From the IMG/VR virus record IMGVR_UViG_3300031999_000017, positions 1-62,651 of that record: a DNA stretch of 62,651 nucleotides. One strand, written 5' to 3'. Shown here in pieces: positions 1-62,651 of this stretch (its first letter is position 1; each line of letters starts with the position of its first letter). The notes under the pieces are model-generated. The model saw only the letters and a list, made by a program, of their open reading frames with translations. It did not search any database and had not been told where the DNA came from. This stretch comes from a virus. The position numbers were made by a program, and so were the translations under genes.

Positions 1-14
1 AGGGAGGGGGATAT
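1..14. repeat. 14-bp inverted repeat, left copy
   Basis: The first 14 bases (AGGGAGGGGGATAT) are the exact reverse complement of 62325-62338. If the molecule is circular or circularly permuted, the two copies flank the GC-rich non-coding right end. The G runs (including a run of seven at 20-26) could also form a G-quadruplex. It could be a chance match of low-complexity purine DNA. Confidence 0.55.
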
Positions 15-74
15 ATAAGGGGGGGTAAAGAAAAAGCGGCTTAAAATCGCCTAAAAACCTGCGTAATATTTTTA

Positions 75-101
75 TTGTATTTTTTTTAAGAAATAAATTT
101 G
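75..101 (+). promoter_or_regulatory. predicted Bacteroidota promoter for the left rightward cluster
   Basis: A TTG at 75-77 and TAAATTTG at 94-101 fit the Bacteroidota primary-sigma pattern TTG-N17-23-TAnnTTTG, although the 16-base spacer is slightly short. A TGCGTAA site (60-66) lies just upstream. Transcription would start near 108, leaving a leader of about 125 bases full of GTAA repeats before the first gene. Confidence 0.5.
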
Positions 102-110
102 GAAGCAACT

Positions 111-232
111 GTAACAATCCGTAATATTGCATAACAAAACGAAACAAGCAATTCGTAACAATTAGATATATTTAGTAACATTACGATACAACATTTCGTA
201 ACATTTTGTAATAATAAGTAACATTTCGTAAA
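111..232 (+). repeat. GTAACA iteron-like array
   Basis: GTAACA occurs at 111, 155, 175, 198 and 218, and related GTAA words at 121, 208 and 228. From 198 on, GTA recurs every 10 bases, so the copies lie on one face of the helix. The array fills the space between the predicted promoter and the first gene. Protein-binding iterons of an origin or an operator array are the natural readings; none can be proven from sequence alone. Confidence 0.55.
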
Positions 233-454
233 ATGGGAAAATTTGATAAAAAAGAGGCTTGCGAGTATTGCGAGGAAAAAATGGAAGCAACATACAGGAA
301 TAAAAGATTTTGTTCTGCAAGATGCAGGGTGTATTGGAATAGGGAAAACAAAATGCTAACACAAGCGCCGCCAGTAGAAACAAAAAACGATTCTAAAAAA
401 GAGCTGGCCGGCTGGGAAAAATTAAGAAACAAAAGATTAGGTTTAAATAAGTAA
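233..454 (+). CDS. small zinc-finger protein
   Basis: A 73-aa basic protein. Near the N-terminus it has two Cys pairs, CEYC (about residues 10-13) and CSARC (about 28-32), separated by a short hairpin rich in basic and aromatic residues. This is the shape of a treble-clef or zinc-ribbon finger, as in many small phage and bacterial proteins that bind nucleic acid. The C-terminal half is charged and probably flexible. It is the first gene of the left rightward cluster, directly after the GTAA repeat array. Zinc binding is well supported by the Cys spacing; the target is unknown. Confidence 0.75.
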   Translation: MGKFDKKEACEYCEEKMEATYRNKRFCSARCRVYWNRENKMLTQAPPVETKNDSKKELAGWEKLRNKRLGLNK

Positions 455-457
455 AAA

Positions 458-694
458 ATGAAACTATACAAACTTTTAGAAAGCGATGGGTATGGTTATT
501 TTAATTTACATACCGGCGGATTAGATAAAAAGACTGCTGAAGAAATGAGAAATGACCATGCAGAAACTTTCCCAGATTCAGATTGGATTATTGAGGAAGA
601 TGATGAATACGAAAAAAACAATGAGTTTAGGAACGTATCAAGAGAAGCTTGTGATGGGTGGGAAGATATTTATCCAGACAGAAACGATTATTAA
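458..694 (+). CDS. small acidic hypothetical protein
   Basis: A 78-aa, strongly acidic protein with stretches such as IIEEDDEYEKN and many aromatic residues. It starts three bases after the zinc-finger gene stops, in the same direction, so the two are probably co-transcribed. I recognise no family. Small acidic early phage proteins are often DNA mimics or inhibitors of host enzymes, but nothing in this sequence shows that here. Confidence 0.7.
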   Translation: MKLYKLLESDGYGYFNLHTGGLDKKTAEEMRNDHAETFPDSDWIIEEDDEYEKNNEFRNVSREACDGWEDIYPDRNDY

Positions 695-709
695 TAAAAA
701 ATAAACACT

Positions 710-913
710 ATGACAGCAATCCAGTGGTTAAAAGACCAGTATATGAAAGCAGACGAGCCTGCGGAGGTTTTAAAAATATTATTAGCTTTTGAGGAAGCAA
801 TAAAATTGGAAAAGCAACAGATAATAGATGCTTATAACAAATCTTTTGAATTAAGAGATAAGCCATATTCAACAGCAGAAAAATACTATCAAGAAACATT
901 TAAAAAAGATTAA
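710..913 (+). CDS. small early protein, WL/IIDAY/YYQE family, copy 1
   Basis: A 67-aa, mostly helical protein. It starts MTAIQWL, has a central KQQIIDAY and ends in a KYYQETFKK tail. The next gene repeats the plan (MTSIEWL, KQEIIDA, QYYQEKFK), and the gene at 1767 shares the C-terminal half. Proteins built this way are common in phages of Bacteroidota; the function is unknown. The start is an ATG with an A-rich leader, 15 bases after the previous stop. Confidence 0.7.
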   Translation: MTAIQWLKDQYMKADEPAEVLKILLAFEEAIKLEKQQIIDAYNKSFELRDKPYSTAEKYYQETFKKD

Positions 914-915
914 TT

Positions 916-1134
916 ATGACATCAATAGAATGGTTAATAGAAGAAATAGAGCCTTATGCAACAAGTAAATTTAGAGATACATTTAAACAAATAATCCATT
1001 TAGCCAAAGAAATGCACAAGCAAGAGATAATAGATGCTGTGGATTCCAATTTTACTTATTCTAATAATGAATATCCTACTTTGGGAGAACAATACTATCA
1101 AGAAAAATTTAAAACTAAAAAACAATTAAAATGA
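916..1134 (+). CDS. small early protein, WL/IIDAY/YYQE family, copy 2
   Basis: A 72-aa paralogue of the preceding gene: it keeps the MTxIxWL start, a helical AKEMHKQEIIDA core and the EQYYQEKFK end. It begins two bases after copy 1 stops and overlaps the next gene by four bases (ATGA), so translation is probably coupled. Divergence from copy 1 is large outside the motifs, which points to an old duplication rather than a recent one. Function unknown. Confidence 0.7.
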   Translation: MTSIEWLIEEIEPYATSKFRDTFKQIIHLAKEMHKQEIIDAVDSNFTYSNNEYPTLGEQYYQEKFKTKKQLK

Positions 1135-1358
1135 AAAAAACAATTATCGGATTAGCTATTATCCTATCAATAGCAAGTTGTAAAAAAGAAAAAGTATGTA
1201 ACTGTGGTTTAGTTGTAAGCGATGATCCAGCAAATTATTCTGTTGTAATTAGAAACGGTTGTAGCGGAAATGAAAAAACATTTTATCTTACTGCTGGGGA
1301 CTGGATGAACGCATTTGTGGGCAGCGACTATTGTATTACTAACGAAAAAAGCTGGTAA
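1131..1358 (+). CDS. small predicted lipoprotein
   Basis: A 75-aa protein with a typical lipoprotein signal: MKK, a short hydrophobic stretch and a lipobox-like SIASC with Cys17. The mature part holds further Cys residues (the CNC pair, an NGC and a DYC) and may be disulfide-bonded. It would sit in a host membrane facing the periplasm or the surface. Small phage lipoproteins made early often block superinfection, for example by masking a receptor; that role is inference only. It overlaps the previous gene by four bases and ends one base before the next start. Confidence 0.7.
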   Translation: MKKTIIGLAIILSIASCKKEKVCNCGLVVSDDPANYSVVIRNGCSGNEKTFYLTAGDWMNAFVGSDYCITNEKSW

Positions 1359-1359
1359 A

Positions 1360-1557
1360 ATGGATAAAATATTTAAAACTGAAGAAGAAGCAGTTAAATG
1401 GATAGCAAATAATGTCCCCTTTGCAGTAAAACCAAAAAAGATAGCAAAAACTAAATTTATATATCCATTTGCAACTTACCACGCACACGATCAAGTTGTA
1501 AATTCATTAGGTAAAAGCTTATTCAAATATCAAGAAGAGCAAACACAACAACAATAA
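1360..1557 (+). CDS. hypothetical protein
   Basis: A 65-aa protein starting MDKIFKTEEEAVKWI. I chose the ATG at 1360 rather than the earlier in-frame ATG at 1315, because the earlier one lies inside the lipoprotein gene whereas 1360 follows its stop by one base. Sequence is mixed alpha/beta with a Gln-rich tail (EEQTQQQ). No family recognised; it belongs to the left early cluster. Confidence 0.6.
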   Translation: MDKIFKTEEEAVKWIANNVPFAVKPKKIAKTKFIYPFATYHAHDQVVNSLGKSLFKYQEEQTQQQ

Positions 1558-1582
1558 TTATAAACAATTAAAAATCAAAAAA

Positions 1583-1762
1583 ATGGCAACAGAACACAAA
1601 ATTGAAATTACTTACAAAGAAGAAAATGGATCTATCCAAGTACAAATGAACTCCGATGGCCTATCGCCATACACATTAATTGGAGTTTTTGAGCACTTTA
1701 TAGGTAGAATCAAAAAAAGATTGGATGGAACAGATGTAGAACTTATTAATCAAGAAAATTAA
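1583..1762 (+). CDS. hypothetical protein
   Basis: A 59-aa frame running from ATG at 1583 to TAA at 1762 and filling an otherwise empty gap. The leader is A-rich and includes AACAATTAAAAA, a variant of the AACC-type leader seen before other genes of this phage. The protein starts MATEHKIEITYKEENG and looks like a short beta hairpin followed by a helix (LIGVFEHFIGRIKKRL). No family recognised. Confidence 0.65.
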   Translation: MATEHKIEITYKEENGSIQVQMNSDGLSPYTLIGVFEHFIGRIKKRLDGTDVELINQEN

Positions 1763-1766
1763 AATC

Positions 1767-2039
1767 ATGAAAACTGCATTAGAAAAAGCAATTGAAGATT
1801 TAAAAGGTTACAAAACCTTTAGCGATAAATTGGATATAAAATTTGCTTGCATATTGCTTGAAAGCTATTTGGCTCAAGAAACAGAACAAATTAAGCAAGC
1901 TTTTATTGATGGCGAAGCAAATGTATGGGACAGACATCGCGATGAAAATTATTTTGAATTTGAAAACCCGGAAGATTATTTAAAAAAAACATTTAAAAAC
2001 AAAAAAGATGAAAAAAATAGTAATTATTCTACTTTGTAA
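1767..2039 (+). CDS. small early protein related to the 710/916 family
   Basis: A 90-aa helical protein. Its second half (IKQAFIDGEAN, then a PEDYLKKTFK end) matches the IIDA...YYQExFK layout of the proteins at 710 and 916, so I read it as a third, more diverged member. It begins four bases after the previous stop. Its last 32 bases overlap the start of the next gene, which begins in another frame at 2008. Function unknown. Confidence 0.65.
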   Translation: MKTALEKAIEDLKGYKTFSDKLDIKFACILLESYLAQETEQIKQAFIDGEANVWDRHRDENYFEFENPEDYLKKTFKNKKDEKNSNYSTL

Positions 2040-2559
2040 TTTATTTACAATTTGCTCTTTTGGGCAAGAATTTATGGGAATTAAAGTTGATGGAGATTTA
2101 AAAACCGTAGTTGATAAGTTTATTAATAAGGGATTTAAAATAACATACACAGAAGTTCCAAATGTTACAACGGCTGTTGGGTATTATTCCGGCACTCTGT
2201 TTGAAGTAAACATTGTTTCAACTCCTATTTCTAAAAAAGTTTGGAAGTTTGCTGTTTATTTGCCAAAAAAATATGATTGGTACACATTGAAATCAGAATA
2301 TACAAGCTATAGATCAAGTCTTATAGAAAAGTATGGCTTGCCAAGAAACACCTATACTGGTTTTGCTAGCCCTTATTATGAAGGTGATGGATATGAGTTT
2401 TCGGCAGTTAGAAACAATAAATGTAGCTATTCTACTGTTTGGGACGATATGTCAATAGAAATTTCTCAATTTTCACAAGTTAGAATATCTTATGAAAATA
2501 CAGTAAATTCTGCCATATATGATTCTGAAAAAAACAATATTAATCAAACGATATTTTAA
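2008..2559 (+). CDS. secreted hypothetical protein with Bacteroidota-type signal peptide
   Basis: A 183-aa protein with an N-terminal signal peptide: MKK, a hydrophobic core (IVIILLCNLFTI) and a CSFGQ end typical of Bacteroidota exported proteins, cleaved before Gln. The mature part is beta-rich and begins FMGIKVDGDLKT, a motif I associate with secreted Bacteroidota proteins. It therefore resembles a captured host gene more than a virion protein. It starts inside the previous gene, 32 bases before that gene ends. Exported to the periplasm or beyond; function unknown. Confidence 0.7.
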   Translation: MKKIVIILLCNLFTICSFGQEFMGIKVDGDLKTVVDKFINKGFKITYTEVPNVTTAVGYYSGTLFEVNIVSTPISKKVWKFAVYLPKKYDWYTLKSEYTSYRSSLIEKYGLPRNTYTGFASPYYEGDGYEFSAVRNNKCSYSTVWDDMSIEISQFSQVRISYENTVNSAIYDSEKNNINQTIF

Positions 2560-2561
2560 TA

Positions 2562-2828
2562 ATGGAAAGAACAAAATTAGATGAAATTATTGATCAATGT
2601 CCAGAAGCTTCTTTTTTAAAAGCGGATGGTTATGATGATTGTGTTTTGGGTTATGAATACAACTGGGATGGTAATATGAGGCTTATTTATCCAGTTAAAG
2701 CCATACTTAATAAAATGGTAAGCGAAGATGAAATGAGCGAAGAAGATGCAATTGGGCATTTTGAATTTAATATGAGGGGCGGATATGTTGGAGAACAAAC
2801 CCCTATTTGGTGTCAAGACGATTTTTAA
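2562..2828 (+). CDS. conserved small phage protein (GExTPIW family)
   Basis: An 88-aa acidic protein. The pattern VLGYEYNWDGNMRLIY, a helical segment with MSEEDAIGHFEFN and the ending GGYVGEQTPIWC matches a small protein found across many tailed phages, usually in early accessory regions. Its role is not known to me. It starts two bases after the secreted protein gene stops, with no leader motif, so it is probably translated from the same message. Confidence 0.75.
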   Translation: MERTKLDEIIDQCPEASFLKADGYDDCVLGYEYNWDGNMRLIYPVKAILNKMVSEDEMSEEDAIGHFEFNMRGGYVGEQTPIWCQDDF

Positions 2829-2836
2829 TAAACAAT

Positions 2837-3178
2837 ATGGAAAGATTTACAGATAATACGTATTCATTAGCTAAGGCCTTACATCACATAAACATAGCTA
2901 AAATGTATTTTGAGGACATACGTACCGGCACTTCTGGTGAAGTAAAAAATGTGTTTAACCAGTACATTTTAAGGTGTGATTGGATAATGGATAACATGAA
3001 GTGCCGGCTTACAGAAGAAAATAGAGAAGCACTAAAAAAAGAATTGGAAGATTCTATTTCTTTTGAAGCAATAAACGATCAGCTAGTTCGTTTGACGAGC
3101 GAACAAAGGGCTTTTGTAGAAAATATTATTTTGGCTATGGCTTCTGGAGAAGAAGTAAAAATAGTAAACAATGAATAA
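2837..3178 (+). CDS. hypothetical helical protein
   Basis: A 113-aa protein that appears almost fully helical, with a Lys/Glu-rich central helix (TEENREALKKELEDS). I chose ATG 2837 because it lies after the previous gene's stop; the longer frame from 2807 would run back into that gene. It overlaps the next gene by eight bases. No family recognised. Confidence 0.7.
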   Translation: MERFTDNTYSLAKALHHINIAKMYFEDIRTGTSGEVKNVFNQYILRCDWIMDNMKCRLTEENREALKKELEDSISFEAINDQLVRLTSEQRAFVENIILAMASGEEVKIVNNE

Positions 3179-3413
3179 CGATTGGGCTAATTATAGTTTT
3201 GGCAAATACAAAAAAGCAAAGTACAAACTTTATGTAAATAATCAAGTTGCTTATTCTTTTGTAACTACTCTTAGAAGCGAAGAAGAGTGTGTTGATTTAT
3301 TAAAAAAAATGGCAATTAATGCAGTTAGCAAATACACAAAAAGTTTTTCAATAACAAAAACGATTGAAGGAGATACGACCACGCTTTATATTGGATCGGT
3401 AAAAGGAATGTAG
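3171..3413 (+). CDS. hypothetical protein, last gene of left cluster
   Basis: An 80-aa basic, beta-rich protein (WANYSFGKYKKAKYKLY at the start, ending TTLYIGSVKGM). It overlaps the previous gene by eight bases. It is the last rightward gene before a convergent leftward gene only 22 bases away. No hairpin terminator is obvious in that gap, only T-rich sequence. Function unknown. Confidence 0.7.
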   Translation: MNNDWANYSFGKYKKAKYKLYVNNQVAYSFVTTLRSEEECVDLLKKMAINAVSKYTKSFSITKTIEGDTTTLYIGSVKGM

Positions 3414-3435
3414 TGTAAAAAACATTATTTATATT

Positions 3436-3690
3436 TTAAGGTATTTTTTTTTCTTCTATTAATATATTTTGATCTGATCCATTTTCCATTACACTTAATC
3501 TGTTTTTTTTTAATTCTACTTTTACGTTTTTAAGTATAAATGGGTATTCTGATACTTTGCAAACTAAATATCCATATATGTCTGAAATCAAAAATTGATA
3601 AGATCCTTCATTATTTAAAGCCGCTATTACTGCGGCATATTTATTTAATACGCCGGGTTTATAAAAAGTAATAGTAAGCTCTGTTTTCAT
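3436..3690 (-). CDS. hypothetical protein at end of replication block
   Basis: An 84-aa protein with a likely beta-sandwich pattern (MKTELTITFYKPG, then YGYLVCKVSEYPF). It is the last gene of the leftward replication block, one base after the preceding stop, so it is probably co-transcribed with the nuclease and primase genes. No family recognised. Confidence 0.65.
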   Translation of the reverse strand: MKTELTITFYKPGVLNKYAAVIAALNNEGSYQFLISDIYGYLVCKVSEYPFILKNVKVELKKNRLSVMENGSDQNILIEEKKIP

Positions 3691-3691
3691 T

Positions 3692-3874
3692 TTAAATATG
3701 TAATTTAAAAAGCAAAACCAATAAAATAACTGTAAACAAAGCTATTAAAATTATAGCAAAAAGGTTTGCTTTTTCTATTTCTTTGATTTCGTCTGTTTTG
3801 TTGTAGTATTTTTTTAATCTTTCAGCTTGTTCTTTTTGTTCTTTAGTTTCACTAATAAATTGTTTTTGTGCCAT
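3692..3874 (-). CDS. small tail-anchored membrane protein
   Basis: A 60-aa protein starting MAQKQFISETKEQKEQ: a charged helical N-terminal half, then one C-terminal membrane segment (about residues 38-57, NLFAIILIALFTVILLVLLF). I prefer the ATG at 3874 over one at 3907, because 3907 lies inside the upstream nuclease gene while 3874 follows its stop by ten bases. The charged part would face the cytoplasm. Role unknown. Confidence 0.65.
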   Translation of the reverse strand: MAQKQFISETKEQKEQAERLKKYYNKTDEIKEIEKANLFAIILIALFTVILLVLLFKLHI

Positions 3875-3884
3875 GGGTTTTGTT

Positions 3885-4484
3885 TTATTTTTTAAATTTA
3901 ATGTCAACTATTTGAAGTTTTGCTCTAATTGCTATTAGCATTTGCTTTAATTCGTCTCTTGACCATTTACAAACTTTTTTTGAATCTTCTAATAAGTCCA
4001 TTACTACTCCCGGGTGTTCTAATTCTAAATTTACAGCAAACATACCAAGCTCTCCTTGATTATACTGGTTACATGTTTTACACTGGGGGCGTAAATTTCT
4101 TAAATCCCAACGTAAAAAAAGATTTACCCTTGAAACAAAATGTCCGCAATCCATTATTTTCCAATCAGACATTTGCGCACAAGTAAAACATTTAGTAACG
4201 CCGTATTTATCTGCTTCTTTTTTTCTAACATACTGGCTAAATGCTATATCAAGGTCTTTAATCAAAAAAGCTTTTTCTGCATTAAAATAATTGCCAGACT
4301 TAGATTGTGTTTTATGAAGATCTCTTGATATTGCCTTTGTTTTTGCTTTTGTAATTTGAACTTTTGTTTTCTGTTTGTTCCTGCACTTTAAACAATACAA
4401 ATTTCTTCCAACTTTTACGCAATTGGTGTCTTTTTCATTACAATCCGGGCTACTACAATTTCCAAATTTAGTTTTCGGTATCAT
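3885..4484 (-). CDS. NinG-like recombination nuclease
   Basis: A 199-aa protein with two Cys-rich parts. The N-terminus (about residues 8-36) carries CSSPDC and CLKC, a zinc knuckle. The second half has CFTC, DCGHF, and then RWDLRNLRPQCKTCN, the HNH-like zinc-bound core of the lambda NinG/Rap family, which cuts branched recombination intermediates. Length near 200 aa fits NinG. It lies 15 bases after the primase-helicase gene and in the same direction, which fits a role in phage recombination. A generic HNH endonuclease is the alternative. Confidence 0.8.
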   Translation of the reverse strand: MIPKTKFGNCSSPDCNEKDTNCVKVGRNLYCLKCRNKQKTKVQITKAKTKAISRDLHKTQSKSGNYFNAEKAFLIKDLDIAFSQYVRKKEADKYGVTKCFTCAQMSDWKIMDCGHFVSRVNLFLRWDLRNLRPQCKTCNQYNQGELGMFAVNLELEHPGVVMDLLEDSKKVCKWSRDELKQMLIAIRAKLQIVDIKFKK

Positions 4485-4499
4485 TGCTGTTTTTTATTA

Positions 4500-6551
4500 T
4501 TAAAAATCAACTCCTGTTTCTGCCGGCCGCCATCCGCTTGTTTTATTATCTAATTTTATTTCTTGCTGCGTTAATTGATTTTTATAATGCCAAGATGCAA
4601 CAGGATCTACTGGATTCCCGCCTTCTTCAAGCCTTTCTAAAAAAGCGCAACCGCCTCTATACATTTCAAACTTTACTGGCATCTCAAGAGATGTGGGCCT
4701 GCCTCCAGTTTCTGTGTCTTTTATCTTACGAACATGTACCTCTGTTACCATCCAGTCTGTAGGGTGCTGTGTAATCCTGTGGATAGTTAAAAAATCGTCT
4801 GCTTTGTTTGCAACCTTTTGTCCTCCTTCTGTGTCTTGTTTATTCGGAGCTGCAACATATTTCTTTTCGGCATCTTTTGTTCTTGCGGCAGCGGTTACTG
4901 CGTGATGATTTACAAACCAGCCAAAATTGTTTTTTTGTCCAAATGCTTTTATTTCGCTTAAAGCTTCATAGTGATATTCGTGCGTATTAAGCTTGCTAAA
5001 TCCACTCAAATCTATTTTCAGAGAGTTATACGGATCTATCATTCCGTAATTATATTTCTTTGATTTAAGCGTCTTTTTAACCATGTTTATAATGTCTTTG
5101 TAATTATACAAATCCTCTTGTGCTTTTATTAAAGCAAAATGTTCTTCTACAAACTTCTTTGCTATTTGATATTCAGTTTCACTCATTGCATATTTACCAG
5201 TTAAGGGCTTCCCCCAGTAAAACTGTATCATCTTTCTCATAAAAGCACCAAGTGTATTTTCGCTTGAAAATATAATACCCTTCCAACCATGGTGCATTGC
5301 AGCAAGTAAGCATAAATACCAAGTAAAAACAGACTTTCCGGTGTTATCTATACCATTAGTCATAACCAAGTTGCCTTCTTTAAAAAGGAAATATTCATCA
5401 AGCGATGGACTTCCGGTAGTAAGGCCCATTTGTAGCGTGCCATCTCTTACTGATTGTAAATAACTATCATAATCTTCCGGCTTTGCCAAAAAAGAATAAT
5501 CTTCATCATCTACATTCACGCGAGAAGTAATAACCCTTGTACTTGTGGCTTCTTTTTTAACTTCTTCTCTATCTCCATAACCCATTTCGTAAAGCTTTCT
5601 ACTAGCCTCCGTAAAATCCTTGTTACACTCAAGAACAGCAAAAACCGCATACGGTAAATATGCTTTTTCTGGCTCAAATTCAGAACTAGTAGTAAACACA
5701 CTAAACCATTTCTTATTTTCATCATAGTTTCCAGAAGATTGAGAAGAGGCTTGACCGGGCCTTAAAAAAATAGTTTTTTGTCCCTGTCTTTTTACAACCT
5801 TCCACCCGTTGTTTTGTAACAAACCAACTACATCTCCACGATTATTGTAATCTTCAAATGGAGACATCCCTTTTATTTTTTTATTAACCACCTTAACCGG
5901 AGCAATAAATTCTTCAACTACTTCGTTAAATTGACGAGCAATTCCAAGAAGCAAATCCCTTTCTTCTGGAGTTACTTCTGTAATGCTGTAAAAATCGCCA
6001 TGAATTAACCCATACCCAACGGACGGATAACAGACGATTTGGCCGCCCAAACCCCTTGTCTCTATAAGAACCCTTACCTTGTCATTTATCTTTGATTTTT
6101 GGGCTGTTTTAGAAGCTTCTGCATGGTCTTTGCCTTTTGTAACCTCTGCTTCGTATGTTTTATCGTAAGTTTCTTGTTTTTCTTCGTCCGTTGTTGCCCT
6201 GTTTGCTAATTTTGTATTTCCACCAATATTTAAACATCGGTAAATAAAATGATAGCCTCCATTTTTTGTTTTTTGAACAACAAGCTTTGCGAGTAAATTA
6301 GAATCAAGCTCATGGATTAACCTTTTGTAGTTTTCATAAAGCTTACCATCAAGGCTGTATTTTTGGTCAATGTCAATAACCTCAATGTTGCCAGAAGGCT
6401 TACCGCAAACTAATCCAACTGCAATACAATTGCTCAAATCGTATTTCTGTGTTGAATTTTGCCAGTCTTTTACTAAAGGTTGCTTCATTGCGTTTACCGG
6501 AATAAACTGCAACCCTTCTATTTCGTGTAATTCTTCACAATTCATAACCAT
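4500..6551 (-). CDS. primase-helicase (AEP primase plus RecA-like ATPase)
   Basis: A 683-aa replication protein. The N-terminal third resembles the primase-polymerase (archaeo-eukaryotic primase) fold: FIPVNAMKQPLVKDWQ, then VIDID near residue 60 as metal ligands, and GGYHFIYRC near 103. The C-terminal half is a RecA/DnaB-like ATPase: Walker A GIDNTGKS near residue 400 and a Walker B-like YGMIDPYNS near 505, followed by NHH, a likely sensor. It would lay primers and unwind DNA at the phage fork. I chose ATG 6551; the frame also opens at a TTG just before it. It overlaps the upstream gene by 17 bases. Confidence 0.85.
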   Translation of the reverse strand: MVMNCEELHEIEGLQFIPVNAMKQPLVKDWQNSTQKYDLSNCIAVGLVCGKPSGNIEVIDIDQKYSLDGKLYENYKRLIHELDSNLLAKLVVQKTKNGGYHFIYRCLNIGGNTKLANRATTDEEKQETYDKTYEAEVTKGKDHAEASKTAQKSKINDKVRVLIETRGLGGQIVCYPSVGYGLIHGDFYSITEVTPEERDLLLGIARQFNEVVEEFIAPVKVVNKKIKGMSPFEDYNNRGDVVGLLQNNGWKVVKRQGQKTIFLRPGQASSQSSGNYDENKKWFSVFTTSSEFEPEKAYLPYAVFAVLECNKDFTEASRKLYEMGYGDREEVKKEATSTRVITSRVNVDDEDYSFLAKPEDYDSYLQSVRDGTLQMGLTTGSPSLDEYFLFKEGNLVMTNGIDNTGKSVFTWYLCLLAAMHHGWKGIIFSSENTLGAFMRKMIQFYWGKPLTGKYAMSETEYQIAKKFVEEHFALIKAQEDLYNYKDIINMVKKTLKSKKYNYGMIDPYNSLKIDLSGFSKLNTHEYHYEALSEIKAFGQKNNFGWFVNHHAVTAAARTKDAEKKYVAAPNKQDTEGGQKVANKADDFLTIHRITQHPTDWMVTEVHVRKIKDTETGGRPTSLEMPVKFEMYRGGCAFLERLEEGGNPVDPVASWHYKNQLTQQEIKLDNKTSGWRPAETGVDF

Positions 6552-7026
6552 CAATTTTGTTTTGTAATTTTCTATCTAATTGAGTTCTTAAAGCCATGTA
6601 ATTAGCAAGAACTTTCGCTATATAATCAACATTTACGCAGCATCCAGTAAAAAAAACAGGATCTATTGTTGCTCCATTTGGATATTTCAACCCCCCCCTT
6701 GCATTAAACCTAAAAGCAAGCAGTATTTCCTCTAAAGTTAAATCCCCATATCCAAAATCTAAAATAAATTTAGTGATTTCTTCAGCAATAAACTTTGCAA
6801 AAAATTCTGTATTGGGCAAAGCACATCCACAAATGGCTGCAACCCTAAGCATTATTTGGTCTATGGCAAGCTTTGTATCATCTTCATCTAGCTGGCTAAA
6901 AGAATACCCAATAAACCTACTATCAACTATTTTCTGTTCCGGTTTGGTTAAATTTGTTGTGCTTGCTAAATCTTTCAGCAAATAACTCTTCCCCTTGTGC
7001 TTTAAAATTTCCGCTAAATTTTCCAT
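6535..7026 (-). CDS. replication-associated conserved protein
   Basis: A 163-aa, mostly helical protein lying directly upstream of and overlapping the primase-helicase gene. It contains FILDFGYGDLTLEEILLAFRFN, a pattern I associate with Bacteroidota phage proteins encoded next to replication genes; a helicase loader or origin factor is possible. The first 104 bases overlap the previous gene in another frame. Assignment rests mainly on position. Confidence 0.6.
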   Translation of the reverse strand: MENLAEILKHKGKSYLLKDLASTTNLTKPEQKIVDSRFIGYSFSQLDEDDTKLAIDQIMLRVAAICGCALPNTEFFAKFIAEEITKFILDFGYGDLTLEEILLAFRFNARGGLKYPNGATIDPVFFTGCCVNVDYIAKVLANYMALRTQLDRKLQNKIDGYEL

Positions 7027-7441
7027 TTTTTTCTTTTTTTAGTTTAACTATATCCTTATCCTTATCCTTATCCTTAATGATTAGATAATCATTACCAAAT
7101 GATTCTGGAATCATTGACATAAGATTATGCTTTTCTAACTCTTTTACTACTGAAATAATAACAGGTCTATTGCTATTTAATGATGTGTATTGAAACTTTA
7201 AAAACTTGGGAATAAACCAATTATTGTCTTTTAAAATTATTCTTCCTTCCGTAAACAATAAAAGATCTTCTTCTGAAACGCTTGTATTACACATTAAATT
7301 CAAAAGCCGAATACTTCTCTTACAAATTCCTGCATGATTACAATTATCCAGTAACCATTGCCAAATGATTCGGTAATCATTACTTAATGATATATACCAA
7401 TCGTCATTCCACTTTTCTGTGTCGGTAAGCCTTTTTGCCAT
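6923..7441 (-). CDS. replication-initiation-like protein with KD repeat
   Basis: A 172-aa protein. Its first about 115 residues (WNDDWYISLSNDYRIIWQWL, then CNHAGICKRS) resemble the N-terminal domain of phage replication proteins that sit before a helicase or loader. This is followed by a highly charged linker KDKDKDKD, coded by four perfect TATCCT units, and a C-terminal tail coded in overlap with the next gene for 104 bases. Located between the XRE regulator and the other replication genes. DNA-binding replication role is inference. Confidence 0.6.
   Translation of the reverse strand: MAKRLTDTEKWNDDWYISLSNDYRIIWQWLLDNCNHAGICKRSIRLLNLMCNTSVSEEDLLLFTEGRIILKDNNWFIPKFLKFQYTSLNSNRPVIISVVKELEKHNLMSMIPESFGNDYLIIKDKDKDKDIVKLKKEKNGKFSGNFKAQGEELFAERFSKHNKFNQTGTENS
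7051..7074. repeat. hexanucleotide repeat (TATCCT)4
   Basis: Four perfect tandem copies of TATCCT inside the coding region of the leftward gene at 6923-7441. Because the unit is six bases, copy-number changes would add or remove Lys-Asp pairs without shifting the frame, so it is a length-variable linker rather than an on/off switch. Confidence 0.8.
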
Positions 7442-7444
7442 TTA

Positions 7445-7645
7445 TTAAAGTTTAAAATCTGTATCTAAAACATTGTTTATTTTATCAAGAACATCGCAGG
7501 TTAATAAAACTCTATTTGCAAGTACATTTGAGATATGAGCTTGCGAAATTCCAGATCTTTCTGCTAACCAAATTTGCTTTGTTCCTTTATCCTCAAGATA
7601 CTTTTTAATCTTTTCCGGGACACCATTGTTCTCTTTTTTTCTCAT
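7445..7645 (-). CDS. XRE-family (Cro/CI-like) transcription regulator
   Basis: A 66-aa protein consisting of one helix-turn-helix domain. KQIWLAERSGISQAHISNVL (about residues 23-42) is a textbook XRE motif, with GISQAHISN as recognition helix. There is no C-terminal dimerisation or protease-sensitive domain, so it resembles Cro more than a full CI. It heads the leftward replication block and lies next to a divergent promoter region with a palindrome, so it probably regulates that region, including its own promoter. Confidence 0.85.
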   Translation of the reverse strand: MRKKENNGVPEKIKKYLEDKGTKQIWLAERSGISQAHISNVLANRVLLTCDVLDKINNVLDTDFKL

Positions 7646-7663
7646 TTATCTTATTTTATTTTG

Positions 7664-7694
7664 CAAATATAATCATAAAACTAATATTTCAAAA
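7664..7694 (-). promoter_or_regulatory. predicted promoter of the XRE/replication block
   Basis: On the minus strand TTTTG (7690-7694) and a perfect TATATTTG (7664-7671), 18 bases apart, match the Bacteroidota -33/-7 consensus. Transcription would begin about 10-15 bases before the regulator gene start. It is one of the best promoter matches in the window. Confidence 0.7.
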
Positions 7695-7698
7695 TATT
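7683..7698. promoter_or_regulatory. palindromic operator candidate
   Basis: AATATTT-CA-AAATATT is a perfect 7-bp inverted repeat with a 2-bp centre. It covers the -33 element of the leftward promoter and lies between the two divergent promoters, the usual place for a Cro/CI-type operator. It is AT-only apart from one base, so chance is possible. Confidence 0.45.
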
Positions 7699-7714
7699 TT
7701 TTTTAAAAGAAAAA

Positions 7715-7745
7715 TTTTGCGGATTAAAAAAACATTTATACTTTT
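7715..7745 (+). promoter_or_regulatory. possible divergent rightward promoter
   Basis: TTTTG at 7715-7719 and TATACTTTT at 7737-7745, with 17 bases between, partly match TTG-N17-23-TAnnTTTG (the last G is replaced). It would drive the small secreted protein gene at 7778, whose leader holds AATC-N16-ATG, a variant of the AACC leader. Confidence 0.4.
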
Positions 7746-7777
7746 ATAAAAATTATTAATCACTAAAACTTAAAATT

Positions 7778-8182
7778 ATGAAATCATTAAAATTAATTTT
7801 GTTGTTTGTTGTTTTAATTTTAAACAAATCTTTTTCGCAAGAAGTTATTTTAACTCGTGGTGCACAGGTTTTGAAATTTGATAACAATCGTAAAACCTAT
7901 TACAACTCTAAAGTGTTTAACGAAATAGATATTTTTAGTATTGATAAAAAATTTATAAAAATAGATTGTTCTGATCGTTTTAATAGAGATACGGTTTATA
8001 CCATTATTGAAAATTGTGGAGAAATAAAAACATCAGAAGATAAATCTATTTGGTATATCTGTAAAGATGTTGACGGAGGAACTTGTTGGATTTATATATC
8101 CACAGGGGTTGAAAAAAATCAAGACAAAACAATTGAAATTCAATATTCAAATTCGTCTATTGTTTATTACGTAGTAAAATAA
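7778..8182 (+). CDS. small secreted protein
   Basis: A 134-aa protein with a clear signal peptide: MKS, a hydrophobic core (LKLILLFVVLIL) and NKSFSQ, with cleavage expected before Gln or Glu. The mature part is beta-rich with four Cys residues and no recognised family. It is the first gene of a short rightward operon that ends at the terminator at 8885. The leader ACTAAAACTTAAAATT before the ATG resembles those of the right-end genes. Likely exported to the periplasm; function unknown. Confidence 0.7.
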   Translation: MKSLKLILLFVVLILNKSFSQEVILTRGAQVLKFDNNRKTYYNSKVFNEIDIFSIDKKFIKIDCSDRFNRDTVYTIIENCGEIKTSEDKSIWYICKDVDGGTCWIYISTGVEKNQDKTIEIQYSNSSIVYYVVK

Positions 8183-8188
8183 AATAAA

Positions 8189-8488
8189 ATGGAAAAAAAA
8201 CTCCCAGAAACTTCTCACGAAGCGCACAAAAGCATGACAAATGAATTATTATCAAAACATCAATCTCAAATTATAGACGCTTTAAAGATTTTAAAAAAAG
8301 CTACTTCAGAAGAAATAGCTATTTATTTAGATTGGGATGATAAAAATAGATCAGCAAGAAGAATGTCTGAACTTGAAAGAGAACAGATAGTTTACAAGCC
8401 GGGAGAAAAAAGAAAAACAAAGTATGGAAGAAATGCTTTTGTTTACGAGCTAGTTAAAAAAGAAACAATAGTATTATCTTTGTTTTAA
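8189..8488 (+). CDS. small winged-helix DNA-binding protein
   Basis: A 99-aa protein. The core (about residues 22-90) reads as a winged helix: QIIDALKILKKATSEEIAIYL, an ARRMSELEREQIV recognition part, then a GEKRKTKYGRNAFVYEL wing. Similar small wHTH proteins occur in many Bacteroidota phages next to replication or early genes. A regulatory role is likely; the target is not known. It starts six bases after the secreted protein gene. Confidence 0.7.
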   Translation: MEKKLPETSHEAHKSMTNELLSKHQSQIIDALKILKKATSEEIAIYLDWDDKNRSARRMSELEREQIVYKPGEKRKTKYGRNAFVYELVKKETIVLSLF

Positions 8489-8491
8489 TAA

Positions 8492-8647
8492 ATGGCTAAG
8501 AAAAAGATAATAAAAACGGAAGTTATTGACACACCTCTAAATGATTTGAAAAAAATATATATTTACATAAGGGATTGGAAAATATTAACACCAATTCCTT
8601 ATGTTTTTAAAATTGATTTTAAAAAAATAAAAGAACTTTTAAGATAA
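8492..8647 (+). CDS. small basic hypothetical protein
   Basis: A 51-aa frame with ATG at 8492, three bases after the previous stop, ending at 8647. The protein is Lys- and Ile-rich (MAKKKIIKTEVIDTPLNDLK...) and has no recognised motif. Position and tight spacing within the operon support it; the small size keeps confidence moderate. Confidence 0.5.
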   Translation: MAKKKIIKTEVIDTPLNDLKKIYIYIRDWKILTPIPYVFKIDFKKIKELLR

Positions 8648-8659
8648 TATATATTAAAA

Positions 8660-8887
8660 ATGCAGCTAACTATATCTGGTTGTATTGATTGCCCATTATG
8701 CAACATTAATTTTAATTTAGATTATTATTGTTCTCACCCAAAGTTTGATAATGTAGCGCTTATAATAAAATGTGATGATAAGGAAGATCCAATAACACCA
8801 GAAGATTGCCCACTTAATGAATACCCAATAATTATATCAAAAAAAGAATGGCCAAATTTTGAAGATTTTTGGAATAAAGAAAATTAA
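8660..8887 (+). CDS. Cys-rich small phage protein (CPLC/CSHP/DCPL)
   Basis: A 75-aa protein with the ordered motifs GCIDCPLC, YYCSHP, ITPEDCPL. This Cys pattern recurs in small phage proteins of unknown function and suggests one metal ion bound by four or more Cys. It is the last gene of the short rightward operon; its stop overlaps the left edge of the terminator hairpin at 8885. Confidence 0.75.
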   Translation: MQLTISGCIDCPLCNINFNLDYYCSHPKFDNVALIIKCDDKEDPITPEDCPLNEYPIIISKKEWPNFEDFWNKEN

Positions 8888-8915
8888 AAAACCCACTTTT
8901 TTAAGGTGGGTTTTT
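8885..8915. terminator. bidirectional intrinsic terminator
   Basis: AAAAAACCCAC and GTGGGTTTTTT form a perfect 11-bp stem with a 9-base loop. There is a U-run on both strands, so it can end the rightward operon (7778-8887) and the leftward gene at 8934-9173. Confidence 0.9.
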
Positions 8916-8933
8916 TAATAAAATTTAAAATTA

Positions 8934-9173
8934 CTATCCTGCCGCAGTAATAAGTGCAGCCACCGTTGAACTGGTATAAAACACAGTTTGAATTGGTGAC
9001 GGTGCATTTGGTAATACATACACAGCAGTTACACAAGCTACTCCAGAATAAACAGTTGATGGAATAGTTTTTAAATAAATTTGTGAAGGTGGAAATGCCA
9101 TCACAACTCCAGAAGGAGCGTTCCAATCATTTGAATTAGAACCAAAAACAGTTACAGAAATTAAGTTTGCCAT
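8934..9173 (-). CDS. lone leftward small beta protein, paralogue of head-fibre N-terminus
   Basis: A 79-aa protein starting MANLISVTVFGSNSNDW and ending TVAALITAAG. The rightward protein at 21674 begins MANQIQGTVYQIDG, shares the later SP.QVAF/PP.QIY and VYYPN/VYVLPN segments, and has STLIAAA at the same place, so I read the two as paralogues. It is the only leftward gene between the replication block and the right end, flanked by its own terminator and A/T-rich promoter region. Such an isolated gene is likely to have its own expression time. Role possibly capsid decoration; inferred from the paralogue. Confidence 0.7.
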   Translation of the reverse strand: MANLISVTVFGSNSNDWNAPSGVVMAFPPSQIYLKTIPSTVYSGVACVTAVYVLPNAPSPIQTVFYTSSTVAALITAAG

Positions 9174-9240
9174 TTTTTTTAATTGTTTTTTTAGCTAAAA
9201 ATAAATTAACGTAGTAAAAATAATATAATTTTAAATACAA

Positions 9241-9450
9241 ATGACAATATTTGAACCAAAAAATCCAGTACCTTGCGTAACACCATTAGGAGACGCGTAT
9301 ATTTGGTATATAAAATCTAATGGTTTTTTGGAAAACGACGAGGTTGCTTGTATATTATTAGATTCCGGGCAAGTTAGACATTTTACTACAGACCAAATAA
9401 AAATATGGCATAACGAAACATACGGAATAAAAAAGAAAAAACATGAATAA
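9241..9450 (+). CDS. hypothetical protein, first late gene
   Basis: A 69-aa protein (MTIFEPKNPVPCVTPLGDAY at the start, a Lys/His-rich end). It overlaps the next gene by eight bases. It opens the long rightward block that runs without interruption to the lysis genes. Upstream, at about 9222-9230, lies a TATAATTTT that only weakly resembles a promoter. Function unknown. Confidence 0.7.
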   Translation: MTIFEPKNPVPCVTPLGDAYIWYIKSNGFLENDEVACILLDSGQVRHFTTDQIKIWHNETYGIKKKKHE

Positions 9451-10246
9451 AAAGTATTTTGATTTAATTGAAACCGCTCCTTTAACTAAAACTGAAATTT
9501 CTAGAATAGAAAAAAGGAATCAGTCTAAATTGAAAAAACATTCTGAAAAGATAAGGGCAATTAGTCAAGAAAAACTAAAACACAAAGTTGAACTTAAACA
9601 TACAAATGGCCGAGTAATTATTTCAATAGATACAGAAGGAAAAAATACACATACGTTTGAAAACGGCAGTAAAATATACATTGGCAGACAATTTAATAAT
9701 TTGAATCGTAGAGAAACAGAACCAGTAAATGCGTATGTAATTTCAGCAGATAAAATACCACAAGGATCAGAAATATTAATACACCCAAATGCTGTGATAG
9801 ATTCTAATAAGATATTTGGATTTAATGAAGATATCTCGGATATTAAATATTATTCAATACCACAGCATCAATGTTATTTGTGGAAAAATGAAAATGATTG
9901 GCAACCATTAAAAGGATTTGTAACCGCATTAAGAGTTTTTGAAGAATATAAAGGTTTGCTATTAGGGGTAAATCATAAATTAATTCCAAATGTTTTGTAT
10001 ATTACATCGGGAGAACTAGAAGGCAAAGTGGCACATACTTTGAAAGCTTGTGATTATGAAATTATTTTTATGGGAGATAAAGGAGTTGAAGAAAGGGTTA
10101 TCAGATGCCGTCATTTTGAAAATGAAATAAACGAAAGGGAAGAAATAATTGCAATAGACGATATTTTAACCAAAAGAGCGCGTTCTGGTGATTTATTGGT
10201 TGGCATTTCTTCTTCTGATGCAAAAAGTATTATTTTTACATTATAA
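9443..10246 (+). CDS. hypothetical protein upstream of terminase
   Basis: A 267-aa protein with a charged helical N-terminus (TKTEISRIEKRNQSKLKKH) and a beta-rich remainder containing IPQGSEILIHPNAV near residues 109-122 and SGDLLVGIS near the end, which could be small barrel loops of the GroES type, but this is weak. Position just before the packaging genes recalls phages where this gene encodes a conserved structural or maturation factor. I do not recognise a firm family. Confidence 0.65.
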   Translation: MNKKYFDLIETAPLTKTEISRIEKRNQSKLKKHSEKIRAISQEKLKHKVELKHTNGRVIISIDTEGKNTHTFENGSKIYIGRQFNNLNRRETEPVNAYVISADKIPQGSEILIHPNAVIDSNKIFGFNEDISDIKYYSIPQHQCYLWKNENDWQPLKGFVTALRVFEEYKGLLLGVNHKLIPNVLYITSGELEGKVAHTLKACDYEIIFMGDKGVEERVIRCRHFENEINEREEIIAIDDILTKRARSGDLLVGISSSDAKSIIFTL

Positions 10247-10266
10247 ACAATTAAAAAAATAAAGTT

Positions 10267-10923
10267 ATGCCAATTAAACCTACTATTGTTGCAGCAAAAA
10301 CAACCACAATGAGCGGCCCGGGAGATCCTCGTACAAAAACAGTTGAACAGGTTATCCAAGAAAGAAAATATCCTACTGGAGGCGTATTTAAAGAATTATT
10401 TGATATAGATGGAAGTATAGGAAACAGAGAGTTATTGAATCAGAATTTTAATAATCCTTCAACAGAAGCTAAATATAGAAATGCTAAAAATACGGCAATA
10501 AATCCTCTTATGGGAGAAGCTGGAGCAACAACTCAAAAAGAAATTTCAGTATCAAGGTCTGAAATTCCTAGAGGAATAGCTCTTGATGATATGATGCAAA
10601 CTATTTATAAAAACGCAGATAAAGCTGGCGTAAATTCTGGCCAACAATTTTTAACATCTTTTGATAATTTACTTAAATCTACTCACCCAGAAGATCAAAA
10701 GTTTTTACAACAATATATGGGACAGGGACAATCCGGTGTTTTGCATTATGATAAATTTAAGAATGCAGCCGCAGAGCAATATCAAAGATTTTTAGATGCC
10801 TCAAGAGAAACTTCACGTGCAGAAGATTTAGCACCAAAAAAAATGGAAGGCCCAAAACTAAAAGTAACAAAAACGGTAATTTCTCCCGAAATGCAAAAAC
10901 CAATGAGCAGAGAGACTAATTAA
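10267..10923 (+). CDS. hypothetical protein of packaging region
   Basis: A 218-aa hydrophilic protein, probably largely helical and partly disordered (MPIKPTIVAAKTTTMSGPGDPR at the start, a Lys/Pro-rich end). The leader AACAATTAAAAAAATAAAGTT is a variant of the phage's AACC leader. Located two genes before TerL. No enzyme motif seen; a minor virion or assembly role is possible. Confidence 0.65.
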   Translation: MPIKPTIVAAKTTTMSGPGDPRTKTVEQVIQERKYPTGGVFKELFDIDGSIGNRELLNQNFNNPSTEAKYRNAKNTAINPLMGEAGATTQKEISVSRSEIPRGIALDDMMQTIYKNADKAGVNSGQQFLTSFDNLLKSTHPEDQKFLQQYMGQGQSGVLHYDKFKNAAAEQYQRFLDASRETSRAEDLAPKKMEGPKLKVTKTVISPEMQKPMSRETN

Positions 10924-10929
10924 TAATTT

Positions 10930-11274
10930 ATGTCTGAAAATATAGATGATTTTAAAAAAAGGCTGGAACTGTATGAACAAAACGGCCCAGCCAAATTATA
11001 CTATTCTTTAAATCGCAAGGCTAATGAGATGGCTGATATTTTAAATAACACAAGTCTTAGGGCATTAGATTTGTCTGATGCAAAAGATAAGACTTTTGAG
11101 AGAATGAAAATTATTTGGAATGACGCAACAAGCATTACTACCGCAATAACTGGTCTTGCAATGGCTATTGGAATAACCGGAGATGAAGAAAAAGATGTAA
11201 AGAAAAGACAGGTTATTACAACACCGGAAAGTATAGCAAACCAATTAGGAGACAATAAATCGCAAGATGTTTAA
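10930..11274 (+). CDS. candidate small terminase subunit
   Basis: A 114-aa, mostly helical protein whose last codons overlap the TerL gene by eight bases. Size, helical character and position directly before TerL fit a small terminase subunit, which recognises the packaging site. No helix-turn-helix is evident, and a hydrophobic stretch (SITTAITGLAMAIGITG) is unusual for TerS, so the call is positional only. Confidence 0.45.
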   Translation: MSENIDDFKKRLELYEQNGPAKLYYSLNRKANEMADILNNTSLRALDLSDAKDKTFERMKIIWNDATSITTAITGLAMAIGITGDEEKDVKKRQVITTPESIANQLGDNKSQDV

Positions 11275-13342
11275 TAAAATAGAAAGCGGAATTTCAATAG
11301 ATATTCAAGGATTAATTTGCAACATACCCCCAGAAGGGTATGTTTTTAATTTAGCAACAAAAAAACTTGAGCGCCGCGAAGTTTATAAAAGATCAAACGA
11401 CACCAAGGAGCAATACTGGGAAAGAACCCCATTGCCTCATTGGTATAAAGAAGTAATGAAGAAAGAGGAGGCGTATGATAAAAAAAGAAAAGAAGATGAT
11501 GCTCCTTTTTATGATGAAAACCTTGAAAAATATAAGCAACAAGAATGGGATAGAAGGTTAAATGGCTTTTGGTTTATGAATAATGGGAAAGCTACGTATA
11601 TAACCGGATCTCATTACATGTATATGCAATGGTTTCAAATTGACATTGGTTATCCAAGATTTAGACAACCAGATTTGGAATATTTTTATTTTTTAAAGTA
11701 TGTTGAAGAAGATCCAGATTGCATGGGCATGCTAGAAATAACCAAGCGCCGATTCGGTAAAACATACAGGGGCGGAATGTTCTTGTACGATTACATAACT
11801 CGTACAAGAATGACAAATGGAGGTATCCAATCAAAAACTGGCGCTGATGCTAAAAAAGTTTTTGCAAAAGCAGTAATTTCTCCATTTAAAAAATTACCAA
11901 GATTTTTTAGACCAGAGTATGACATGAGCTTGGGTGTTACCCCAAAGTCTGAAATAAGATTCCAGCAAACGAACGTAAGAGGAAAAAAAGCGGAAGATAA
12001 TATTGATAAAGACGAATTAGGATCAATGATTGACTTCCAAAGTGCAGATACTATTGCTTATGATGGGCAAAAATTACACAGGTATTTTTCAGACGAGTGG
12101 GCAAAAACTACCGAAGTAAATATTTATGATAGGCATGAGGTTATTCGTTATTGTTTACTTGATGATGAAGGTAAAATTATTGGTAAGGCGCTTTATAGTT
12201 CTACAGTTGAAAAACTTGACACCGAAAGAGATGGTATTCAAGATGCAGCTAAAAGCCTTTGGGATGATAGCGACCAGTTAAACAAACAAGAAAACGGAAG
12301 GACAGCTAGTGGCTTATATCGTTTTTTTATGACGGCAGACAGGGCCAAAAACTTTGATTTGTATGGTTTTCCAGACGTAGATAAAACAATAAAAGACATA
12401 CTTGCAGACAGAGATACAGTTAAACACAATGCAAGGTCTTTATCTAAAAGGATTAAAAAAGAAGCCAGAACCATTGAGGAAGCATTTAGCAATGATGGAG
12501 ATGATTGTATTTTTAATGTTCAAAATATAAATGCGCAAATAGCATATTTAAGACAAACTCCAATATCTAGATTTAGATACTTAAATTTCTACAGAGACCT
12601 AGATACACAGAAGGTAAAATGGCGAGATGTTGATCCGAATAAAACAGATTTATACTGGAAGGTACTTGTGCTTCCGCCATCTGGGCAAGACAACCAATAC
12701 AAAATGAACGGAAACGCAAGGCTACCAACTAGAGCCAATATAGGCGTTATCGGTGTGGATGGATATTCAAATACGCAAGGAGGTAAAGAATATGGCTCAA
12801 AACTTTCCGGATGGTATTTTATAAAATACGACATAAACGATCCAGAAAATACAGGCTTGTTTGGAGGTCATATTTATGGAAGGCCAAATGAAAAAGACGA
12901 CATGTATAATCAAATACTTCTTTGCTCTGAATACATGAGTTTCCCAACTTATTTTGAGTTTGTGTCAGATGATTATTATACCTATTTTAAAAATAGAGGG
13001 AGGTTAAATTATCTTGGAAGATTTCCTAAAAATTCAATAGATCCAATAAGATTAAAAAAAGACAAGGTAGATAGGCACTTTGGTTTTCCAACTACCGAAT
13101 TTGCATTAACAAAACAAAATGATGCAATGATAACTTATGTTGAACACCATAGCGAAAAGATATTTTATGAGGAATTGCTTGATGATTTACTTAAATTTAG
13201 GCCATACAAAAGAACGCCATCCGATAGAACGGTAAGCGCAATGATAACACTGGTAAGCAGTTTAGAGCAACAGCCAGTAGAAAAAGTGATTACAAAACCG
13301 CTTATACGTGTTTTTCAAAACGCCCCAAGTGTATCAATGTAG
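11267..13342 (+). CDS. terL: terminase large subunit
   Basis: A 691-aa DNA-packaging motor. The ATPase part has the Walker A variant KRRFGKT (residues 160-166) after GMLEI, and Walker B YFSDEW near 273-278. The nuclease part includes IGVDGYS near 500, a possible first acidic ligand, SDDYYTY near 566, and the late helix TVSAMITLV near 663. Extra N-terminal sequence makes it long for a TerL (usually 420-600 aa). It pumps DNA into the prohead and cuts it at the portal. Followed by a promoter-like element and terminator hairpin. Confidence 0.9.
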   Translation: MFNKIESGISIDIQGLICNIPPEGYVFNLATKKLERREVYKRSNDTKEQYWERTPLPHWYKEVMKKEEAYDKKRKEDDAPFYDENLEKYKQQEWDRRLNGFWFMNNGKATYITGSHYMYMQWFQIDIGYPRFRQPDLEYFYFLKYVEEDPDCMGMLEITKRRFGKTYRGGMFLYDYITRTRMTNGGIQSKTGADAKKVFAKAVISPFKKLPRFFRPEYDMSLGVTPKSEIRFQQTNVRGKKAEDNIDKDELGSMIDFQSADTIAYDGQKLHRYFSDEWAKTTEVNIYDRHEVIRYCLLDDEGKIIGKALYSSTVEKLDTERDGIQDAAKSLWDDSDQLNKQENGRTASGLYRFFMTADRAKNFDLYGFPDVDKTIKDILADRDTVKHNARSLSKRIKKEARTIEEAFSNDGDDCIFNVQNINAQIAYLRQTPISRFRYLNFYRDLDTQKVKWRDVDPNKTDLYWKVLVLPPSGQDNQYKMNGNARLPTRANIGVIGVDGYSNTQGGKEYGSKLSGWYFIKYDINDPENTGLFGGHIYGRPNEKDDMYNQILLCSEYMSFPTYFEFVSDDYYTYFKNRGRLNYLGRFPKNSIDPIRLKKDKVDRHFGFPTTEFALTKQNDAMITYVEHHSEKIFYEELLDDLLKFRPYKRTPSDRTVSAMITLVSSLEQQPVEKVITKPLIRVFQNAPSVSM

Positions 13343-13366
13343 ATAACGACTATTTAAAAAAAATTT

Positions 13367-13393
13367 TTTGTAATAAAAAAAATGATATATTTG
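13367..13393 (+). promoter_or_regulatory. predicted promoter between TerL and portal
   Basis: A TTTG (13367-13370) and a perfect TATATTTG (13386-13393) with a short 15-base spacer. The -7 box is ideal, the spacer is suboptimal. Transcription would start near 13400 and meet a terminator hairpin about 70 bases later. Confidence 0.5.
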
Positions 13394-13483
13394 GTGCAAA
13401 GAAAATCTCCGATGAAACCATTTCTTTTAAAAATAATCAAAAAAAACAATCCACTATTTACATAAGTGATTAGTGGCTTTTTT
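13394..13483 (+). ncRNA. candidate structured leader or small RNA
   Basis: Between the TATATTTG box and the portal start lie two possible stem-loops: AAAGAAA (13398-13404) with TTTCTTT (13421-13427), and CCACTA (13451-13456) with TAGTGG (13471-13476) followed by a T-run. A promoter followed this closely by a terminator gives either an about 80-base small RNA or an attenuator leader for the portal gene. No function can be read from the sequence. Confidence 0.4.
13451..13483 (+). terminator. intrinsic terminator before the portal gene
   Basis: CCACTA...TAGTGG forms a 6-bp stem with a 14-base loop, followed by C and six T. It ends transcription of the TerL unit, or acts as an attenuator. It lies just before the portal ATG at 13488, which argues against the alternative GTG start at 13473, since that codon is inside the stem. 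Confidence 0.65.
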
Positions 13484-13487
13484 ATAT

Positions 13488-15920
13488 ATGGAAATGACTG
13501 GAACAATATTAAAAGAATTTCAATTAAATGATTTATCAATAAAAGATAAATCAGAAAAAGAATATGGCTTAAAAATAGCTAAGTATATTGATTCTACTAT
13601 AGGCGGAGGCATTAGTTCTTATTACTGGACAAGAAATAATAGATACAAGCTAAATAGAAATGCGGCCAATGGAAGAATAAATATGGGCAAGTTTCAAGAT
13701 TTGCTTGATTTTAATGGCAAGGTTAATTATGCTAATATAAATTGGCAATCTATAAGAATTGTAAACCGAATAATATCTGGACTTGTAGGTAGATGGATGC
13801 AGCGAAACGAAAGAATACAAGTTACGGCAATTGACAATTTATCGCAAGACCAAAAATACCAAGAGTATAAAGAGCTTGAATTTTTAATAGCAAATAGAGA
13901 ATATCTAGCGAAGCTTGAAGAGGAAAGCGGAATGAAGCTTACTCCAGATCAACAAATTCCAGAAACAAGAGACGATTTAAACCTTTGGGTAAAGCAATTC
14001 CAAAGACTTCCAGAAGAAATATTGTATGAGCTTGCCTGCAATGATATATTACAATCTTGCGGGTGGTTTGATGTTCTTAAAGAAAAAATGCTACACGATA
14101 GCGCTGAAGTAGGCCTAGTTGGAACATATACTTGGATGGACGAACAGGGTGTAATTCATGTGGATTACGTTAAGCCGGAAAATGCAATATATTCTTATAG
14201 TGAATATCCGGATTTTAGAGATACGTCTTGGAGAGGGCAGGTAAAATCAATGAAGATAAGCGACCTTCGCAGGAAGTATGGCAAGGAGTTTGGAGGAAAT
14301 CTTACTGAAGAGGAATTGTGGGAAATTGCAGCAACAGCAAAAGATTTTCAATACAACGATAAACTTCGCTGGGACGTAAATTGGAATATAACATTTTTTA
14401 GACCATATGATGAATGGAATATTGATGTGCTTGATTTTGAAATAAAAACAGTCGATACTGATAAGTATACGGCAGTAACAACAAAAAAGAACAAAAGCAC
14501 AATTTTAAAAAAGGGTAGTGATGAAAAGCAGGCGGAAAATGAAGAAGTAATTGACGATACTAAATACAATATTTATCGTGGAGTGATGGTAAGGGTTAAG
14601 CAAATAATGCTTGAGTGGGGATTGAAAAGAAATATGATACGCCCTCAAGATCCAAAAGAATCTGGAAACGCAGAGTTTTCTTATTCTTTTTACATGTATC
14701 AAAATTACTCTTTAACTAACCTTGCAGTACCGGAAAAAATTGAAGAACCATCAGACCAAATGATTTTGGCTCGCCTTAAAATGCAGCAGCTTGTTGCTAA
14801 AATGCGACCTACTGGTGCTTTGATAAATTGGGACGCTCTTCAATCTATTGATTACGGGTTAGGAGATGCAAATAAAACTATAGATGTAATGAAGCTGTAT
14901 GACCAAACCGGTACGCTTTATTATAGAGGTAGAGATGATGAAGGAAATCAAATTCCTGTTCCTATTACAGAACTTGCAAATTCTGGTTTTCTTCCACAAA
15001 TGCAGGGCCTTATTCAATTATACCAATTTCATTATTCGGTATTAAAAGACGAGCTTGGAGAAGATCCAAACATGGCCAATCAAGCTTTGCAACCAAGAGT
15101 AACAACAGGAAACATAGATACCGCCCAGCAAGTAGCAGCTAACGCTACCGATTACATGTATAACGCTTATGTAGAGTGTATGAAACAAACGGCAAGGAAA
15201 ATTTCATGTTTATTAAACAAGTCTGTTATTTTTGGTGCTCAAGCTTACAGACACATAGTTGGCGAAGAAGATGTAAAATCAAGGGTGTTTAATACCGATG
15301 TAAAACTTTTGCCTACAAGCCAAGAGATAATGATGCTTGATCAAAAAATGAATCAAGCTATCGCATCAAATCCACAGCTTGCTATGTTCTTAGATACATT
15401 TAAGATAATAAGAATAGCAAAAGAAGATGTTAAGCTTGCTGAAGAGTATTATAGAATTTCAATGAAAAAAATGCAAGAGACGCTTCAAGCTCAAGCTATG
15501 CAAAACCAGCAAATGACAATACAAGGTCAAATGCAATCTGCACAGTTGGCTGAACAAGAAAGAAGAAAATCTCTTGAAATGGAACTTGAAATTAAAAAAA
15601 GAATAAGCGATGCGGAAACAACCAACGAGTTAAAGAAGTCAATGGTTGCAGGATTGTTTGGTATTTATCAAAAGGGGATGGCAGTTCCGCCAGAATTAAA
15701 GCCGCTTGAATCTGAAATTTTGCAAAACATAGCAATGCCGTTGTTTGCTGAAAACATAAATGCAGAAGATATGATGGCAGCACAAATGGCAGCGGAGCAG
15801 CAACAAGGACAGCCGCAAGAAGAAGGGCAAGAACAAGAGGCGCAGCAAAGTCCAGAGCAAGAACAGGCAGAGCCACAAGAAGCAGAAATGGAACAGCAAC
15901 AAATGCAAGAACAAATGTAA
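13488..15920 (+). CDS. portal protein
   Basis: An 810-aa protein directly after TerL, the normal place and size for a podovirus-type portal. The middle is mixed alpha/beta with SIRIVNRIISGLVGRWMQ near residues 87-104, typical of a portal clip/wing region, and the last 50 residues are almost only Gln, Glu, Ala and Met (a disordered acidic tail). The ring of portal subunits is the DNA gate of the capsid and binds TerL and the tail. I chose ATG 13488; an ATG at 13494 is also possible. Confidence 0.85.
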   Translation: MEMTGTILKEFQLNDLSIKDKSEKEYGLKIAKYIDSTIGGGISSYYWTRNNRYKLNRNAANGRINMGKFQDLLDFNGKVNYANINWQSIRIVNRIISGLVGRWMQRNERIQVTAIDNLSQDQKYQEYKELEFLIANREYLAKLEEESGMKLTPDQQIPETRDDLNLWVKQFQRLPEEILYELACNDILQSCGWFDVLKEKMLHDSAEVGLVGTYTWMDEQGVIHVDYVKPENAIYSYSEYPDFRDTSWRGQVKSMKISDLRRKYGKEFGGNLTEEELWEIAATAKDFQYNDKLRWDVNWNITFFRPYDEWNIDVLDFEIKTVDTDKYTAVTTKKNKSTILKKGSDEKQAENEEVIDDTKYNIYRGVMVRVKQIMLEWGLKRNMIRPQDPKESGNAEFSYSFYMYQNYSLTNLAVPEKIEEPSDQMILARLKMQQLVAKMRPTGALINWDALQSIDYGLGDANKTIDVMKLYDQTGTLYYRGRDDEGNQIPVPITELANSGFLPQMQGLIQLYQFHYSVLKDELGEDPNMANQALQPRVTTGNIDTAQQVAANATDYMYNAYVECMKQTARKISCLLNKSVIFGAQAYRHIVGEEDVKSRVFNTDVKLLPTSQEIMMLDQKMNQAIASNPQLAMFLDTFKIIRIAKEDVKLAEEYYRISMKKMQETLQAQAMQNQQMTIQGQMQSAQLAEQERRKSLEMELEIKKRISDAETTNELKKSMVAGLFGIYQKGMAVPPELKPLESEILQNIAMPLFAENINAEDMMAAQMAAEQQQGQPQEEGQEQEAQQSPEQEQAEPQEAEMEQQQMQEQM

Positions 15921-15924
15921 TTTT

Positions 15925-16095
15925 ATGCCATACAAATCAGAGGCGCAAAGAAAATATTTTAATGTTCATAAACAAGAATTAGAGAAAGAAGGCGTTAACG
16001 TGTCTGAATGGAATAAAGAAAGCAAAGGAATGAAATTACCTAACAAAATTGTTCAAGCAAAAAAACAAAAAAATGCCAAGAGGACTAGTAAATAG
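15925..16095 (+). CDS. small conserved phage protein (MPYKSEAQRKYF)
   Basis: A 56-aa basic protein, MPYKSEAQRKYFN...GVNVSEWNKESKGMKLPNK. The start (KSEAQRKYF) and the EWNKxSKGxKLP part recur in small proteins of many phages, usually among structural genes. It starts four bases after the portal stop and overlaps the next gene by 23 bases in another frame. Role unknown. Confidence 0.75.
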   Translation: MPYKSEAQRKYFNVHKQELEKEGVNVSEWNKESKGMKLPNKIVQAKKQKNAKRTSK

Positions 16096-16330
16096 AACAG
16101 GGGATATGCCAGATGGCAGAGGAATTGTAAACAATACATCTCCAGATGGTAGGGCTCTTGTAAATGCGTATGCTAAAGGAACAAAAAATGCTTCAAAAGG
16201 AGCTGCAATGGTAGGTGAAAAAGGAAAAGAAATAGTTGTGATGAAAGGAGGCGAAAAGGTTATTCCAAACAACAAAGTATCTAAATATTTACAAGGCAAA
16301 ATAGTTCAAGCTAAAAACAAAAAATCATGA
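16073..16330 (+). CDS. small protein with tape-measure-tail-like motif
   Basis: An 85-aa basic protein beginning MPRGLVNRTGDMPDGRG. Its centre, MVGEKGKEIVVMKGGEKVIPNN, resembles the GE.GPE-V-L--G--VIPN motif usually found at the C-terminus of tail tape-measure proteins. Here it is a stand-alone small protein. ATG 16073 chosen because the earlier in-frame ATG at 16049 lies deep inside the preceding gene. It overlaps the next gene by four bases. Confidence 0.65.
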   Translation: MPRGLVNRTGDMPDGRGIVNNTSPDGRALVNAYAKGTKNASKGAAMVGEKGKEIVVMKGGEKVIPNNKVSKYLQGKIVQAKNKKS

Positions 16331-16596
16331 TAAACACAATAGCATCTCAAGCTTTAAGGGGGCAGTCGGTTAAAGTAACTGTTGCTCCAACAGATATTGC
16401 AGAAATGCAATCATTAGTTATCGGACAAGTTATGTATAGTGAAGATGGATTACTTCCTTTGGGAACAGTTATTTCCGTAGATTATTATGGTAATTCATTT
16501 AAAGTAATACCACTGTTTAATGGACAAATTAAAAACTTTGCGTTTGCAACAATTCCCGGAATTTTAAGCGCAGGCGCTACGGTTTACCAAGATTAA
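16327..16596 (+). CDS. small virion-type protein, possible capsid accessory
   Basis: An 89-aa protein rich in short beta strands (VKVTVAPTDIAEMQSLVIG, GTVISVDYYGNSF). It starts in an ATGA overlap with the previous gene. Lying between portal and scaffold genes, it could be a head decoration or stabilising protein. No family recognised with confidence. Confidence 0.6.
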   Translation: MINTIASQALRGQSVKVTVAPTDIAEMQSLVIGQVMYSEDGLLPLGTVISVDYYGNSFKVIPLFNGQIKNFAFATIPGILSAGATVYQD

Positions 16597-16622
16597 TTAT
16601 TAATTATTAAAAATAAATTTTT

Positions 16623-16979
16623 ATGTTAGCACAATATTTAGATCTTGCTCCACAACTTCAAGCAGACAATTTGGGGTATGTTATTATTGATGTAAGTAAT
16701 TATGATTATACATTAATACAACCTATTGGAGCAGATGTCAGTAAGGTTGAATGTAGTATAGATGGTGGTGATATAACTGGAGTAACTGATGGAAACGCAA
16801 CTTCTGCTACTAATTTTTATGCAGCAGCAGGAATTACGGTTTCAGATGGCGTAACATATGTAAACAGCATAACTTCCACAAGAACAGTTAGATTTCCTGT
16901 AGTTGGTAGGTATTTAAAAATAACAGCCAGCCCAACAAGCATGAATAAATTATTAGTAATGTTAGCTAAAATTTCATAA
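16623..16979 (+). CDS. small beta-rich virion-type protein
   Basis: A 118-aa protein with a beta-sandwich pattern (GYVIIDVSNYDYTLIQPIGADVS, TRTVRFPVVGRYLKITAS). The central SIDGGDITGVTDGN is a likely loop. It resembles small head or tail decoration proteins in composition. Preceded by a purely A/T leader; the next gene starts one base after its stop. Confidence 0.6.
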   Translation: MLAQYLDLAPQLQADNLGYVIIDVSNYDYTLIQPIGADVSKVECSIDGGDITGVTDGNATSATNFYAAAGITVSDGVTYVNSITSTRTVRFPVVGRYLKITASPTSMNKLLVMLAKIS

Positions 16980-16980
16980 A

Positions 16981-17358
16981 ATGACAATAACACCGGAAAT
17001 AATAAAAGGAAAATTATTTTCTTTTCAAACATCAGCACATAGTTTGCATTTTGATACAAGGTCTTATGCCGAACACAAAGCTTTACAAAAGCTTTATGAA
17101 GGTATAGATGGAATCAAAGATGATATTCTTGAAATTTTGATGGGTTATCAAAATGGAAAAAGAATAGGCAAAGCAAAGCTTGATGAATTTCCAACTTATA
17201 GTCAAGAGGCAGTAACCGCATTGGTAAAAGAAGGAATGTCTTTTGCTTATGAATTAGAAATGTGGGCCGAAGATAAAAAGTATTGCGACCTTTCAAACAA
17301 AGCACAAGATTTGAGTGGAATATTTGCAAGAACGCAATACATGCTTACTTTAAGCTAA
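16981..17358 (+). CDS. hypothetical helical protein of head region
   Basis: A 125-aa, largely helical protein, with HFDTRSYAEHKALQKLYEGIDGIKDDILE near residues 23-51. The His, Glu and Asp spacing over paired helices recalls Dps/ferritin-like bundles (YAEHKAL, then DGIKDDI), as seen in other phages, but a full set of ligands is not evident. Position between portal and scaffold genes. Function unresolved. Confidence 0.55.
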   Translation: MTITPEIIKGKLFSFQTSAHSLHFDTRSYAEHKALQKLYEGIDGIKDDILEILMGYQNGKRIGKAKLDEFPTYSQEAVTALVKEGMSFAYELEMWAEDKKYCDLSNKAQDLSGIFARTQYMLTLS

Positions 17359-17373
17359 AAAACAAATAGATAT

Positions 17374-18525
17374 ATGTCAGAACAAACTAACGAACAAACT
17401 ACAATTGAGCAAGAGAGCAATCTTGCCAATCCTTTCTCTGAAGAAAGTTGGGTGGATTCATCCGTAAATGTAGAAAGCAAAGGGCAGCCTTTGCAGCAAT
17501 CTCAAGTATCCGATTCTCAACCAAAAACAGAAGATGAAATTTATGATGCTAACGAGTATCTTAAACTAAAGCTTGGTTTTGATAATTGGGAAGATGCAGC
17601 TACCCAAATTAATGAATTAAAAAACAAAAAAGATTTTGCTTTTGAAAATGAAGATAGCAGAAAGCTTTTTGATTATGTTAAAGATCAAAAAGAAGAAGAG
17701 CTAATAACTTTTCTTCAAGAAAAGAAAAAAATAGAAAGACTTTCTAATTCTGAAATTAAAGATGCTGATACTGCTGCCGAAATAGTTAAATTAAGCATGC
17801 GCCAAAAAAACAAAGATCTTGATCAAAGCGAAATAGATTTTTTATTTAACGAGCAATTTAAAAAACCATCAAAACCGGAGCAAAGATTTGATGAACTTGA
17901 CAGCGAGTACGAAGAAAGAACAAACTCTTGGGAAAGCAGAATAAATGAAATAGAAAAAAAGCTGGTTATAGAAGCTAAATTAGCAAAGCCAGAAATAGAT
18001 AAAATAAAATCAAGTTTTGTATTACCAGATATAAATCCTAGCCAATCCCAAGTAGGTTATACCCAAGAAGAATTGGATAATCAAAAAAGATACATGGATA
18101 ATTATTATAGTAATGTAAACGATGTTATAGGTTCGTTTGATGGACTAAGCGCAACAGTAAAGGACGAAGGATCAGATTTTACGGTTGCATACGTACCCTC
18201 TTATGAAGAAAAACAGGCCGTTGCAGACCAATTAAAGTCTTTTGCTGAACACAACATGGATGCTAACATGATATTTGCCGAAAGATGGGTAAATGATGAT
18301 AACACCATAAATGTAAAGCAAATGACCAAAGATTTGTTTTTGTTGCAAAACGAAAATAAAATCACACAGAAATACGTAAATGATGCCGCAAATAAAAAGT
18401 TGACAATGCACCTAAAAAAGCAAAGCAACATTAATTTTAGCGGCACGCAAAACAATGGAACATTTGAAGTAGACAACAGGCAGTCTGAAATGGATAAGCT
18501 TGCTGCGTTAATGTTCCAAAAGTAA
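17374..18525 (+). CDS. scaffolding protein
   Basis: A 383-aa acidic protein lying directly before the major capsid gene, the standard scaffold position. The first 60 residues are disordered (Gln, Glu, Ser-rich); the middle is charged coiled coil (KDQKEEELITFLQEKKKIERL; ESRINEIEKKLVIEA); the C-terminus is basic (KKLTMHLKKQSN) and could bind capsid subunits. It would fill the prohead and guide assembly, then leave. No internal protease motif was seen. Confidence 0.75.
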   Translation: MSEQTNEQTTIEQESNLANPFSEESWVDSSVNVESKGQPLQQSQVSDSQPKTEDEIYDANEYLKLKLGFDNWEDAATQINELKNKKDFAFENEDSRKLFDYVKDQKEEELITFLQEKKKIERLSNSEIKDADTAAEIVKLSMRQKNKDLDQSEIDFLFNEQFKKPSKPEQRFDELDSEYEERTNSWESRINEIEKKLVIEAKLAKPEIDKIKSSFVLPDINPSQSQVGYTQEELDNQKRYMDNYYSNVNDVIGSFDGLSATVKDEGSDFTVAYVPSYEEKQAVADQLKSFAEHNMDANMIFAERWVNDDNTINVKQMTKDLFLLQNENKITQKYVNDAANKKLTMHLKKQSNINFSGTQNNGTFEVDNRQSEMDKLAALMFQK

Positions 18526-18535
18526 AAACATTAAA

Positions 18536-18555
18536 AACCTTTAAATTTAAACAAA
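18536..18555 (+). promoter_or_regulatory. AACC leader of the capsid gene
   Basis: AACCTTTAAATTTAAACAAA lies immediately before the capsid ATG. AACC is 16 bases from the start, exactly as in most genes of the leftward right-end cluster. As capsid protein is the most abundant phage product, the leader may raise translation in a host that does not rely on Shine-Dalgarno pairing. Confidence 0.55.
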
Positions 18556-19989
18556 ATGGCAGGGATTCCTACCTCAAACATTTTGCAACCGGGTGCTATT
18601 AGTACCCCATATGTGCAAAGACAGTTAATATCTGATCTTCAGTTATTAACTCCACAATACTACAAGCAATATGTAGAAAAATATGGCAACGAAGATTTCA
18701 CTTGGTGGTTAGCAACCTATGGTGGAATGGAAGAAGTTAAAAATCGCAACTATTTCTGGTTTGAAAACAGAGGTAAATTGCAAGTGGGTGTGCAAATTGC
18801 TACAGCAGTTACTGCAAACGTAGCAGGTGCTACAGTCAGTTTGACTTTGGCTTCTGGCGACCACTTTAATTCTGGTACACAATCTCCATTAAGAGTTGGT
18901 GAAACTATCAGAATCGCATCTACAAACGTAGAAGGTGAAATCATTGCAATCACAGGTACAACTGCTAGTGCATTTACTTTCCAAATTCGTCCAAAAATTT
19001 CTACTCAAGCATTAAATTCATTAGGCTCAACTCAATTGTTGACTACTGATGTTATTTTGTTTGGTGGTGATATGGATGCTGGTGAAGCTTCTACAAGCAT
19101 CAATCCTCTTATCCATTTGGATCAGAAATACGAGAACAGCATTACCGAAATGAGAGAATCTTGGTCAGCATCAGATTTGGCTGAAATGAGTGAAGTTTTC
19201 TACAATAGTGGTGTTTCTGGTATGGAAATGGCAGGTGGCGCACAAGCTGGTACTAGCTATTTCACTTACAAAGGATTGGTAAAATCAAACCAACGCTTCA
19301 TCAACAACGTAGAGTTTAAATTAATGCGTGGTAATATTCAAAATAATACCGGTTTAGGTACTACTACATCTGTAGGTTCTCAAGGTATTATTCCTAAGGT
19401 TCTTGCTGATGGTGAAACAGTTGGTTATACTCCGGGTACATTGGATATTGCTAAACTGCATGAAATCACTCGTATCATGGACGTTAATGGTTGTGCCAAC
19501 GAAAATATGTGGTTACAAGATATTTATCAAAGACAAAACTTCTCTGACGGGTTGTTTAAAGAATATCCTGCTGGTGCTTACGTTTGGGGGCAAAACGAAA
19601 AGTCAGAAGAAGCCGCTATTAACTATGGTGTACAATCATTGAGAATTGATGGATATATGTTCAAAGTTAAGAAGTACAAACAATTCAATACAGAAATGAC
19701 CGTAGGTATCACTCCTGTATCTGATTTCTTCCGTAATTTCGGAATGATTTGTCCTCAAGGCGAAACTCGTGATGCGAAAAATGTTACTAAAGCATACAAA
19801 AACATTACTGTTATGTATCAAGCTCCTCCAAAAGGCGGAACTACTGGTAACGCAATCAGAGTATGGCAATGGGGTGGCGGTTCTCAGAACCCAACTTCTG
19901 GAACAATGACTGACAACATTGAAACTATCACTTATCGTGGTACTCGTGTATGTGCAGCAAACCAATTCATTATCGTTCAAGCTGGATAA
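18556..19989 (+). CDS. major capsid protein
   Basis: A 477-aa protein after the scaffold gene and before a strong terminator. It has the expected mix for an HK97-type capsid: N-terminal arm, long helix (PQYYKQYVEKYGNEDFTWWL), beta-rich insert (residues about 85-160), and a DQKYENSITEMRESWSASD segment that recalls capsid proteins of crAss-like phages. Codons are unlike neighbouring genes, with many GGT, ACT and CGT, as expected for very high expression. It forms the icosahedral shell. Family-level assignment is inferred from position and patterns. Confidence 0.85.
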   Translation: MAGIPTSNILQPGAISTPYVQRQLISDLQLLTPQYYKQYVEKYGNEDFTWWLATYGGMEEVKNRNYFWFENRGKLQVGVQIATAVTANVAGATVSLTLASGDHFNSGTQSPLRVGETIRIASTNVEGEIIAITGTTASAFTFQIRPKISTQALNSLGSTQLLTTDVILFGGDMDAGEASTSINPLIHLDQKYENSITEMRESWSASDLAEMSEVFYNSGVSGMEMAGGAQAGTSYFTYKGLVKSNQRFINNVEFKLMRGNIQNNTGLGTTTSVGSQGIIPKVLADGETVGYTPGTLDIAKLHEITRIMDVNGCANENMWLQDIYQRQNFSDGLFKEYPAGAYVWGQNEKSEEAAINYGVQSLRIDGYMFKVKKYKQFNTEMTVGITPVSDFFRNFGMICPQGETRDAKNVTKAYKNITVMYQAPPKGGTTGNAIRVWQWGGGSQNPTSGTMTDNIETITYRGTRVCAANQFIIVQAG

Positions 19990-20004
19990 TCAGCTAAATA
20001 AAAA

Positions 20005-20040
20005 AACACCCCGGGTTGAGAAATCTCCCGGGGTTATTTT
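20005..20040 (+). terminator. terminator after the capsid gene
   Basis: ACCCCGGG (20008-20015) and CCCGGGGT (20027-20034) form a perfect 8-bp GC-rich stem, loop 11 bases, followed by TATTTT. It is the most GC-rich hairpin of the window outside the right end and would raise capsid mRNA stability and separate it from the connector genes. Confidence 0.85.
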
Positions 20041-20103
20041 AAAATATCATCCTATGTATGTAGGAGGCATAAGCCTTAAAATTAAAAAATTAAAAAAAAT
20101 AAA

Positions 20104-21006
20104 ATGGCAAGATTAAAAGATGTGAATTTTTCTTTACAAGGAGAAACACAACAATCAGAAAGTTCTTTATTTCACGAAGAAGTTGCAAGAATAGCAGTAT
20201 TAGATAACCCACCAACTACTGAAACAAGATTTCATATTTTTAAATTGGTAGATACCAATAAAAAAGGTGGCACTTATATTCCTAATATTGATGATGTTAT
20301 TAACCCAGAAACAGGCAAAGAAGAAAGAGTTAGATTGCTTTCTGGAGTGGAATCAATTTGGGTAAAAGACCAAAAAGGATTAGATCAAGATTATATAAGA
20401 CAAAACGCAAAAAGTTTAGCTTTCCCAAGAGGTGCAAAATGTTTGCGCATACCAGATTGGGATAAAACAGCGTTAGAGTTTGCAAGAATATGCAGACATA
20501 ATATTGGTAATCCAAATAGAAAGAGCGGCAGTAAGTTTGAGTTTTTTGAATACGATCCAGCAAAACAAGCTAGAGAAGCATTTGAAAGAGAAAGTTTAGA
20601 AATTGATATGGCAATTATTGCTCGTGAATTGGATGAAGTTACTTTGAAAAAATATATCAGCTTTTTGAAAATAATAATGCACGATGAACTTGGCGAACCA
20701 AAAACAATTGATTCTTTAAGAAAAGAATTAATGATGTATGCTAAGAGAAATCCATTTTTATTCAGAGATTTGATTAATAATAAATCTACAGAAGTTGAGA
20801 TTAATTATATGGTAAAGAAAGGGATTCTTTCAGCTAAAATAGATGTAGGCAGTCAACCCGGCAGAGCATTTTGGGCAAATGGCGGTGGTTTAATCGGATT
20901 AATACCATCTAACAGACAGGCCTTGGATTATTTAACTGAATTGGCTTTGACTAATACAGAAGAAGGAAGAACATTCCAGAAACAATTAAAAGAAACAATG
21001 AAATGA
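20104..21006 (+). CDS. virion-associated hypothetical protein
   Basis: A 300-aa protein following the capsid gene. The N-terminal half is beta-rich (ETRFHIFKLVDTN...YIPNIDDVINPETG), the C-terminal half helical (SFLKIIMHDELGEPKTIDSLRKELMMYAKRNP), ending in a NGGGLIGLIPS loop. It has the AGCCTTAAAATTAAA sequence about 30 bases upstream. Overlaps the next gene by four bases (ATGA). Position suggests a head or neck component; no family name assigned. Confidence 0.65.
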   Translation: MARLKDVNFSLQGETQQSESSLFHEEVARIAVLDNPPTTETRFHIFKLVDTNKKGGTYIPNIDDVINPETGKEERVRLLSGVESIWVKDQKGLDQDYIRQNAKSLAFPRGAKCLRIPDWDKTALEFARICRHNIGNPNRKSGSKFEFFEYDPAKQAREAFERESLEIDMAIIARELDEVTLKKYISFLKIIMHDELGEPKTIDSLRKELMMYAKRNPFLFRDLINNKSTEVEINYMVKKGILSAKIDVGSQPGRAFWANGGGLIGLIPSNRQALDYLTELALTNTEEGRTFQKQLKETMK

Positions 21007-21674
21007 CAATAGATGAAGTTTATCAAATAGTACTTTATAGTACGGCTAAGAATTTATCGCAAGGCTATGTTAGTCCGAATGATTTTAATCTTACTATAAA
21101 CCAAGCACAAAAAAGCTATGTGTCTTATCTACTTGGTTCATTTCAGCAATATATGCCCGGTCGGGCGGTCGCAAGGGTAGAATTTGGACAAAACACAATA
21201 GTTCGTACTAGATTAGCTCCAATAATTTATTGGGACAATTTAACTGTTGATCCTGCTGGGTTTTGTCCATACCCAAGCGATTACTTGCAATCAGATGCAA
21301 TGTTTACGGCTACTGGATATGAAAGAATAAGATGCGTACAGCAAGATTCGCTATATTCTTTTTATAAATCTCAAATTGATCCAGTTGCAAGCAACCCAAT
21401 TTATTTACTTGAAGATACGGGGTTTCATTTTTTTCCAGAAAATATAGGAGCAGCAAAATTAAGTTATGTAGCAAATCCTCCGGATATGCTATGGAATTAT
21501 ACGTTAAACCCTAATGGTATTCCAGTTTATGATTCTGCAACAAGCATACAATCAGTTTGGGACGATGCTTCTATATTAGATATTATAGTTCGTGCGTTAG
21601 CAATAATTGGTGTAAATTTACAATTAAATGCAGTTGAACAATATTCAATGGCAATTAAAAACCAAGGACAATAA
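21003..21674 (+). CDS. head-tail connector (adaptor-like) protein 1
   Basis: A 223-aa protein. The start, MTIDEVYQIVLYSTAKN...LTINQAQKSYVSYLLGS, is a helical pair followed by a beta-rich part that includes YPSDYLQSD and a late helical WDDASILDIIVRALAI. This helix - barrel - helix plan matches portal-binding adaptor proteins, and the gene at 23435 repeats it. Overlaps both neighbours by four or one bases. It probably forms the ring beneath the portal; inference from layout. Confidence 0.6.
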   Translation: MTIDEVYQIVLYSTAKNLSQGYVSPNDFNLTINQAQKSYVSYLLGSFQQYMPGRAVARVEFGQNTIVRTRLAPIIYWDNLTVDPAGFCPYPSDYLQSDAMFTATGYERIRCVQQDSLYSFYKSQIDPVASNPIYLLEDTGFHFFPENIGAAKLSYVANPPDMLWNYTLNPNGIPVYDSATSIQSVWDDASILDIIVRALAIIGVNLQLNAVEQYSMAIKNQGQ

Positions 21675-23290
21675 TGGCAAATCAAATACAAGGTACAGTT
21701 TACCAAATTGACGGCAATCCGTTATCATCTCCAATCCAAGTTGCTTTTTTAACTAGCAATATATACATCAGAGAGTTTCAAATTGATTTGATACCAGCGG
21801 TTAATGCAGCGATTGTTTATTATCCAAATACAAACAATCAATTACAAGAGCAGACATTTTTAGTTTCCGAATCCGCATCTACATTAATAGCGGCAGCAAA
21901 CGTAAACTGCACTACACAAGTATCTACAACAGTTTTAGAAATAAATCAAGAACCACAAATACCGGGCGGATTGAACTTTAGTTTCCCTGCACAAGGTATT
22001 TCAATATGGCCTGTATCTGTACCTGTAGTAGGAGGAGTTAATTCTTTCCTTGAATTTAAAAATAAAAAATATTATCTTCTTGAAAATGAAGCCACTTTAG
22101 TAGCAGCAGCAAATGTATGTGGAGGAGGAGGAGGCGGTACATCAACTGGAATTAATGGTTTAAATGGTACTACTAATATAGGATTAGGTGGAACGTTATT
22201 AAATGATACTAATATTTTAGGCGATAACTTTTTATTTAATTTTTATGATTTTAAAAGTTTTTTGTTATTTGATATATCAGCAACAGCTAAACTAAATTTA
22301 GGCGCAACAGAAGTTTATTTTATTTATAATGGTACAGGTTTTAGATCTTCAGGTAATATACAAACAGTTGGAGATTTAACTAATTCAAATTTACAATTTA
22401 CAGTAGATTGTGTAAATCAATTAATATATACTAATAATGGTGCTAATATTAGTGGTATTGATTTTGATTTTACAAATCAAGTAATTTCAGTTATTAATTT
22501 TAATTCGGGAATAGGATTAAAATTACAAGCTGATGCACAAACTTTTTTAGGTGATTATAATAATAATACGGGTAATGGTATTTATTTTGTTATTAATCAA
22601 TCGGCAAATGAAATAACTAATTTAGATAACACAGGTACAAAATTTGGATTTGATATTAATTATTCGGGAAATTATATTTTTGGTGCGGTAAATTCGGGAA
22701 ATTTAACGAATATTAAAATAAACGATATTGGACAAATTATATCTTCTGAATGGCTTAATAATCAAACAGCATTATACATAGATTTTTTAAATGGTAATTT
22801 TGGATTAATTAATAATCCTGCACAGCAGGAAGGTGTATGGGTAAATAATATAAATGATGCAATAAATAAAGCCGTTATTTTAGGATTTGGAGATAGTCAA
22901 CAAAGTGTTTTATTTATTAAAGCAACAGAATTGCAAACGTATTATAATGGAATAGGCAACGGATTAAAATTTGATTTTAATATAAATTTTTATTCTTTTG
23001 GCGATTATGATATGCAACAAACAGGTACTTCATTTTTTATAGATAGTAACAACGGTTATATTTATACAGAAGTTGCAGGAAATAAAGCAGGTATATTTTT
23101 TGACTATCAAGCAAATCAATATTTTTTAGGTAGTTATTTTCAAAATAGTTATTTTGGTATAGATAGTAATAATCATAAATTATTAGCTACAAATGATATT
23201 AAAGCAACACCAAGCTCAGTAGCACCAACATTAGATTATATAAAAATAAATATAGGCGGAACTGATTATTTAATCCCATTATATCAATAA
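21674..23290 (+). CDS. head-fibre-like beta protein
   Basis: A 538-aa protein in three parts. Residues 1-155 are two short beta domains of the MAN...STLIAAAN type, the first paralogous to the lone protein at 8934. A hinge of six Gly follows (CGGGGGGTSTG). Then NGLNGTTNIGLGGTLLNDTNI, a fibre repeat also present in the tail fibre at 49206, and about 360 residues of Asn-, Phe-, Tyr- and Gly-rich repeating beta strands, as in a trimeric fibre shaft. The 3' part is very rich in AAT, TTT and GGT codons compared with its neighbours. Location among connectors suggests a head or collar fibre. Confidence 0.65.
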   Translation: MANQIQGTVYQIDGNPLSSPIQVAFLTSNIYIREFQIDLIPAVNAAIVYYPNTNNQLQEQTFLVSESASTLIAAANVNCTTQVSTTVLEINQEPQIPGGLNFSFPAQGISIWPVSVPVVGGVNSFLEFKNKKYYLLENEATLVAAANVCGGGGGGTSTGINGLNGTTNIGLGGTLLNDTNILGDNFLFNFYDFKSFLLFDISATAKLNLGATEVYFIYNGTGFRSSGNIQTVGDLTNSNLQFTVDCVNQLIYTNNGANISGIDFDFTNQVISVINFNSGIGLKLQADAQTFLGDYNNNTGNGIYFVINQSANEITNLDNTGTKFGFDINYSGNYIFGAVNSGNLTNIKINDIGQIISSEWLNNQTALYIDFLNGNFGLINNPAQQEGVWVNNINDAINKAVILGFGDSQQSVLFIKATELQTYYNGIGNGLKFDFNINFYSFGDYDMQQTGTSFFIDSNNGYIYTEVAGNKAGIFFDYQANQYFLGSYFQNSYFGIDSNNHKLLATNDIKATPSSVAPTLDYIKINIGGTDYLIPLYQ

Positions 23291-23291
23291 C

Positions 23292-23438
23292 ATGAACAAA
23301 GAACAAGCATTACAGATTATTAAGCAAGTAGTAGATCAATCTATTGCAAATGGAATTTTTAAAAATGCAGAGACAGTAAGTACCGCATTACAAGCATTGC
23401 AAACAATAGCAAAAGAATTACAAACAAATAATCAATGA
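23292..23438 (+). CDS. small helical protein
   Basis: A 48-aa frame from ATG 23292, one base after the fibre gene stop, ending in an ATGA overlap with the next gene. Fully helical and Gln/Ala-rich (EQALQIIKQVVDQSIANG...LQALQTIAKELQ), it looks like a short amphipathic pair of helices. Tight spacing on both sides supports it as real. Similar small helical proteins occur among structural genes of Bacteroidota phages; function unknown. Confidence 0.65.
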   Translation: MNKEQALQIIKQVVDQSIANGIFKNAETVSTALQALQTIAKELQTNNQ

Positions 23439-24070
23439 CAAGGTATCAACTTATAGAGCAAATATTAAGACAAGTCTATGGCACACAGCCATCAGATGAT
23501 GCTTCCATTACACCCAACCTAGTTAATCAAATGATTAATCAAGGGATTGGCTTAATGGTAAAACAAAACTATAGGGATGCAGTACAACTTGATGGTGTCG
23601 GATATGTCAATAATAGTTTTTATACTACATTTAAAGGATTAACGCCTACATTAGATGAAACTAATTTATGGAAAATAACATTGCCACAAGTTCCTATGGC
23701 GGTGGGTAAAAACGAAGGCATTTCTACACTTCAATTTAAGGATGTTGATGGCTTGATATCAAGACCTGTTATTTGGTTATCACAAGACCAAGTTACATAC
23801 TATCAGTCTTTACAACAGCCACCAAGCAAAACAATAGCATATTCTCAAGGAGATAGTGTATATGTTGCAACAACTTTGATATTAAATACCTATACCGCAT
23901 CAGTTACAATTATTTCTGGTGGAGATAGCACTAATTTGAATAGCAATTTAAGTGTACCAGATGATTATATTCCGGGTATAGTTGATTATGTAACTAAATC
24001 TTTAATGCTTTCAAGACAACAAATACAAGACAACGCAAATGACGGAAACGATGCAATAAGAACAGTATAA
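23435..24070 (+). CDS. head-tail connector (adaptor-like) protein 2
   Basis: A 211-aa protein with MTRYQLIEQILRQVYG...NLVNQMINQGIGLMVKQNY at the start (two helices), a beta-rich centre containing KITLPQVPMAV and VPDDYIPGIVDYVTKSLM near the end. The helix - beta - helix plan matches the protein at 21003 and ring proteins of podovirus necks. Its start overlaps the previous gene by four bases. Confidence 0.6.
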   Translation: MTRYQLIEQILRQVYGTQPSDDASITPNLVNQMINQGIGLMVKQNYRDAVQLDGVGYVNNSFYTTFKGLTPTLDETNLWKITLPQVPMAVGKNEGISTLQFKDVDGLISRPVIWLSQDQVTYYQSLQQPPSKTIAYSQGDSVYVATTLILNTYTASVTIISGGDSTNLNSNLSVPDDYIPGIVDYVTKSLMLSRQQIQDNANDGNDAIRTV

Positions 24071-24079
24071 TATAAAAAT

Positions 24080-24343
24080 ATGAAACCAATAAAGAATCAG
24101 ATCTTATTTAAGCCATTCTTGCAAGAAGAAAAAACGCAAGGTGGCCTTTTTGTTCCAGATAGCTTCAGACAGGAATCTGACAAAGGAGAAATCGTAGAAG
24201 TAGGAAACGGAACTAAAGACCATCCAATGTATCTTAAAAAAGGCGATATTGGATATAGAGTACATAAATGGGGAACATTGATAGAAAAAGACGGAGAAAA
24301 TTTATATTTAATGGAAGATAGTGCTATATTAGCAACAATTTAA
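24080..24343 (+). CDS. GroES-like co-chaperonin
   Basis: An 87-aa protein that follows the GroES plan from end to end: MKPIKNQILFKPFLQEEKTQGGLFVPDS, then GEIVEVGNGTKD, KKGDIGYRV, and an ILATI end. The KTQGG segment corresponds to the mobile loop that docks onto GroEL. It is slightly shorter than host GroES (about 95 aa). Lying among head and tail genes, it would replace host GroES when the capsid protein is folded, as T4 gp31 does. Alternative: a GroES fold reused as virion part. Confidence 0.85.
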   Translation: MKPIKNQILFKPFLQEEKTQGGLFVPDSFRQESDKGEIVEVGNGTKDHPMYLKKGDIGYRVHKWGTLIEKDGENLYLMEDSAILATI

Positions 24344-24354
24344 ACCTATGTAAA

Positions 24355-25125
24355 ATGAGTAACACACACCAACAATATGTATCCCTGGATACAGTTATAA
24401 ATTTATATTTAGACAGGTCTGAACAAAGCATACATAAGTATTACAAATGCTGGCAGCTTGCTTTTTCTGGCATGGAGGAAATGGGGCTTGATTTTTTTTA
24501 TCAAATCAAGTCCGTAAAACTTCCAGTAAATGCTAACCTTACAGTTAGCCTACCGGACGACTATCTTAATTATTCAAAAGTTGGTGTTTTAAATAGCCAA
24601 GGAGAAATTATCCCAATGGGGTATAATAGCAACCTTACCACTTTTGCGGATCTACAACCTAACAGACTTGCACAAACGCAAGATAATTCTATAATAGACA
24701 TAGTTCAATTCAACACTCCAATCTGGTATAACTATTGGAACAATGGCGCATTTTCTACTTTATATGGATTGCCAAGCGGATCACCATTTGTCGGCAGTTT
24801 TAAAGTAGATAATCATAACGGGGTTTTGTTATTAAGCGAAAACTTTGGATATGATTATGTTATGCTGGAGTATGTAGCTTCACCAAAACAAGGAGAAGAA
24901 TATTATGTTCCAATCCAATTCAAAACAGCACTAATGTGGTATATTGCTTACAATGATATCGCTATGCTTCCCAACAGCAGAAAAGGAACTCTTGGAGATA
25001 AAGAACAAAGGAAAAGAGCATATCATAATGAAAGAAGAGTAGCCAACGCAAGATATAGACCAGTTGATTTACAATCAGCACACCAATGGAGCATGGAACA
25101 ACAACGCTTAACCATAAAAATGTAA
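24355..25125 (+). CDS. neck/ring structural protein
   Basis: A 256-aa protein beginning YVSLDTVINLYLDRSEQSIHKYYKCWQLAFSGMEEMGLDFFYQIKSVKLPV, a helical N-terminal domain followed by beta strands with LPDDYLNYSKVG. This layout, between connectors and the long tail protein, matches ring or stopper proteins of crAss-like phages. The C-terminus is a charged helix (KGTLGDKEQRKRAYHNERR). Function by analogy. Confidence 0.65.
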   Translation: MSNTHQQYVSLDTVINLYLDRSEQSIHKYYKCWQLAFSGMEEMGLDFFYQIKSVKLPVNANLTVSLPDDYLNYSKVGVLNSQGEIIPMGYNSNLTTFADLQPNRLAQTQDNSIIDIVQFNTPIWYNYWNNGAFSTLYGLPSGSPFVGSFKVDNHNGVLLLSENFGYDYVMLEYVASPKQGEEYYVPIQFKTALMWYIAYNDIAMLPNSRKGTLGDKEQRKRAYHNERRVANARYRPVDLQSAHQWSMEQQRLTIKM

Positions 25126-25128
25126 CCA

Positions 25129-28100
25129 GTGATAGAAGTTAGAGGCTTTAATGGTAAATTAAATCAAGACGACAATCCATATAGACTGCCAAAGGGAGAT
25201 TACACCGATGCGCTAAATATAACAAGAGACGCGCAAGGTGATGGTCAAGACGAAGTTGTATCTAATATATTAGGTAATTTATTAGTTGAAGATACGCTTC
25301 CCCCAACCGGCATAAACAAGGTTATAGGTAACTATGCAGACAGAACAAGAAATAGACTTTATTATTTTACATGGAATAGCAATGGTTATAATAGAATAAG
25401 CTATTACGATTTAACTACAGATACAATAACAATATTGCTAGAGGATTTAACTGATACTGGAAACGTAGGCATATTAAATTTTGATCCTTCATTTAGAATA
25501 AACCATACAGATATTGTTTATAGAGACGATGCAGGAGATTTGCTTTTTTGGACAGATGGACTTAATCCGCCATCTAAGATAAATGTAAAGACAGCAGAAA
25601 CCGGAGGTTATGGCGTGGTTTTAAGAAGTTACATTGATGTAGCTAAAGAGCCGCCATCAGCACCTCCTTATTGTGTTTATGAGGATGATATAAATGTAAC
25701 GGTTAATAATCTTCAAAACAAGCAATTCAAATTCAAATACAGGTTTGTTTACGATGATAACGAAAAAAGTGTAACCAGTGCACAAAGCGAAGTACCAATA
25801 CCATATCTTTATTCATCACAAGCGGTAGTTACAGATCCAACCAAAAATGCAGACATTTTTATAGCTTTTCAAACTGGCGCAGAAAACGTAGTCAAAATAG
25901 AATTGCTTGGCGCAAAAAGTTTAGGAAACACATGGTCTGATTTTTTTTTAATAACAGTATTAGATAAAGCAGAGCTTGGAATAAATAGTAACGATGTAAG
26001 TTACTTTCGTTTTTATAATGATAAAGCATATAGCATTATCCCAATAGACGAAAGTTTGCAACCTTTTGATGCAGTGCCTCAAATAGCATATACCCAATCG
26101 CTTCCAAATGGAAATGTTTTAGACTATGGTGCGATAACCGAAGGGTACGATTTAATAGTACCAGAATATGAAGCATCTTCTTCGTATATAATATCATATT
26201 CTTATGCTGGTAATTTTTTAATTTTAGCGTATCAAAATGCACAACCGGCGTTTAACACTGGGGACATTAAAATAATAATGGCAGCCACAGGTATAATTCC
26301 GCCATCGGTTGGAGGCGCAAATCAGAAGGGGCAGCTTGATGCAGGAACTATATCTGTATCTATTTTAGACGGAGTAACACCAATAACACTAAGCGCTAGT
26401 GCCGGAACTGGTTTTTTTACTTTCCCATTAGCCATTGCTCCGCCATACATAACCCCCGGCTCGTCAATAATAGAACAGTTTTCTACTCAAGCAATTTCAA
26501 ATGGTTTTACAATAGTTTCATCAAATGACAACGAATTAGTAATAAACAAGTCTGGCTCGGTTTTACAAAAAACAACAAACAATAGCAGAAGCGTTCCTAT
26601 TACAATAGTCGCTCCGTCAAATTATGCTTTAAACAATAATTCTCAATTTGCTTATAACTGGAACTCAATATATTCTTTTGGAATAGTTTATTTTGATCAA
26701 AAAGGAAGAACTAATAGTGTTATTTATTCTCCACAAACGTCAGTTCAAACCGGAGCGTATTCGGAAAATTCTTTTTTAAATAACATGACTTCTGCTAATT
26801 TGCCATTAATAAATTTAGAAATAAATAGCAGACCTCCGGATTGGGCTTATTACTTTGAAATAGTAAGAACAAAAAATTTAACTAAATCTGATTATTTATA
26901 TTGGATAAGCGAATATACTTATAAAGACACCACTGCGCAGCAGGATGGGTACACTTACGCATATATATCTATTGCAAACTTATTTGCTTATATTTCAGCC
27001 AACCCACAAGTAAAAACAATTGGATACGAATTTGCGCCGGGAGACAGGATAAGGTTTATAAAGCTATACGACAGCACAGGAAGTACCGCTCAATTATATA
27101 CAAGTAAAGATTATGAAATAATAGCTCTTTTAACAGACGTGGAGCTTCAAGGAACTTTAATAAAAGGCGGAGTTTTAAAAATAGTTCTTCCTCCAACAAG
27201 CGCAACATTTGATTTTGGCACAGCGGCTTTTGCAAATTATTTAATTGAAATTTATACCCCATCGGTAAACTTTTCAAACAATGTTAATTTATATTACGAG
27301 TTTGGCGAAAGATATATAGTTGGCAATCCCGGAACTTTATTAGCTTATCATGAAGGATCGGTGCAAAATCAAACAGAAAATTTATCTCAACCCGCTACGT
27401 ATCAATTTTATAAAGGAGACGGATATTTTAGATCAAGATTAATATTAACTGGAGGACAAGCCACATTGGATTTTAGAGCAAAGTCCGGAATAGCTGGGAC
27501 TTATTTTCCTATGGCTAATTTAGTCTCTAACGATTCAACACACAATGGCGCATATACTATAAATGAAGTTCCGTCAGCCAGTAATTATCAAATAACAATA
27601 AACGACACAGCAGTCGGAGCTAATTTTATTGCAAACGGATATATTACAGTAAAAAGCAGCGTAAATTCAACAGGAGCAGTATTGCAGTTAGTTAGAGATT
27701 TTACTGGGACTGGGACTTGGTTTCCATTAGGAGCATTAACTGCCGGGGTGTCTATAACAAGACAAATAACAAATTATCCTTTGCAAATAACGCCGGGAAA
27801 CACCTATGGCGGCCTTCAGCTAGCGGGTTTTACTGGTGAAATAATAGCTTTTCAATTAACACTTACAGATGGAAGAAGTATTTATCAAGGAATAATAGAT
27901 CCTAATTTTTCTGACAATTATGATAGCGCAGCATTGCCAAATGGAAGGCCTTGGATATATAATGAGAATGTAAAACGAGAGTTTAATCCTACATTAATAA
28001 GATTTGGCGGCGAATATCAGCCGGGAACTAACATAAACAATATAAACAGATTTTACGAAGATGATTTTGATGTGTATGATAGAAGTAGGGGCTCTATTAA

Positions 28101-29082
28101 AAAAATGTTTATTGAGGGAAGAAACCAATATATTTTTCACCAGTATGATGTAGGAGTAGTAACCGTATTGACGCAGATAGTTAGAGACACCGCAGGCAAT
28201 CCTTTATCAGCAGAAAGCGTAAAGCTTTTGAATAAAATAGTATATCCATACATTGGACAATATGGTATAGGAGACATTCCAGAAAGCTTTGCTTATGGTA
28301 AGCATGCAAAATATTTTATTGATAATAACAAGGGCGTAGTATGCAGATTGAGTACAGACGGAATAACTCCGCTTTCTATTCTTTATAAAATGAACGCATT
28401 TTTTGTTTTGTATTTATCTAAATATAGAGAAGCGCAGGATTATCTACTTCAATTAGCAGGTTATCCTACGGTTTATGGTGCTTACGATGCTTATACAAAT
28501 AAGTATATAATAGCAATGGATGCTATTTATAATGATACCGTTTTTGTGCAAGAGGCATATACGCTTTCCTTTTTAGAATCAAGAGACAGCAAACAAGGGT
28601 TTGAATCATACCTATCTTTTCATCCAGAAAACATGGGAGACGTAAATAATCTTTTTATTACTTTTTTGAACGGAGAGTTGTGGAAACACAACAATACCGT
28701 TCATTGTAATTTTTATGCAAACCAATATCCTGCATCAATAGAAACCGTATTTAATGATCAACCGCTTGATAAAAAAACATATTTAGCAGTAATGCAAACA
28801 TCAAGTACGGTATGGTATTGCCCGTCAATAAAATCTCAAGTAAATTCTTATGGTAGCACTTCGCAGGAATCTTCTTTAAGTACAGCAAGATTTACTCTTT
28901 TAGAAGGACAATATAATTCAGCTATTTTAAGAGACGCTAATAGTACCGGAGGAATTATAAATGGAGACACAATGAAAGGTAACTACCTTTTTGTCCAGTT
29001 TAAAATTGATGATGCCTCCAGCTTTTATTATATTAATACGGTATCTTTGAATTACATTAATTCACCTTTAAACGTAAGATAA
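25129..29082 (+). CDS. large tail tube/nozzle (stabilisation-type) protein
   Basis: A 1317-aa beta-rich protein. The start, EVRGFNGKLNQDDNPYRLPKGDYTDALNITRDAQG...EVVSNILGN, is the opening typical of podoviral tail tubular or stabilisation proteins whose N-terminal beta propeller sits below the neck. It begins at a GTG (25129), three bases after the previous stop; no nearby ATG fits. Central parts carry fibronectin-like domains (PPDWAYYFEIVRTKN), and the end has a second propeller-like part (VYGAYDAYTNKYIIAMDAIY). It would form most of the short tail tube and nozzle. Confidence 0.75.
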   Translation: MIEVRGFNGKLNQDDNPYRLPKGDYTDALNITRDAQGDGQDEVVSNILGNLLVEDTLPPTGINKVIGNYADRTRNRLYYFTWNSNGYNRISYYDLTTDTITILLEDLTDTGNVGILNFDPSFRINHTDIVYRDDAGDLLFWTDGLNPPSKINVKTAETGGYGVVLRSYIDVAKEPPSAPPYCVYEDDINVTVNNLQNKQFKFKYRFVYDDNEKSVTSAQSEVPIPYLYSSQAVVTDPTKNADIFIAFQTGAENVVKIELLGAKSLGNTWSDFFLITVLDKAELGINSNDVSYFRFYNDKAYSIIPIDESLQPFDAVPQIAYTQSLPNGNVLDYGAITEGYDLIVPEYEASSSYIISYSYAGNFLILAYQNAQPAFNTGDIKIIMAATGIIPPSVGGANQKGQLDAGTISVSILDGVTPITLSASAGTGFFTFPLAIAPPYITPGSSIIEQFSTQAISNGFTIVSSNDNELVINKSGSVLQKTTNNSRSVPITIVAPSNYALNNNSQFAYNWNSIYSFGIVYFDQKGRTNSVIYSPQTSVQTGAYSENSFLNNMTSANLPLINLEINSRPPDWAYYFEIVRTKNLTKSDYLYWISEYTYKDTTAQQDGYTYAYISIANLFAYISANPQVKTIGYEFAPGDRIRFIKLYDSTGSTAQLYTSKDYEIIALLTDVELQGTLIKGGVLKIVLPPTSATFDFGTAAFANYLIEIYTPSVNFSNNVNLYYEFGERYIVGNPGTLLAYHEGSVQNQTENLSQPATYQFYKGDGYFRSRLILTGGQATLDFRAKSGIAGTYFPMANLVSNDSTHNGAYTINEVPSASNYQITINDTAVGANFIANGYITVKSSVNSTGAVLQLVRDFTGTGTWFPLGALTAGVSITRQITNYPLQITPGNTYGGLQLAGFTGEIIAFQLTLTDGRSIYQGIIDPNFSDNYDSAALPNGRPWIYNENVKREFNPTLIRFGGEYQPGTNINNINRFYEDDFDVYDRSRGSIKKMFIEGRNQYIFHQYDVGVVTVLTQIVRDTAGNPLSAESVKLLNKIVYPYIGQYGIGDIPESFAYGKHAKYFIDNNKGVVCRLSTDGITPLSILYKMNAFFVLYLSKYREAQDYLLQLAGYPTVYGAYDAYTNKYIIAMDAIYNDTVFVQEAYTLSFLESRDSKQGFESYLSFHPENMGDVNNLFITFLNGELWKHNNTVHCNFYANQYPASIETVFNDQPLDKKTYLAVMQTSSTVWYCPSIKSQVNSYGSTSQESSLSTARFTLLEGQYNSAILRDANSTGGIINGDTMKGNYLFVQFKIDDASSFYYINTVSLNYINSPLNVR

Positions 29083-29083
29083 A

Positions 29084-29335
29084 ATGGGATTTACTGTAAC
29101 AATGCAAACGCCATATATTTTAGTAGAGCCAAGTGTTAGCGGTGAAGGGCTAGTAACATTAAATAACGTGTCTCAATTTGGTACTGTATTTCAAGTAAAT
29201 GCAGGCACTACGGTCTGTTCAATTGGAGATGTGGTTTACTATAATATAGCAGACACAAGCTCCATCCAAGAAAGCGCCGGAAGTATAATTTATACTGCAA
29301 TAGACGAAAGTAAAATAATATTTGTAGAGGGATAG
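29084..29335 (+). CDS. small beta virion protein
   Basis: An 83-aa beta-rich protein (MGFTVTMQTPYILVEPSVSG...GTTVCSIGDVVYYNI...IIYTAIDESKIIF). It starts one base after the long tail protein gene and ends two bases before the cupin-like gene. It has the size and composition of a decoration or plug protein, somewhat like the 79-aa protein at 8934. No firm family. Confidence 0.6.
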   Translation: MGFTVTMQTPYILVEPSVSGEGLVTLNNVSQFGTVFQVNAGTTVCSIGDVVYYNIADTSSIQESAGSIIYTAIDESKIIFVEG

Positions 29336-29337
29336 TT

Positions 29338-29802
29338 ATGGAAAACGAAACAAAAGACATGATTGAAAAAATAGACGAGTTGGAGGTTGTTATGGCCGAA
29401 AACTTCCCTATTGTAAATTGTCCTTTGACACACAGGTTTACAGACGGATTGTATGTAAGAGAAATATTTATGCCTGCTGGAACTTTAATTACAAGTAAAA
29501 TACACAAAACACAGCATCAGTATTTTATATTAAAGGGCGCAGTTTCTGTATGGATTGATGAAGGAGAAGAAGTTTATTTGGAAGCTCCGTATATTGGAAT
29601 TACAGAGCCGGGAACAAGAAGGGTTTTATATATATGGGAAGATTGCATTTGGGCCACATCACACCCAAATCCAGACAACGAAACAATTGAAGAAATAGAA
29701 GAAAGGATAATAGAAAAGCACGATAATCCTTTGTTGCCAACTGAACTAAAAGAAAAATTAAAAGAAATAAATTCATTTATCTCTAAAACAATAACATCAT
29801 GA
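29338..29802 (+). CDS. cupin-like protein
   Basis: A 154-aa protein with a single cupin-type barrel (about residues 28-115): VNCPLTHRFTDGLYVREIFMPAGTLITSKIHKTQHQYFILKGAVSVWIDEGEEVYLEAP. The H..K.QHQYFILKG segment and following PGTRRV strand are the usual cupin motifs. A similar stand-alone cupin occurs in tail regions of other phages. It is followed by a Glu-rich helical tail. It may bind a sugar or metal, or be structural. Overlaps the next gene by four bases. Confidence 0.75.
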   Translation: MENETKDMIEKIDELEVVMAENFPIVNCPLTHRFTDGLYVREIFMPAGTLITSKIHKTQHQYFILKGAVSVWIDEGEEVYLEAPYIGITEPGTRRVLYIWEDCIWATSHPNPDNETIEEIEERIIEKHDNPLLPTELKEKLKEINSFISKTITS

Positions 29803-30413
29803 GTTACGTATCAATGGGGGTAGGCGCTGGCCTCTCGTTATATCAAATAATAAAGGGTGCAGGAGAAAAAAAAGCTGCATTAAAACAAAAAAATGCTTTA
29901 ATGGCAAACATGCCTAAGTATCAAGGCAGCCAAGAGCTAGATTCTTTATATCAACAAGAGAAAGCAGCCGCAGCTACACCCGCTCAAGATACCGCTCAAT
30001 TTAAAATGGGAGAGCAACAATCTCAAAGAAATTTAGCTACAGGCCTTGGCGCTGCCGGCGCTGCTGGAACATTAAGCCAAGGTATGGTATCTAGGTTAGT
30101 ACAAGGCACTAATGATGCTTCTATGAGAAACCTAGTTGCAGCCCAAAATTTAAAGGAACAGCGTATGGGCAGACTTGGCGGATTGGTGAGCCAAAAGGCA
30201 GCAGAAGGTATGCGTAAATTTCAGATAAATCAACAACAGCCATGGGAGCTTCAGTTTTCAGACGCAATGGCACAAGGCACAGCTGGATCGCAAGCTCAAC
30301 AGATGGGATTCCAAAACTTCTCAAGTCAATTGGGACAATTTGGAGCTATACAAGGATCTAAAGATTATTTAAAACAATATGCTAAGATGAAAAAGAATGG
30401 AGATTTTGGATAG
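29799..30413 (+). CDS. internal virion (ejection) protein 1
   Basis: A 204-aa protein rich in Ala, Gln and Gly. An N-terminal hydrophobic helix (YVSMGVGAGLSLYQIIKG) is followed by AALKQKNALMANMPKYQGS, QQSQRNLATGLGAAGAAGTLSQGMVSRLVQG and long Gln-rich helices. This resembles T7 gp14-like ejection proteins, which are stored in the head and enter the host envelope to build a DNA channel. It precedes a second ejection candidate and the giant gene, as in other podoviruses. Starts in an ATGA overlap. Confidence 0.65.
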   Translation: MSYVSMGVGAGLSLYQIIKGAGEKKAALKQKNALMANMPKYQGSQELDSLYQQEKAAAATPAQDTAQFKMGEQQSQRNLATGLGAAGAAGTLSQGMVSRLVQGTNDASMRNLVAAQNLKEQRMGRLGGLVSQKAAEGMRKFQINQQQPWELQFSDAMAQGTAGSQAQQMGFQNFSSQLGQFGAIQGSKDYLKQYAKMKKNGDFG

Positions 30414-30460
30414 TATTATTTTATATCCAAATGCAAACTAACAAATCAAATCAGTAAAAC

Positions 30461-31855
30461 ATGCAACAAGTACAGCCCGGATTTTATGGTGGAGACGCTT
30501 TTAGGATAGATACATCTGCTGCCACCAATTATTATTTAAAAAGACAAGCTCAACAACAGGCGAAGGAAGCTGCATTAGATAAATATTATAAAGGCTTAGT
30601 TTCTAGCGCAACACCTACGGGAATGAGAGGGCAAGAGATACCTGCATTTCAAGCCGCCTTAGCTGATTATAGAACATTTTATACCGAAAATTCTTCTAAA
30701 ATAGCCAGTGGAATGTTTCCGGAATTAGCTTTAGAAGCAGAAAGAAAAGCAGCCGTTCCAGCTATGATAGCCGCCCAAAGCAAAAACAATTTTTCAAGAG
30801 ATAAAAATATTGGAGTAATAAGAGGCTCTCAGCCAGAAACGGCTAAAAGATGGACACAAAATACTTGGAACACTTATCAGAAATCTACAAAGGCGCAATA
30901 CTTACCAGATCCATCTGGCAAAGGGGTTATAGAAAATCCAGAATATTCGGATTTTGATCCAATGGCAATAGTTCTTAATCCAAAAGAAGTTGATTTGAAT
31001 AAGCAATGGGCAGACACCGGTAAAGATATTGAAAGAGTAGAAACTACTATAGACGAGCCAGATGATTTAGATCCAAGGTTTTATACTAAAAGAACAGTAA
31101 AAACAACTCCAACGCCCGGAGGCCTAGGCTCGGTTGCAATAAAAGCAGATTCCCAATGGAATGATGAAACTGAATTTACTTTTGGCAAATACCTAGATAA
31201 AACATTTGAGCAATATTCAAAAGATAACCCGGCAAAAGTAAAAGAATTTCAAGTGTCGTACAATAAAGTTTATCCAAATAAACCCATTGAAAACGATAAA
31301 GATTTGTATATTGCCATGGCAATTAATTTAGCAGATAAAGACGAGCCAAAACCAACGCAAAGAATTAGAGATGACAAGAAATGGGCAGATTACAATAGAT
31401 CTCAAAATATATCTGCTTCTAAAGAGATTGCAAAATACAATCATGCTTTGTCTAATGCGCCTCAAATTAAAAGCGATAATAACGTAAGGACGTATTTTGA
31501 AGATATACCAGACGGAACTTATACGACAACAAGCGGAGCTAGTGTTACAAAAAAAGGAGACAGATGGGTAGACGCAAGCGGCAAGGCATTAACAACAACT
31601 GGCGAAAATACTGTAAAGATAAACAAAGCGAGCTTGCCCACCCAGTTTCAAAAAAATGCACAAGGACGGGCTCAAAGTGCAGTTGATTATATGGATTTGC
31701 ATGTTAACAATGGGGTGGCATCTGGAGGATATAATGAATTTACGAATTTAGTAACAAGAAAAGTGGCAGTAGGCGAAGCGTTAAAGGGAACAAAACAAAA
31801 AGCCTCAGTAACACAGATGGGCGCAGTAGTAGAAACTGATGATTTAGGTTTTTAA
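30461..31855 (+). CDS. internal virion (ejection) protein 2
   Basis: A 464-aa hydrophilic protein, helical at the N-terminus (NYYLKRQAQQQAKEAALDKYYKGL) and charged throughout, with few hydrophobic stretches. Between ejection protein 1 and the giant protein, in the same direction, it fits the middle gene of a three-gene ejection set. It ends 12 bases before the giant gene. No enzyme motif was seen. Confidence 0.6.
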   Translation: MQQVQPGFYGGDAFRIDTSAATNYYLKRQAQQQAKEAALDKYYKGLVSSATPTGMRGQEIPAFQAALADYRTFYTENSSKIASGMFPELALEAERKAAVPAMIAAQSKNNFSRDKNIGVIRGSQPETAKRWTQNTWNTYQKSTKAQYLPDPSGKGVIENPEYSDFDPMAIVLNPKEVDLNKQWADTGKDIERVETTIDEPDDLDPRFYTKRTVKTTPTPGGLGSVAIKADSQWNDETEFTFGKYLDKTFEQYSKDNPAKVKEFQVSYNKVYPNKPIENDKDLYIAMAINLADKDEPKPTQRIRDDKKWADYNRSQNISASKEIAKYNHALSNAPQIKSDNNVRTYFEDIPDGTYTTTSGASVTKKGDRWVDASGKALTTTGENTVKINKASLPTQFQKNAQGRAQSAVDYMDLHVNNGVASGGYNEFTNLVTRKVAVGEALKGTKQKASVTQMGAVVETDDLGF

Positions 31856-31867
31856 TTAAAATATCAA

Positions 31868-34800
31868 ATGACAAACGAACAACCAATCCAAGAAACCGAA
31901 GTAATACAAACGCCAACCCAAACCGAAGCCATTACCGAGGTATTGGTTGATCCAATATATAAACATAAAGACGGTAGAATATTTACCAAAAACCAGTTAA
32001 TGACCAAGATGGGATTAACTGAAGATAGAATTAAAGATGGCATATCTAAAGGCATGATCACCCAAGTAGGAGACACTGACGATCCTACCCAGCAATTTAA
32101 GCATAAAGACGGCAGGATTTTTTCTATGAAAGAGTTTGCGGCCCAAGGTGTTACTAAAGACAGAGTAGCAAGTGGGATAGAGAAAGGAATGATAGTGCCA
32201 ATTGAAAAAAAAAATCAAGTCGCTACTACAAAACCGCCTTTGGAAACGCAAAAGCCAGAGCCGCCAGTTTCTACAACTGGTGCTGCGGCTGGCGCATCAG
32301 TATCTACCACACCTCCAGCAGAAGAAAAACCAGTTGAAACCCCAGTAGCAACTACTCCGCCACCAACACCGGCGGTAGCGCCCCCACCAGTAGAAGAATC
32401 TAAGGTAGACTTTAGTGTTGCTCCAGCAGAAAAGCCAGCAGGCATAGCTCAATTACAAGGGCCAATAGAGCCAGTACAATCTAACATAGCAGTTAAAAAT
32501 ACAGATGGGCAAGACCAGTTTGCAATAATAACAAATCCTCAAGCGCCATTACCTTCTAAAGAAGAAGCTGAAAATTATTTTAATGCGCCTAGCAAAATTT
32601 CAGATGTCAATGTTTTTGATAATGCCGCTGAATACAACAAACTTAAAAATGCAAAGACAACCAAAATAGTATCAAGCGCAGGCGGAGGATATGAAACTGA
32701 AACACCAGATGAAGCGGCAGTAAAAAAAGCAAATCAAATACAACAAGAAGGATTAGATAAAAAAATAGACTACGACAAGGTAGTTAAAATAGGGAAACAA
32801 ATAGACGAATACTATACCGATCCAGAGGAAAATAAAAAACAAAAACAAGATTTAAGCAACCTGCTTTTATCTGGAAATAAAAACCAATTTGATTATTATG
32901 CTTCTCAAATAGCATTTAACAATGAGCTTAAAAAAGGTTTATTAGGGCACTTTAATACAGATGAAACACAAAGAATAATTGGCAACATAGTAATACCGTA
33001 TCAAAAATTATTTGAAACCACAACAAGAACAGGCCCTAATGGAGAACAAGTAATAGTTGCTGCCCAAGGAGATAAAATACCCGGTATTCAACAGGTATAT
33101 AATAATTTAAAAAATACACTTGAAATTCAAAATATTGAAAACAAAGAAGAAATATTAGATAATTTTAGAGTGATAGCTGCAAGAGATATTGCTTTTCAAG
33201 CAATAAATCATCCAGAATATGTGGAAGCCGATTCGTTAGCGAGTACAGGTCTTGATGAAAATCAGATAATAGGAATGAGGTATGTATCATCTGTAGTTCC
33301 AGAGGAAATCGGAAAATATAGAGCAGCATTAATACCAGACGAAGATATAAAAGACAATTGGCAAGCTCAAACCGCAAAGCAACAAGCATTAAAATCGTTA
33401 AGTCAAATAGGAATAAATATAGTTTCTCCGCTTTTAAACGAGACATTGCAAGACGAAATAAAAAATTACAATTTTAATGTAAACGGATTAAATAAAAATT
33501 ATTTTTACGACCAAAATCCAGAAGATTTAAAAAGCTTTGTAACTGCTTTAAATGATCAAGCTAATAGTATAGATAAGCTTTCTAAATTATCAGAAAGATT
33601 AAATACGGATTACAACAATCTTAATGATGATTCAAAATATGGTTATGCTAATTATTATGAAAGACAAGGGCTGCTTCAAGAATTAACTGGACAAAAGCAT
33701 GGATTTATAACACAGCCTTTATTAAAACTAGGCGGAGCTATATACAATACAATAGCGACAGGAATTGATATAGCTAAAAGGCCATTCTTATCTGATAGAG
33801 ATAATGAAGTAAACATGGCTACTATCATGGGTAAAAATATCGTTTTGGAAAACGAACTAAAAGTAACCCAGAAAAATCAAATGGAGAAAATGCCATACGC
33901 AATGACACCAGAATTTGAAGCTGCGTACAATGGCATAATGAACAATAAAAACTTATCCGATCAAGATAAAGAAAACAAAGTTTACGACCTTATAGTAGAC
34001 AATCCAGACGGAATACAAATAAATCCAAAAGGCAAAGAAAGCAATTTAACTCTTGGCTCTTTATGGTATGGAATGACAAACTTGGCTGCTGATTTAGCAC
34101 CATACTTAGCAATTGAAGCGCTAACCGGAGGTACAGCTACTGGAGGCGTAGCCCCATCCATGCTAAGAAAATTTAGTAGCTCATTTATTGCTGCGTTTAC
34201 TACTGGCTTTCATCAATCTTATTTAGACGCTATAAGCAGAGGCAGCCAAAATCCGTATGCAGACGCTATGAGGTCTGCTACTATTAGTTCCCTTGCAATG
34301 GCTACCGCCGGCACTCCAGATATAATGAGGAAAATTATAGGCACTAAGTCTGTTGTTGGTAAGATGATAAACAAAATGACCGACAAAGAAATTTTGCAAG
34401 TATTGAGAACAGAGCCAAAAGCTTTGAGTATGTTTAAAAAAGCATACAACTTTAGTGGCAAGGTAGCCGAAGCCACATGGGAGGGCTTTAAGGGGGGTAG
34501 TAAAATGGTTGCATTAACAACTGCCGCACAAGCTATAAACGATGAAATGTATGGAGATGTAAGAAGTTTAAAAGAATACGTAGATGGCGGAAAATTAGAA
34601 GTATTGAAATTTACTTTATTTGGAGGTATTACCGGAGGACTTACAAGAGGTTTTACCGAGAAATACGGAGATTTAACTAAGTCTGTAATGTTTGAAGCAG
34701 GAGCAAATCCAAAAGAATTTTTAGAAGTTCTTGATTTAAAAATAAAGAACAACGAAATAAGCAAAATAGATGCAGACCAAATAAGAAATAATATTGAATT

Positions 34801-37800
34801 AGCCAGCAAGCTTTACAAATCAACATATTTTGGAGATTCAAAAGGCAAGCCATTGGATGATGCTTCCAGCAGAGAACTTTTGTTTTTAAAAATGCAAGAA
34901 GCAGATATAGAAAAAATAATTACAGACAGGATTCCGGAAGAGCTTGAAAAAAAATTAACCAATCGTCTTTTAAACATTAAAGAAAAAATAAACGATTTAC
35001 GCGATGGAATAGAAGCACCAGAAAGAAAATATAGAAGCATTGATGTATTAACTCAAGGAGATATTATTGCAGGAGATATAATAAAAAACAAAGAAGGTAT
35101 TGCCGGAGAGGTGCTTCAAGTAAACGACAATAAAACTGTTGTTATAAAAGACATTCAAACAGGCGAAAAGTTTTTATGGAAACCAGAAGATATAGCAGTT
35201 AAAGCGCCAGAGCCAGTAGCTAAAACAATCCCAACATTTGGGCCTCCAACTCCTAGACCAACAACTCCTGCACCAACAACTAAACAAGAAGAGATTGTAG
35301 CCCCAGAGCCAGATAGTAATATCATGGTTGGAGATTTAATAGACAAAGCCGGAAGCTATAATGGCAAAAAGGGGGTATTTTATTTAGATGGACAAACTGT
35401 TGTATTTAAAGAAGAAGGAACAAGCAAAGAATACGACCTTGGTTACATCAATGATATAAAAGATACGCCAATAAATCAATATGGTATTCAGCATGAAGAA
35501 TCAGTTGTAAGCGCTAATGAAGATGGAACATTTACTATAAGAGGCAATACTTTAAGAAATGGATATTCTGATCCAATGCAAGCGATAAATAGAGACGCAG
35601 AAGGAAACATAATGAGCGTTACTCTTGATATGCCTAATGGCACAAAAAGAACATTTAGAGGTAATGTAGCCGAAGATTTGGCTTACCAAATTCATTTAAA
35701 AGAAATAACTAAAGACAATGCAACAGCCGCAGAATTTGAACAATTCATCAATGAGCCAGAACAACAACAGCAAGTTAACATTACAGCAGTTCCAGAAGCT
35801 ACCGCGGAAGGTACAGTTGCAGTTAATGAGACAGTTCAACGAGAGACGCTCCAGCCAACAGTCCCAGCAACCACAGAGCCAATCATCACAGGTGTAGAAG
35901 AAACCGAGTTGATAAGACAAGCAGAGCCAGATGCGCGTAGAATGGTAGATATAGAGCGTGAATTTGAAAATAGAGGCTATACCATAGATACCATTGAGGA
36001 TAATGGAATACAAATAATGGACAAAGATGGCGAGCAAGTAGAAGGGCCAGAAGATTTACCTAAAGAATTAAGAGGCCTTGCCGCAGAATACGAAGCACTT
36101 ACAGCCAAGCTTGGTGATGTTAGCGATGTAGCAAGAGAGAAAGCATTGATAGAAGCAAGAAAAGTTACAGAGGTAGAAGCCGAGGTAGTTGAGCCAGAAA
36201 CAAAGCAAATAGAAAGAGTTACAGAAACTAGACAAATAGAAGTTCCTAAAGTAAATGAAGTACACGTTACCAGAAACACAGTTAATCCTATAGGAGTTCA
36301 AGGCGGTAACATATCTTCGCTTCATGAAGATTCAAGATATATAGGAACAGATTTAAGACAAGAATATCCAGAATTATTAAAATATAATGATGGTAATCTT
36401 GATACTGCATCCGCGGCAGATTTGTGGAAATTGGCACAATTAGACCATCCAAACGAATACGGTTTTTCGGTAAGCAGAGGCGCAATGCAACATGAATTTG
36501 AAACAAGAGGCGAGCAAATATTTAAAGAACTTGGATTCCCAACTAATCCAGATGCGCTTTACAAAGCAACATATAAAGGTAAAATTGAAAAATTATCCGA
36601 CATCTTAGATCATGATAATTGGTGGTGGAGCGTTGCCGACCATGCTGATCCTGTTTATGATTACAACAAAGAATTAGCTTCAAAAGAAGCCGAAATAAAA
36701 CAAAAAGAAACAGAATTAAGCAGCATTACTAAAAAGAAAGACAAGGACAAAGCAAATAGGTTAAAATGGGATATTGAAGATTTGCAAAAAGAAGTTGAAT
36801 TATTAAAAGAAGGAATAGCAAAAGGAATTTCAAGACCTATGGGAGATATGCCAACTTCAAAACAAGTTGAACTTCCTAAGTACACAAAAACAGCAGACAA
36901 ATCAAAAAATCCTAAATCCCCCAATGAGGTAAAATGGCTGCCTCAATTTGAAAATAGATACGGTACAACAGAGGTTGAAACAAGATCATTTGACAACATA
37001 CAAGTTACAATAGAAGGATCTGAAGATAGTGGATATAAAATAAGCGCAAATGTTCTTAATGAGCATGGCAGAGTTGTAATTCGCCATAGATATGTAAGCA
37101 AAAAGAAATACAAAACAATTGAAGAGGCTAAAAGCGACACAGTTAGATATGTTAATGAAATAATAGAAAAATCTGAACGAGAAGATAGGCAAGATATAGA
37201 AATGGAACAACTGCAAGATAGGTTGCCAAAAGGATATACTTTTGAACGAGATTATGATTATGATAAAGACGAGTATGAGTACGAATTGTCTAAAGATGGC
37301 GAAATTATTTTTACAGTAGAAACTCCAAAAGAAGCAGAAAATAAAATTAATAATAAAGAGTATGATGCAAAACAATTTGGAGAAATAAAACTAGGTGAGG
37401 CAAAAGAAATAAAAGAAAAAACAACAGAAACTCAAAGAGTATTTACAGCAGCGGAATTAAAAGAAAATCCAGATGTTCTTAAAGAAAATCCAGAATGGTA
37501 CACGGTAGGCTATCCAAATAGCTTTGTGGGTATGTCAACTAATTTAGCTGGATTGCAAGGCGAAGGATTTAATGATCCAAAAGTAGGGGACGTTGTTACT
37601 TTTTCTGGAAAAGAATACGTAGTAAGAGATATAGAAACTGGGAAAAAAGATCCATATAAAACAAGCGTTTCTTTGTTAAGAGTAGATAAAGAAGGAAACA
37701 TACTACGTCAAAAAGATTTAAGTCAAAAAGAACAAAAAGAAATTGCATCTACAGAAGAAGAGCCGACAGAAATAGAAGCTGGGGATGAAATAGAATTTAA

Positions 37801-40800
37801 AACAGCGCAACAAAATACAACAAAAGGTATAAAAGTAGAGATACCGGGCCTTGAAGGACTTGATACTATATTAGTACAAGACGGAATGACTTATGAAGTA
37901 TATGAATTAACTACAGGCATGAAGTTGGCTGATACCGAAAACGCAATGTCTCCGGCTGAAGCAGTAAAGACAATAGCAAACAACATTCCTTCTGGAATGG
38001 CAGAAAAGATATTGAATAAAATATATCAAAGCGAAGAAGTAAATAGATATAAGATTGCAGGAGAAAAACCCGGAATAGCTATAATGAATGAAAGCCCTGC
38101 ATATAAAGCTTTTAGAGAACAAAAAATAGCAGAGGAAGAAAATAGACCATTTCTTCTTGATGAAAAAACAAGAAACGAGTTTTTAAATTTAGCAGAGCAA
38201 GCAAAAAGTGAAGGTCTTGATATTGCAGAAAAATCTTTAATTACTTTAGCTAATACAAGACAAGGCGCAATAGCAGAAACTCCATATACAATTGAAAGAG
38301 CAAAAGAATTATTAGAGAATTATAGAAAAAAGAAAGATTTAGAAGAAAGGAGATTACAAAATATTCCATATCCAGAAAAAGATATAGAAAAAAGAGAAAT
38401 AACCGAAGATGCACTAATTAGAGCAATGCAGCAAGGTTATAAAAGAGATAGATGGAATAAGCTGCCGGAAGAAATTAAAAAAGCAGCATTAGAGGCATGG
38501 AGAAAAGAGGCTGCTATTTATAATAAATACGGATATTATCCAAGCACATTTACTGGAGGCGAAACTTTTTTTGGAACTACGCTTACTTTAGGCAGGTATA
38601 TTGGAGCAACATTATCAAAAGACGCAAGCAAAAGAGAAGGAAAAATAAAAGAGGACTTGCGAATAATGCAAGAAAACTTCAAGCGCATAGACGAAATCTA
38701 TAAGCAAGAAGGATTTGATGTACTTAAAGCTCCAGAAGGACAAACCGCTAAGCCATTAACTATAACAGAGCCGGAGATACCAGTTGAAGCACAAAATGCA
38801 TTTAATAGAATTAAAAATAGACAAAAGAAGGCAGCAGCGCCGATAGAAACAGAAGAAGCAATAAAAGTAAATGATGAAGAAAAAATATTAACTCTTAAAG
38901 AAAAGAATAAAATAACTACAACAATAAATGAGCTAGAATTTGCAGACGATAACGGCAATACTAGGCATAGTGAATTAGTTAATACTATAAAATTATTAAA
39001 GAATCAAAATGAAATAAATAAATTACAAAAGCGTGAAAATTTCACTACAACAGAATTAATTACTCATTTATATTCAGATTTAATAGCCATACCTAAAGAA
39101 AACAGAACTAAAGAACATAATAACTTTATTAAAAAGGTTAATGAAATAGTAAGTTCTGAACAAGCAAAAACAGAAGTAGTAAATTTTGCTCCTTTTGATG
39201 CTGCCGGTGATTTAGCAGAAAACATAAAAAAATTATCTAGCACAGAACTTCCCCAACAAAAAACAATAGAACAACTAAGAGCAGATGAACAAGCAGAGTA
39301 CGATGCAATGCCCGATCCAAATGATAAAGTAGAGCGAAAAAGAATTTACGACAAGTACGATGAACTTATTACTCCTTTATTAAAAGAAACGCCAATAACA
39401 GAAACCACTTCCCCCGCTGTGGAACAGTCGCAAGCAGATTATTTTAAAGATCTAATTAAAGAAGAGAAGCAACAAAATAAAGAATTAAGAAAAAAATTTA
39501 ATGAACCCGACACTCTAGAGGTTGGAGATGTTGTTGTTGATAATGCAAATGGTCGGGGTGGCTACGAAAATAGAGTGATTAGAAATGTAATTAAAAATGA
39601 AAATGGAAGCTATAGAATAGTTTGGCAAAAAACCGATAATTACAAAAAAGGGGATGCGGGTATTTATGAAACTGTAATGACTAAAATGACTATTGGTAGT
39701 GAGCGCACTGGGTTTAATACTTTATGGTCAATGTCTGATGCCAAAGCGCATAATGAATCATTACCAGAAATACCAAAAGAAAAAAGAATTGGCTATATAA
39801 AAGAACCATATTTAGCCAAAATAAAAGCAGAAAGCAAACAAGCAGTTTTATCATCAGACGTAAGAACAACACCAGCAAAAAGTCTAAGCTTAGATGAACA
39901 AAGATTTCAAAATAGAAACGATGTAACTGGCAAGACATTGTTAGTTTCTGATATGATTTCTAACAGAGAAAAAAACCCGGAATCTTTTGATAGAGTAGAA
40001 ACCATTGCTAATAACTGGAAGAGCGCAGAGCAAGATCCAATACATGTATGGACTGATCCTAAAGATGGCAAGACCTATGTGTTAAGTGGACACCATAGGT
40101 ATGCAGCAGCTTTAAAAGCCGGCATCAAAGACGTAAAGACAATAGATAGAACAAAAGATTTTACAGAAGCCCAAGCGATAAAGTTTGCTAGAGAAGAGGC
40201 CAATACAAACAGAGCAATGGAAACTCCATTGGAAAGAGCAAAGGCATTAAGAATTAAAAGAGAAAGAGGTGATAGCAAAGAAGAAATTAATAAGTTTTTA
40301 TCTGCTGAAGGCAAAAACGCCAGTTACATAAACAATCTTTCTTCATTAAGCCCTAACGGCAAAACTATGAAAATGGTTGAGCAGTTCGGCAGTTCACCAG
40401 ATAAACAAACTCAAAAAGAATCAGAACAAAGAGCAGACTGGATAGGGGAAGCAAGAAGAACAATAGCTGGACTTACAGATGCGCATGAAAACGAAATGTT
40501 TGACTTTTTATTTGACAAAAACAAATCAAAAAGAGTAACAACAAAAGCCGATTTTTTACAAAAGGTAAGAGCATCAGTAAAACCATTAACACCCGAAGAA
40601 CCATTAAACATATCTCGCTTTGAATATAAAACACAAGGCGAAAGTGTTTATGAAGAAGAAGTAAATAGCATAAAGGATCAATTAGCCGAACGTCAAAACA
40701 AAATAAACGAAATAAACGGAAGGTTTAATAATCCAAATGCAAAAGATTATATATCTACTGAAAGCGCAAATTATGCAGAAGCAAGAAAAGTAGCAGATGC

Positions 40801-43800
40801 AAAAATCGCAGGCATAGAAGCTGAAAGAAAGGCGCTTCAAAAACAACTTGAAACGGTTTATTCTAACAAGAGCAAATATACTGGCGGCCCATCAAGCGGC
40901 ACATTGTTCTCATACAGAGAAACTCGTCCAGAGGATTTTGAAGATTACGTAGAAGGTGTTACCGACATGATAAATGAATCTCCAGAAAAAACTTTACAAC
41001 AAGTTCAAGCGGAGGTAGCAAATTATTTTGATGATCATACACCGGCATTTAAAAAGTTAATAGAGCAAGCTTACAATGAAGCTAAAAATAATGTTACTGG
41101 GCGAATAGTGAAAACTGAAGTTTTACAAAAGTTAAACAAGGGATTCTTAAAGATAGGCTCAACGATATTTGATAACGAGCAACAATTAATAGCTAAAGCA
41201 AGGCAACTTTCTGGATCAAGATTTAGCGCATTAGACCAAACCGGAAGAACGCCATTAGAATTTTCTAAAGATTTAGAAAAACAATATGGAGTAAAAGTTG
41301 ATTTTCTTGGAAGCTTGGAAGGCGGCGATTTGACTTTGTCAAGAATAGAAGTCCCAAAAGAACTTAGAGATAGCGGAATAGGCACTAAGGTTATGGAGGA
41401 TATTATTAACTATGCTGACAATAATGGCAAGAGAATAGTATTAACTCCATCAAAAGATTTTGGTGCTACATCAGTAGGTAGATTAAAAGATTTTTATAGC
41501 AGATTCGGATTTGTAGAAAATAAAGGAAAGAGCAAAGATTTTTCTACCAAAGAAGCTATGTATAGAAATCCGCAAACCCCCAAACAAACATTTGCAGAAA
41601 AATCACAGACAGCAGGATTTGAAACTAGAGATGGCAAGCCAATAGGATTTAATTACGATACAGACCAAGTAGCGAGGGAGCGCTTTGATTTTTCTAAATT
41701 GAAAAAAATAGGAGAAGGTAGCGATAGAATTGTATTTGATTTGGGTAACGGTAAAGTATTAAAGGTTGCTAAAACAGCAAGAGGACTTGAGCAAAACATT
41801 TATGAAGGAGATGGATATTTAGGTTTTATTCCAGATGTATATGAAAGAGGTTTGAATTATGTTGTAACAGATAACATACCAAGAATAAAAGGTACTGATT
41901 TAGTTCCAATACACGATATAGAAACTGGACAAGAAATAGGTACAGTTCCTGCCGCCGAAATGTTTAAAGATTTAAAGAAGTTTCATCAAGGAGATTTTGA
42001 TAGGCACAATTCAGAACTACAAACTATTCTTGAAAAATATGGCTTTGGAGATGTTAATGGATATGAATTACTTTATGGCGATTTCAATGCTGCAAGAAAC
42101 TGGGGATATAAAGATGGCAAACCATATCTTATAGATGCCGGAACTTTAGGCGGAGTTGAAATGCTTAAAAAATACCGCGGAGTGAAAAATTTATCTGATC
42201 CGGATTTCAGAAAAATATATTACGAAAGCAGACAATTAAAAAAACAGTATGTAGATGCTGATAAGTACACTAAGTTTCACTATGATGAAAATGGAGAAAT
42301 ACTTGGATTTACTCATGGCGGACACATCTATTTGAATGGACAAAAGATAACAGCTAAAACTACAATGGAAGAAGCTGGGCATATTTGGATTAACCACGCA
42401 AGAGAAACTAACTCTTCTTTATATAACGCCGGATTAAAAAAAGTATTAAACAGCCAGTATCTTAAAGATGTAAACGCAAGCGAATTTTATAGAAAAGAAG
42501 CCTTAAAGCAGGGTAAAGAAGGAAGCAAAGCGTATAACGATTACATGCAGGAAGAGGCTCTTGCTAAAGCTATATCTGACGAAGGTGCTAAGTTTGTTAC
42601 AGATGCACAAAGAATAAGCTTTAAAGACTGGGTAAGCAAAATGTGGGATAATGTAATGAAGGCATTTGGTATTAGAGATTTAACTCCAGACCAAGTGGCA
42701 AAACTTTCTTTAAAAGATTTTGCAAAAATGGCGGCAGCAGATGTATTTGCAGAAGGCAAGCCGGAAGCAAAAGCAGAGCCTGTTGTTCCAGAAGTAAAGC
42801 CAGCTCCTAAAGGACAAGAAAATGTAACCGTAACAACAACAGTCCAAAATCCAGAAGGCGAAAGAGTAACGAGAACAGAAACCATACCAACCAAAAATAC
42901 ATATTTATACGAAGGAACAGAAGAAAGACAAAGAGGCCTTTACACTCATTTGATGGAAGCTGATAGCGTTAGTCAAGAAACTAAAAATGCGCTAAAGAAA
43001 AATGGTATTACATATCAAGCAGCCAATAATGCACAAGCGGAATTGATGGCTGAAGATATATTAAAGACTTACAACACAAGAGATGCTTTACAAATAGCTA
43101 GAGGTTCTGATGTTCATGCTTCAGTAAGGTCTGCAATATTTGCTAAACTTATTGATGCCGCATACGTGAGAGAAATGAGAGCTAAGACACCGGAAGAAAA
43201 AATGAGGGCTGCGCAACAATGGAAAGATTTAGTTACAGAGTATGCAAACCAATTAACTGCTGGTGGTCAATTTACTGCTTATGCTGCTCATTTTTACAGA
43301 ACAAGTCCAATGGGATTTATAATGAAAGAAAATGCAGATAGAGAAGCAAGATTTAACGAGTGGTCTAAAGGAAAAGAAAAGACACTGGAAGAGTTGTGGA
43401 GCGAAATAAATGCTACTGCGGAAGGAAGGTCTTTGGTTAATTTAGAAGTAAAGAAAGCAAGAGAAGCAGAACGAGAAGCAGAACGAAAAGTTAGGGATAA
43501 AAAAATTGATGATTTCTTTGACAAGCTAAAAATAAATCCTAAAAATACTTATGGATTTATTATACCACTAGGCGTATTAAACCCGGTCATAGATACTATG
43601 AAGTTGGCTGTAAAAGCAGGCGACAGAGTTGCAGATGTAGTACAGCGAGCAATAGAACAAATATCAGATAAAGTAGGTAATAGCTGGGATAAAGAAGCAT
43701 TTAGAAAAGACTACGAAGAAATGTTAACTGGTGTAGTTGGTAAGGTTACAAAAGAATCTGATGAAGCAACGCAGTTAAGAAAAAGATTGGAAGGATTAGA

Positions 43801-46800
43801 AAAACAAATTGCAGACTTAAAAGAAAAGATAGGCAAGGGCGGAGAAGCCGGAAAGAAAAAAGAAATTAAATTTAGCGGCAACCCAGAAGTACAAAAGCTA
43901 ATAGAAGAAAGAGATCAGCTAAAAAAAGAAAATGAAGATTTATTAAAAAATGCTAAGGCAGGCAAGTATTCTGATGAAGCAAAAATAAAAGCCGCCAAAG
44001 AAGCTGTATTAAAATCCATTGAAGAAACAAAAAGAAAGATTATAGATAACGATTTGTCTATAAAGAAAAAAGAAGGCCCTACTGATGCAGAGCTTACCGC
44101 TCACAGAGAAGAACAAAAAAGATTGCGCAAAGAGTTAGAGGACATGAGAAAAGAAGCGCAAGAAGGCAAGTACGATCCAGTAGAAATGGCTAAGGCAGAA
44201 GCTAAAAGAAAACAGGCAAGGATAGACGAACTTAACAGAAGAATAAATGAAAATGATTTTAGTGCAGAGAAAGAAAAAATGCAGAAACAAAAAACTGCAT
44301 TAGATGATGAACTGGCGGAAACTAAAAGAAGATACGATGAAGCTAAAAAGCAATCGCCAGAATATAAAGAAAAAAAATCAAAACAATTTTTAGATAGATT
44401 AAGAAAAAGGCTTGAAGGATTAAGCGAGCGTCAAAGAAACGAAATAGTACAACGCAGCCTAAAGCAAATAACAGAAGCAGGCGGATTGAATTACGAAGAA
44501 TTTAGAAAGATAGTTGCCGAATCAATGGGCTATAAAGATTTAACTCCTGCTGAAGTTGCTGAAGTAGAAGCGCTTACTAAAACAATAAATTCGGTTGATG
44601 ATGCAGAAGATGCTTTAGTTGCTAATCCAACAGAAGCAAATTTAAAAGCACTTGATAAAGCAAGACAAGATGCTATGACAGCCGGATTGAAATTGTATAA
44701 CAAAACGCACAGGCAAGCAGACATTCCAAGAACATTTGGAAGCCTTATTACTGGATCTCTTTTAGGTACAGTTACACTTGGTAAAAACATAATACAAAAC
44801 GTAGTTATGCAGGCTACCATGAGAGTGCCAAAAGCATTAATTATACAACCATCTGAATCAGCATTAGTTTGGCTTGGAAATAGATTTTCTAATTCTAAAG
44901 CTTTTAATCCTTCTGCAAATATATTTACTGCTCAAAAAGGATATTTTAAAGGAGCGGGCAGAGGTATAAAAAGAGGCTGGTTTAATTTTTATAAAGGAAC
45001 ACAAGAAAGAGATTATTTTGGCAAAATTTCTTATCAATCTACATTAGCTCCACGCGTAGCAGTTAAAGATTTAAAATTGCATTTTAGTGGACAGAAACCA
45101 TTGACAAAAACAGAACTTACAGAAAGAATGATAAGAGCTACGCTTGGATGGCAGCCGGACTTTATTTTGAGAGCAATGGGTTTTGGCGATAGACCGTTTA
45201 GGTGGGCTGCCGAAGGCGCTGCTGCAATTCAAATTGCAAAACTTGAATTAAAACTTGCAGATGAAAATGAAATAAATGCTTTCATGTACGCTCCTAAAAA
45301 ATTTGCATATAAAACTTTAGTAGACCAAGGTATACCAAAAGATGAAGCTTTATTAAGGGCAGCTGAAATAGAAGATAGAATAATTAATGCAGGAAGCAAG
45401 GCGGTATTGGAAGAAGAAAATGTATTAAGCAGAATTTCTAAATATTTAGACCAAGGTCTTTCTACTAAAAAAGATGATTCTAAATTAAAACAAATTGCTT
45501 TTGGAGCAGCTTCAATACTCAAAACAGCTACTTTCCCATTTGTCAAAATACCTGCTAACGTATATTGGCAAATGTTTAAGGTAGCAAATCCAGAGGTTGC
45601 TTTATTGCAAGGTTTATATCATGGAGGAAAAGCTTTTATTGATGCTAAAGGTGGAGATAAAGCAGAAGCAAAAAAACAATATGAATATCTAAAGGATAAT
45701 TTAGCTACAGCAGTTTTAGGGTATGGCGTAATGATTGCGGTATCTAGCCTAGTTGCAAATGGGTATGTACGACCAGAAAATGATGATGAAACCAAAGCAA
45801 GAGAAAGAGAAGGAGAAAAGCCATACGAAAAAGGCAATCAGCTTAATTGGGGAAGAATGATGGGTGGTGAAGATTACTGGATAGACCTAAGTTGGTTTGG
45901 CCCAATTGGAACTACAATGGGAGTTCAAGCTAAAATTCAAGAACAAAACAGACGTAAACAATTAAAAGGAGAAACAGTAGACACAAGCTGGGCCGGAGAT
46001 TTTGAAGATAGATTTACCGTTGCTGAAATGGAATCATTAAATCAACTTGTCTACGATCAAGCCGGAAGAACAATAGGCGCTATAAAAGGTGGCGAAAACG
46101 GTTTAAAAGTTTGGGCAATAAATAGCATGAATACCGGAATGAACATAATTACTGGCGCTACTTATACTCAAATGAGTAAAGCAATGCTACCGGTAGTCCC
46201 AAGATTAAAAGCAGAGGGAGTTATGGAAGAATTTAAAAATAACCAGCAGCAAAGAAATGTTCTTTACAGAAGGTATAGCGGCATGCCGCCAACAAGAGTG
46301 TCTATATGGGGCGATCCAATTAAACAAGATACAAGTTTTTGGGGTGTAGTTAGTAACATGCTTGGCTTCCAAGAAACAGACGCACACCAGTTTGGTGCTA
46401 TTCTTTACTATGATGCACAAAGAACTGGAGACACAAGATTTTTCCCTACAGCAGTAACGGACAAGGTTACAGTAGACGGAGTAGAGATTAAATTAACTCA
46501 AGACCAAAAGGACGAGCTTGCTACATACATAGGACAGGCAAGAAAAATGTTAGTAGGATCATTTGTATATGATTGCGCTTTGCCTTACGAAGTACCAGTA
46601 AAAGGGCAGCCAGCTAAGAAATTGAAATATAATGACAAGGACATGACAGATGCCGACAAAATACATGCGCTTGAAAAGATTTATAATTATGGAAAAGAAA
46701 TAGGGTTTGCTCAATTTCAAAAAGCGCATAAAGAATTTGCTCCGGCAGAACTTACTCCTTCACAGCTTGGTGCTCAAATTAAAAGAGAAGTTTATGACGA

Positions 46801-46948
46801 GAAGTTTAAAATGGGCCTTGAAAAGGTAGTAAGAGCGAAAGGAAAAGAAATTCCATCGCCAACTAAGGAGGAAGAATTGCAGAAAGAAATAGACGAGCAG
46901 AACGAACAAATAAGAAAAATGAGGGATGAACAAGAAAATCCAGAATAA
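31868..46948 (+). CDS. 5026-aa giant polyvalent virion protein
   Basis: One uninterrupted frame taking 24 percent of the window. In order: two KHKDGRIF repeats (residues about 36-116); a Pro/Thr-rich linker (to 190); a hydrophobic membrane-active stretch (about 728-822); small barrel modules starting VGDVV or GDII (about 1062, 1905, 2550); a ParB-like domain (about 2693-2887) with SGHHRYAAA at 2740; a GNAT-like domain (about 3138-3236) with RDSGIGT; a kinase-like domain (about 3273-3455); a degenerate zincin motif EEAGH (3501-3505); coiled coil (about 3965-4185); and a C-terminal hydrophobic domain (about 4285-4632) with PFVKIPANV. This is the layout of polyvalent proteins that are injected with phage DNA. 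No RNA polymerase motif was found. Confidence 0.85.
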   Translation: MTNEQPIQETEVIQTPTQTEAITEVLVDPIYKHKDGRIFTKNQLMTKMGLTEDRIKDGISKGMITQVGDTDDPTQQFKHKDGRIFSMKEFAAQGVTKDRVASGIEKGMIVPIEKKNQVATTKPPLETQKPEPPVSTTGAAAGASVSTTPPAEEKPVETPVATTPPPTPAVAPPPVEESKVDFSVAPAEKPAGIAQLQGPIEPVQSNIAVKNTDGQDQFAIITNPQAPLPSKEEAENYFNAPSKISDVNVFDNAAEYNKLKNAKTTKIVSSAGGGYETETPDEAAVKKANQIQQEGLDKKIDYDKVVKIGKQIDEYYTDPEENKKQKQDLSNLLLSGNKNQFDYYASQIAFNNELKKGLLGHFNTDETQRIIGNIVIPYQKLFETTTRTGPNGEQVIVAAQGDKIPGIQQVYNNLKNTLEIQNIENKEEILDNFRVIAARDIAFQAINHPEYVEADSLASTGLDENQIIGMRYVSSVVPEEIGKYRAALIPDEDIKDNWQAQTAKQQALKSLSQIGINIVSPLLNETLQDEIKNYNFNVNGLNKNYFYDQNPEDLKSFVTALNDQANSIDKLSKLSERLNTDYNNLNDDSKYGYANYYERQGLLQELTGQKHGFITQPLLKLGGAIYNTIATGIDIAKRPFLSDRDNEVNMATIMGKNIVLENELKVTQKNQMEKMPYAMTPEFEAAYNGIMNNKNLSDQDKENKVYDLIVDNPDGIQINPKGKESNLTLGSLWYGMTNLAADLAPYLAIEALTGGTATGGVAPSMLRKFSSSFIAAFTTGFHQSYLDAISRGSQNPYADAMRSATISSLAMATAGTPDIMRKIIGTKSVVGKMINKMTDKEILQVLRTEPKALSMFKKAYNFSGKVAEATWEGFKGGSKMVALTTAAQAINDEMYGDVRSLKEYVDGGKLEVLKFTLFGGITGGLTRGFTEKYGDLTKSVMFEAGANPKEFLEVLDLKIKNNEISKIDADQIRNNIELASKLYKSTYFGDSKGKPLDDASSRELLFLKMQEADIEKIITDRIPEELEKKLTNRLLNIKEKINDLRDGIEAPERKYRSIDVLTQGDIIAGDIIKNKEGIAGEVLQVNDNKTVVIKDIQTGEKFLWKPEDIAVKAPEPVAKTIPTFGPPTPRPTTPAPTTKQEEIVAPEPDSNIMVGDLIDKAGSYNGKKGVFYLDGQTVVFKEEGTSKEYDLGYINDIKDTPINQYGIQHEESVVSANEDGTFTIRGNTLRNGYSDPMQAINRDAEGNIMSVTLDMPNGTKRTFRGNVAEDLAYQIHLKEITKDNATAAEFEQFINEPEQQQQVNITAVPEATAEGTVAVNETVQRETLQPTVPATTEPIITGVEETELIRQAEPDARRMVDIEREFENRGYTIDTIEDNGIQIMDKDGEQVEGPEDLPKELRGLAAEYEALTAKLGDVSDVAREKALIEARKVTEVEAEVVEPETKQIERVTETRQIEVPKVNEVHVTRNTVNPIGVQGGNISSLHEDSRYIGTDLRQEYPELLKYNDGNLDTASAADLWKLAQLDHPNEYGFSVSRGAMQHEFETRGEQIFKELGFPTNPDALYKATYKGKIEKLSDILDHDNWWWSVADHADPVYDYNKELASKEAEIKQKETELSSITKKKDKDKANRLKWDIEDLQKEVELLKEGIAKGISRPMGDMPTSKQVELPKYTKTADKSKNPKSPNEVKWLPQFENRYGTTEVETRSFDNIQVTIEGSEDSGYKISANVLNEHGRVVIRHRYVSKKKYKTIEEAKSDTVRYVNEIIEKSEREDRQDIEMEQLQDRLPKGYTFERDYDYDKDEYEYELSKDGEIIFTVETPKEAENKINNKEYDAKQFGEIKLGEAKEIKEKTTETQRVFTAAELKENPDVLKENPEWYTVGYPNSFVGMSTNLAGLQGEGFNDPKVGDVVTFSGKEYVVRDIETGKKDPYKTSVSLLRVDKEGNILRQKDLSQKEQKEIASTEEEPTEIEAGDEIEFKTAQQNTTKGIKVEIPGLEGLDTILVQDGMTYEVYELTTGMKLADTENAMSPAEAVKTIANNIPSGMAEKILNKIYQSEEVNRYKIAGEKPGIAIMNESPAYKAFREQKIAEEENRPFLLDEKTRNEFLNLAEQAKSEGLDIAEKSLITLANTRQGAIAETPYTIERAKELLENYRKKKDLEERRLQNIPYPEKDIEKREITEDALIRAMQQGYKRDRWNKLPEEIKKAALEAWRKEAAIYNKYGYYPSTFTGGETFFGTTLTLGRYIGATLSKDASKREGKIKEDLRIMQENFKRIDEIYKQEGFDVLKAPEGQTAKPLTITEPEIPVEAQNAFNRIKNRQKKAAAPIETEEAIKVNDEEKILTLKEKNKITTTINELEFADDNGNTRHSELVNTIKLLKNQNEINKLQKRENFTTTELITHLYSDLIAIPKENRTKEHNNFIKKVNEIVSSEQAKTEVVNFAPFDAAGDLAENIKKLSSTELPQQKTIEQLRADEQAEYDAMPDPNDKVERKRIYDKYDELITPLLKETPITETTSPAVEQSQADYFKDLIKEEKQQNKELRKKFNEPDTLEVGDVVVDNANGRGGYENRVIRNVIKNENGSYRIVWQKTDNYKKGDAGIYETVMTKMTIGSERTGFNTLWSMSDAKAHNESLPEIPKEKRIGYIKEPYLAKIKAESKQAVLSSDVRTTPAKSLSLDEQRFQNRNDVTGKTLLVSDMISNREKNPESFDRVETIANNWKSAEQDPIHVWTDPKDGKTYVLSGHHRYAAALKAGIKDVKTIDRTKDFTEAQAIKFAREEANTNRAMETPLERAKALRIKRERGDSKEEINKFLSAEGKNASYINNLSSLSPNGKTMKMVEQFGSSPDKQTQKESEQRADWIGEARRTIAGLTDAHENEMFDFLFDKNKSKRVTTKADFLQKVRASVKPLTPEEPLNISRFEYKTQGESVYEEEVNSIKDQLAERQNKINEINGRFNNPNAKDYISTESANYAEARKVADAKIAGIEAERKALQKQLETVYSNKSKYTGGPSSGTLFSYRETRPEDFEDYVEGVTDMINESPEKTLQQVQAEVANYFDDHTPAFKKLIEQAYNEAKNNVTGRIVKTEVLQKLNKGFLKIGSTIFDNEQQLIAKARQLSGSRFSALDQTGRTPLEFSKDLEKQYGVKVDFLGSLEGGDLTLSRIEVPKELRDSGIGTKVMEDIINYADNNGKRIVLTPSKDFGATSVGRLKDFYSRFGFVENKGKSKDFSTKEAMYRNPQTPKQTFAEKSQTAGFETRDGKPIGFNYDTDQVARERFDFSKLKKIGEGSDRIVFDLGNGKVLKVAKTARGLEQNIYEGDGYLGFIPDVYERGLNYVVTDNIPRIKGTDLVPIHDIETGQEIGTVPAAEMFKDLKKFHQGDFDRHNSELQTILEKYGFGDVNGYELLYGDFNAARNWGYKDGKPYLIDAGTLGGVEMLKKYRGVKNLSDPDFRKIYYESRQLKKQYVDADKYTKFHYDENGEILGFTHGGHIYLNGQKITAKTTMEEAGHIWINHARETNSSLYNAGLKKVLNSQYLKDVNASEFYRKEALKQGKEGSKAYNDYMQEEALAKAISDEGAKFVTDAQRISFKDWVSKMWDNVMKAFGIRDLTPDQVAKLSLKDFAKMAAADVFAEGKPEAKAEPVVPEVKPAPKGQENVTVTTTVQNPEGERVTRTETIPTKNTYLYEGTEERQRGLYTHLMEADSVSQETKNALKKNGITYQAANNAQAELMAEDILKTYNTRDALQIARGSDVHASVRSAIFAKLIDAAYVREMRAKTPEEKMRAAQQWKDLVTEYANQLTAGGQFTAYAAHFYRTSPMGFIMKENADREARFNEWSKGKEKTLEELWSEINATAEGRSLVNLEVKKAREAEREAERKVRDKKIDDFFDKLKINPKNTYGFIIPLGVLNPVIDTMKLAVKAGDRVADVVQRAIEQISDKVGNSWDKEAFRKDYEEMLTGVVGKVTKESDEATQLRKRLEGLEKQIADLKEKIGKGGEAGKKKEIKFSGNPEVQKLIEERDQLKKENEDLLKNAKAGKYSDEAKIKAAKEAVLKSIEETKRKIIDNDLSIKKKEGPTDAELTAHREEQKRLRKELEDMRKEAQEGKYDPVEMAKAEAKRKQARIDELNRRINENDFSAEKEKMQKQKTALDDELAETKRRYDEAKKQSPEYKEKKSKQFLDRLRKRLEGLSERQRNEIVQRSLKQITEAGGLNYEEFRKIVAESMGYKDLTPAEVAEVEALTKTINSVDDAEDALVANPTEANLKALDKARQDAMTAGLKLYNKTHRQADIPRTFGSLITGSLLGTVTLGKNIIQNVVMQATMRVPKALIIQPSESALVWLGNRFSNSKAFNPSANIFTAQKGYFKGAGRGIKRGWFNFYKGTQERDYFGKISYQSTLAPRVAVKDLKLHFSGQKPLTKTELTERMIRATLGWQPDFILRAMGFGDRPFRWAAEGAAAIQIAKLELKLADENEINAFMYAPKKFAYKTLVDQGIPKDEALLRAAEIEDRIINAGSKAVLEEENVLSRISKYLDQGLSTKKDDSKLKQIAFGAASILKTATFPFVKIPANVYWQMFKVANPEVALLQGLYHGGKAFIDAKGGDKAEAKKQYEYLKDNLATAVLGYGVMIAVSSLVANGYVRPENDDETKAREREGEKPYEKGNQLNWGRMMGGEDYWIDLSWFGPIGTTMGVQAKIQEQNRRKQLKGETVDTSWAGDFEDRFTVAEMESLNQLVYDQAGRTIGAIKGGENGLKVWAINSMNTGMNIITGATYTQMSKAMLPVVPRLKAEGVMEEFKNNQQQRNVLYRRYSGMPPTRVSIWGDPIKQDTSFWGVVSNMLGFQETDAHQFGAILYYDAQRTGDTRFFPTAVTDKVTVDGVEIKLTQDQKDELATYIGQARKMLVGSFVYDCALPYEVPVKGQPAKKLKYNDKDMTDADKIHALEKIYNYGKEIGFAQFQKAHKEFAPAELTPSQLGAQIKREVYDEKFKMGLEKVVRAKGKEIPSPTKEEELQKEIDEQNEQIRKMRDEQENPE

Positions 46949-46952
46949 TAAT

Positions 46953-46960
46953 TATATTTG
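46953..46960 (+). promoter_or_regulatory. -7 box before tail-fibre genes
   Basis: A perfect TATATTTG right after the giant gene and 16 bases before the next ATG. No TTG is found at the expected -33 distance, so it is a weak promoter prediction, but it sits exactly where a separate tail-fibre transcript would start. Confidence 0.4.
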
Positions 46961-46976
46961 CTAAACATCTAACAAC

Positions 46977-47519
46977 ATGCCATTTTCACAAAATTTTTCA
47001 GTAGCGCAAACACCTGCAAATCCTGCATATGTAATCATTACAGATACAAGTACACCTCCAAATGATTATGCAACATACAATATAGATTCCAGAAGGATTT
47101 ATATCAAAGATAATTTTGGAAACTTTATAGTGCCAGCGGGAACTACAACTAATTATATTAATTGGCCATTACTTGACAATCCAATATCATTAAATATTTT
47201 AACTCAAGACCTTGCAGTAAACATAGAAGTTGAATGGAGAGATTCTACTGCTCTGCCAATTAATCAAGTTCTTTATAGTTTAGATAATAATTATTGTTTT
47301 TCTGAATACAACAAGCAATTTTTATATTACTTGATTCAACTTCAAGCACACAATTACAACATTATTCAAGACAATAATTATTGGGGTAATGTAGGAATAT
47401 TTTGGGCAAATATTATTGGAGCAATCAATGCAGTTGAAATAGGGGATGATATTGCCGCATCACAAGCGTGTTTGAATAGAGCAACATTTATGGCACAAAA
47501 CCAAGCTAATTTCTTTTAA
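46977..47519 (+). CDS. tail-fibre-region protein
   Basis: A 180-aa protein with a beta-sandwich N-terminal half (MPFSQNFSVAQTPANPAYVIITDTSTPPNDY...RRIYIKDNFGNF) and a helical C-terminal half (YYLIQLQAHNYNIIQDNNYWGNVGIFWANIIGAI). I associate this pair of domains with small tail-associated proteins of Bacteroidota phages, usually upstream of fibres. It may link fibre to tail. Next gene begins two bases after its stop. Confidence 0.6.
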   Translation: MPFSQNFSVAQTPANPAYVIITDTSTPPNDYATYNIDSRRIYIKDNFGNFIVPAGTTTNYINWPLLDNPISLNILTQDLAVNIEVEWRDSTALPINQVLYSLDNNYCFSEYNKQFLYYLIQLQAHNYNIIQDNNYWGNVGIFWANIIGAINAVEIGDDIAASQACLNRATFMAQNQANFF

Positions 47520-47521
47520 TT

Positions 47522-48061
47522 ATGGCGCAATTAAGCATAAATGAAATAATTGAATTAGGGGACATTAGTGTTCCTCTTTCAGCTAATTACCAAGCAAAAG
47601 GGAATTTGTTTGGTAAGAGATTAGCATTTACTGCACCGCAAACAATTGCATTAGTTACAGATGCTTTAAGATGGCAATGGGCATCGTTCCCAGATATTTC
47701 AGAGATAGCAGCAACATCTACAATAACAATAGATACTATTGGAGATACAGGTCAAACTATAACAGTAACAGTTAATGATCCATTACAAGGTACGGTTACG
47801 CTAGGCAGTTATACTTTAACGGATAGCGATACTACTCCAGATATTATTGCTACTAACTTAGCTGCATCATTGGGGTTAAATACAAATCATTTTAGTATAT
47901 CTGTAGCAACCAATTTAATAACATTAACCGCTCCCGCTGGAGATGGCGCACTTATAAATGGCATATCACCAATTTGCACAATTACTCAAGTAGGGTTTTT
48001 GTCAACACAATTAAATGATAGAATTATCACACAAAACAACTTAAACATTATAACACAATAG
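47522..48061 (+). CDS. tail-fibre-region beta protein
   Basis: A 179-aa protein rich in Thr, Ile and Ala: ITIDTIGDTGQTITVTVNDPLQGTVTLGSYTLTDSDTTPDIIATNLAASL is a clear repeating beta structure with a short helix. It lies in a run of closely spaced fibre-type genes. A baseplate or fibre-connecting role is likely; no family assigned. Confidence 0.6.
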   Translation: MAQLSINEIIELGDISVPLSANYQAKGNLFGKRLAFTAPQTIALVTDALRWQWASFPDISEIAATSTITIDTIGDTGQTITVTVNDPLQGTVTLGSYTLTDSDTTPDIIATNLAASLGLNTNHFSISVATNLITLTAPAGDGALINGISPICTITQVGFLSTQLNDRIITQNNLNIITQ

Positions 48062-48063
48062 TT

Positions 48064-48771
48064 ATGGCAAATATTCAAATAAATCAATTACCAGCAGCTA
48101 CATTACCATTAAGCGGTACTGAATTATTACCAGCAGACCAAGGCGCTGCAACAGTTCAAATAGCCGTTACCGATATAGTTAGTTTAGTAAACTCTAATGC
48201 TGTATTAAATACATTAGGAACACCACAAGTAATATCTGATATTTTAGCCAACAGACCGGGTAGCACAATGATTGGAACTATATTTGTATCAACAGATAGT
48301 CCTTATACAATTTATCAATATAATGGCGCAGCTTGGAATACTCTTGCTGGTACTTTGCAATCTATAAGTAGTAGCACACTTGATGTTGATCTTGCTGCTC
48401 CACAAGCCCCTGTAATAAACTTGCCATATACAAGATATTTAGCAACAGTAAGTCAATCGGGAGCTTCAGATCCTACACTTAATGTATTAGAAAACACAAC
48501 ACCATTTGTATTTACATTTACAAGGGGATCACAAGGCTTTTACGGTTCAAATACAATAACTCAAGATATTACAAAAATTGCAGTTAGGTGTACTCCGGGA
48601 GGAACGTGTCCAGTTGGAATATGTATATTTGTTGATATAGTAACAAGCGGCCCAACTTTATCATTAACATTAGCAAGTTTTGCTAATTATGTATCTGGCC
48701 CAATATCTTCATATGGTGCATATGATGGACTTTTGATAAATGCTCTGTTAGAAATTTTAATTTATCCATAA
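48064..48771 (+). CDS. tail-fibre-like protein
   Basis: A 235-aa protein starting MANIQINQLPAATLPLSGTELLPADQGAATVQIAVTDIVSLV. The INQLPAA.....GTELLPADQG..T.....DI pattern is a well-known opening of phage tail-fibre and tail-spike proteins. A YQYNGAAWNTLAG segment follows, typical of fibre shafts. The C-terminal 130 residues are beta-rich. Probably a minor fibre or fibre base. Confidence 0.75.
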   Translation: MANIQINQLPAATLPLSGTELLPADQGAATVQIAVTDIVSLVNSNAVLNTLGTPQVISDILANRPGSTMIGTIFVSTDSPYTIYQYNGAAWNTLAGTLQSISSSTLDVDLAAPQAPVINLPYTRYLATVSQSGASDPTLNVLENTTPFVFTFTRGSQGFYGSNTITQDITKIAVRCTPGGTCPVGICIFVDIVTSGPTLSLTLASFANYVSGPISSYGAYDGLLINALLEILIYP

Positions 48772-48780
48772 TAAATAAAA

Positions 48781-49200
48781 ATGCCACTACAAGTAACAAC
48801 AACACCATTTACCGGAGGCGTAACTTCTTTTACTAATGTAGGAGCAAGAGGCGTTGCTAATTATTTATATTGGCTATGCGGTAAATTTCAAATAGAAGGA
48901 CAATATATAATAATGGGAGTTGGAGGTGGTACTGTACTTCCTATAAATCCAACCACGTTCCCTAATCCAATAGAATTTGAGGTAACTGGAACATCATATA
49001 TGATAAACGGACAAAGCACTAAAACAATAACAGAATTTAAAAATTATAATTTATTGTTTGTTAGAAATAATGTTCCTCAATCAATAATAAATATGGGAGG
49101 CGGATCATCTTATTTTTCTTGGAATAAAATAACAGGAGTATTTACTTGTTATCCTGCGGCAGTAAGTGGAGAGTTATTCCAATTATACCCTTTTATTTAA
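48781..49200 (+). CDS. small receptor-binding or fibre-cap candidate
   Basis: A 139-aa beta-rich protein (FTGGVTSFTNVGARGVANYLYWLCGKFQIEGQYIIMGVGGGTVLP...). Compact, Gly- and aromatic-rich, located immediately before the large fibre gene. Such a protein could cap or bind a fibre. Function inferred from neighbours. Confidence 0.55.
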   Translation: MPLQVTTTPFTGGVTSFTNVGARGVANYLYWLCGKFQIEGQYIIMGVGGGTVLPINPTTFPNPIEFEVTGTSYMINGQSTKTITEFKNYNLLFVRNNVPQSIINMGGGSSYFSWNKITGVFTCYPAAVSGELFQLYPFI

Positions 49201-49205
49201 TTTAT

Positions 49206-52175
49206 ATGAAAAAAGTAGTTTTAGTTTTGATTTTGATTTTTGGATTATTGACTGGGTACTCCCAACAGTACCCGGTCAATCAATTCATTGGAGCGCCTAA
49301 TACATTGGTAACTTCTAAAGGAGCATTTAAAACAGATAGTGCATTAATACTTCCTGTATTTACTGATACTTCAAAAGCCAACATTTCCCCATATATAAAA
49401 AACTATGCAGGAACTTTAATCAGAGTTGGCGATAGTTTATATGTTAGAAGCAATGATATTAGTAAATGGTTATTGCTTGGAAGCGGTGGTGGTGGTGGAT
49501 TAGATTCCATTACTGCTAATAATGGATTGACTGCAAATACAACAAGTAATGTACAATTAGGTGGTACATTAATTCAACCAACTTCCATATTAACAAATGC
49601 TAATGAATTTACTATTGAAAGAGGAGCAAATGGCAACACATTGCAAGTAGTAAACTCAAGCACAGGAGTTAGTAATGATAAAACAGCTTTATACGCAACT
49701 AGTACGGATGGAAATGCTGGGGAGTTCTTAGCAGGAAATACATTAATTGCAAATAATGCTGTACAGGGAGTAGTAAAAATAACAAGAACTACAAGCCTTC
49801 CGCCTTCCCCTAACTATAATGAAATAGGCGGAGCTATTGATTTTATTAATCCAACTGTCAATGGTCTTTTTTCTCCAGCTATTGCATACACAAACAGAAT
49901 AGCATCAAGATGGGAAAACTCGGTTTCAGATCCAATAAATAGCTCTTATGCAAAATCTAGGTTTGAATTATACGGATATAAAAACGGTGCAATAAGAAAC
50001 TTAGCGATGGTAGGTGATGGTAGATTAATTTTAGACCAATATGGTGCAGGTTTGTTTGAAGGAACACCTGTGTATAAATTAGGAGTTGATGCAAGTGGAA
50101 ACGTAATAGAAGATACAACAAGTAGTGGCGGTGGTGGTACTGTTACATCAGTTGCTACTGGATATGGTTTGTCTGGGGGAACTATTACTAATACAGGTAC
50201 ATTGATTGCTGATACAAGTGTAAGCGGTTTGTCTGGGAAGTATTTGCGATTAACTGATACGGCTACTATGCTTACTCCATACACACGAGGTTCTGGACTA
50301 GCTACAAGGGTTGCATTTTGGGGTGGTTCTCGTTCATTAACGTATACATCTAATATAGCAATAGATGCTAGTAACCCAGCATTTCCAGCATTACAAGTTA
50401 GTGATGGTACAGCGCAAAGGTCTTTTTTAACTCCAACCTCTAGCGGCACTCAAAATACTGCTAATGATTATGCTATTACAACTACAAGCGGCTCTACTCC
50501 GTTTTTTAATGCTCATAATGGAACTACTAATAGAGAGAGTAGGCTTTATCCTACAAAAATTCAGTTTACAAACTTATCTACTAGTGGATTCGTTAATCTA
50601 AATAGTCCAATATCTTATAATAATACAAATGATACTTTGCCAAATGCCTCTGGAGTATTAGCAATATCAGTAAACAATGTAAAAGCAGATAGTTCTGGTA
50701 ATATTACATTAACAACAGGTGGCACAGGAACAGTTACAAGTATTACTCAAGGATATGGAATTACTAATTCCCCTAACCCAATAGTATCAACAGGTACAGT
50801 AACAGTAGATACTAGTACAGGTGGATTGTCTGGGAAGTACTTGCGATTAACAGATAGTAGCTCTATGCTTAGTCCATATCTCAGAAAGATAGACACTACT
50901 AATAGATTTGTTAACAATATTTCCCGAACACTAGGAAAAGATTCAATAATATTTAATATTGGTTCTACAAGATATGCGATAAAGGATAGTGTGGGAACTA
51001 ATCCAGCTCCTGTAGGTTATTATGGGGCGTTCTCTGATACTTTAAATCAATTAGCAACTGTAATTAATACAGGCTATCCTATGGAATTTAAAGTAAATGA
51101 TATTACGCCAAATGGTGTTACAATCGCAAGTAATTCAAGAATTACATTTGCAAATTCAGGCATTTATAATTTACAATGGTCTGCTCAATTTACATCAAGC
51201 GATAATGCTGAAGCTGATGTTTCTATTTGGTTGCGTAAAAATGGGACAGATGTTGCAGGTAGTAGGGGATTAGTCGCAGTACCAAAAAAAATAGGTTCAA
51301 CTAATGGTCATGCTTTACCGTCATGGAATTTTGTGTTAAATGTAGCATCGGGGGAATATTATGAATTTGTATGGAGTACCGCAAATTTAAATGTCTTTAT
51401 TGAAGCATTGCCTATAACTGCATTTTCTCCATCAACGGCATCAGCAATTCTAACTGTTACTCAACAAAGTGGGATAATGGCAGGTACAGGCATTACTGCT
51501 ATAAATTCCCTTACAGGAGCAGCACAGACAATAGTTGCAGGCACAAGTGGGACTGATTTTGCAGTATCTTCTACAGGAACTACACATACCTTAAATCTCC
51601 CAGATGCATCTGCATCTAACAGAGGTGCATTAACATCAGCTAATTGGACTACATTCAATAATAAAATAGGAGCATCAGATACCTCTGTATTTCAAAGAAA
51701 AAACATTGCTGCTTATTCGTTTCAAGCTAACAATACAGCATCGTCAGCTAATGTAACTACTCAGACTTTTACAGATGTTGCAGAACAGAGTATGGCTAAT
51801 ACAATATCATTTACAGCGGGAGCTGCCCCAACGGGATTAACATCAGCAAACTACTCATGGACACAGGTGGGTAAAACAGTAACTGTAAACTTCAATGCTA
51901 TATATACTACACCCGGGACAACTATTAGTTCATTATTTTTTAATTTACCATCTGATTTACCTGCTCCATTAGTGCCTACGGGTTGGAGTGGCGCAAGTGC
52001 ATATCTTTATAATGGCTCGGCAGCAGTATTCACAACATCTATCTTACAAAATAATATTTTAGCTACATCATTTATTAGAAGAAATGCAGCGAATACAGCG
52101 TATGAATTAGGATATAATGGTGCATCTGCAACAGCAAGAGGATTTAAGTTTACCTTAATTTACAAAGCACAATAA
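49206..52175 (+). CDS. large tail fibre with N-terminal signal peptide
   Basis: A 989-aa fibre. Starting at ATG 49206, residues 1-22 (MKKVVLVLILIFGLLTGYSQ...) form a Bacteroidota-type signal peptide, odd for a virion protein. Then ITANNGLTANTTSNVQLGGTL, a fibre repeat shared with 21674; two copies of GYGLSGG/GYGI...LSGKYLRLTDTATML (about residues 312-365 and 509-560); a jelly-roll part (about 600-755) with SGIYNLQWSAQF and VSIWLRKNG; LTSANWTTFNNKIG (about 808), another common fibre motif; and a C-terminal beta domain. It probably binds the host receptor. An earlier in-frame ATG at 49146 lies inside the preceding gene and is disfavoured. Confidence 0.8.
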   Translation: MKKVVLVLILIFGLLTGYSQQYPVNQFIGAPNTLVTSKGAFKTDSALILPVFTDTSKANISPYIKNYAGTLIRVGDSLYVRSNDISKWLLLGSGGGGGLDSITANNGLTANTTSNVQLGGTLIQPTSILTNANEFTIERGANGNTLQVVNSSTGVSNDKTALYATSTDGNAGEFLAGNTLIANNAVQGVVKITRTTSLPPSPNYNEIGGAIDFINPTVNGLFSPAIAYTNRIASRWENSVSDPINSSYAKSRFELYGYKNGAIRNLAMVGDGRLILDQYGAGLFEGTPVYKLGVDASGNVIEDTTSSGGGGTVTSVATGYGLSGGTITNTGTLIADTSVSGLSGKYLRLTDTATMLTPYTRGSGLATRVAFWGGSRSLTYTSNIAIDASNPAFPALQVSDGTAQRSFLTPTSSGTQNTANDYAITTTSGSTPFFNAHNGTTNRESRLYPTKIQFTNLSTSGFVNLNSPISYNNTNDTLPNASGVLAISVNNVKADSSGNITLTTGGTGTVTSITQGYGITNSPNPIVSTGTVTVDTSTGGLSGKYLRLTDSSSMLSPYLRKIDTTNRFVNNISRTLGKDSIIFNIGSTRYAIKDSVGTNPAPVGYYGAFSDTLNQLATVINTGYPMEFKVNDITPNGVTIASNSRITFANSGIYNLQWSAQFTSSDNAEADVSIWLRKNGTDVAGSRGLVAVPKKIGSTNGHALPSWNFVLNVASGEYYEFVWSTANLNVFIEALPITAFSPSTASAILTVTQQSGIMAGTGITAINSLTGAAQTIVAGTSGTDFAVSSTGTTHTLNLPDASASNRGALTSANWTTFNNKIGASDTSVFQRKNIAAYSFQANNTASSANVTTQTFTDVAEQSMANTISFTAGAAPTGLTSANYSWTQVGKTVTVNFNAIYTTPGTTISSLFFNLPSDLPAPLVPTGWSGASAYLYNGSAAVFTTSILQNNILATSFIRRNAANTAYELGYNGASATARGFKFTLIYKAQ

Positions 52176-52351
52176 TGAAACACATCAGACAGATTAGTAG
52201 TGTAGAGACAAATACCTATACGGTTGTGAAAACTGAAGATTGGAATCAGCCACTTGAGCAGCATCCATCTGTAGTTGAACATCCAGAATTATTTGAAGTA
52301 TCTGAACAAGAATTGCCATCTTATATTCAGTATGTAATTTATCAATCGTAA
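52175..52351 (+). CDS. small hypothetical protein after tail fibre
   Basis: A 58-aa acidic protein, MKHIRQISSVETNTYTVVKTEDWNQPLEQHP...IQYVIYQS, whose ATG overlaps the stop of the fibre gene (TAATG). The tight join supports translation. Some phages have a short fibre chaperone in this place, but nothing in the sequence shows such a role. Confidence 0.55.
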   Translation: MKHIRQISSVETNTYTVVKTEDWNQPLEQHPSVVEHPELFEVSEQELPSYIQYVIYQS

Positions 52352-52398
52352 TTAATAGTAGTCATTACATTACGCAACCATTGAGCTTTTATCCACCA

Positions 52399-52431
52399 TT
52401 GGCTTCAATATTCAATTTCAATATATCTTTG
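52399..52431 (+). promoter_or_regulatory. predicted promoter of lysis genes
   Basis: TTG (52399-52401) and TATCTTTG (52424-52431) are separated by 22 bases, within the range of Bacteroidota promoters. A TTACGCA site lies at 52370-52376. Transcription would start near 52438 and cover the holin, spanin and endolysin genes. Confidence 0.55.
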
Positions 52432-52489
52432 TGTTGGTAAGGCATAGTATTTGTTACAATTATAGCAGATCCTATTTAAAAACCTATAT

Positions 52490-52672
52490 ATGAAAACACT
52501 ATATTCAGATGCAATAGATTGGGTAAGTATAAAATTAAATGCAATTTGCCTAGTTGGATTTTTTACTGGTTCAAGTGCAATAGCCACATTAACAATAATA
52601 GCTACCCTTACCACTATAGCTTATAACTCAATAAGAATTTATAAAGAAATTAAAAACCCAAAAAAATACTAA
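52490..52672 (+). CDS. small membrane protein, holin candidate
   Basis: A 60-aa protein with one long or two short membrane segments (LNAICLVGFFTGSSAIATLTIIATLTTIAY, about residues 17-46) and a basic C-terminal tail (IRIYKEIKNPKKY). It opens the lysis cassette behind its own promoter. Size and layout fit a class II/III holin or an antiholin partner of the next gene. Two bases separate it from that gene. Confidence 0.6.
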   Translation: MKTLYSDAIDWVSIKLNAICLVGFFTGSSAIATLTIIATLTTIAYNSIRIYKEIKNPKKY

Positions 52673-52673
52673 C

Positions 52674-52928
52674 ATGAAATCATCTTTTTTTACATTAAAT
52701 TCAAAGGACTTTACTAGAGGCCTATTTATTGCGGTACTATCTGCTGTAGTTACGTTTTTATACACTTGCATCCAAGCTGGTAATTTTGTTATTGATTGGA
52801 GTGCAATTGGTATGGCAGCTCTCTCGGCTGCATTGGCTTACATTACTAAAAACCTTTTAACCAATTCTAATGATGAATTGCTGAAAAAGGAGGTGTCTGC
52901 CAGCAGTTCAGAAAATCCAAATACATAA
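52674..52928 (+). CDS. holin-like protein
   Basis: An 84-aa protein with two membrane segments (about 16-33, FIAVLSAVVTFLYTCI, and about 44-60, AIGMAALSAALAYI) and a hydrophilic C-terminus. The KDFTRGLFIAVLSA start and DW....ALAYITKNLLTNS pattern match small holins of Bacteroidota phages, which open the inner membrane so that the endolysin can reach peptidoglycan. Second gene of the lysis cassette. Confidence 0.75.
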   Translation: MKSSFFTLNSKDFTRGLFIAVLSAVVTFLYTCIQAGNFVIDWSAIGMAALSAALAYITKNLLTNSNDELLKKEVSASSSENPNT

Positions 52929-52930
52929 TA

Positions 52931-53527
52931 ATGAAATCAAATAGTCTGGTTTGCGCTTTTTTAATAGTTGTATTATCCATATCCTACTCTTGCAACATTC
53001 AAAAGAGGGTTGAAAAACAACAGAAAATATTTGATAATATTGGACGCAAGTGGTTGAAATCACACCCTTGCGCCAATGATAGTTTTACTATCTATGTCCC
53101 CGGAAAGAGAGATTCCATACCCATTGAAATTCCAATAATAATTATTGATAGCAATTATACGAAAAAACAGTTGGACAGCTTGCGTATTGAAATGCAGAAA
53201 ATATATTCAACTCCAACAGAAATATGCACTGAAGAAATGGCTAGAGCGTATAAGCTCGGATACAATACCGCAGAGAAAAAATGGAAAGATAAACTCGGTC
53301 AAATAAAAGTTGCCGTTCCTGTAGTTGATACGCTAAAAATAACACTTAAAGATAAGCAGGCGATACAACTGCTTCAAGATGATTTAGCTACCAGTAAAGA
53401 AAATATAAACAGATTAACCATAGATGGAATGAATTGCGCAAGCAAGAAGGATAAATGGTGGTTGTGGTTTGTAATAACCTTTATTTTGTTGAGTGGTAGC
53501 CTTTACTTTAATCTGAAAAAATTATAA
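52931..53527 (+). CDS. spanin candidate with lipobox and C-terminal membrane segment
   Basis: A 198-aa protein with a signal peptide ending in a Cys (hydrophobic AFLIVVLSISYSC, Cys21), a helical periplasmic part (about 22-170), and a C-terminal membrane segment (KWWLWFVITFILLSGSLYF, about 177-195). A lipid anchor in the outer membrane plus a C-terminal inner membrane anchor is the layout of a unimolecular spanin such as T1 gp11, which fuses both membranes in the last lysis step. Location between holin and endolysin supports this. Confidence 0.65.
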   Translation: MKSNSLVCAFLIVVLSISYSCNIQKRVEKQQKIFDNIGRKWLKSHPCANDSFTIYVPGKRDSIPIEIPIIIIDSNYTKKQLDSLRIEMQKIYSTPTEICTEEMARAYKLGYNTAEKKWKDKLGQIKVAVPVVDTLKITLKDKQAIQLLQDDLATSKENINRLTIDGMNCASKKDKWWLWFVITFILLSGSLYFNLKKL

Positions 53528-53530
53528 GCT

Positions 53531-53980
53531 ATGGCTTTAGGAAAAGATGCTTTAAAAGTTGCAGCCACACAAGTCGGCAAGTGCGAGAATCCGCTCGGCT
53601 CTAACTGGGGCACGCCAGTAAAAGACTATTTAGCTTCGGTGTGTATAGGTTTCCCTGCTTCTTGGTGTATGGCTTTTGTATATTGGTGCTTTGAACAAGC
53701 GAAAAAGGAAGGGCAGAATCCGCTGATTAAAACTGGAGGCGTATTGATGGCTTGGAATAAAGCTGACAAGAAATATAAGGTAACAGAGTGTCAAGCAGGA
53801 GATATATTTATAATGGACTTCGGTAAGGGGCTTGGACATACCGGCATAGTTGAAAAAGTAGATGAAAATTTCATATACACAATAGAAGGGAATACTAATG
53901 ATAGCGGCAGCAGGGAGGGTATAATGGTTTGCCGAAAGCAAAGACTGAAGAAGAAGATAAAAGGGTATTTAAGATATTAG
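53531..53980 (+). CDS. endolysin, CHAP-type amidase/peptidase
   Basis: A 149-aa protein made of one NlpC/P60-CHAP-like domain. SWCMAFVYWC carries the catalytic Cys46, GHTGIVE the His103, and TIEGNTN the third polar residue (Glu119 or Asn121). The start, ALKVAATQVGKCENPLG, is the usual N-terminal helix of this family. There is no signal peptide, so export depends on the holin. It would cut peptidoglycan peptide bonds. Last gene of the late block, followed by a bidirectional terminator. Confidence 0.85.
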   Translation: MALGKDALKVAATQVGKCENPLGSNWGTPVKDYLASVCIGFPASWCMAFVYWCFEQAKKEGQNPLIKTGGVLMAWNKADKKYKVTECQAGDIFIMDFGKGLGHTGIVEKVDENFIYTIEGNTNDSGSREGIMVCRKQRLKKKIKGYLRY

Positions 53981-54006
53981 TTTATGGCTTTAGTTTTAGG
54001 ATAAGA

Positions 54007-54038
54007 AAAAAACCCCCATGTTTCTACATGAGGGTTTT
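54007..54038. terminator. terminator between late block and right-end cluster
   Basis: AAAACCCCCATG and CATGAGGGTTTT form a 12-bp stem with one mismatch and a short loop, flanked by A-run and T-run. It can serve both the rightward lysis genes and the leftward cluster that converges here. Confidence 0.85.
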
Positions 54039-54043
54039 AAATT

Positions 54044-54130
54044 TTAATTATCTAATTTTTTTTGTAGATAGGTCGCGATAACTATTAGTACAAAACAAAC
54101 AATTATCATTATTACTGGGTATCTGCGCAT
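54044..54130 (-). CDS. 28-aa single-span membrane peptide
   Basis: A short frame from ATG (54130) to TAA (54044): MRRYPVIMIIVCFVLIVIA and a basic KKLDN end. One membrane span with positive ends, like other tiny genes in this cluster (59250, 61741, 61830). Its stop lies at the terminator edge. No AACC leader is present, so it is less certain than its neighbours. Confidence 0.45.
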   Translation of the reverse strand: MRRYPVIMIIVCFVLIVIATYLQKKLDN

Positions 54131-54144
54131 AGTAGGTAGTTTAA

Positions 54145-54345
54145 TTAATAATCTATTTGATTCATGCTATTGGACACAAACTTCAACTTGGTCTTAGTAA
54201 AGCTATCCCATAGCGACATGATCCTTTGAGCATTATTAATTCCTTCGCGAGATTGATACAGCCTTGATACATTAAATTGCTTGCACCATTCATTGTAGTT
54301 AGGGCGGTCGGTTGGATAAATAGTTTTTACATTTAGATTTTGCAT
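54145..54345 (-). CDS. small hypothetical protein
   Basis: A 66-aa basic protein (MQNLNVKTIYPTDRPNYNEWCKQFNVSR...). The leader has AACC 15 bases before the ATG, the cluster-wide signature, which supports the start. No family recognised. Confidence 0.65.
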   Translation of the reverse strand: MQNLNVKTIYPTDRPNYNEWCKQFNVSRLYQSREGINNAQRIMSLWDSFTKTKLKFVSNSMNQIDY

Positions 54346-54371
54346 ATCAGTATATTTAATGGTTAATGAAA

Positions 54372-54677
54372 TTATATTACTACATTTATTTCACTGGGTG
54401 GTGGCGGTAGTTCATCACCAACTATTCTTTCAGCTATTTCTTTCAAGCTATAATAGTCATAAATATCATAGATATAAAGTCGCGCTAGTTGCTCTTCATC
54501 TAAATAAAACCGCTCAATATCTGGGTTGCCAAAGTAATTATAGAAAACAAAATCATGGAGATTCTGAAATACAATAGCTTCGCCATCCTTTATAAATACA
54601 TGAATAGCATTACCATTATTATCGTGGCGTACTTCGTAAAGTTCGTCCGCTTTTCTAAGATGTTCGTTGTGTGTCAT
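54372..54677 (-). CDS. small acidic hypothetical protein
   Basis: A 101-aa protein (MTHNEHLRKADELYEVRHDNNGN...) with a mixed alpha/beta pattern and a Pro-rich end (DELPPPPSE). AACC lies 15 bases before the ATG. Part of the leftward early-type cluster; function unknown. Confidence 0.65.
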   Translation of the reverse strand: MTHNEHLRKADELYEVRHDNNGNAIHVFIKDGEAIVFQNLHDFVFYNYFGNPDIERFYLDEEQLARLYIYDIYDYYSLKEIAERIVGDELPPPPSEINVVI

Positions 54678-54687
54678 AAAATAAAAT

Positions 54688-54882
54688 TTATTGGTTATTT
54701 AATATGGTTTTTATGTAGGTCGCATCATCATCAGATACCTCCGGCTCAAAAACAAAAGTATCTCCTATTTTAAATACGACACTTTCCATGCACATTACAA
54801 GCTGCTTGTCGGCTGTCTTAGTTATTATAACTTCCCAAGCATCATCAGCAGTTCTTTCAATTAATATTATTACGGTTATCAT
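54688..54882 (-). CDS. small beta-rich hypothetical protein
   Basis: A 64-aa protein with alternating strands (MITVIILIERTADDAWEVIITKTADKQLVM...) and an acidic end. AACC-N15-ATG leader, with a TTTAAATTAATTAAC stretch. Unknown function. Confidence 0.65.
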   Translation of the reverse strand: MITVIILIERTADDAWEVIITKTADKQLVMCMESVVFKIGDTFVFEPEVSDDDATYIKTILNNQ

Positions 54883-54899
54883 GTTAATTAATTTAAAGG

Positions 54900-55304
54900 T
54901 TATCCAAATATCACTTCTCCAATAAACACCGATTGCAGTATTACATCAGCGCTCACAGCATCATCATTGCCGTTTACCATATCCAGTAGATGATTTGCAG
55001 GCGCTTCTTGTACTTTCTTGTGGACATCATCCAATGTAATTGTCCATCTATCTTCGCCGCCTTCTTCATCCAGTAGAGTAAGCTTGTTGCCATCCTTCAG
55101 CACCTGCATCAAAACATCTTCATAGCAAACCACACCTATCTTTGCTGCTGTTGCTTCTTTAAATATGTTTTCTTTGGCTGCCTTATAATCTTTGTCGTTC
55201 ACATCTAACGTCAAGCCATAGCCGCTACAAATGTAATCAAGACCATTGCATAAAGCATTGTGGAAGTATTCTTCGGATTCCGCCGCTGTTAAGATCAGTT
55301 TCAT
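54900..55304 (-). CDS. hypothetical protein
   Basis: A 134-aa acidic protein, helical at the N-terminus (MKLILTAAESEEYFHNALCNGLDYI) with a beta part around residues 70-95 (GNKLTLLDEEGGEDRWTI). It looks like a small globular intracellular protein of a kind I have seen in Bacteroidota mobile elements, without known role. AACC-N15-ATG leader. Confidence 0.65.
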   Translation of the reverse strand: MKLILTAAESEEYFHNALCNGLDYICSGYGLTLDVNDKDYKAAKENIFKEATAAKIGVVCYEDVLMQVLKDGNKLTLLDEEGGEDRWTITLDDVHKKVQEAPANHLLDMVNGNDDAVSADVILQSVFIGEVIFG

Positions 55305-55314
55305 AAAATAAAAT

Positions 55315-55689
55315 TTAGAGGTTATTAATTAAATTCGGTGTTTCCCATTCAGTCCAGTAGATTACATCATCATGATACGCTGATTGAATGTCCTCGTATT
55401 CTTGAGAAATACACCAAGCGAGCGCGTCCTTTTCATATTTAAAATAATGCTCCCCATCATTTGCTACCCAACCTTCCACCATCTCTTCGCCAGTAATGGA
55501 ACACACTCTTACTCCATCGTCCTCCGATTCAACGATGATAGTTTCTCCTACAACATTGCATTGCTCCATCTCCTTCTGATAAACAGCATCACCAAGCTCT
55601 TTAAATTTAACCTTAGCATCTTCGCTATCTTCAGCCTCAACTACAACTTCAGTTACATAAGTCCTACTCATGATAATTTTGTGTTTCAT
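55315..55689 (-). CDS. hypothetical protein
   Basis: A 124-aa acidic protein (MKHKIIMSRTYVTEVVVEAEDSEDAKVKFKELG), whose start resembles a ferredoxin-like strand-helix-strand found in small phage proteins. It is the first gene after a good predicted promoter (55722-55754); its AACC leader lies inside the predicted 26-base untranslated region, which is key evidence that AACC is a translation and not a promoter element. Confidence 0.65.
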   Translation of the reverse strand: MKHKIIMSRTYVTEVVVEAEDSEDAKVKFKELGDAVYQKEMEQCNVVGETIIVESEDDGVRVCSITGEEMVEGWVANDGEHYFKYEKDALAWCISQEYEDIQSAYHDDVIYWTEWETPNLINNL

Positions 55690-55721
55690 AATAATAGATT
55701 TAAAGGTTAAGAAATATTGTG

Positions 55722-55754
55722 CAAAGCTAACATAGTATTTTAATTACGCATCAA
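55722..55754 (-). promoter_or_regulatory. predicted leftward promoter with TGCGTAA site
   Basis: Minus strand TTG (55752-55754) and TAGCTTTG (55722-55729), 22 bases apart, match the Bacteroidota consensus. A TGCGTAA site (minus strand, 55744-55750) lies between the two boxes, so a bound protein would block or shape the promoter. Confidence 0.6.
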
Positions 55755-55793
55755 GCACAAAGCTATTTGCAATTAATTTAACATGCTTACTGG

Positions 55794-56003
55794 TTATTGA
55801 ATACGAAACACTTTTACTTTGTTGCCTATTATTCTAGTAGCGTACTTAAAAGACGATTGCTGTCGCTTTATCATCTCCGATAAGTGTTTACGGAATATCG
55901 GCAATTTTTCTACATCAATGTCCAATATCATATCTTCTTTAAGCCCTAGCGTATCAAAAACTATTTTAGCAATTTGGTAGGTATTCGTTGTATTTTGTGC
56001 CAT
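55794..56003 (-). CDS. small hypothetical protein with near-leaderless start
   Basis: A 69-aa protein (MAQNTTNTYQIAKIVFDTLGLKEDM...) with helical N-terminus and a basic end. Unlike its neighbours it has no AACC leader; instead a TATCTTTG -7 box (minus strand 56008-56015) lies only four bases before the ATG, so the transcript would start at or next to the start codon. Function unknown. Confidence 0.65.
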   Translation of the reverse strand: MAQNTTNTYQIAKIVFDTLGLKEDMILDIDVEKLPIFRKHLSEMIKRQQSSFKYATRIIGNKVKVFRIQ

Positions 56004-56007
56004 ATTG

Positions 56008-56015
56008 CAAAGATA
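56008..56015 (-). promoter_or_regulatory. -7 box immediately before a start codon
   Basis: TATCTTTG on the minus strand, a full TAnnTTTG match, four bases before ATG 56003. No TTG at the usual -33 spacing is obvious; a TTACGCA-T-TGCGTAA palindrome occupies that position (56025-56039) and may bind an activator. Confidence 0.5.
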
Positions 56016-56024
56016 GTATTTTGC

Positions 56025-56039
56025 TTACGCATTGCGTAA
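56025..56039. promoter_or_regulatory. TTACGCA-N-TGCGTAA palindrome
   Basis: A perfect 7-bp inverted repeat with one central base, between the stop of one leftward gene and the -7 box of the next. Its half-site TGCGTAA also occurs near three or four other predicted promoters (60-66, 52370-52376, 55744-55750, 62263-62269), which suggests a regulator-binding site. Confidence 0.55.
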
Positions 56040-56843
56040 TTATTTGATAATAGGATTATCTATGTACTTCTTAATTAAACCTGCTTGCTCATAATTCTCC
56101 GCTTCAACAGCAAGTTCAAGCAGCCTATTCAATACATTAGCAGGGTAATCATTGTAAATAGTTCCCTTCTCATGAGCTAACTTAATACAAGTAGCAGTAT
56201 AGGTATCATCAATGTCATTATTTTCATCAATGTCCAGTAAATCATCAGTATAATACCTATCACTACCATCAATATCAATGGCTAATCTATAAGCCGCTTC
56301 GCTGCAATCAGCAGGCTGATATATGTACGTTGCTTTGCCGCCCAGTAGTTTGTATTCGCCTACATTCGCGCCGAAATCTTCATCAAAATATCTTACAAAT
56401 ATTTCAACTTCGGGATGAAGTTTGCTAAGTACCGCCATGGCTGCAATGGGTGTTGACCATGCAGATAAAAATTCAAAAGCATAATCATCCACTTTGTACA
56501 CATCATAAGCGCCCCATTTAGTGCCCCAATTATTGCAGCACCAGTCATACCAATTATTAGCGCCATACTTTTTAATCAGCTCATTTGACTTTCTTTCAGT
56601 CATAGGCTTGCGCATCAGATCCCATTCAGTTAGCTTGTTTTCCCTTTTCTTCCTGTTCCATTCTTTTACTTCTTCATTAGAAACAATTACAGCAGGGCTG
56701 TTGGTGTTTCTTAGCGCATTTGGTATAGGATAGTAGGCATCAATTTCAAATTCATATTTAGCGCCCTTTACGCTATCTAGTAGCTCTTTTACTTTGCTTT
56801 CTTTTCCATTAAAGCTTAAATGGTTTGTTACATGATTAGGCAT
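56040..56843 (-). CDS. Api92-like/DUF1281-type protein
   Basis: A 267-aa protein. MPNHVTNHLSFNGKESKVKELLDSV is a ferredoxin-like start; NWYDWCCNNWGTKWGAYDV (near residues 96-114) and FLSAWSTPI are the signature of the Api92-like family (DUF1281), small phage and plasmid proteins whose function is unknown. The C-terminal third is acidic with a tetratricopeptide-like helix pair. Leader ATAACAATTAAA is a one-base variant of the cluster motif. Confidence 0.75.
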   Translation of the reverse strand: MPNHVTNHLSFNGKESKVKELLDSVKGAKYEFEIDAYYPIPNALRNTNSPAVIVSNEEVKEWNRKKRENKLTEWDLMRKPMTERKSNELIKKYGANNWYDWCCNNWGTKWGAYDVYKVDDYAFEFLSAWSTPIAAMAVLSKLHPEVEIFVRYFDEDFGANVGEYKLLGGKATYIYQPADCSEAAYRLAIDIDGSDRYYTDDLLDIDENNDIDDTYTATCIKLAHEKGTIYNDYPANVLNRLLELAVEAENYEQAGLIKKYIDNPIIK

Positions 56844-56870
56844 AAGTTTTAAATTTAATTGTTATCAAAA

Positions 56871-57380
56871 TCAAGCAGTAAAAACATGTTTTATTGAGTG
56901 CTTTTCTTTAAGTAGTTCTATTGCTTCATTAAAACTAAGTTGCGCATCTAGTAAAAGCTGTCTTGTCATTTGCTCCTTCATTCCAAGTAGCTCAATGATA
57001 GTTTGCATAGTTTCGCCATCAATTTTTGCATTTTGCAAAATAGCGCAAGCAGTTTCAATGTTGCCCTTTTTTCTTGGGTAATCTATCTCAATTAACTTAC
57101 TGCATTTTTCAAGAAAATACCAATCAAGACAAGTGCTATGAGATACATGAAAATATCCCCATCTATTGTCTTTGCCGCTTTGCTCATATTTAATAGCTTC
57201 TTGGTATTCTTCTGAATCAATACACTGCTGATAAACCATAGTAATTAAATAGTCAGATACGCCAAGCATACCGCCCAATTCATCAGCGTATTCAGTTATC
57301 AATCTATTATAGTTTTCGCCCGATAATAATGCTATTAGCAGTTCGTAGTCTGCTTTTGTTCTTACTTCTTCGTGTGTCAT
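56871..57380 (-). CDS. hypothetical helical protein
   Basis: A 169-aa, nearly all-helical protein starting MTHEEVRTKADYELLIALLSGENY. I prefer ATG 57380: it follows the previous gene's stop by four bases and has AACC 14 bases upstream, while the longer open frame (to 57560) would overlap that gene entirely. The C-terminal helices (AKIDGETMQTIIELLGMKEQMTRQLLLDAQ) may form a bundle. Unknown function. Confidence 0.65.
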   Translation of the reverse strand: MTHEEVRTKADYELLIALLSGENYNRLITEYADELGGMLGVSDYLITMVYQQCIDSEEYQEAIKYEQSGKDNRWGYFHVSHSTCLDWYFLEKCSKLIEIDYPRKKGNIETACAILQNAKIDGETMQTIIELLGMKEQMTRQLLLDAQLSFNEAIELLKEKHSIKHVFTA

Positions 57381-57384
57381 AATT

Positions 57385-57597
57385 TTAGGATTTAGGTTCG
57401 TTATAAATTTTGTTACATTCTTCGCATCCGACATGGTTAACTTGCTCAATCTTTGCCCAATTACTTGACAGCATGGGCACGCCACATAATGTACGCCCAG
57501 TGAAATCTCCTGCCTTAGCAATGTGGCACTTGTCATTCCATACGTTACCTTTGTTTCCAAAGATATAATAACTTGTTTTTAGTTGTTCGGTAGTCAT
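57385..57597 (-). CDS. small putative zinc-binding protein
   Basis: A 70-aa protein with the ordered ligands KCHIAK, TLCGVPM and GCEECN, a pattern shared with small phage proteins that carry one zinc finger (HxxK...TLCG...CxxC). AACC-N16-ATG leader with the ATTAAAACTTAAAGCT run. A nucleic-acid or protein-binding adaptor is likely. Confidence 0.7.
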   Translation of the reverse strand: MTTEQLKTSYYIFGNKGNVWNDKCHIAKAGDFTGRTLCGVPMLSSNWAKIEQVNHVGCEECNKIYNEPKS

Positions 57598-57618
57598 AGC
57601 TTTAAGTTTTAATGGTTA

Positions 57619-57855
57619 TTAATAGCTTTTAAATTCGCCCAGTGTATTTTTTTCAAAGTGATGTTTAAGGTAATCAACAATACATTCATACAGCCCTTTA
57701 TCATCCGTATTAAACTCACTTAATTCAAAGTGATGGTAATAAGCGGGCAACACATCAAATTGCACATCATAGGGCTGTAAATTGAAATTCTTGTCGTACA
57801 ATTTCACTAAGCAACTGAATAAATAAATATCATAATTAGATGGGACACTGCTCAT
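57619..57855 (-). CDS. hypothetical protein
   Basis: A 78-aa acidic protein (MSSVPSNYDIYLFSCLVKLYDKNFNLQPYDVQ...), probably small and globular with a helical C-terminus (GLYECIVDYLKHHF). Leader TTAATCATTAAAACTT is a one-base variant of the cluster motif. No known family. Confidence 0.6.
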   Translation of the reverse strand: MSSVPSNYDIYLFSCLVKLYDKNFNLQPYDVQFDVLPAYYHHFELSEFNTDDKGLYECIVDYLKHHFEKNTLGEFKSY

Positions 57856-57866
57856 ATTTTTAAGTT

Positions 57867-58073
57867 TTAATGATTAATAAATAATTTTACCGGTATCAAA
57901 TTAAATTCTTCTTCGCTTTCGGGCTCATTGCCATCAGCTTCCCTTTCTTCATTATATGCCTTTAACCAACGCTCAAATTCGGCTTTGCTTTTTACCAAAC
58001 ATTCATACGTTTTATTTTGTCCATTTCCGTAGCGGTCATTGTATTGCACAATGAAATAGTTTTTTGTTTCCAT
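57867..58073 (-). CDS. hypothetical protein
   Basis: A 68-aa protein beginning NYFIVQYNDRYGNGQNKTYECLVKSKAEFERWLKAYNEERE: two strands then a helix, followed by an acidic loop (DGNEPESEEEFNLI). This strand-strand-helix plan is common in tiny phage proteins of unknown role. Preceded by the most canonical leader, ATAACCTTTAAAATTTAAA. Confidence 0.65.
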   Translation of the reverse strand: METKNYFIVQYNDRYGNGQNKTYECLVKSKAEFERWLKAYNEEREADGNEPESEEEFNLIPVKLFINH

Positions 58074-58084
58074 AATTTTAAATT

Positions 58085-58417
58085 TTAAAGGTTATTAAAT
58101 TCTTTTACCAATTTATTAAATGATACTTTTTTAAAGTCGTGGCAAACAACATTCATCCACTCAATAGCATCAAAAATAACTTCTTCATCTATTACCTGCT
58201 TATCTTCCCAGTCATGAAGCTCTTGTTTGCCTTCAGCAAGTTTATCCCACATGGCGCTATCAAAAGTAAATTTATCAACTTCGTTTTGATAGTATGTAGT
58301 AAGTAAATGGAAGCCGTTATGGTGAACGGTAACAATACTACCATTACTTGCAATAATAGTGGTATCATCGCCATCAGTTAGCACCGCATACTTTATAATT
58401 TTATTTTTTGATTCCAT
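58085..58417 (-). CDS. hypothetical protein
   Basis: A 110-aa protein with an N-terminal beta part (YAVLTDGDDTTIIASNGSIVTVHHNG) and helical C-terminal half. AACC-N15-ATG leader. No family recognised; part of the run of tightly spaced leftward genes (next stop 11 bases away). Confidence 0.65.
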   Translation of the reverse strand: MESKNKIIKYAVLTDGDDTTIIASNGSIVTVHHNGFHLLTTYYQNEVDKFTFDSAMWDKLAEGKQELHDWEDKQVIDEEVIFDAIEWMNVVCHDFKKVSFNKLVKEFNNL

Positions 58418-58434
58418 GATAAAAGTTTTAAAGG

Positions 58435-58653
58435 TTAATAAATAATAGTTTCCCCCAGTGGTTTTTCCTTATAGCTATATTCGTATTGATATGGCTCTAA
58501 GAAAGCATAGCCCAACAGCTCCGCAATATCGGCAACTTTGTACTTATGTTTCTTGTCATGGGATATACCCAAGCAGCCGCTTTTCAGTTCAAAAATAGTG
58601 TGGCTGATACCAAAGTTTCGCAGCGTTTCCGCTAATTTTAGTTTGTTTCGCAT
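58435..58653 (-). CDS. hypothetical protein
   Basis: A 72-aa protein (MRNKLKLAETLRNFGISHTIFELKSGCLGISHDKKHKYK...). Basic N-terminal half, acidic end. Leader CTAACCAAAAATTTGAGCC has AACC 13 bases from the ATG and ends in GCC, as do others near the right end (61683, 62210). Confidence 0.65.
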   Translation of the reverse strand: MRNKLKLAETLRNFGISHTIFELKSGCLGISHDKKHKYKVADIAELLGYAFLEPYQYEYSYKEKPLGETIIY

Positions 58654-58677
58654 GGCTCAAATTTTTGGTTAGGAAAT

Positions 58678-58923
58678 TTATTTCAATTCAAATATTTCGT
58701 TGATAAATTCAGAGCGCCAGTATCCGCCGCGCAAAAAATGATTCCGCAGCCATACCTTAGCTTCCGCGGGCTCAATATATATATCAGAATATTGTGCCAC
58801 TTTCGGATTGATTACAGCCAATATACATTCTTCCATAATCTTTTTATCAGTGTACAGTTTACTAATATCATCCAGTGAAAGTTTTACCGACTTGTTGCCG
58901 GAATTAATTTTGATAGTGTCCAT
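58678..58923 (-). CDS. hypothetical protein
   Basis: An 81-aa protein, MDTIKINSGNKSVKLSLDDISKLYTDKKIMEECI..., with two strands and helices and a late aromatic and basic stretch (AKVWLRNHFLRGGYWRSE). Leader TACCCTTTAAATTG, one base from the cluster motif. Function unknown. Confidence 0.65.
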   Translation of the reverse strand: MDTIKINSGNKSVKLSLDDISKLYTDKKIMEECILAVINPKVAQYSDIYIEPAEAKVWLRNHFLRGGYWRSEFINEIFELK

Positions 58924-58981
58924 AACTTTACAATTTAAAGGGTAAAAAAAATATGACTACAGCAGCGCCTCCAATAGTTAA

Positions 58982-59158
58982 TTATTCTTTTTTGTTGCGC
59001 TCAAATTTTTCTGATAGATATTGAATAAGATATTTAGCGTATGCGGTTAATAGCTCGTTATCTTCAAAAGTGAAAATATCTTTGCCAGTATCACATGCAA
59101 TTTTATACAGTTGTTTCAGCTCTTTATATTTTTTTTCAGTGAAATTTATTTCGCTCAT
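58982..59158 (-). CDS. small helical protein
   Basis: A 58-aa frame from ATG 59158 to TAA 58982: MSEINFTEKKYKELKQLYKI...FEDNELLTAYAKYLIQYL with a charged end. Leader TTAACCTATAAACTTTAATACC (AACC 16 bases before ATG) supports that the gene is real. Probably a helical hairpin. Unknown function. Confidence 0.65.
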   Translation of the reverse strand: MSEINFTEKKYKELKQLYKIACDTGKDIFTFEDNELLTAYAKYLIQYLSEKFERNKKE

Positions 59159-59249
59159 GGTATTAAAGTTTATAGGTTAAAAAATAAGCTCCGCATGATC
59201 ATTGCAACAGCCAGTAAAACAGCAGCGCAATAGCCCGAATAAATACGCG

Positions 59250-59366
59250 TTAATAGAATATAACTGCATAGCTATACAGCATTAAAAATAAAACCAACAG
59301 CATGAAAATAGCCCCAATAACGCGCGAAATATTGTTATCAATAATCAATTTTTTTATATTATTCAT
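59250..59366 (-). CDS. 38-aa single-span membrane peptide
   Basis: A short frame, MNNIKKLIIDNNISRV followed by a membrane helix (IGAIFMLLVLFLMLYSYAVIF) and an immediate stop. Leader GACTATTAAAAAAACTTCT is a weak variant of the cluster motif. Resembles other tiny membrane genes at 54044, 61741 and 61830. Confidence 0.5.
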   Translation of the reverse strand: MNNIKKLIIDNNISRVIGAIFMLLVLFLMLYSYAVIFY

Positions 59367-59443
59367 AGAAGTTTTTTTAATAGTCAAAAATTTGTTTTTT
59401 ATATGGCGCTCCACAGCGCGCCGTATATTTAAAAAGTTTAGGC

Positions 59444-59482
59444 AAAAGAAATGAGCTAACTAATTAAGTTAGCCCAATTTCT
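59444..59482 (-). terminator. terminator after the Ntn hydrolase gene
   Basis: GCTAAC/GTTAGC (59455-59460 and 59468-59473) form a perfect stem with a 7-base loop, extended by AGAAAT/ATTTCT after a small internal loop; on the minus strand it ends in TTTCTTTT. It would end the leftward amidoligase/hydrolase transcript. Confidence 0.7.
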
Positions 59483-59498
59483 ACCATTTAACAGCCAG

Positions 59499-60290
59499 CT
59501 AGAATACTACTTCATCAGAGCGAAATTCATCAATACACTTATCACAAACATTCATACTCCAACTATTTACATAGCTCACACTTTCAGCAGATTCGCGGCA
59601 ACATTCGCAAATTTTACAGCCGCGCGCCTCTTCTTCAATATCAATGCTTAATTTATCCGCTTTGCTGTTTACATAGCCCTTACTTTTTGCATCGTAATCC
59701 CATCCGTCCCAGTAATCCCACCCATAACGAGCAACAGCGGGCAATTTTGCCTCCTTTGGCGCTATATAGCTTTTATTGCTATACCAGTTACCCGAATCCC
59801 ATACTCCTAACTCCTCGTTTACTATGCTTGAAATTTCGCCGGATATTATTACCAATTTGCTATATCCAATATAAGTACTTAGTAGCTCCAATACAGCCAT
59901 GTTTTTGACAAAATTATTAGGCAACGCCTTCATGATAGTTTCATTAAAAATATACGTATCTGAAAAGTCGGGGCTTACTCCTACATTATTTATCACGCCG
60001 TTATGTATGAATCCGGTAGTTTTATTAACTTTAAAGGGATGGCAGTTAGTAACATTCACGCGCCCATGTGTTGAGATACGAAAATGTATTGCTATATCAA
60101 TTTCCGGAAATTTCTCCCTAACTGATAAATAAATTTTATGAAAGTTTTTTACCGATTTCATTTCTTTATCTATCTGTATTTTTTCGCCGTCAAAATAACA
60201 TAAGCCCGCGCCATCGGGATTCGCAGCCCAACAAGTTTTGAAAGTTTTAAGGGATAGCGTCCCCTTCGCATTTAATATTGCTATACACAT
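59499..60290 (-). CDS. class-II glutamine-amidotransferase-like Ntn hydrolase with zinc ribbon
   Basis: A 263-aa protein. Met1 is followed by Cys2 (MCIAILNAKG), the nucleophile of GATase-II enzymes once Met is removed. NPDGAG (24-29), HFRISTHG (69-76), NCHPF (82-86), FIHNGVI (94-100) and SDT (110-112) follow in the order seen in purF/asnB glutaminase domains. A C-terminal Cys cluster (CKICECC...CDKC, about 231-256) looks like a zinc ribbon. It should release ammonia from an amide or cleave an amide bond. Located 61 bases after the amidoligase gene, in the same direction. Leader has AACC 17 bases before the ATG. Confidence 0.8.
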   Translation of the reverse strand: MCIAILNAKGTLSLKTFKTCWAANPDGAGLCYFDGEKIQIDKEMKSVKNFHKIYLSVREKFPEIDIAIHFRISTHGRVNVTNCHPFKVNKTTGFIHNGVINNVGVSPDFSDTYIFNETIMKALPNNFVKNMAVLELLSTYIGYSKLVIISGEISSIVNEELGVWDSGNWYSNKSYIAPKEAKLPAVARYGWDYWDGWDYDAKSKGYVNSKADKLSIDIEEEARGCKICECCRESAESVSYVNSWSMNVCDKCIDEFRSDEVVF

Positions 60291-60351
60291 AAATTTATAA
60301 TTTATAAGGTTAAAAAATAATAGGGTTACGGATTAAAATAGCCATGAAAGT

Positions 60352-61683
60352 CTAAATATTATCGTAAATAATGCCATCACCGTTACCCAGTAAAATATCG
60401 GGATTAATTTCAGCAGGGCTATCAACGAATGTTTTTTGTATGCGCTCGGCTATCTTCGCTATGCTTTTTTCAGTCAGCCTGCCTGCGCCGAAATTTCTAT
60501 CTATTGCAACAGCGTTATCTATAAGGCGCTCAAACTTGTCGCGCTTGCTATATACGCGCCTCAATAGCTTATTTAAAGGGTGTTTAACATTGACAGACAT
60601 CAATAATACTTTGCCGAAATTTGCGCCTAAATTAGCCGCCATAATACGAAATAAATCAAGGCGGAACAGAATGGTGTCAAATGTGCGAACAGCGCCGAAG
60701 ATGCGAAATTCAATATAATTACCGCGCAGACGGATTGACTGGTATTTGCTGCCGTCAGCCTTCAGCGCGTCAATTTTTTTCGGTGTGCAATAATCGTTAT
60801 CAAGGCGCTTTTTGTGCATTGCATAAATAAGCGGAAGGAATCCCCTGCATAAGTCCAGCAGCTCGTCATCGTTTTTGCCTTCTAAACTGAAACCAATATG
60901 CCCCCCTGCATTGCGTACATTTTTCACGTTGCAAAAGTCGCGGAGCTCATTCAGTCGCTCAATAGTTTTCGTGCTGTTAAGGTTATAAATTGGCGTTTTT
61001 AGCTCAAAACCATCCGAAACGCTGCTATCTTCCTCAATTACCGCGCCCGTTCTGTCATATAGCTCTTCTTTATCAAAATCAAAGTCGGGCATTTCGTTCT
61101 TTTCTATTTCAATCCCCCAGCCAAATAGCGCGCCCCCTTCGTTATCGTCATATAAAAAACACTTTTCGCGCGGGCCTGCTCCATATCCGTAAAGGCTATT
61201 TATATTCTCCTCCTCTAAATGATATTCGCCATCAGACTCCCAGTAAAAGCAATCACCGCTCTCATAGTATTCGCCTTCATCCTGTACATAGTGGCAGTAA
61301 TCTTCGTGGCAGTAGTCTCCGTTATGTAGCACCATAATACTATTATCCGAAAGGTATTGAGTAACAAACCAATCGCCGCGATATTCAATGCAGTTGTTTT
61401 CATGGGTAAAAACTTGGTTGCCGCGCCTGCCGTATGCGTGTACAGCGTTTTCAGATTCAATATAGCAGTCATCTAGATCGTCAAAACTAAATTCATTGCT
61501 GTCAATGTTATGATGATAAACACAGCCGCAGGCGGTTTCTATTGTGTCCTGAGATAGCGCAATATATCCGCTATCCAGTCTTATAAAGTTTTCGCAGTTT
61601 TGTTGCGCGCGCTGTTTCCAGTCTTTAGGTAAATATCCGTATTTTAAGGCGGAACGGAAATCGCTCAATTTAATTTTTTGCAT
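60352..61683 (-). CDS. amidoligase
   Basis: A 443-aa protein. The catalytic half carries the ordered motifs of the amidoligase (COOH-NH2 ligase, glutamine-synthetase-like) family: GWGIEIEKNE (188-197), IEEDSSVSDGFELKTPI (216-232), NAGGHIGFS (258-266) and IEFRIFGAVRTFDTILF (324-340), with Glu192, Glu194, His262, Glu325 and Arg327 the likely metal/ATP ligands. The N-terminal part (72-160) has repeated Cys/Tyr/Asp hairpins such as CYIESEN, DYCHEDYCHY and DCFYWES. It would form amide bonds with ATP. Substrate unknown. Confidence 0.85.
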   Translation of the reverse strand: MQKIKLSDFRSALKYGYLPKDWKQRAQQNCENFIRLDSGYIALSQDTIETACGCVYHHNIDSNEFSFDDLDDCYIESENAVHAYGRRGNQVFTHENNCIEYRGDWFVTQYLSDNSIMVLHNGDYCHEDYCHYVQDEGEYYESGDCFYWESDGEYHLEEENINSLYGYGAGPREKCFLYDDNEGGALFGWGIEIEKNEMPDFDFDKEELYDRTGAVIEEDSSVSDGFELKTPIYNLNSTKTIERLNELRDFCNVKNVRNAGGHIGFSLEGKNDDELLDLCRGFLPLIYAMHKKRLDNDYCTPKKIDALKADGSKYQSIRLRGNYIEFRIFGAVRTFDTILFRLDLFRIMAANLGANFGKVLLMSVNVKHPLNKLLRRVYSKRDKFERLIDNAVAIDRNFGAGRLTEKSIAKIAERIQKTFVDSPAEINPDILLGNGDGIIYDNI

Positions 61684-61740
61684 GGCTGTAAATTTAAAGA
61701 TTATGTAATAATGTTACGCGAACGTGATAAATAAAATAGT

Positions 61741-61818
61741 TTACATCATTGCAGCAATAAACACGACAAAAACAGCAATGAGGAAATAAAAATAGTAGTT
61801 TATTATTTTCTGATTCAT
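61741..61818 (-). CDS. 25-aa membrane peptide
   Basis: MNQKIINYYFYFLIAVFVVFIAAMM, one membrane helix with almost no soluble part, from ATG 61818 to TAA 61741. Leader TCACCCTTTAAACTTATCTGCC is a close variant of the cluster motif. The tiny size keeps confidence moderate. Confidence 0.5.
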   Translation of the reverse strand: MNQKIINYYFYFLIAVFVVFIAAMM

Positions 61819-61829
61819 GGCAGATAAGT

Positions 61830-61991
61830 TTAAAGGGTGAATAATTTTGTGTAATTAGTTAGCTTATCTAAATATCTGCATCCTTTACGAAATGCAGCAG
61901 GATTGAAACGCGGCAAAAAAAACAGCGCGCCCAGTATAAAAGACAAACAAATAAATAAAAGCAATAAAGGGAATTTAATAGCGTAAATCAT
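61830..61991 (-). CDS. 53-aa membrane protein
   Basis: A membrane helix (KFPLLLLFICLSFILGALFFL, about residues 6-26) followed by a basic tail (RFNPAAFRKGCRYLDKLTN). ATG 61991 with leader ATAACTTTCAAATTTTACTGCC. Could be a small inner membrane protein that alters the host envelope; no direct evidence. Confidence 0.55.
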   Translation of the reverse strand: MIYAIKFPLLLLFICLSFILGALFFLPRFNPAAFRKGCRYLDKLTNYTKLFTL

Positions 61992-62042
61992 GGCAGTAAA
62001 ATTTGAAAGTTATAAAATAGGATTGAATGTAAGCCAGTGTAA

Positions 62043-62210
62043 TTAATGCCCTTTAAAATTAGAATGAAGCACAACATAAGGCGCGCCGTCCTTTACTTTG
62101 CCAAAATCAGCAATTTGCTGCAATAGCTTTGCCAGTGTGCGCGCTGTTTTGTTTTTCACTGTTGTTTGCTTAGTTGTTGCCGCTGTGGCTGTTGTTGTTG
62201 TTGTTTGCAT
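62043..62210 (-). CDS. small basic protein with Thr-rich start
   Basis: A 55-aa protein from ATG 62210: MQTTTTTATAATTKQTTVKNK, then a helix (ARTLAKLLQQIADFG) and a strand (APYVVLHSNF). The Thr run comes from a CAA/CAG-type triplet tract and may vary in length. The leader TTAATCATCTAAATTTTACAGCC matches those at 61683 and 61991, supporting this ATG over an earlier one at 62270. First gene of the leftward cluster; function unknown. Confidence 0.6.
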   Translation of the reverse strand: MQTTTTTATAATTKQTTVKNKTARTLAKLLQQIADFGKVKDGAPYVVLHSNFKGH

Positions 62211-62340
62211 GGCTGTAAAATTTAGATGATTAAATAATGAACACGAAGGTAAGGTAATTAAATTACGCAATCCAAATAAATGCCAATCTATTAAGAATAC
62301 ATTAACTTATAACATTATATCCTCATATCCCCCTCCCTCC
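62211..62340 (-). promoter_or_regulatory. probable promoter region of the leftward cluster
   Basis: No gene. It holds a TGCGTAA site (62263-62269 on the minus strand) and a weak promoter: TTG (62268-62270) and TACCTTCG (62244-62251), one base from TAnnTTTG, with a 16-base spacer. As the only region upstream of 22 leftward genes, it should contain a promoter, but the match is modest. Confidence 0.4.
62325..62338. repeat. 14-bp inverted repeat, right copy
   Basis: ATATCCCCCTCCCT is the exact reverse complement of bases 1-14. Further C runs follow to 62363. On the minus strand these are G runs that could form a quadruplex. Confidence 0.55.
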
Positions 62341-62651
62341 TATAACCTCCCTAAACAGCCCCCCAAATAACCACGGCCGGCACAATGGCAACCAGTAACA
62401 AACAGCCCTGCAATGATCTAGCCAAATAGCCCACATAACAGCCCTGCAATAAACAGGCAGTAGTACCGCCGGCACGATGGCAACCCGAACAAAGTTGAAG
62501 CAGGTAACAGCGCCGCCGCGCCTGCATGATGGCAACAAGTCGCCGCGCCTGCATATAGTTAGCCCGTACCCATACACCCAACAAACCAAACAGCAACAGC
62601 AGAACAACAGCGCCGCGCCTGCATAGCCACAACACAGTTGAAGCCACCCAG
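62341..62651. repeat. GC-rich, repeat-filled non-coding right end
   Basis: This stretch is clearly richer in G and C than the rest and holds interspersed direct repeats: CGCCGCGCCTGCAT three times (near 62514, 62540 and 62611), AACAGCCCTGCAAT twice (62401, 62438) and GCCGGCAC.ATGGCAACC twice (62377, 62469), with GTTGAAGC also twice. The open frames that cross it on the minus strand have odd Cys/Trp/Arg-rich compositions and no leader, so I do not call them genes. Origin, packaging site or an inserted repeat element are possible. Confidence 0.7.

What the first reader, a model, noticed from the sequence alone, without database searches (positions are those of the whole stretch)
59499..61683. 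Phage-encoded amidoligase paired with a class-II glutaminase-like Ntn hydrolase
Seen: two adjacent leftward genes, 61 bases apart, one with the full set of amidoligase motifs and one with Cys2, HxR..T.G, HPF and HNG motifs of GATase-II, ending in a shared terminator. Known: amidoligases form amide bonds with ATP; GATase-II domains release ammonia from glutamine or hydrolyse amides. Inference: together they may make and edit an amide mark (peptide tag, amidated peptidoglycan or modified amino acid) early in infection. The hydrolase also has a zinc ribbon, and the ligase an N-terminal Cys/Tyr hairpin repeat part that may bind the substrate. This is the best candidate for an undescribed system.
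Basis: partly seen in the sequence, partly recalled or inferred. Interest (0 to 1): 0.75.

Follow-up and report, generated by a model that had tools for sequence, protein, structure and literature searches.

The report
Phage amidoligase and glutaminase gene pair
Two neighbouring genes of an uncultured phage encode an ATP-using amide-bond-forming enzyme and a glutamine-splitting enzyme; the pair is real and strongly conserved, but it is a divergent member of a gene cassette already described in many phages and thought to modify the host cell wall.

Summary
At 60352-61683(-) lies a 443-aa glutamine-synthetase-like amidoligase and, 61 bases downstream at 59499-60290(-), a 263-aa class-II glutaminase (GATase-II) with a C-terminal zinc ribbon.

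What fails is the claim of an undescribed system. The pair, alone or with ATP-grasp, gamma-glutamyl cyclotransferase and COOH-NH2 ligase genes, is published in phiEco32, LUZ24-like, RIO-1-like and OM43 phages and Marvin, where it is called a "peptidoglycan modification cassette" (Iyer 2009, Hardies 2013). I found no biochemical test. The window carries a minimal two-gene form with a ligase too divergent for Pfam's Amidoligase_2 model.

Most likely chemistry: the GATase splits the gamma-amide of glutamine (or a gamma-glutamyl compound) and the ligase uses ATP to make an amide on a carboxylate. A cell-wall precursor is the literature's preferred target and is unproven. Novelty: new member of a known kind.

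The parts
60352..61683 (-). amidoligase gene, 443 aa, glutamine-synthetase-like ligase
   Evidence: ORF; PF12224 (Amidoligase_2) reached through direct homologues; GS/YbdK/GmaS fold matches; viral structural matches named 'Amidoligase enzyme'
60484..61143 (-). GS-like catalytic core of the ligase (aa 181-400), with E192, E194, D219, E227, G260, H262, R293, E325, R327 invariant
   Evidence: alignment A5 of 40 sequences; pLDDT about 87-97 over most of this stretch
61189..61401 (-). N-terminal hairpin-like Cys/Tyr repeats of the ligase (aa about 95-165, GDYC/GEYY/GEYH); possibly degenerate zinc-ribbon hairpins
   Evidence: read from the sequence and kept in L010; model unreliable here; relatives carry Cys-rich zinc-ribbon-like N-terminal parts
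59499..60290 (-). class-II glutamine amidotransferase-like (Ntn) hydrolase gene, 263 aa
   Evidence: GATase_4 above cut-off; Z 13.7 to GlmS and 13.6 to EgtC
59751..60290 (-). Ntn-hydrolase domain (aa 1-180) with nucleophile Cys2, H69/R71/T74, H84-P85-F86, N97-G98, D111
59535..59609 (-). C-terminal zinc ribbon of the hydrolase (aa 228-252, CECC...CDKC)
   Evidence: sequence; the same kind of pattern in most relatives among L010-L034; pLDDT about 82-90
60291..60351 (-). 61-base intergenic gap between ligase stop and hydrolase start
59452..59476 (-). terminator-like hairpin after the hydrolase stop (10-bp stem, T-rich tail)
   Evidence: the number of such sites is not above shuffles

Best explanation
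The pair is a minimal, divergent two-gene form of the known tailed-phage amidoligase / GATase-II cassette. Proposed working: (1) after loss of the initiator Met, Cys2 of the hydrolase attacks the gamma-amide of glutamine, or of a gamma-glutamyl compound; R71 and D111 hold its free carboxylate and amine; this releases glutamate plus ammonia or an amine. (2) The GS-like ligase phosphorylates a substrate carboxylate with ATP and couples the ammonia or amine to it, making an amide. (3) The zinc-binding parts hold the two enzymes together or on the substrate. (4) The likeliest target is a cytoplasmic cell-wall precursor peptide, changing the wall in the phage's favour, for example against superinfecting phages. 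Shown here: folds, invariant residues, gene adjacency and co-inheritance. Inferred from family knowledge: steps 1 and 2. Guesses, the last taken from the literature and not shown by anyone I found: steps 3 and 4.
For: GATase-II by Pfam, by profile alignment with GlmS and SPO2029 over the H.R..T.G / HPF / HNG block, and by fold, with GlmS Z 13.7, EgtC Z 13.6 and PurF about 12.5. Ligase by fold: top hits YbdK, glutamine synthetases and GmaS, with Dop and PafA lower down; GS Z about 10 and YbdK Z 8.6; viral matches annotated Amidoligase; direct homologues L012, L015, L020 and L023 (30-33% identity, E 4e-29 to 1e-26) match PF12224, three of them above cut-off. Pairing: 77 of 77 viral loci with room upstream have a ligase directly before the GATase on the same strand; 13 of 15 bacterial-genome loci have one or more ligases beside it; Mantel r 0.957 over 68 pairs, maximum of 2000 permutations 0.19. 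Cassette context: an ATP-grasp gene follows the GATase within about 2.1 kb, mostly directly, in 34 loci, plus a weak match in L055; gamma-glutamyl cyclotransferase is fused to the GATase in MW202828 and C75C1. Literature.
Against: No substrate, product or phenotype has been measured, here or in the papers I could read. Nothing in the window itself points to peptidoglycan; the cyclotransferase and ATP-grasp partners are not found in it. The zinc ribbons would also suit a protein or nucleic-acid target. The window ligase lacks the second His of GxHxH. One paper assigns the same gene set to nitrogen and amino-acid metabolism instead (PMC10945688).
Confidence: 0.5

Rival explanations
1. Gamma-glutamyl cycle: the ligase makes a gamma-glutamyl amide (as YbdK and GmaS do) and the GATase-II domain, like EgtC, removes the gamma-glutamyl group again, so the pair makes and breaks one linkage on a small molecule or peptide.
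For: The nearest ligase folds include YbdK and GmaS, which both make gamma-glutamyl amides. EgtC, a gamma-glutamyl hydrolase, is as near to the GATase model as GlmS (Z 13.6 against 13.7). Gamma-glutamyl cyclotransferase domains are fused to the GATase in related phages and a cyclotransferase-like gene lies near it in L101.
Against: Opposed activities in one operon would be futile without regulation. GlmS-like ammonia supply explains the residues equally well. The cyclotransferase was not found in the window.
Confidence: 0.25
2. Protein- or nucleic-acid-modifying pair: the zinc-ribbon parts bind a host macromolecule, the ligase attaches an amino acid or amine to it, and the hydrolase supplies ammonia or edits the mark.
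For: Zinc ribbon on the window hydrolase and Cys-rich N-terminal parts in several related ligases; the GS-like fold also holds the Pup ligase PafA and the depupylase Dop.
Against: No tag peptide was found, and no DNA-modification gene among the proteins scanned. GATase-II residues favour a free gamma-glutamyl substrate. The window's ligase repeats have lost most Cys.
Confidence: 0.12
3. Auxiliary nitrogen metabolism: the genes only raise ammonia and amino-acid supply during infection.
For: [quoted passage not shown]
Against: Does not explain the tight one-to-one pairing of a GATase with a GS-like ligase that is not a glutamine synthetase, or the zinc ribbons.
Confidence: 0.1

Closest known systems
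Phage 'peptidoglycan modification cassette' (phiEco32, RIO-1, PSA-HP1, LUZ24-like and PA11-like phages; Iyer et al. 2009 and Hardies et al. 2013 as cited in PMC5498523)
   Same: Amidoligase and GATase-II encoded together in a tailed phage, among replication-side genes in those phages.
   Different: The window has only these two members; cyclotransferase not found, ATP-grasp not found; COOH-NH2 ligase not searched for by model. Its ligase is below Pfam detection.
Amidoligase + GATase of OM43 (Methylophilales) phages MEP401 and MEP402 (PMC10580990)
   Same: Adjacent genes in the same order; GATase 38-40% identical to the window's.
   Different: The MEP402 GATase has no C-terminal zinc ribbon.
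MW202828.1, Podoviridae sp. ctfjg026 (Manatee Spring)
   Same: Adjacent ligase (the only ligase hit in the phage collection, 26%, E 1e-5) and GATase with a C-terminal zinc ribbon.
   Different: A gamma-glutamyl cyclotransferase domain sits between the GATase and the zinc ribbon.
MurT/GatD, peptidoglycan glutamate amidation in Staphylococcus aureus (PMC3267633, abstract)
   Same: A ligase plus a glutamine amidotransferase that together make an amide; a working analogy.
   Different: By general knowledge MurT is Mur-ligase-like and GatD a class-I amidotransferase: unrelated folds, so not a family match.
GlmS glutaminase domain and EgtC
   Same: Class-II Ntn fold and active-site residues.
   Different: GlmS is fused to its own synthase domain; here the domain stands with a zinc ribbon beside a separate amidoligase.

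Membership tests
GATase class II (PF13230 / Ntn glutaminase) | match to the curated model | tested here: met
   25.2 bits against cut-off 23
GATase class II (PF13230 / Ntn glutaminase) | Cys directly after the start Met, and H.R..T.G, HNG and Asp of the glutamine site | tested here: met
   C2, H69, R71, T74, G76, H96-N97-G98 and D111 invariant in 39 sequences; alignment to GlmS over the R and HNG block. The match of D111 to the GlmS Asp is by position and motif
GATase class II (PF13230 / Ntn glutaminase) | Ntn fold | tested here: met
   Z 13.7, rmsd 3.8, 170 aligned to GlmS; Z 13.6 to EgtC
GATase class II (PF13230 / Ntn glutaminase) | glutaminase activity | not testable with these tools
   needs purified protein
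Amidoligase_2 (PF12224) | direct match of the window protein to the model | tested here: not met
   no hit up to E 10; 0 matches in the record. The model also misses 19 of 47 related records, so it is insensitive to this clade
Amidoligase_2 (PF12224) | homology to proteins that do match the model | tested here: met
   L012, L015, L020, L023: 30-33% identical, E 4e-29 to 1e-26; PF12224 E 2.7e-6 to 6.7e-5, three of the four above cut-off
Amidoligase_2 (PF12224) | GxExE, DxS, G.E(L/I), GxH and ExR core residues in a GS-like fold | tested here: met
   invariant E192, E194, D219, E227, G260, H262, E325, R327; GS/YbdK fold. The second His of GxHxH is replaced by Gly
phage peptidoglycan modification cassette | amidoligase and GATase-II genes together | tested here: met
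phage peptidoglycan modification cassette | gamma-glutamyl cyclotransferase member | tested here: not met
   PF06094 absent from the record, whose completeness is unknown; also absent from 28 of 30 related records
phage peptidoglycan modification cassette | ATP-grasp member | tested here: not met
   ATP-grasp profile has no match in the window; record completeness unknown
phage peptidoglycan modification cassette | COOH-NH2 ligase member (PF14395) | not tested
   no model search was made in the window
phage peptidoglycan modification cassette | changes peptidoglycan | not testable with these tools
   an inference in the papers too

The most novel reading that the evidence does not exclude
The two-gene, zinc-ribbon-bearing form seen in the window's clade has a function separate from the wall cassette: an amidation system aimed by its zinc-binding parts at a host protein or nucleic acid.
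Probability: 0.1. Interest if true: 0.7.

Novelty: new member of a known kind. Interest (0 to 1): 0.3.

Why it matters
The cassette is widespread and its function has stood as a prediction since 2009. The window's clade shows that the ligase and GATase alone are the conserved core, with ATP-grasp and cyclotransferase parts variable. Two compact, probably cytoplasmic enzymes with intact active sites make the old prediction easy to test.

Tried and rejected
Direct close relatives of either protein in viral contigs by single-sequence patterns: none; alignment queries worked. An apparent ligase-GATase fusion in L094 was rejected: the near-identical L092 has the ligase stop just before the GATase start, the same TAG is present in L094, and the ligase tail there reads in another frame, so a frame slip joins them. 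A long ORF in L104 joining an elongation-factor-like part to the GATase looks like an assembly or frame artefact. DNA-modification genes such as 7-deazaguanine or thymine hypermodification enzymes were not seen among the window proteins scanned, but not all ORFs were scanned. The profile match of the ligase to a ryanodine receptor chimera (E 0.036) is taken as chance. Bifidobacterium phage BP677P4: the ORF before the GATase has no Pfam match (P0013), so it was not counted as a pair. Relatives of the record could not be drawn by genome. Iyer 2009 and the Marvin paper are not held, so they were read only through citing papers.

Full report
What is there. The window is the whole of a 62,651-base virus record; completeness is unknown. 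Terminase, portal and virion structural proteins match PHROGs, so it is a tailed phage. A terminator-like hairpin with a 10-bp stem follows the second stop, but the region holds no more such sites than shuffles do, so a shared terminator is plausible and not proven.

The hydrolase. It passes Pfam's GATase_4 cut-off. All 39 sequences aligned keep Cys2, H69, R71, T74, G76, H84-P85, H96-N97-G98 and D111. The AlphaFold model is confident over residues 1-180; its best solved matches are GlmS (Z 13.7), EgtC (Z 13.6) and PurF (about 12.5). A profile built from the relatives aligns the H.R..T.G, HPF and HNG block with GlmS and SPO2029. From general knowledge of GlmS, R73 and D123 hold the free carboxylate and amine of glutamine; R71 and D111 are their counterparts by motif. 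The substrate is therefore best read as glutamine or a terminal gamma-glutamyl group. The C-terminal CECC...CDKC zinc ribbon has counterparts in most relatives among L010-L034.

The ligase. Its own sequence finds no Pfam or NCBIfam model. It is nonetheless an Amidoligase_2-type protein: direct homologues at 30-33% identity match PF12224, the GxExE / DxS / GxH / ExR residues are invariant in 40 sequences, and the model's core matches glutamine synthetases (Z about 10) and YbdK (Z 8.6), with GmaS, Dop and PafA also in the lists. Viral structural matches are mostly named "Amidoligase enzyme" where they are named at all. The second His of GxHxH is lost. The N-terminal repeats are real in sequence but poorly modelled.

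The pairing. Starting from the hydrolase alone, 80 viral loci were fetched. In 77 the contig reaches upstream, and in all 77 a ligase ORF on the same strand ends within -142 to +95 bases of the GATase frame start (for L033 the upstream ligase is the one at 25-1158, and a second ligase follows the GATase). The other three begin at the contig edge. Of 15 loci in bacterial genomes and MAGs, 13 have one or more ligases beside the GATase; two do not show it. The two proteins' distance matrices correlate at 0.957 over 68 pairs, against a permutation maximum of 0.19. Shared phage ancestry alone would also give a high value, so this shows co-inheritance, not interaction. L010 is the nearest relative for both genes.

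Context. In one clade an ATP-grasp gene follows the pair: 34 loci with strong matches and a weak one in L055. MW202828 and C75C1 fuse a gamma-glutamyl cyclotransferase to the GATase, L101 has three ligases plus a cyclotransferase-like gene, and L090 has two ligases, the GATase and an ATP-grasp-like gene. The window has neither a cyclotransferase nor a matching ATP-grasp. COOH-NH2 ligase was not searched for by model.

What is known. The pair is already described. UFV-P2, a LUZ24-like phage, is annotated with amidoligase, glutamine amidotransferase, ATP-grasp and AIG2/cyclotransferase genes (PMC3890496). PSA-HP1 and relatives carry a "Peptidoglycan Modification Cassette" (PMC5498523), and a LUZ24-like Pseudomonas phage is described with the same module (PMC11945000). 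OM43 phages are discussed for the same two genes, citing the 2009 proposal for phiEco32 of cell-wall modification against superinfection and the Marvin paper (PMC10580990). All of these are predictions; the passages I read report no enzyme assay, and one paper prefers a role in nitrogen metabolism (PMC10945688).

Judgement. The family assignments are firm (about 0.97 by my estimate), joint action in one pathway is likely (about 0.75), and a cell-wall target is a guess (about 0.35). The finding is real and well conserved but is a divergent, minimal member of a known phage cassette. Interest is moderate to low, and rests on the cassette's function still being untested.

Noticed in passing
window 31868-46948 (+): A single ORF of 5026 aa takes up about 24% of the record; it looks like a large multi-domain ('polyvalent') phage protein. 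Not searched.
   Followed up: no
L101 4065-9381: Three ligase-like genes, a GATase and a cyclotransferase-like gene in a contig labelled uncultured Brachyspira.
   Followed up: partly
L090 1982-7304: Two ligases, GATase and an ATP-grasp-like gene in a contig labelled Flavobacteriaceae: a larger cassette in a possible prophage or phage contig.
   Followed up: partly
L033 25-3734: A GATase flanked by two ligase genes on the same strand.
   Followed up: no
L001 12986-14203: MW202828 GATase annotated 'gamma-glutamyl cyclotransferase' is a fusion of GATase-II, cyclotransferase and a zinc ribbon.
   Followed up: yes
window 56040-56843 (-): Protein with a DUF1281_C (Api92-like) domain in the same minus-strand gene block as the pair.
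   Followed up: no
window, starts of several minus-strand ORFs (for example 61676-61695, 62204-62225): Several genes share a leader resembling TAAATTTACAGCCATG, read on the minus strand; perhaps a common translation or promoter element.
   Followed up: no
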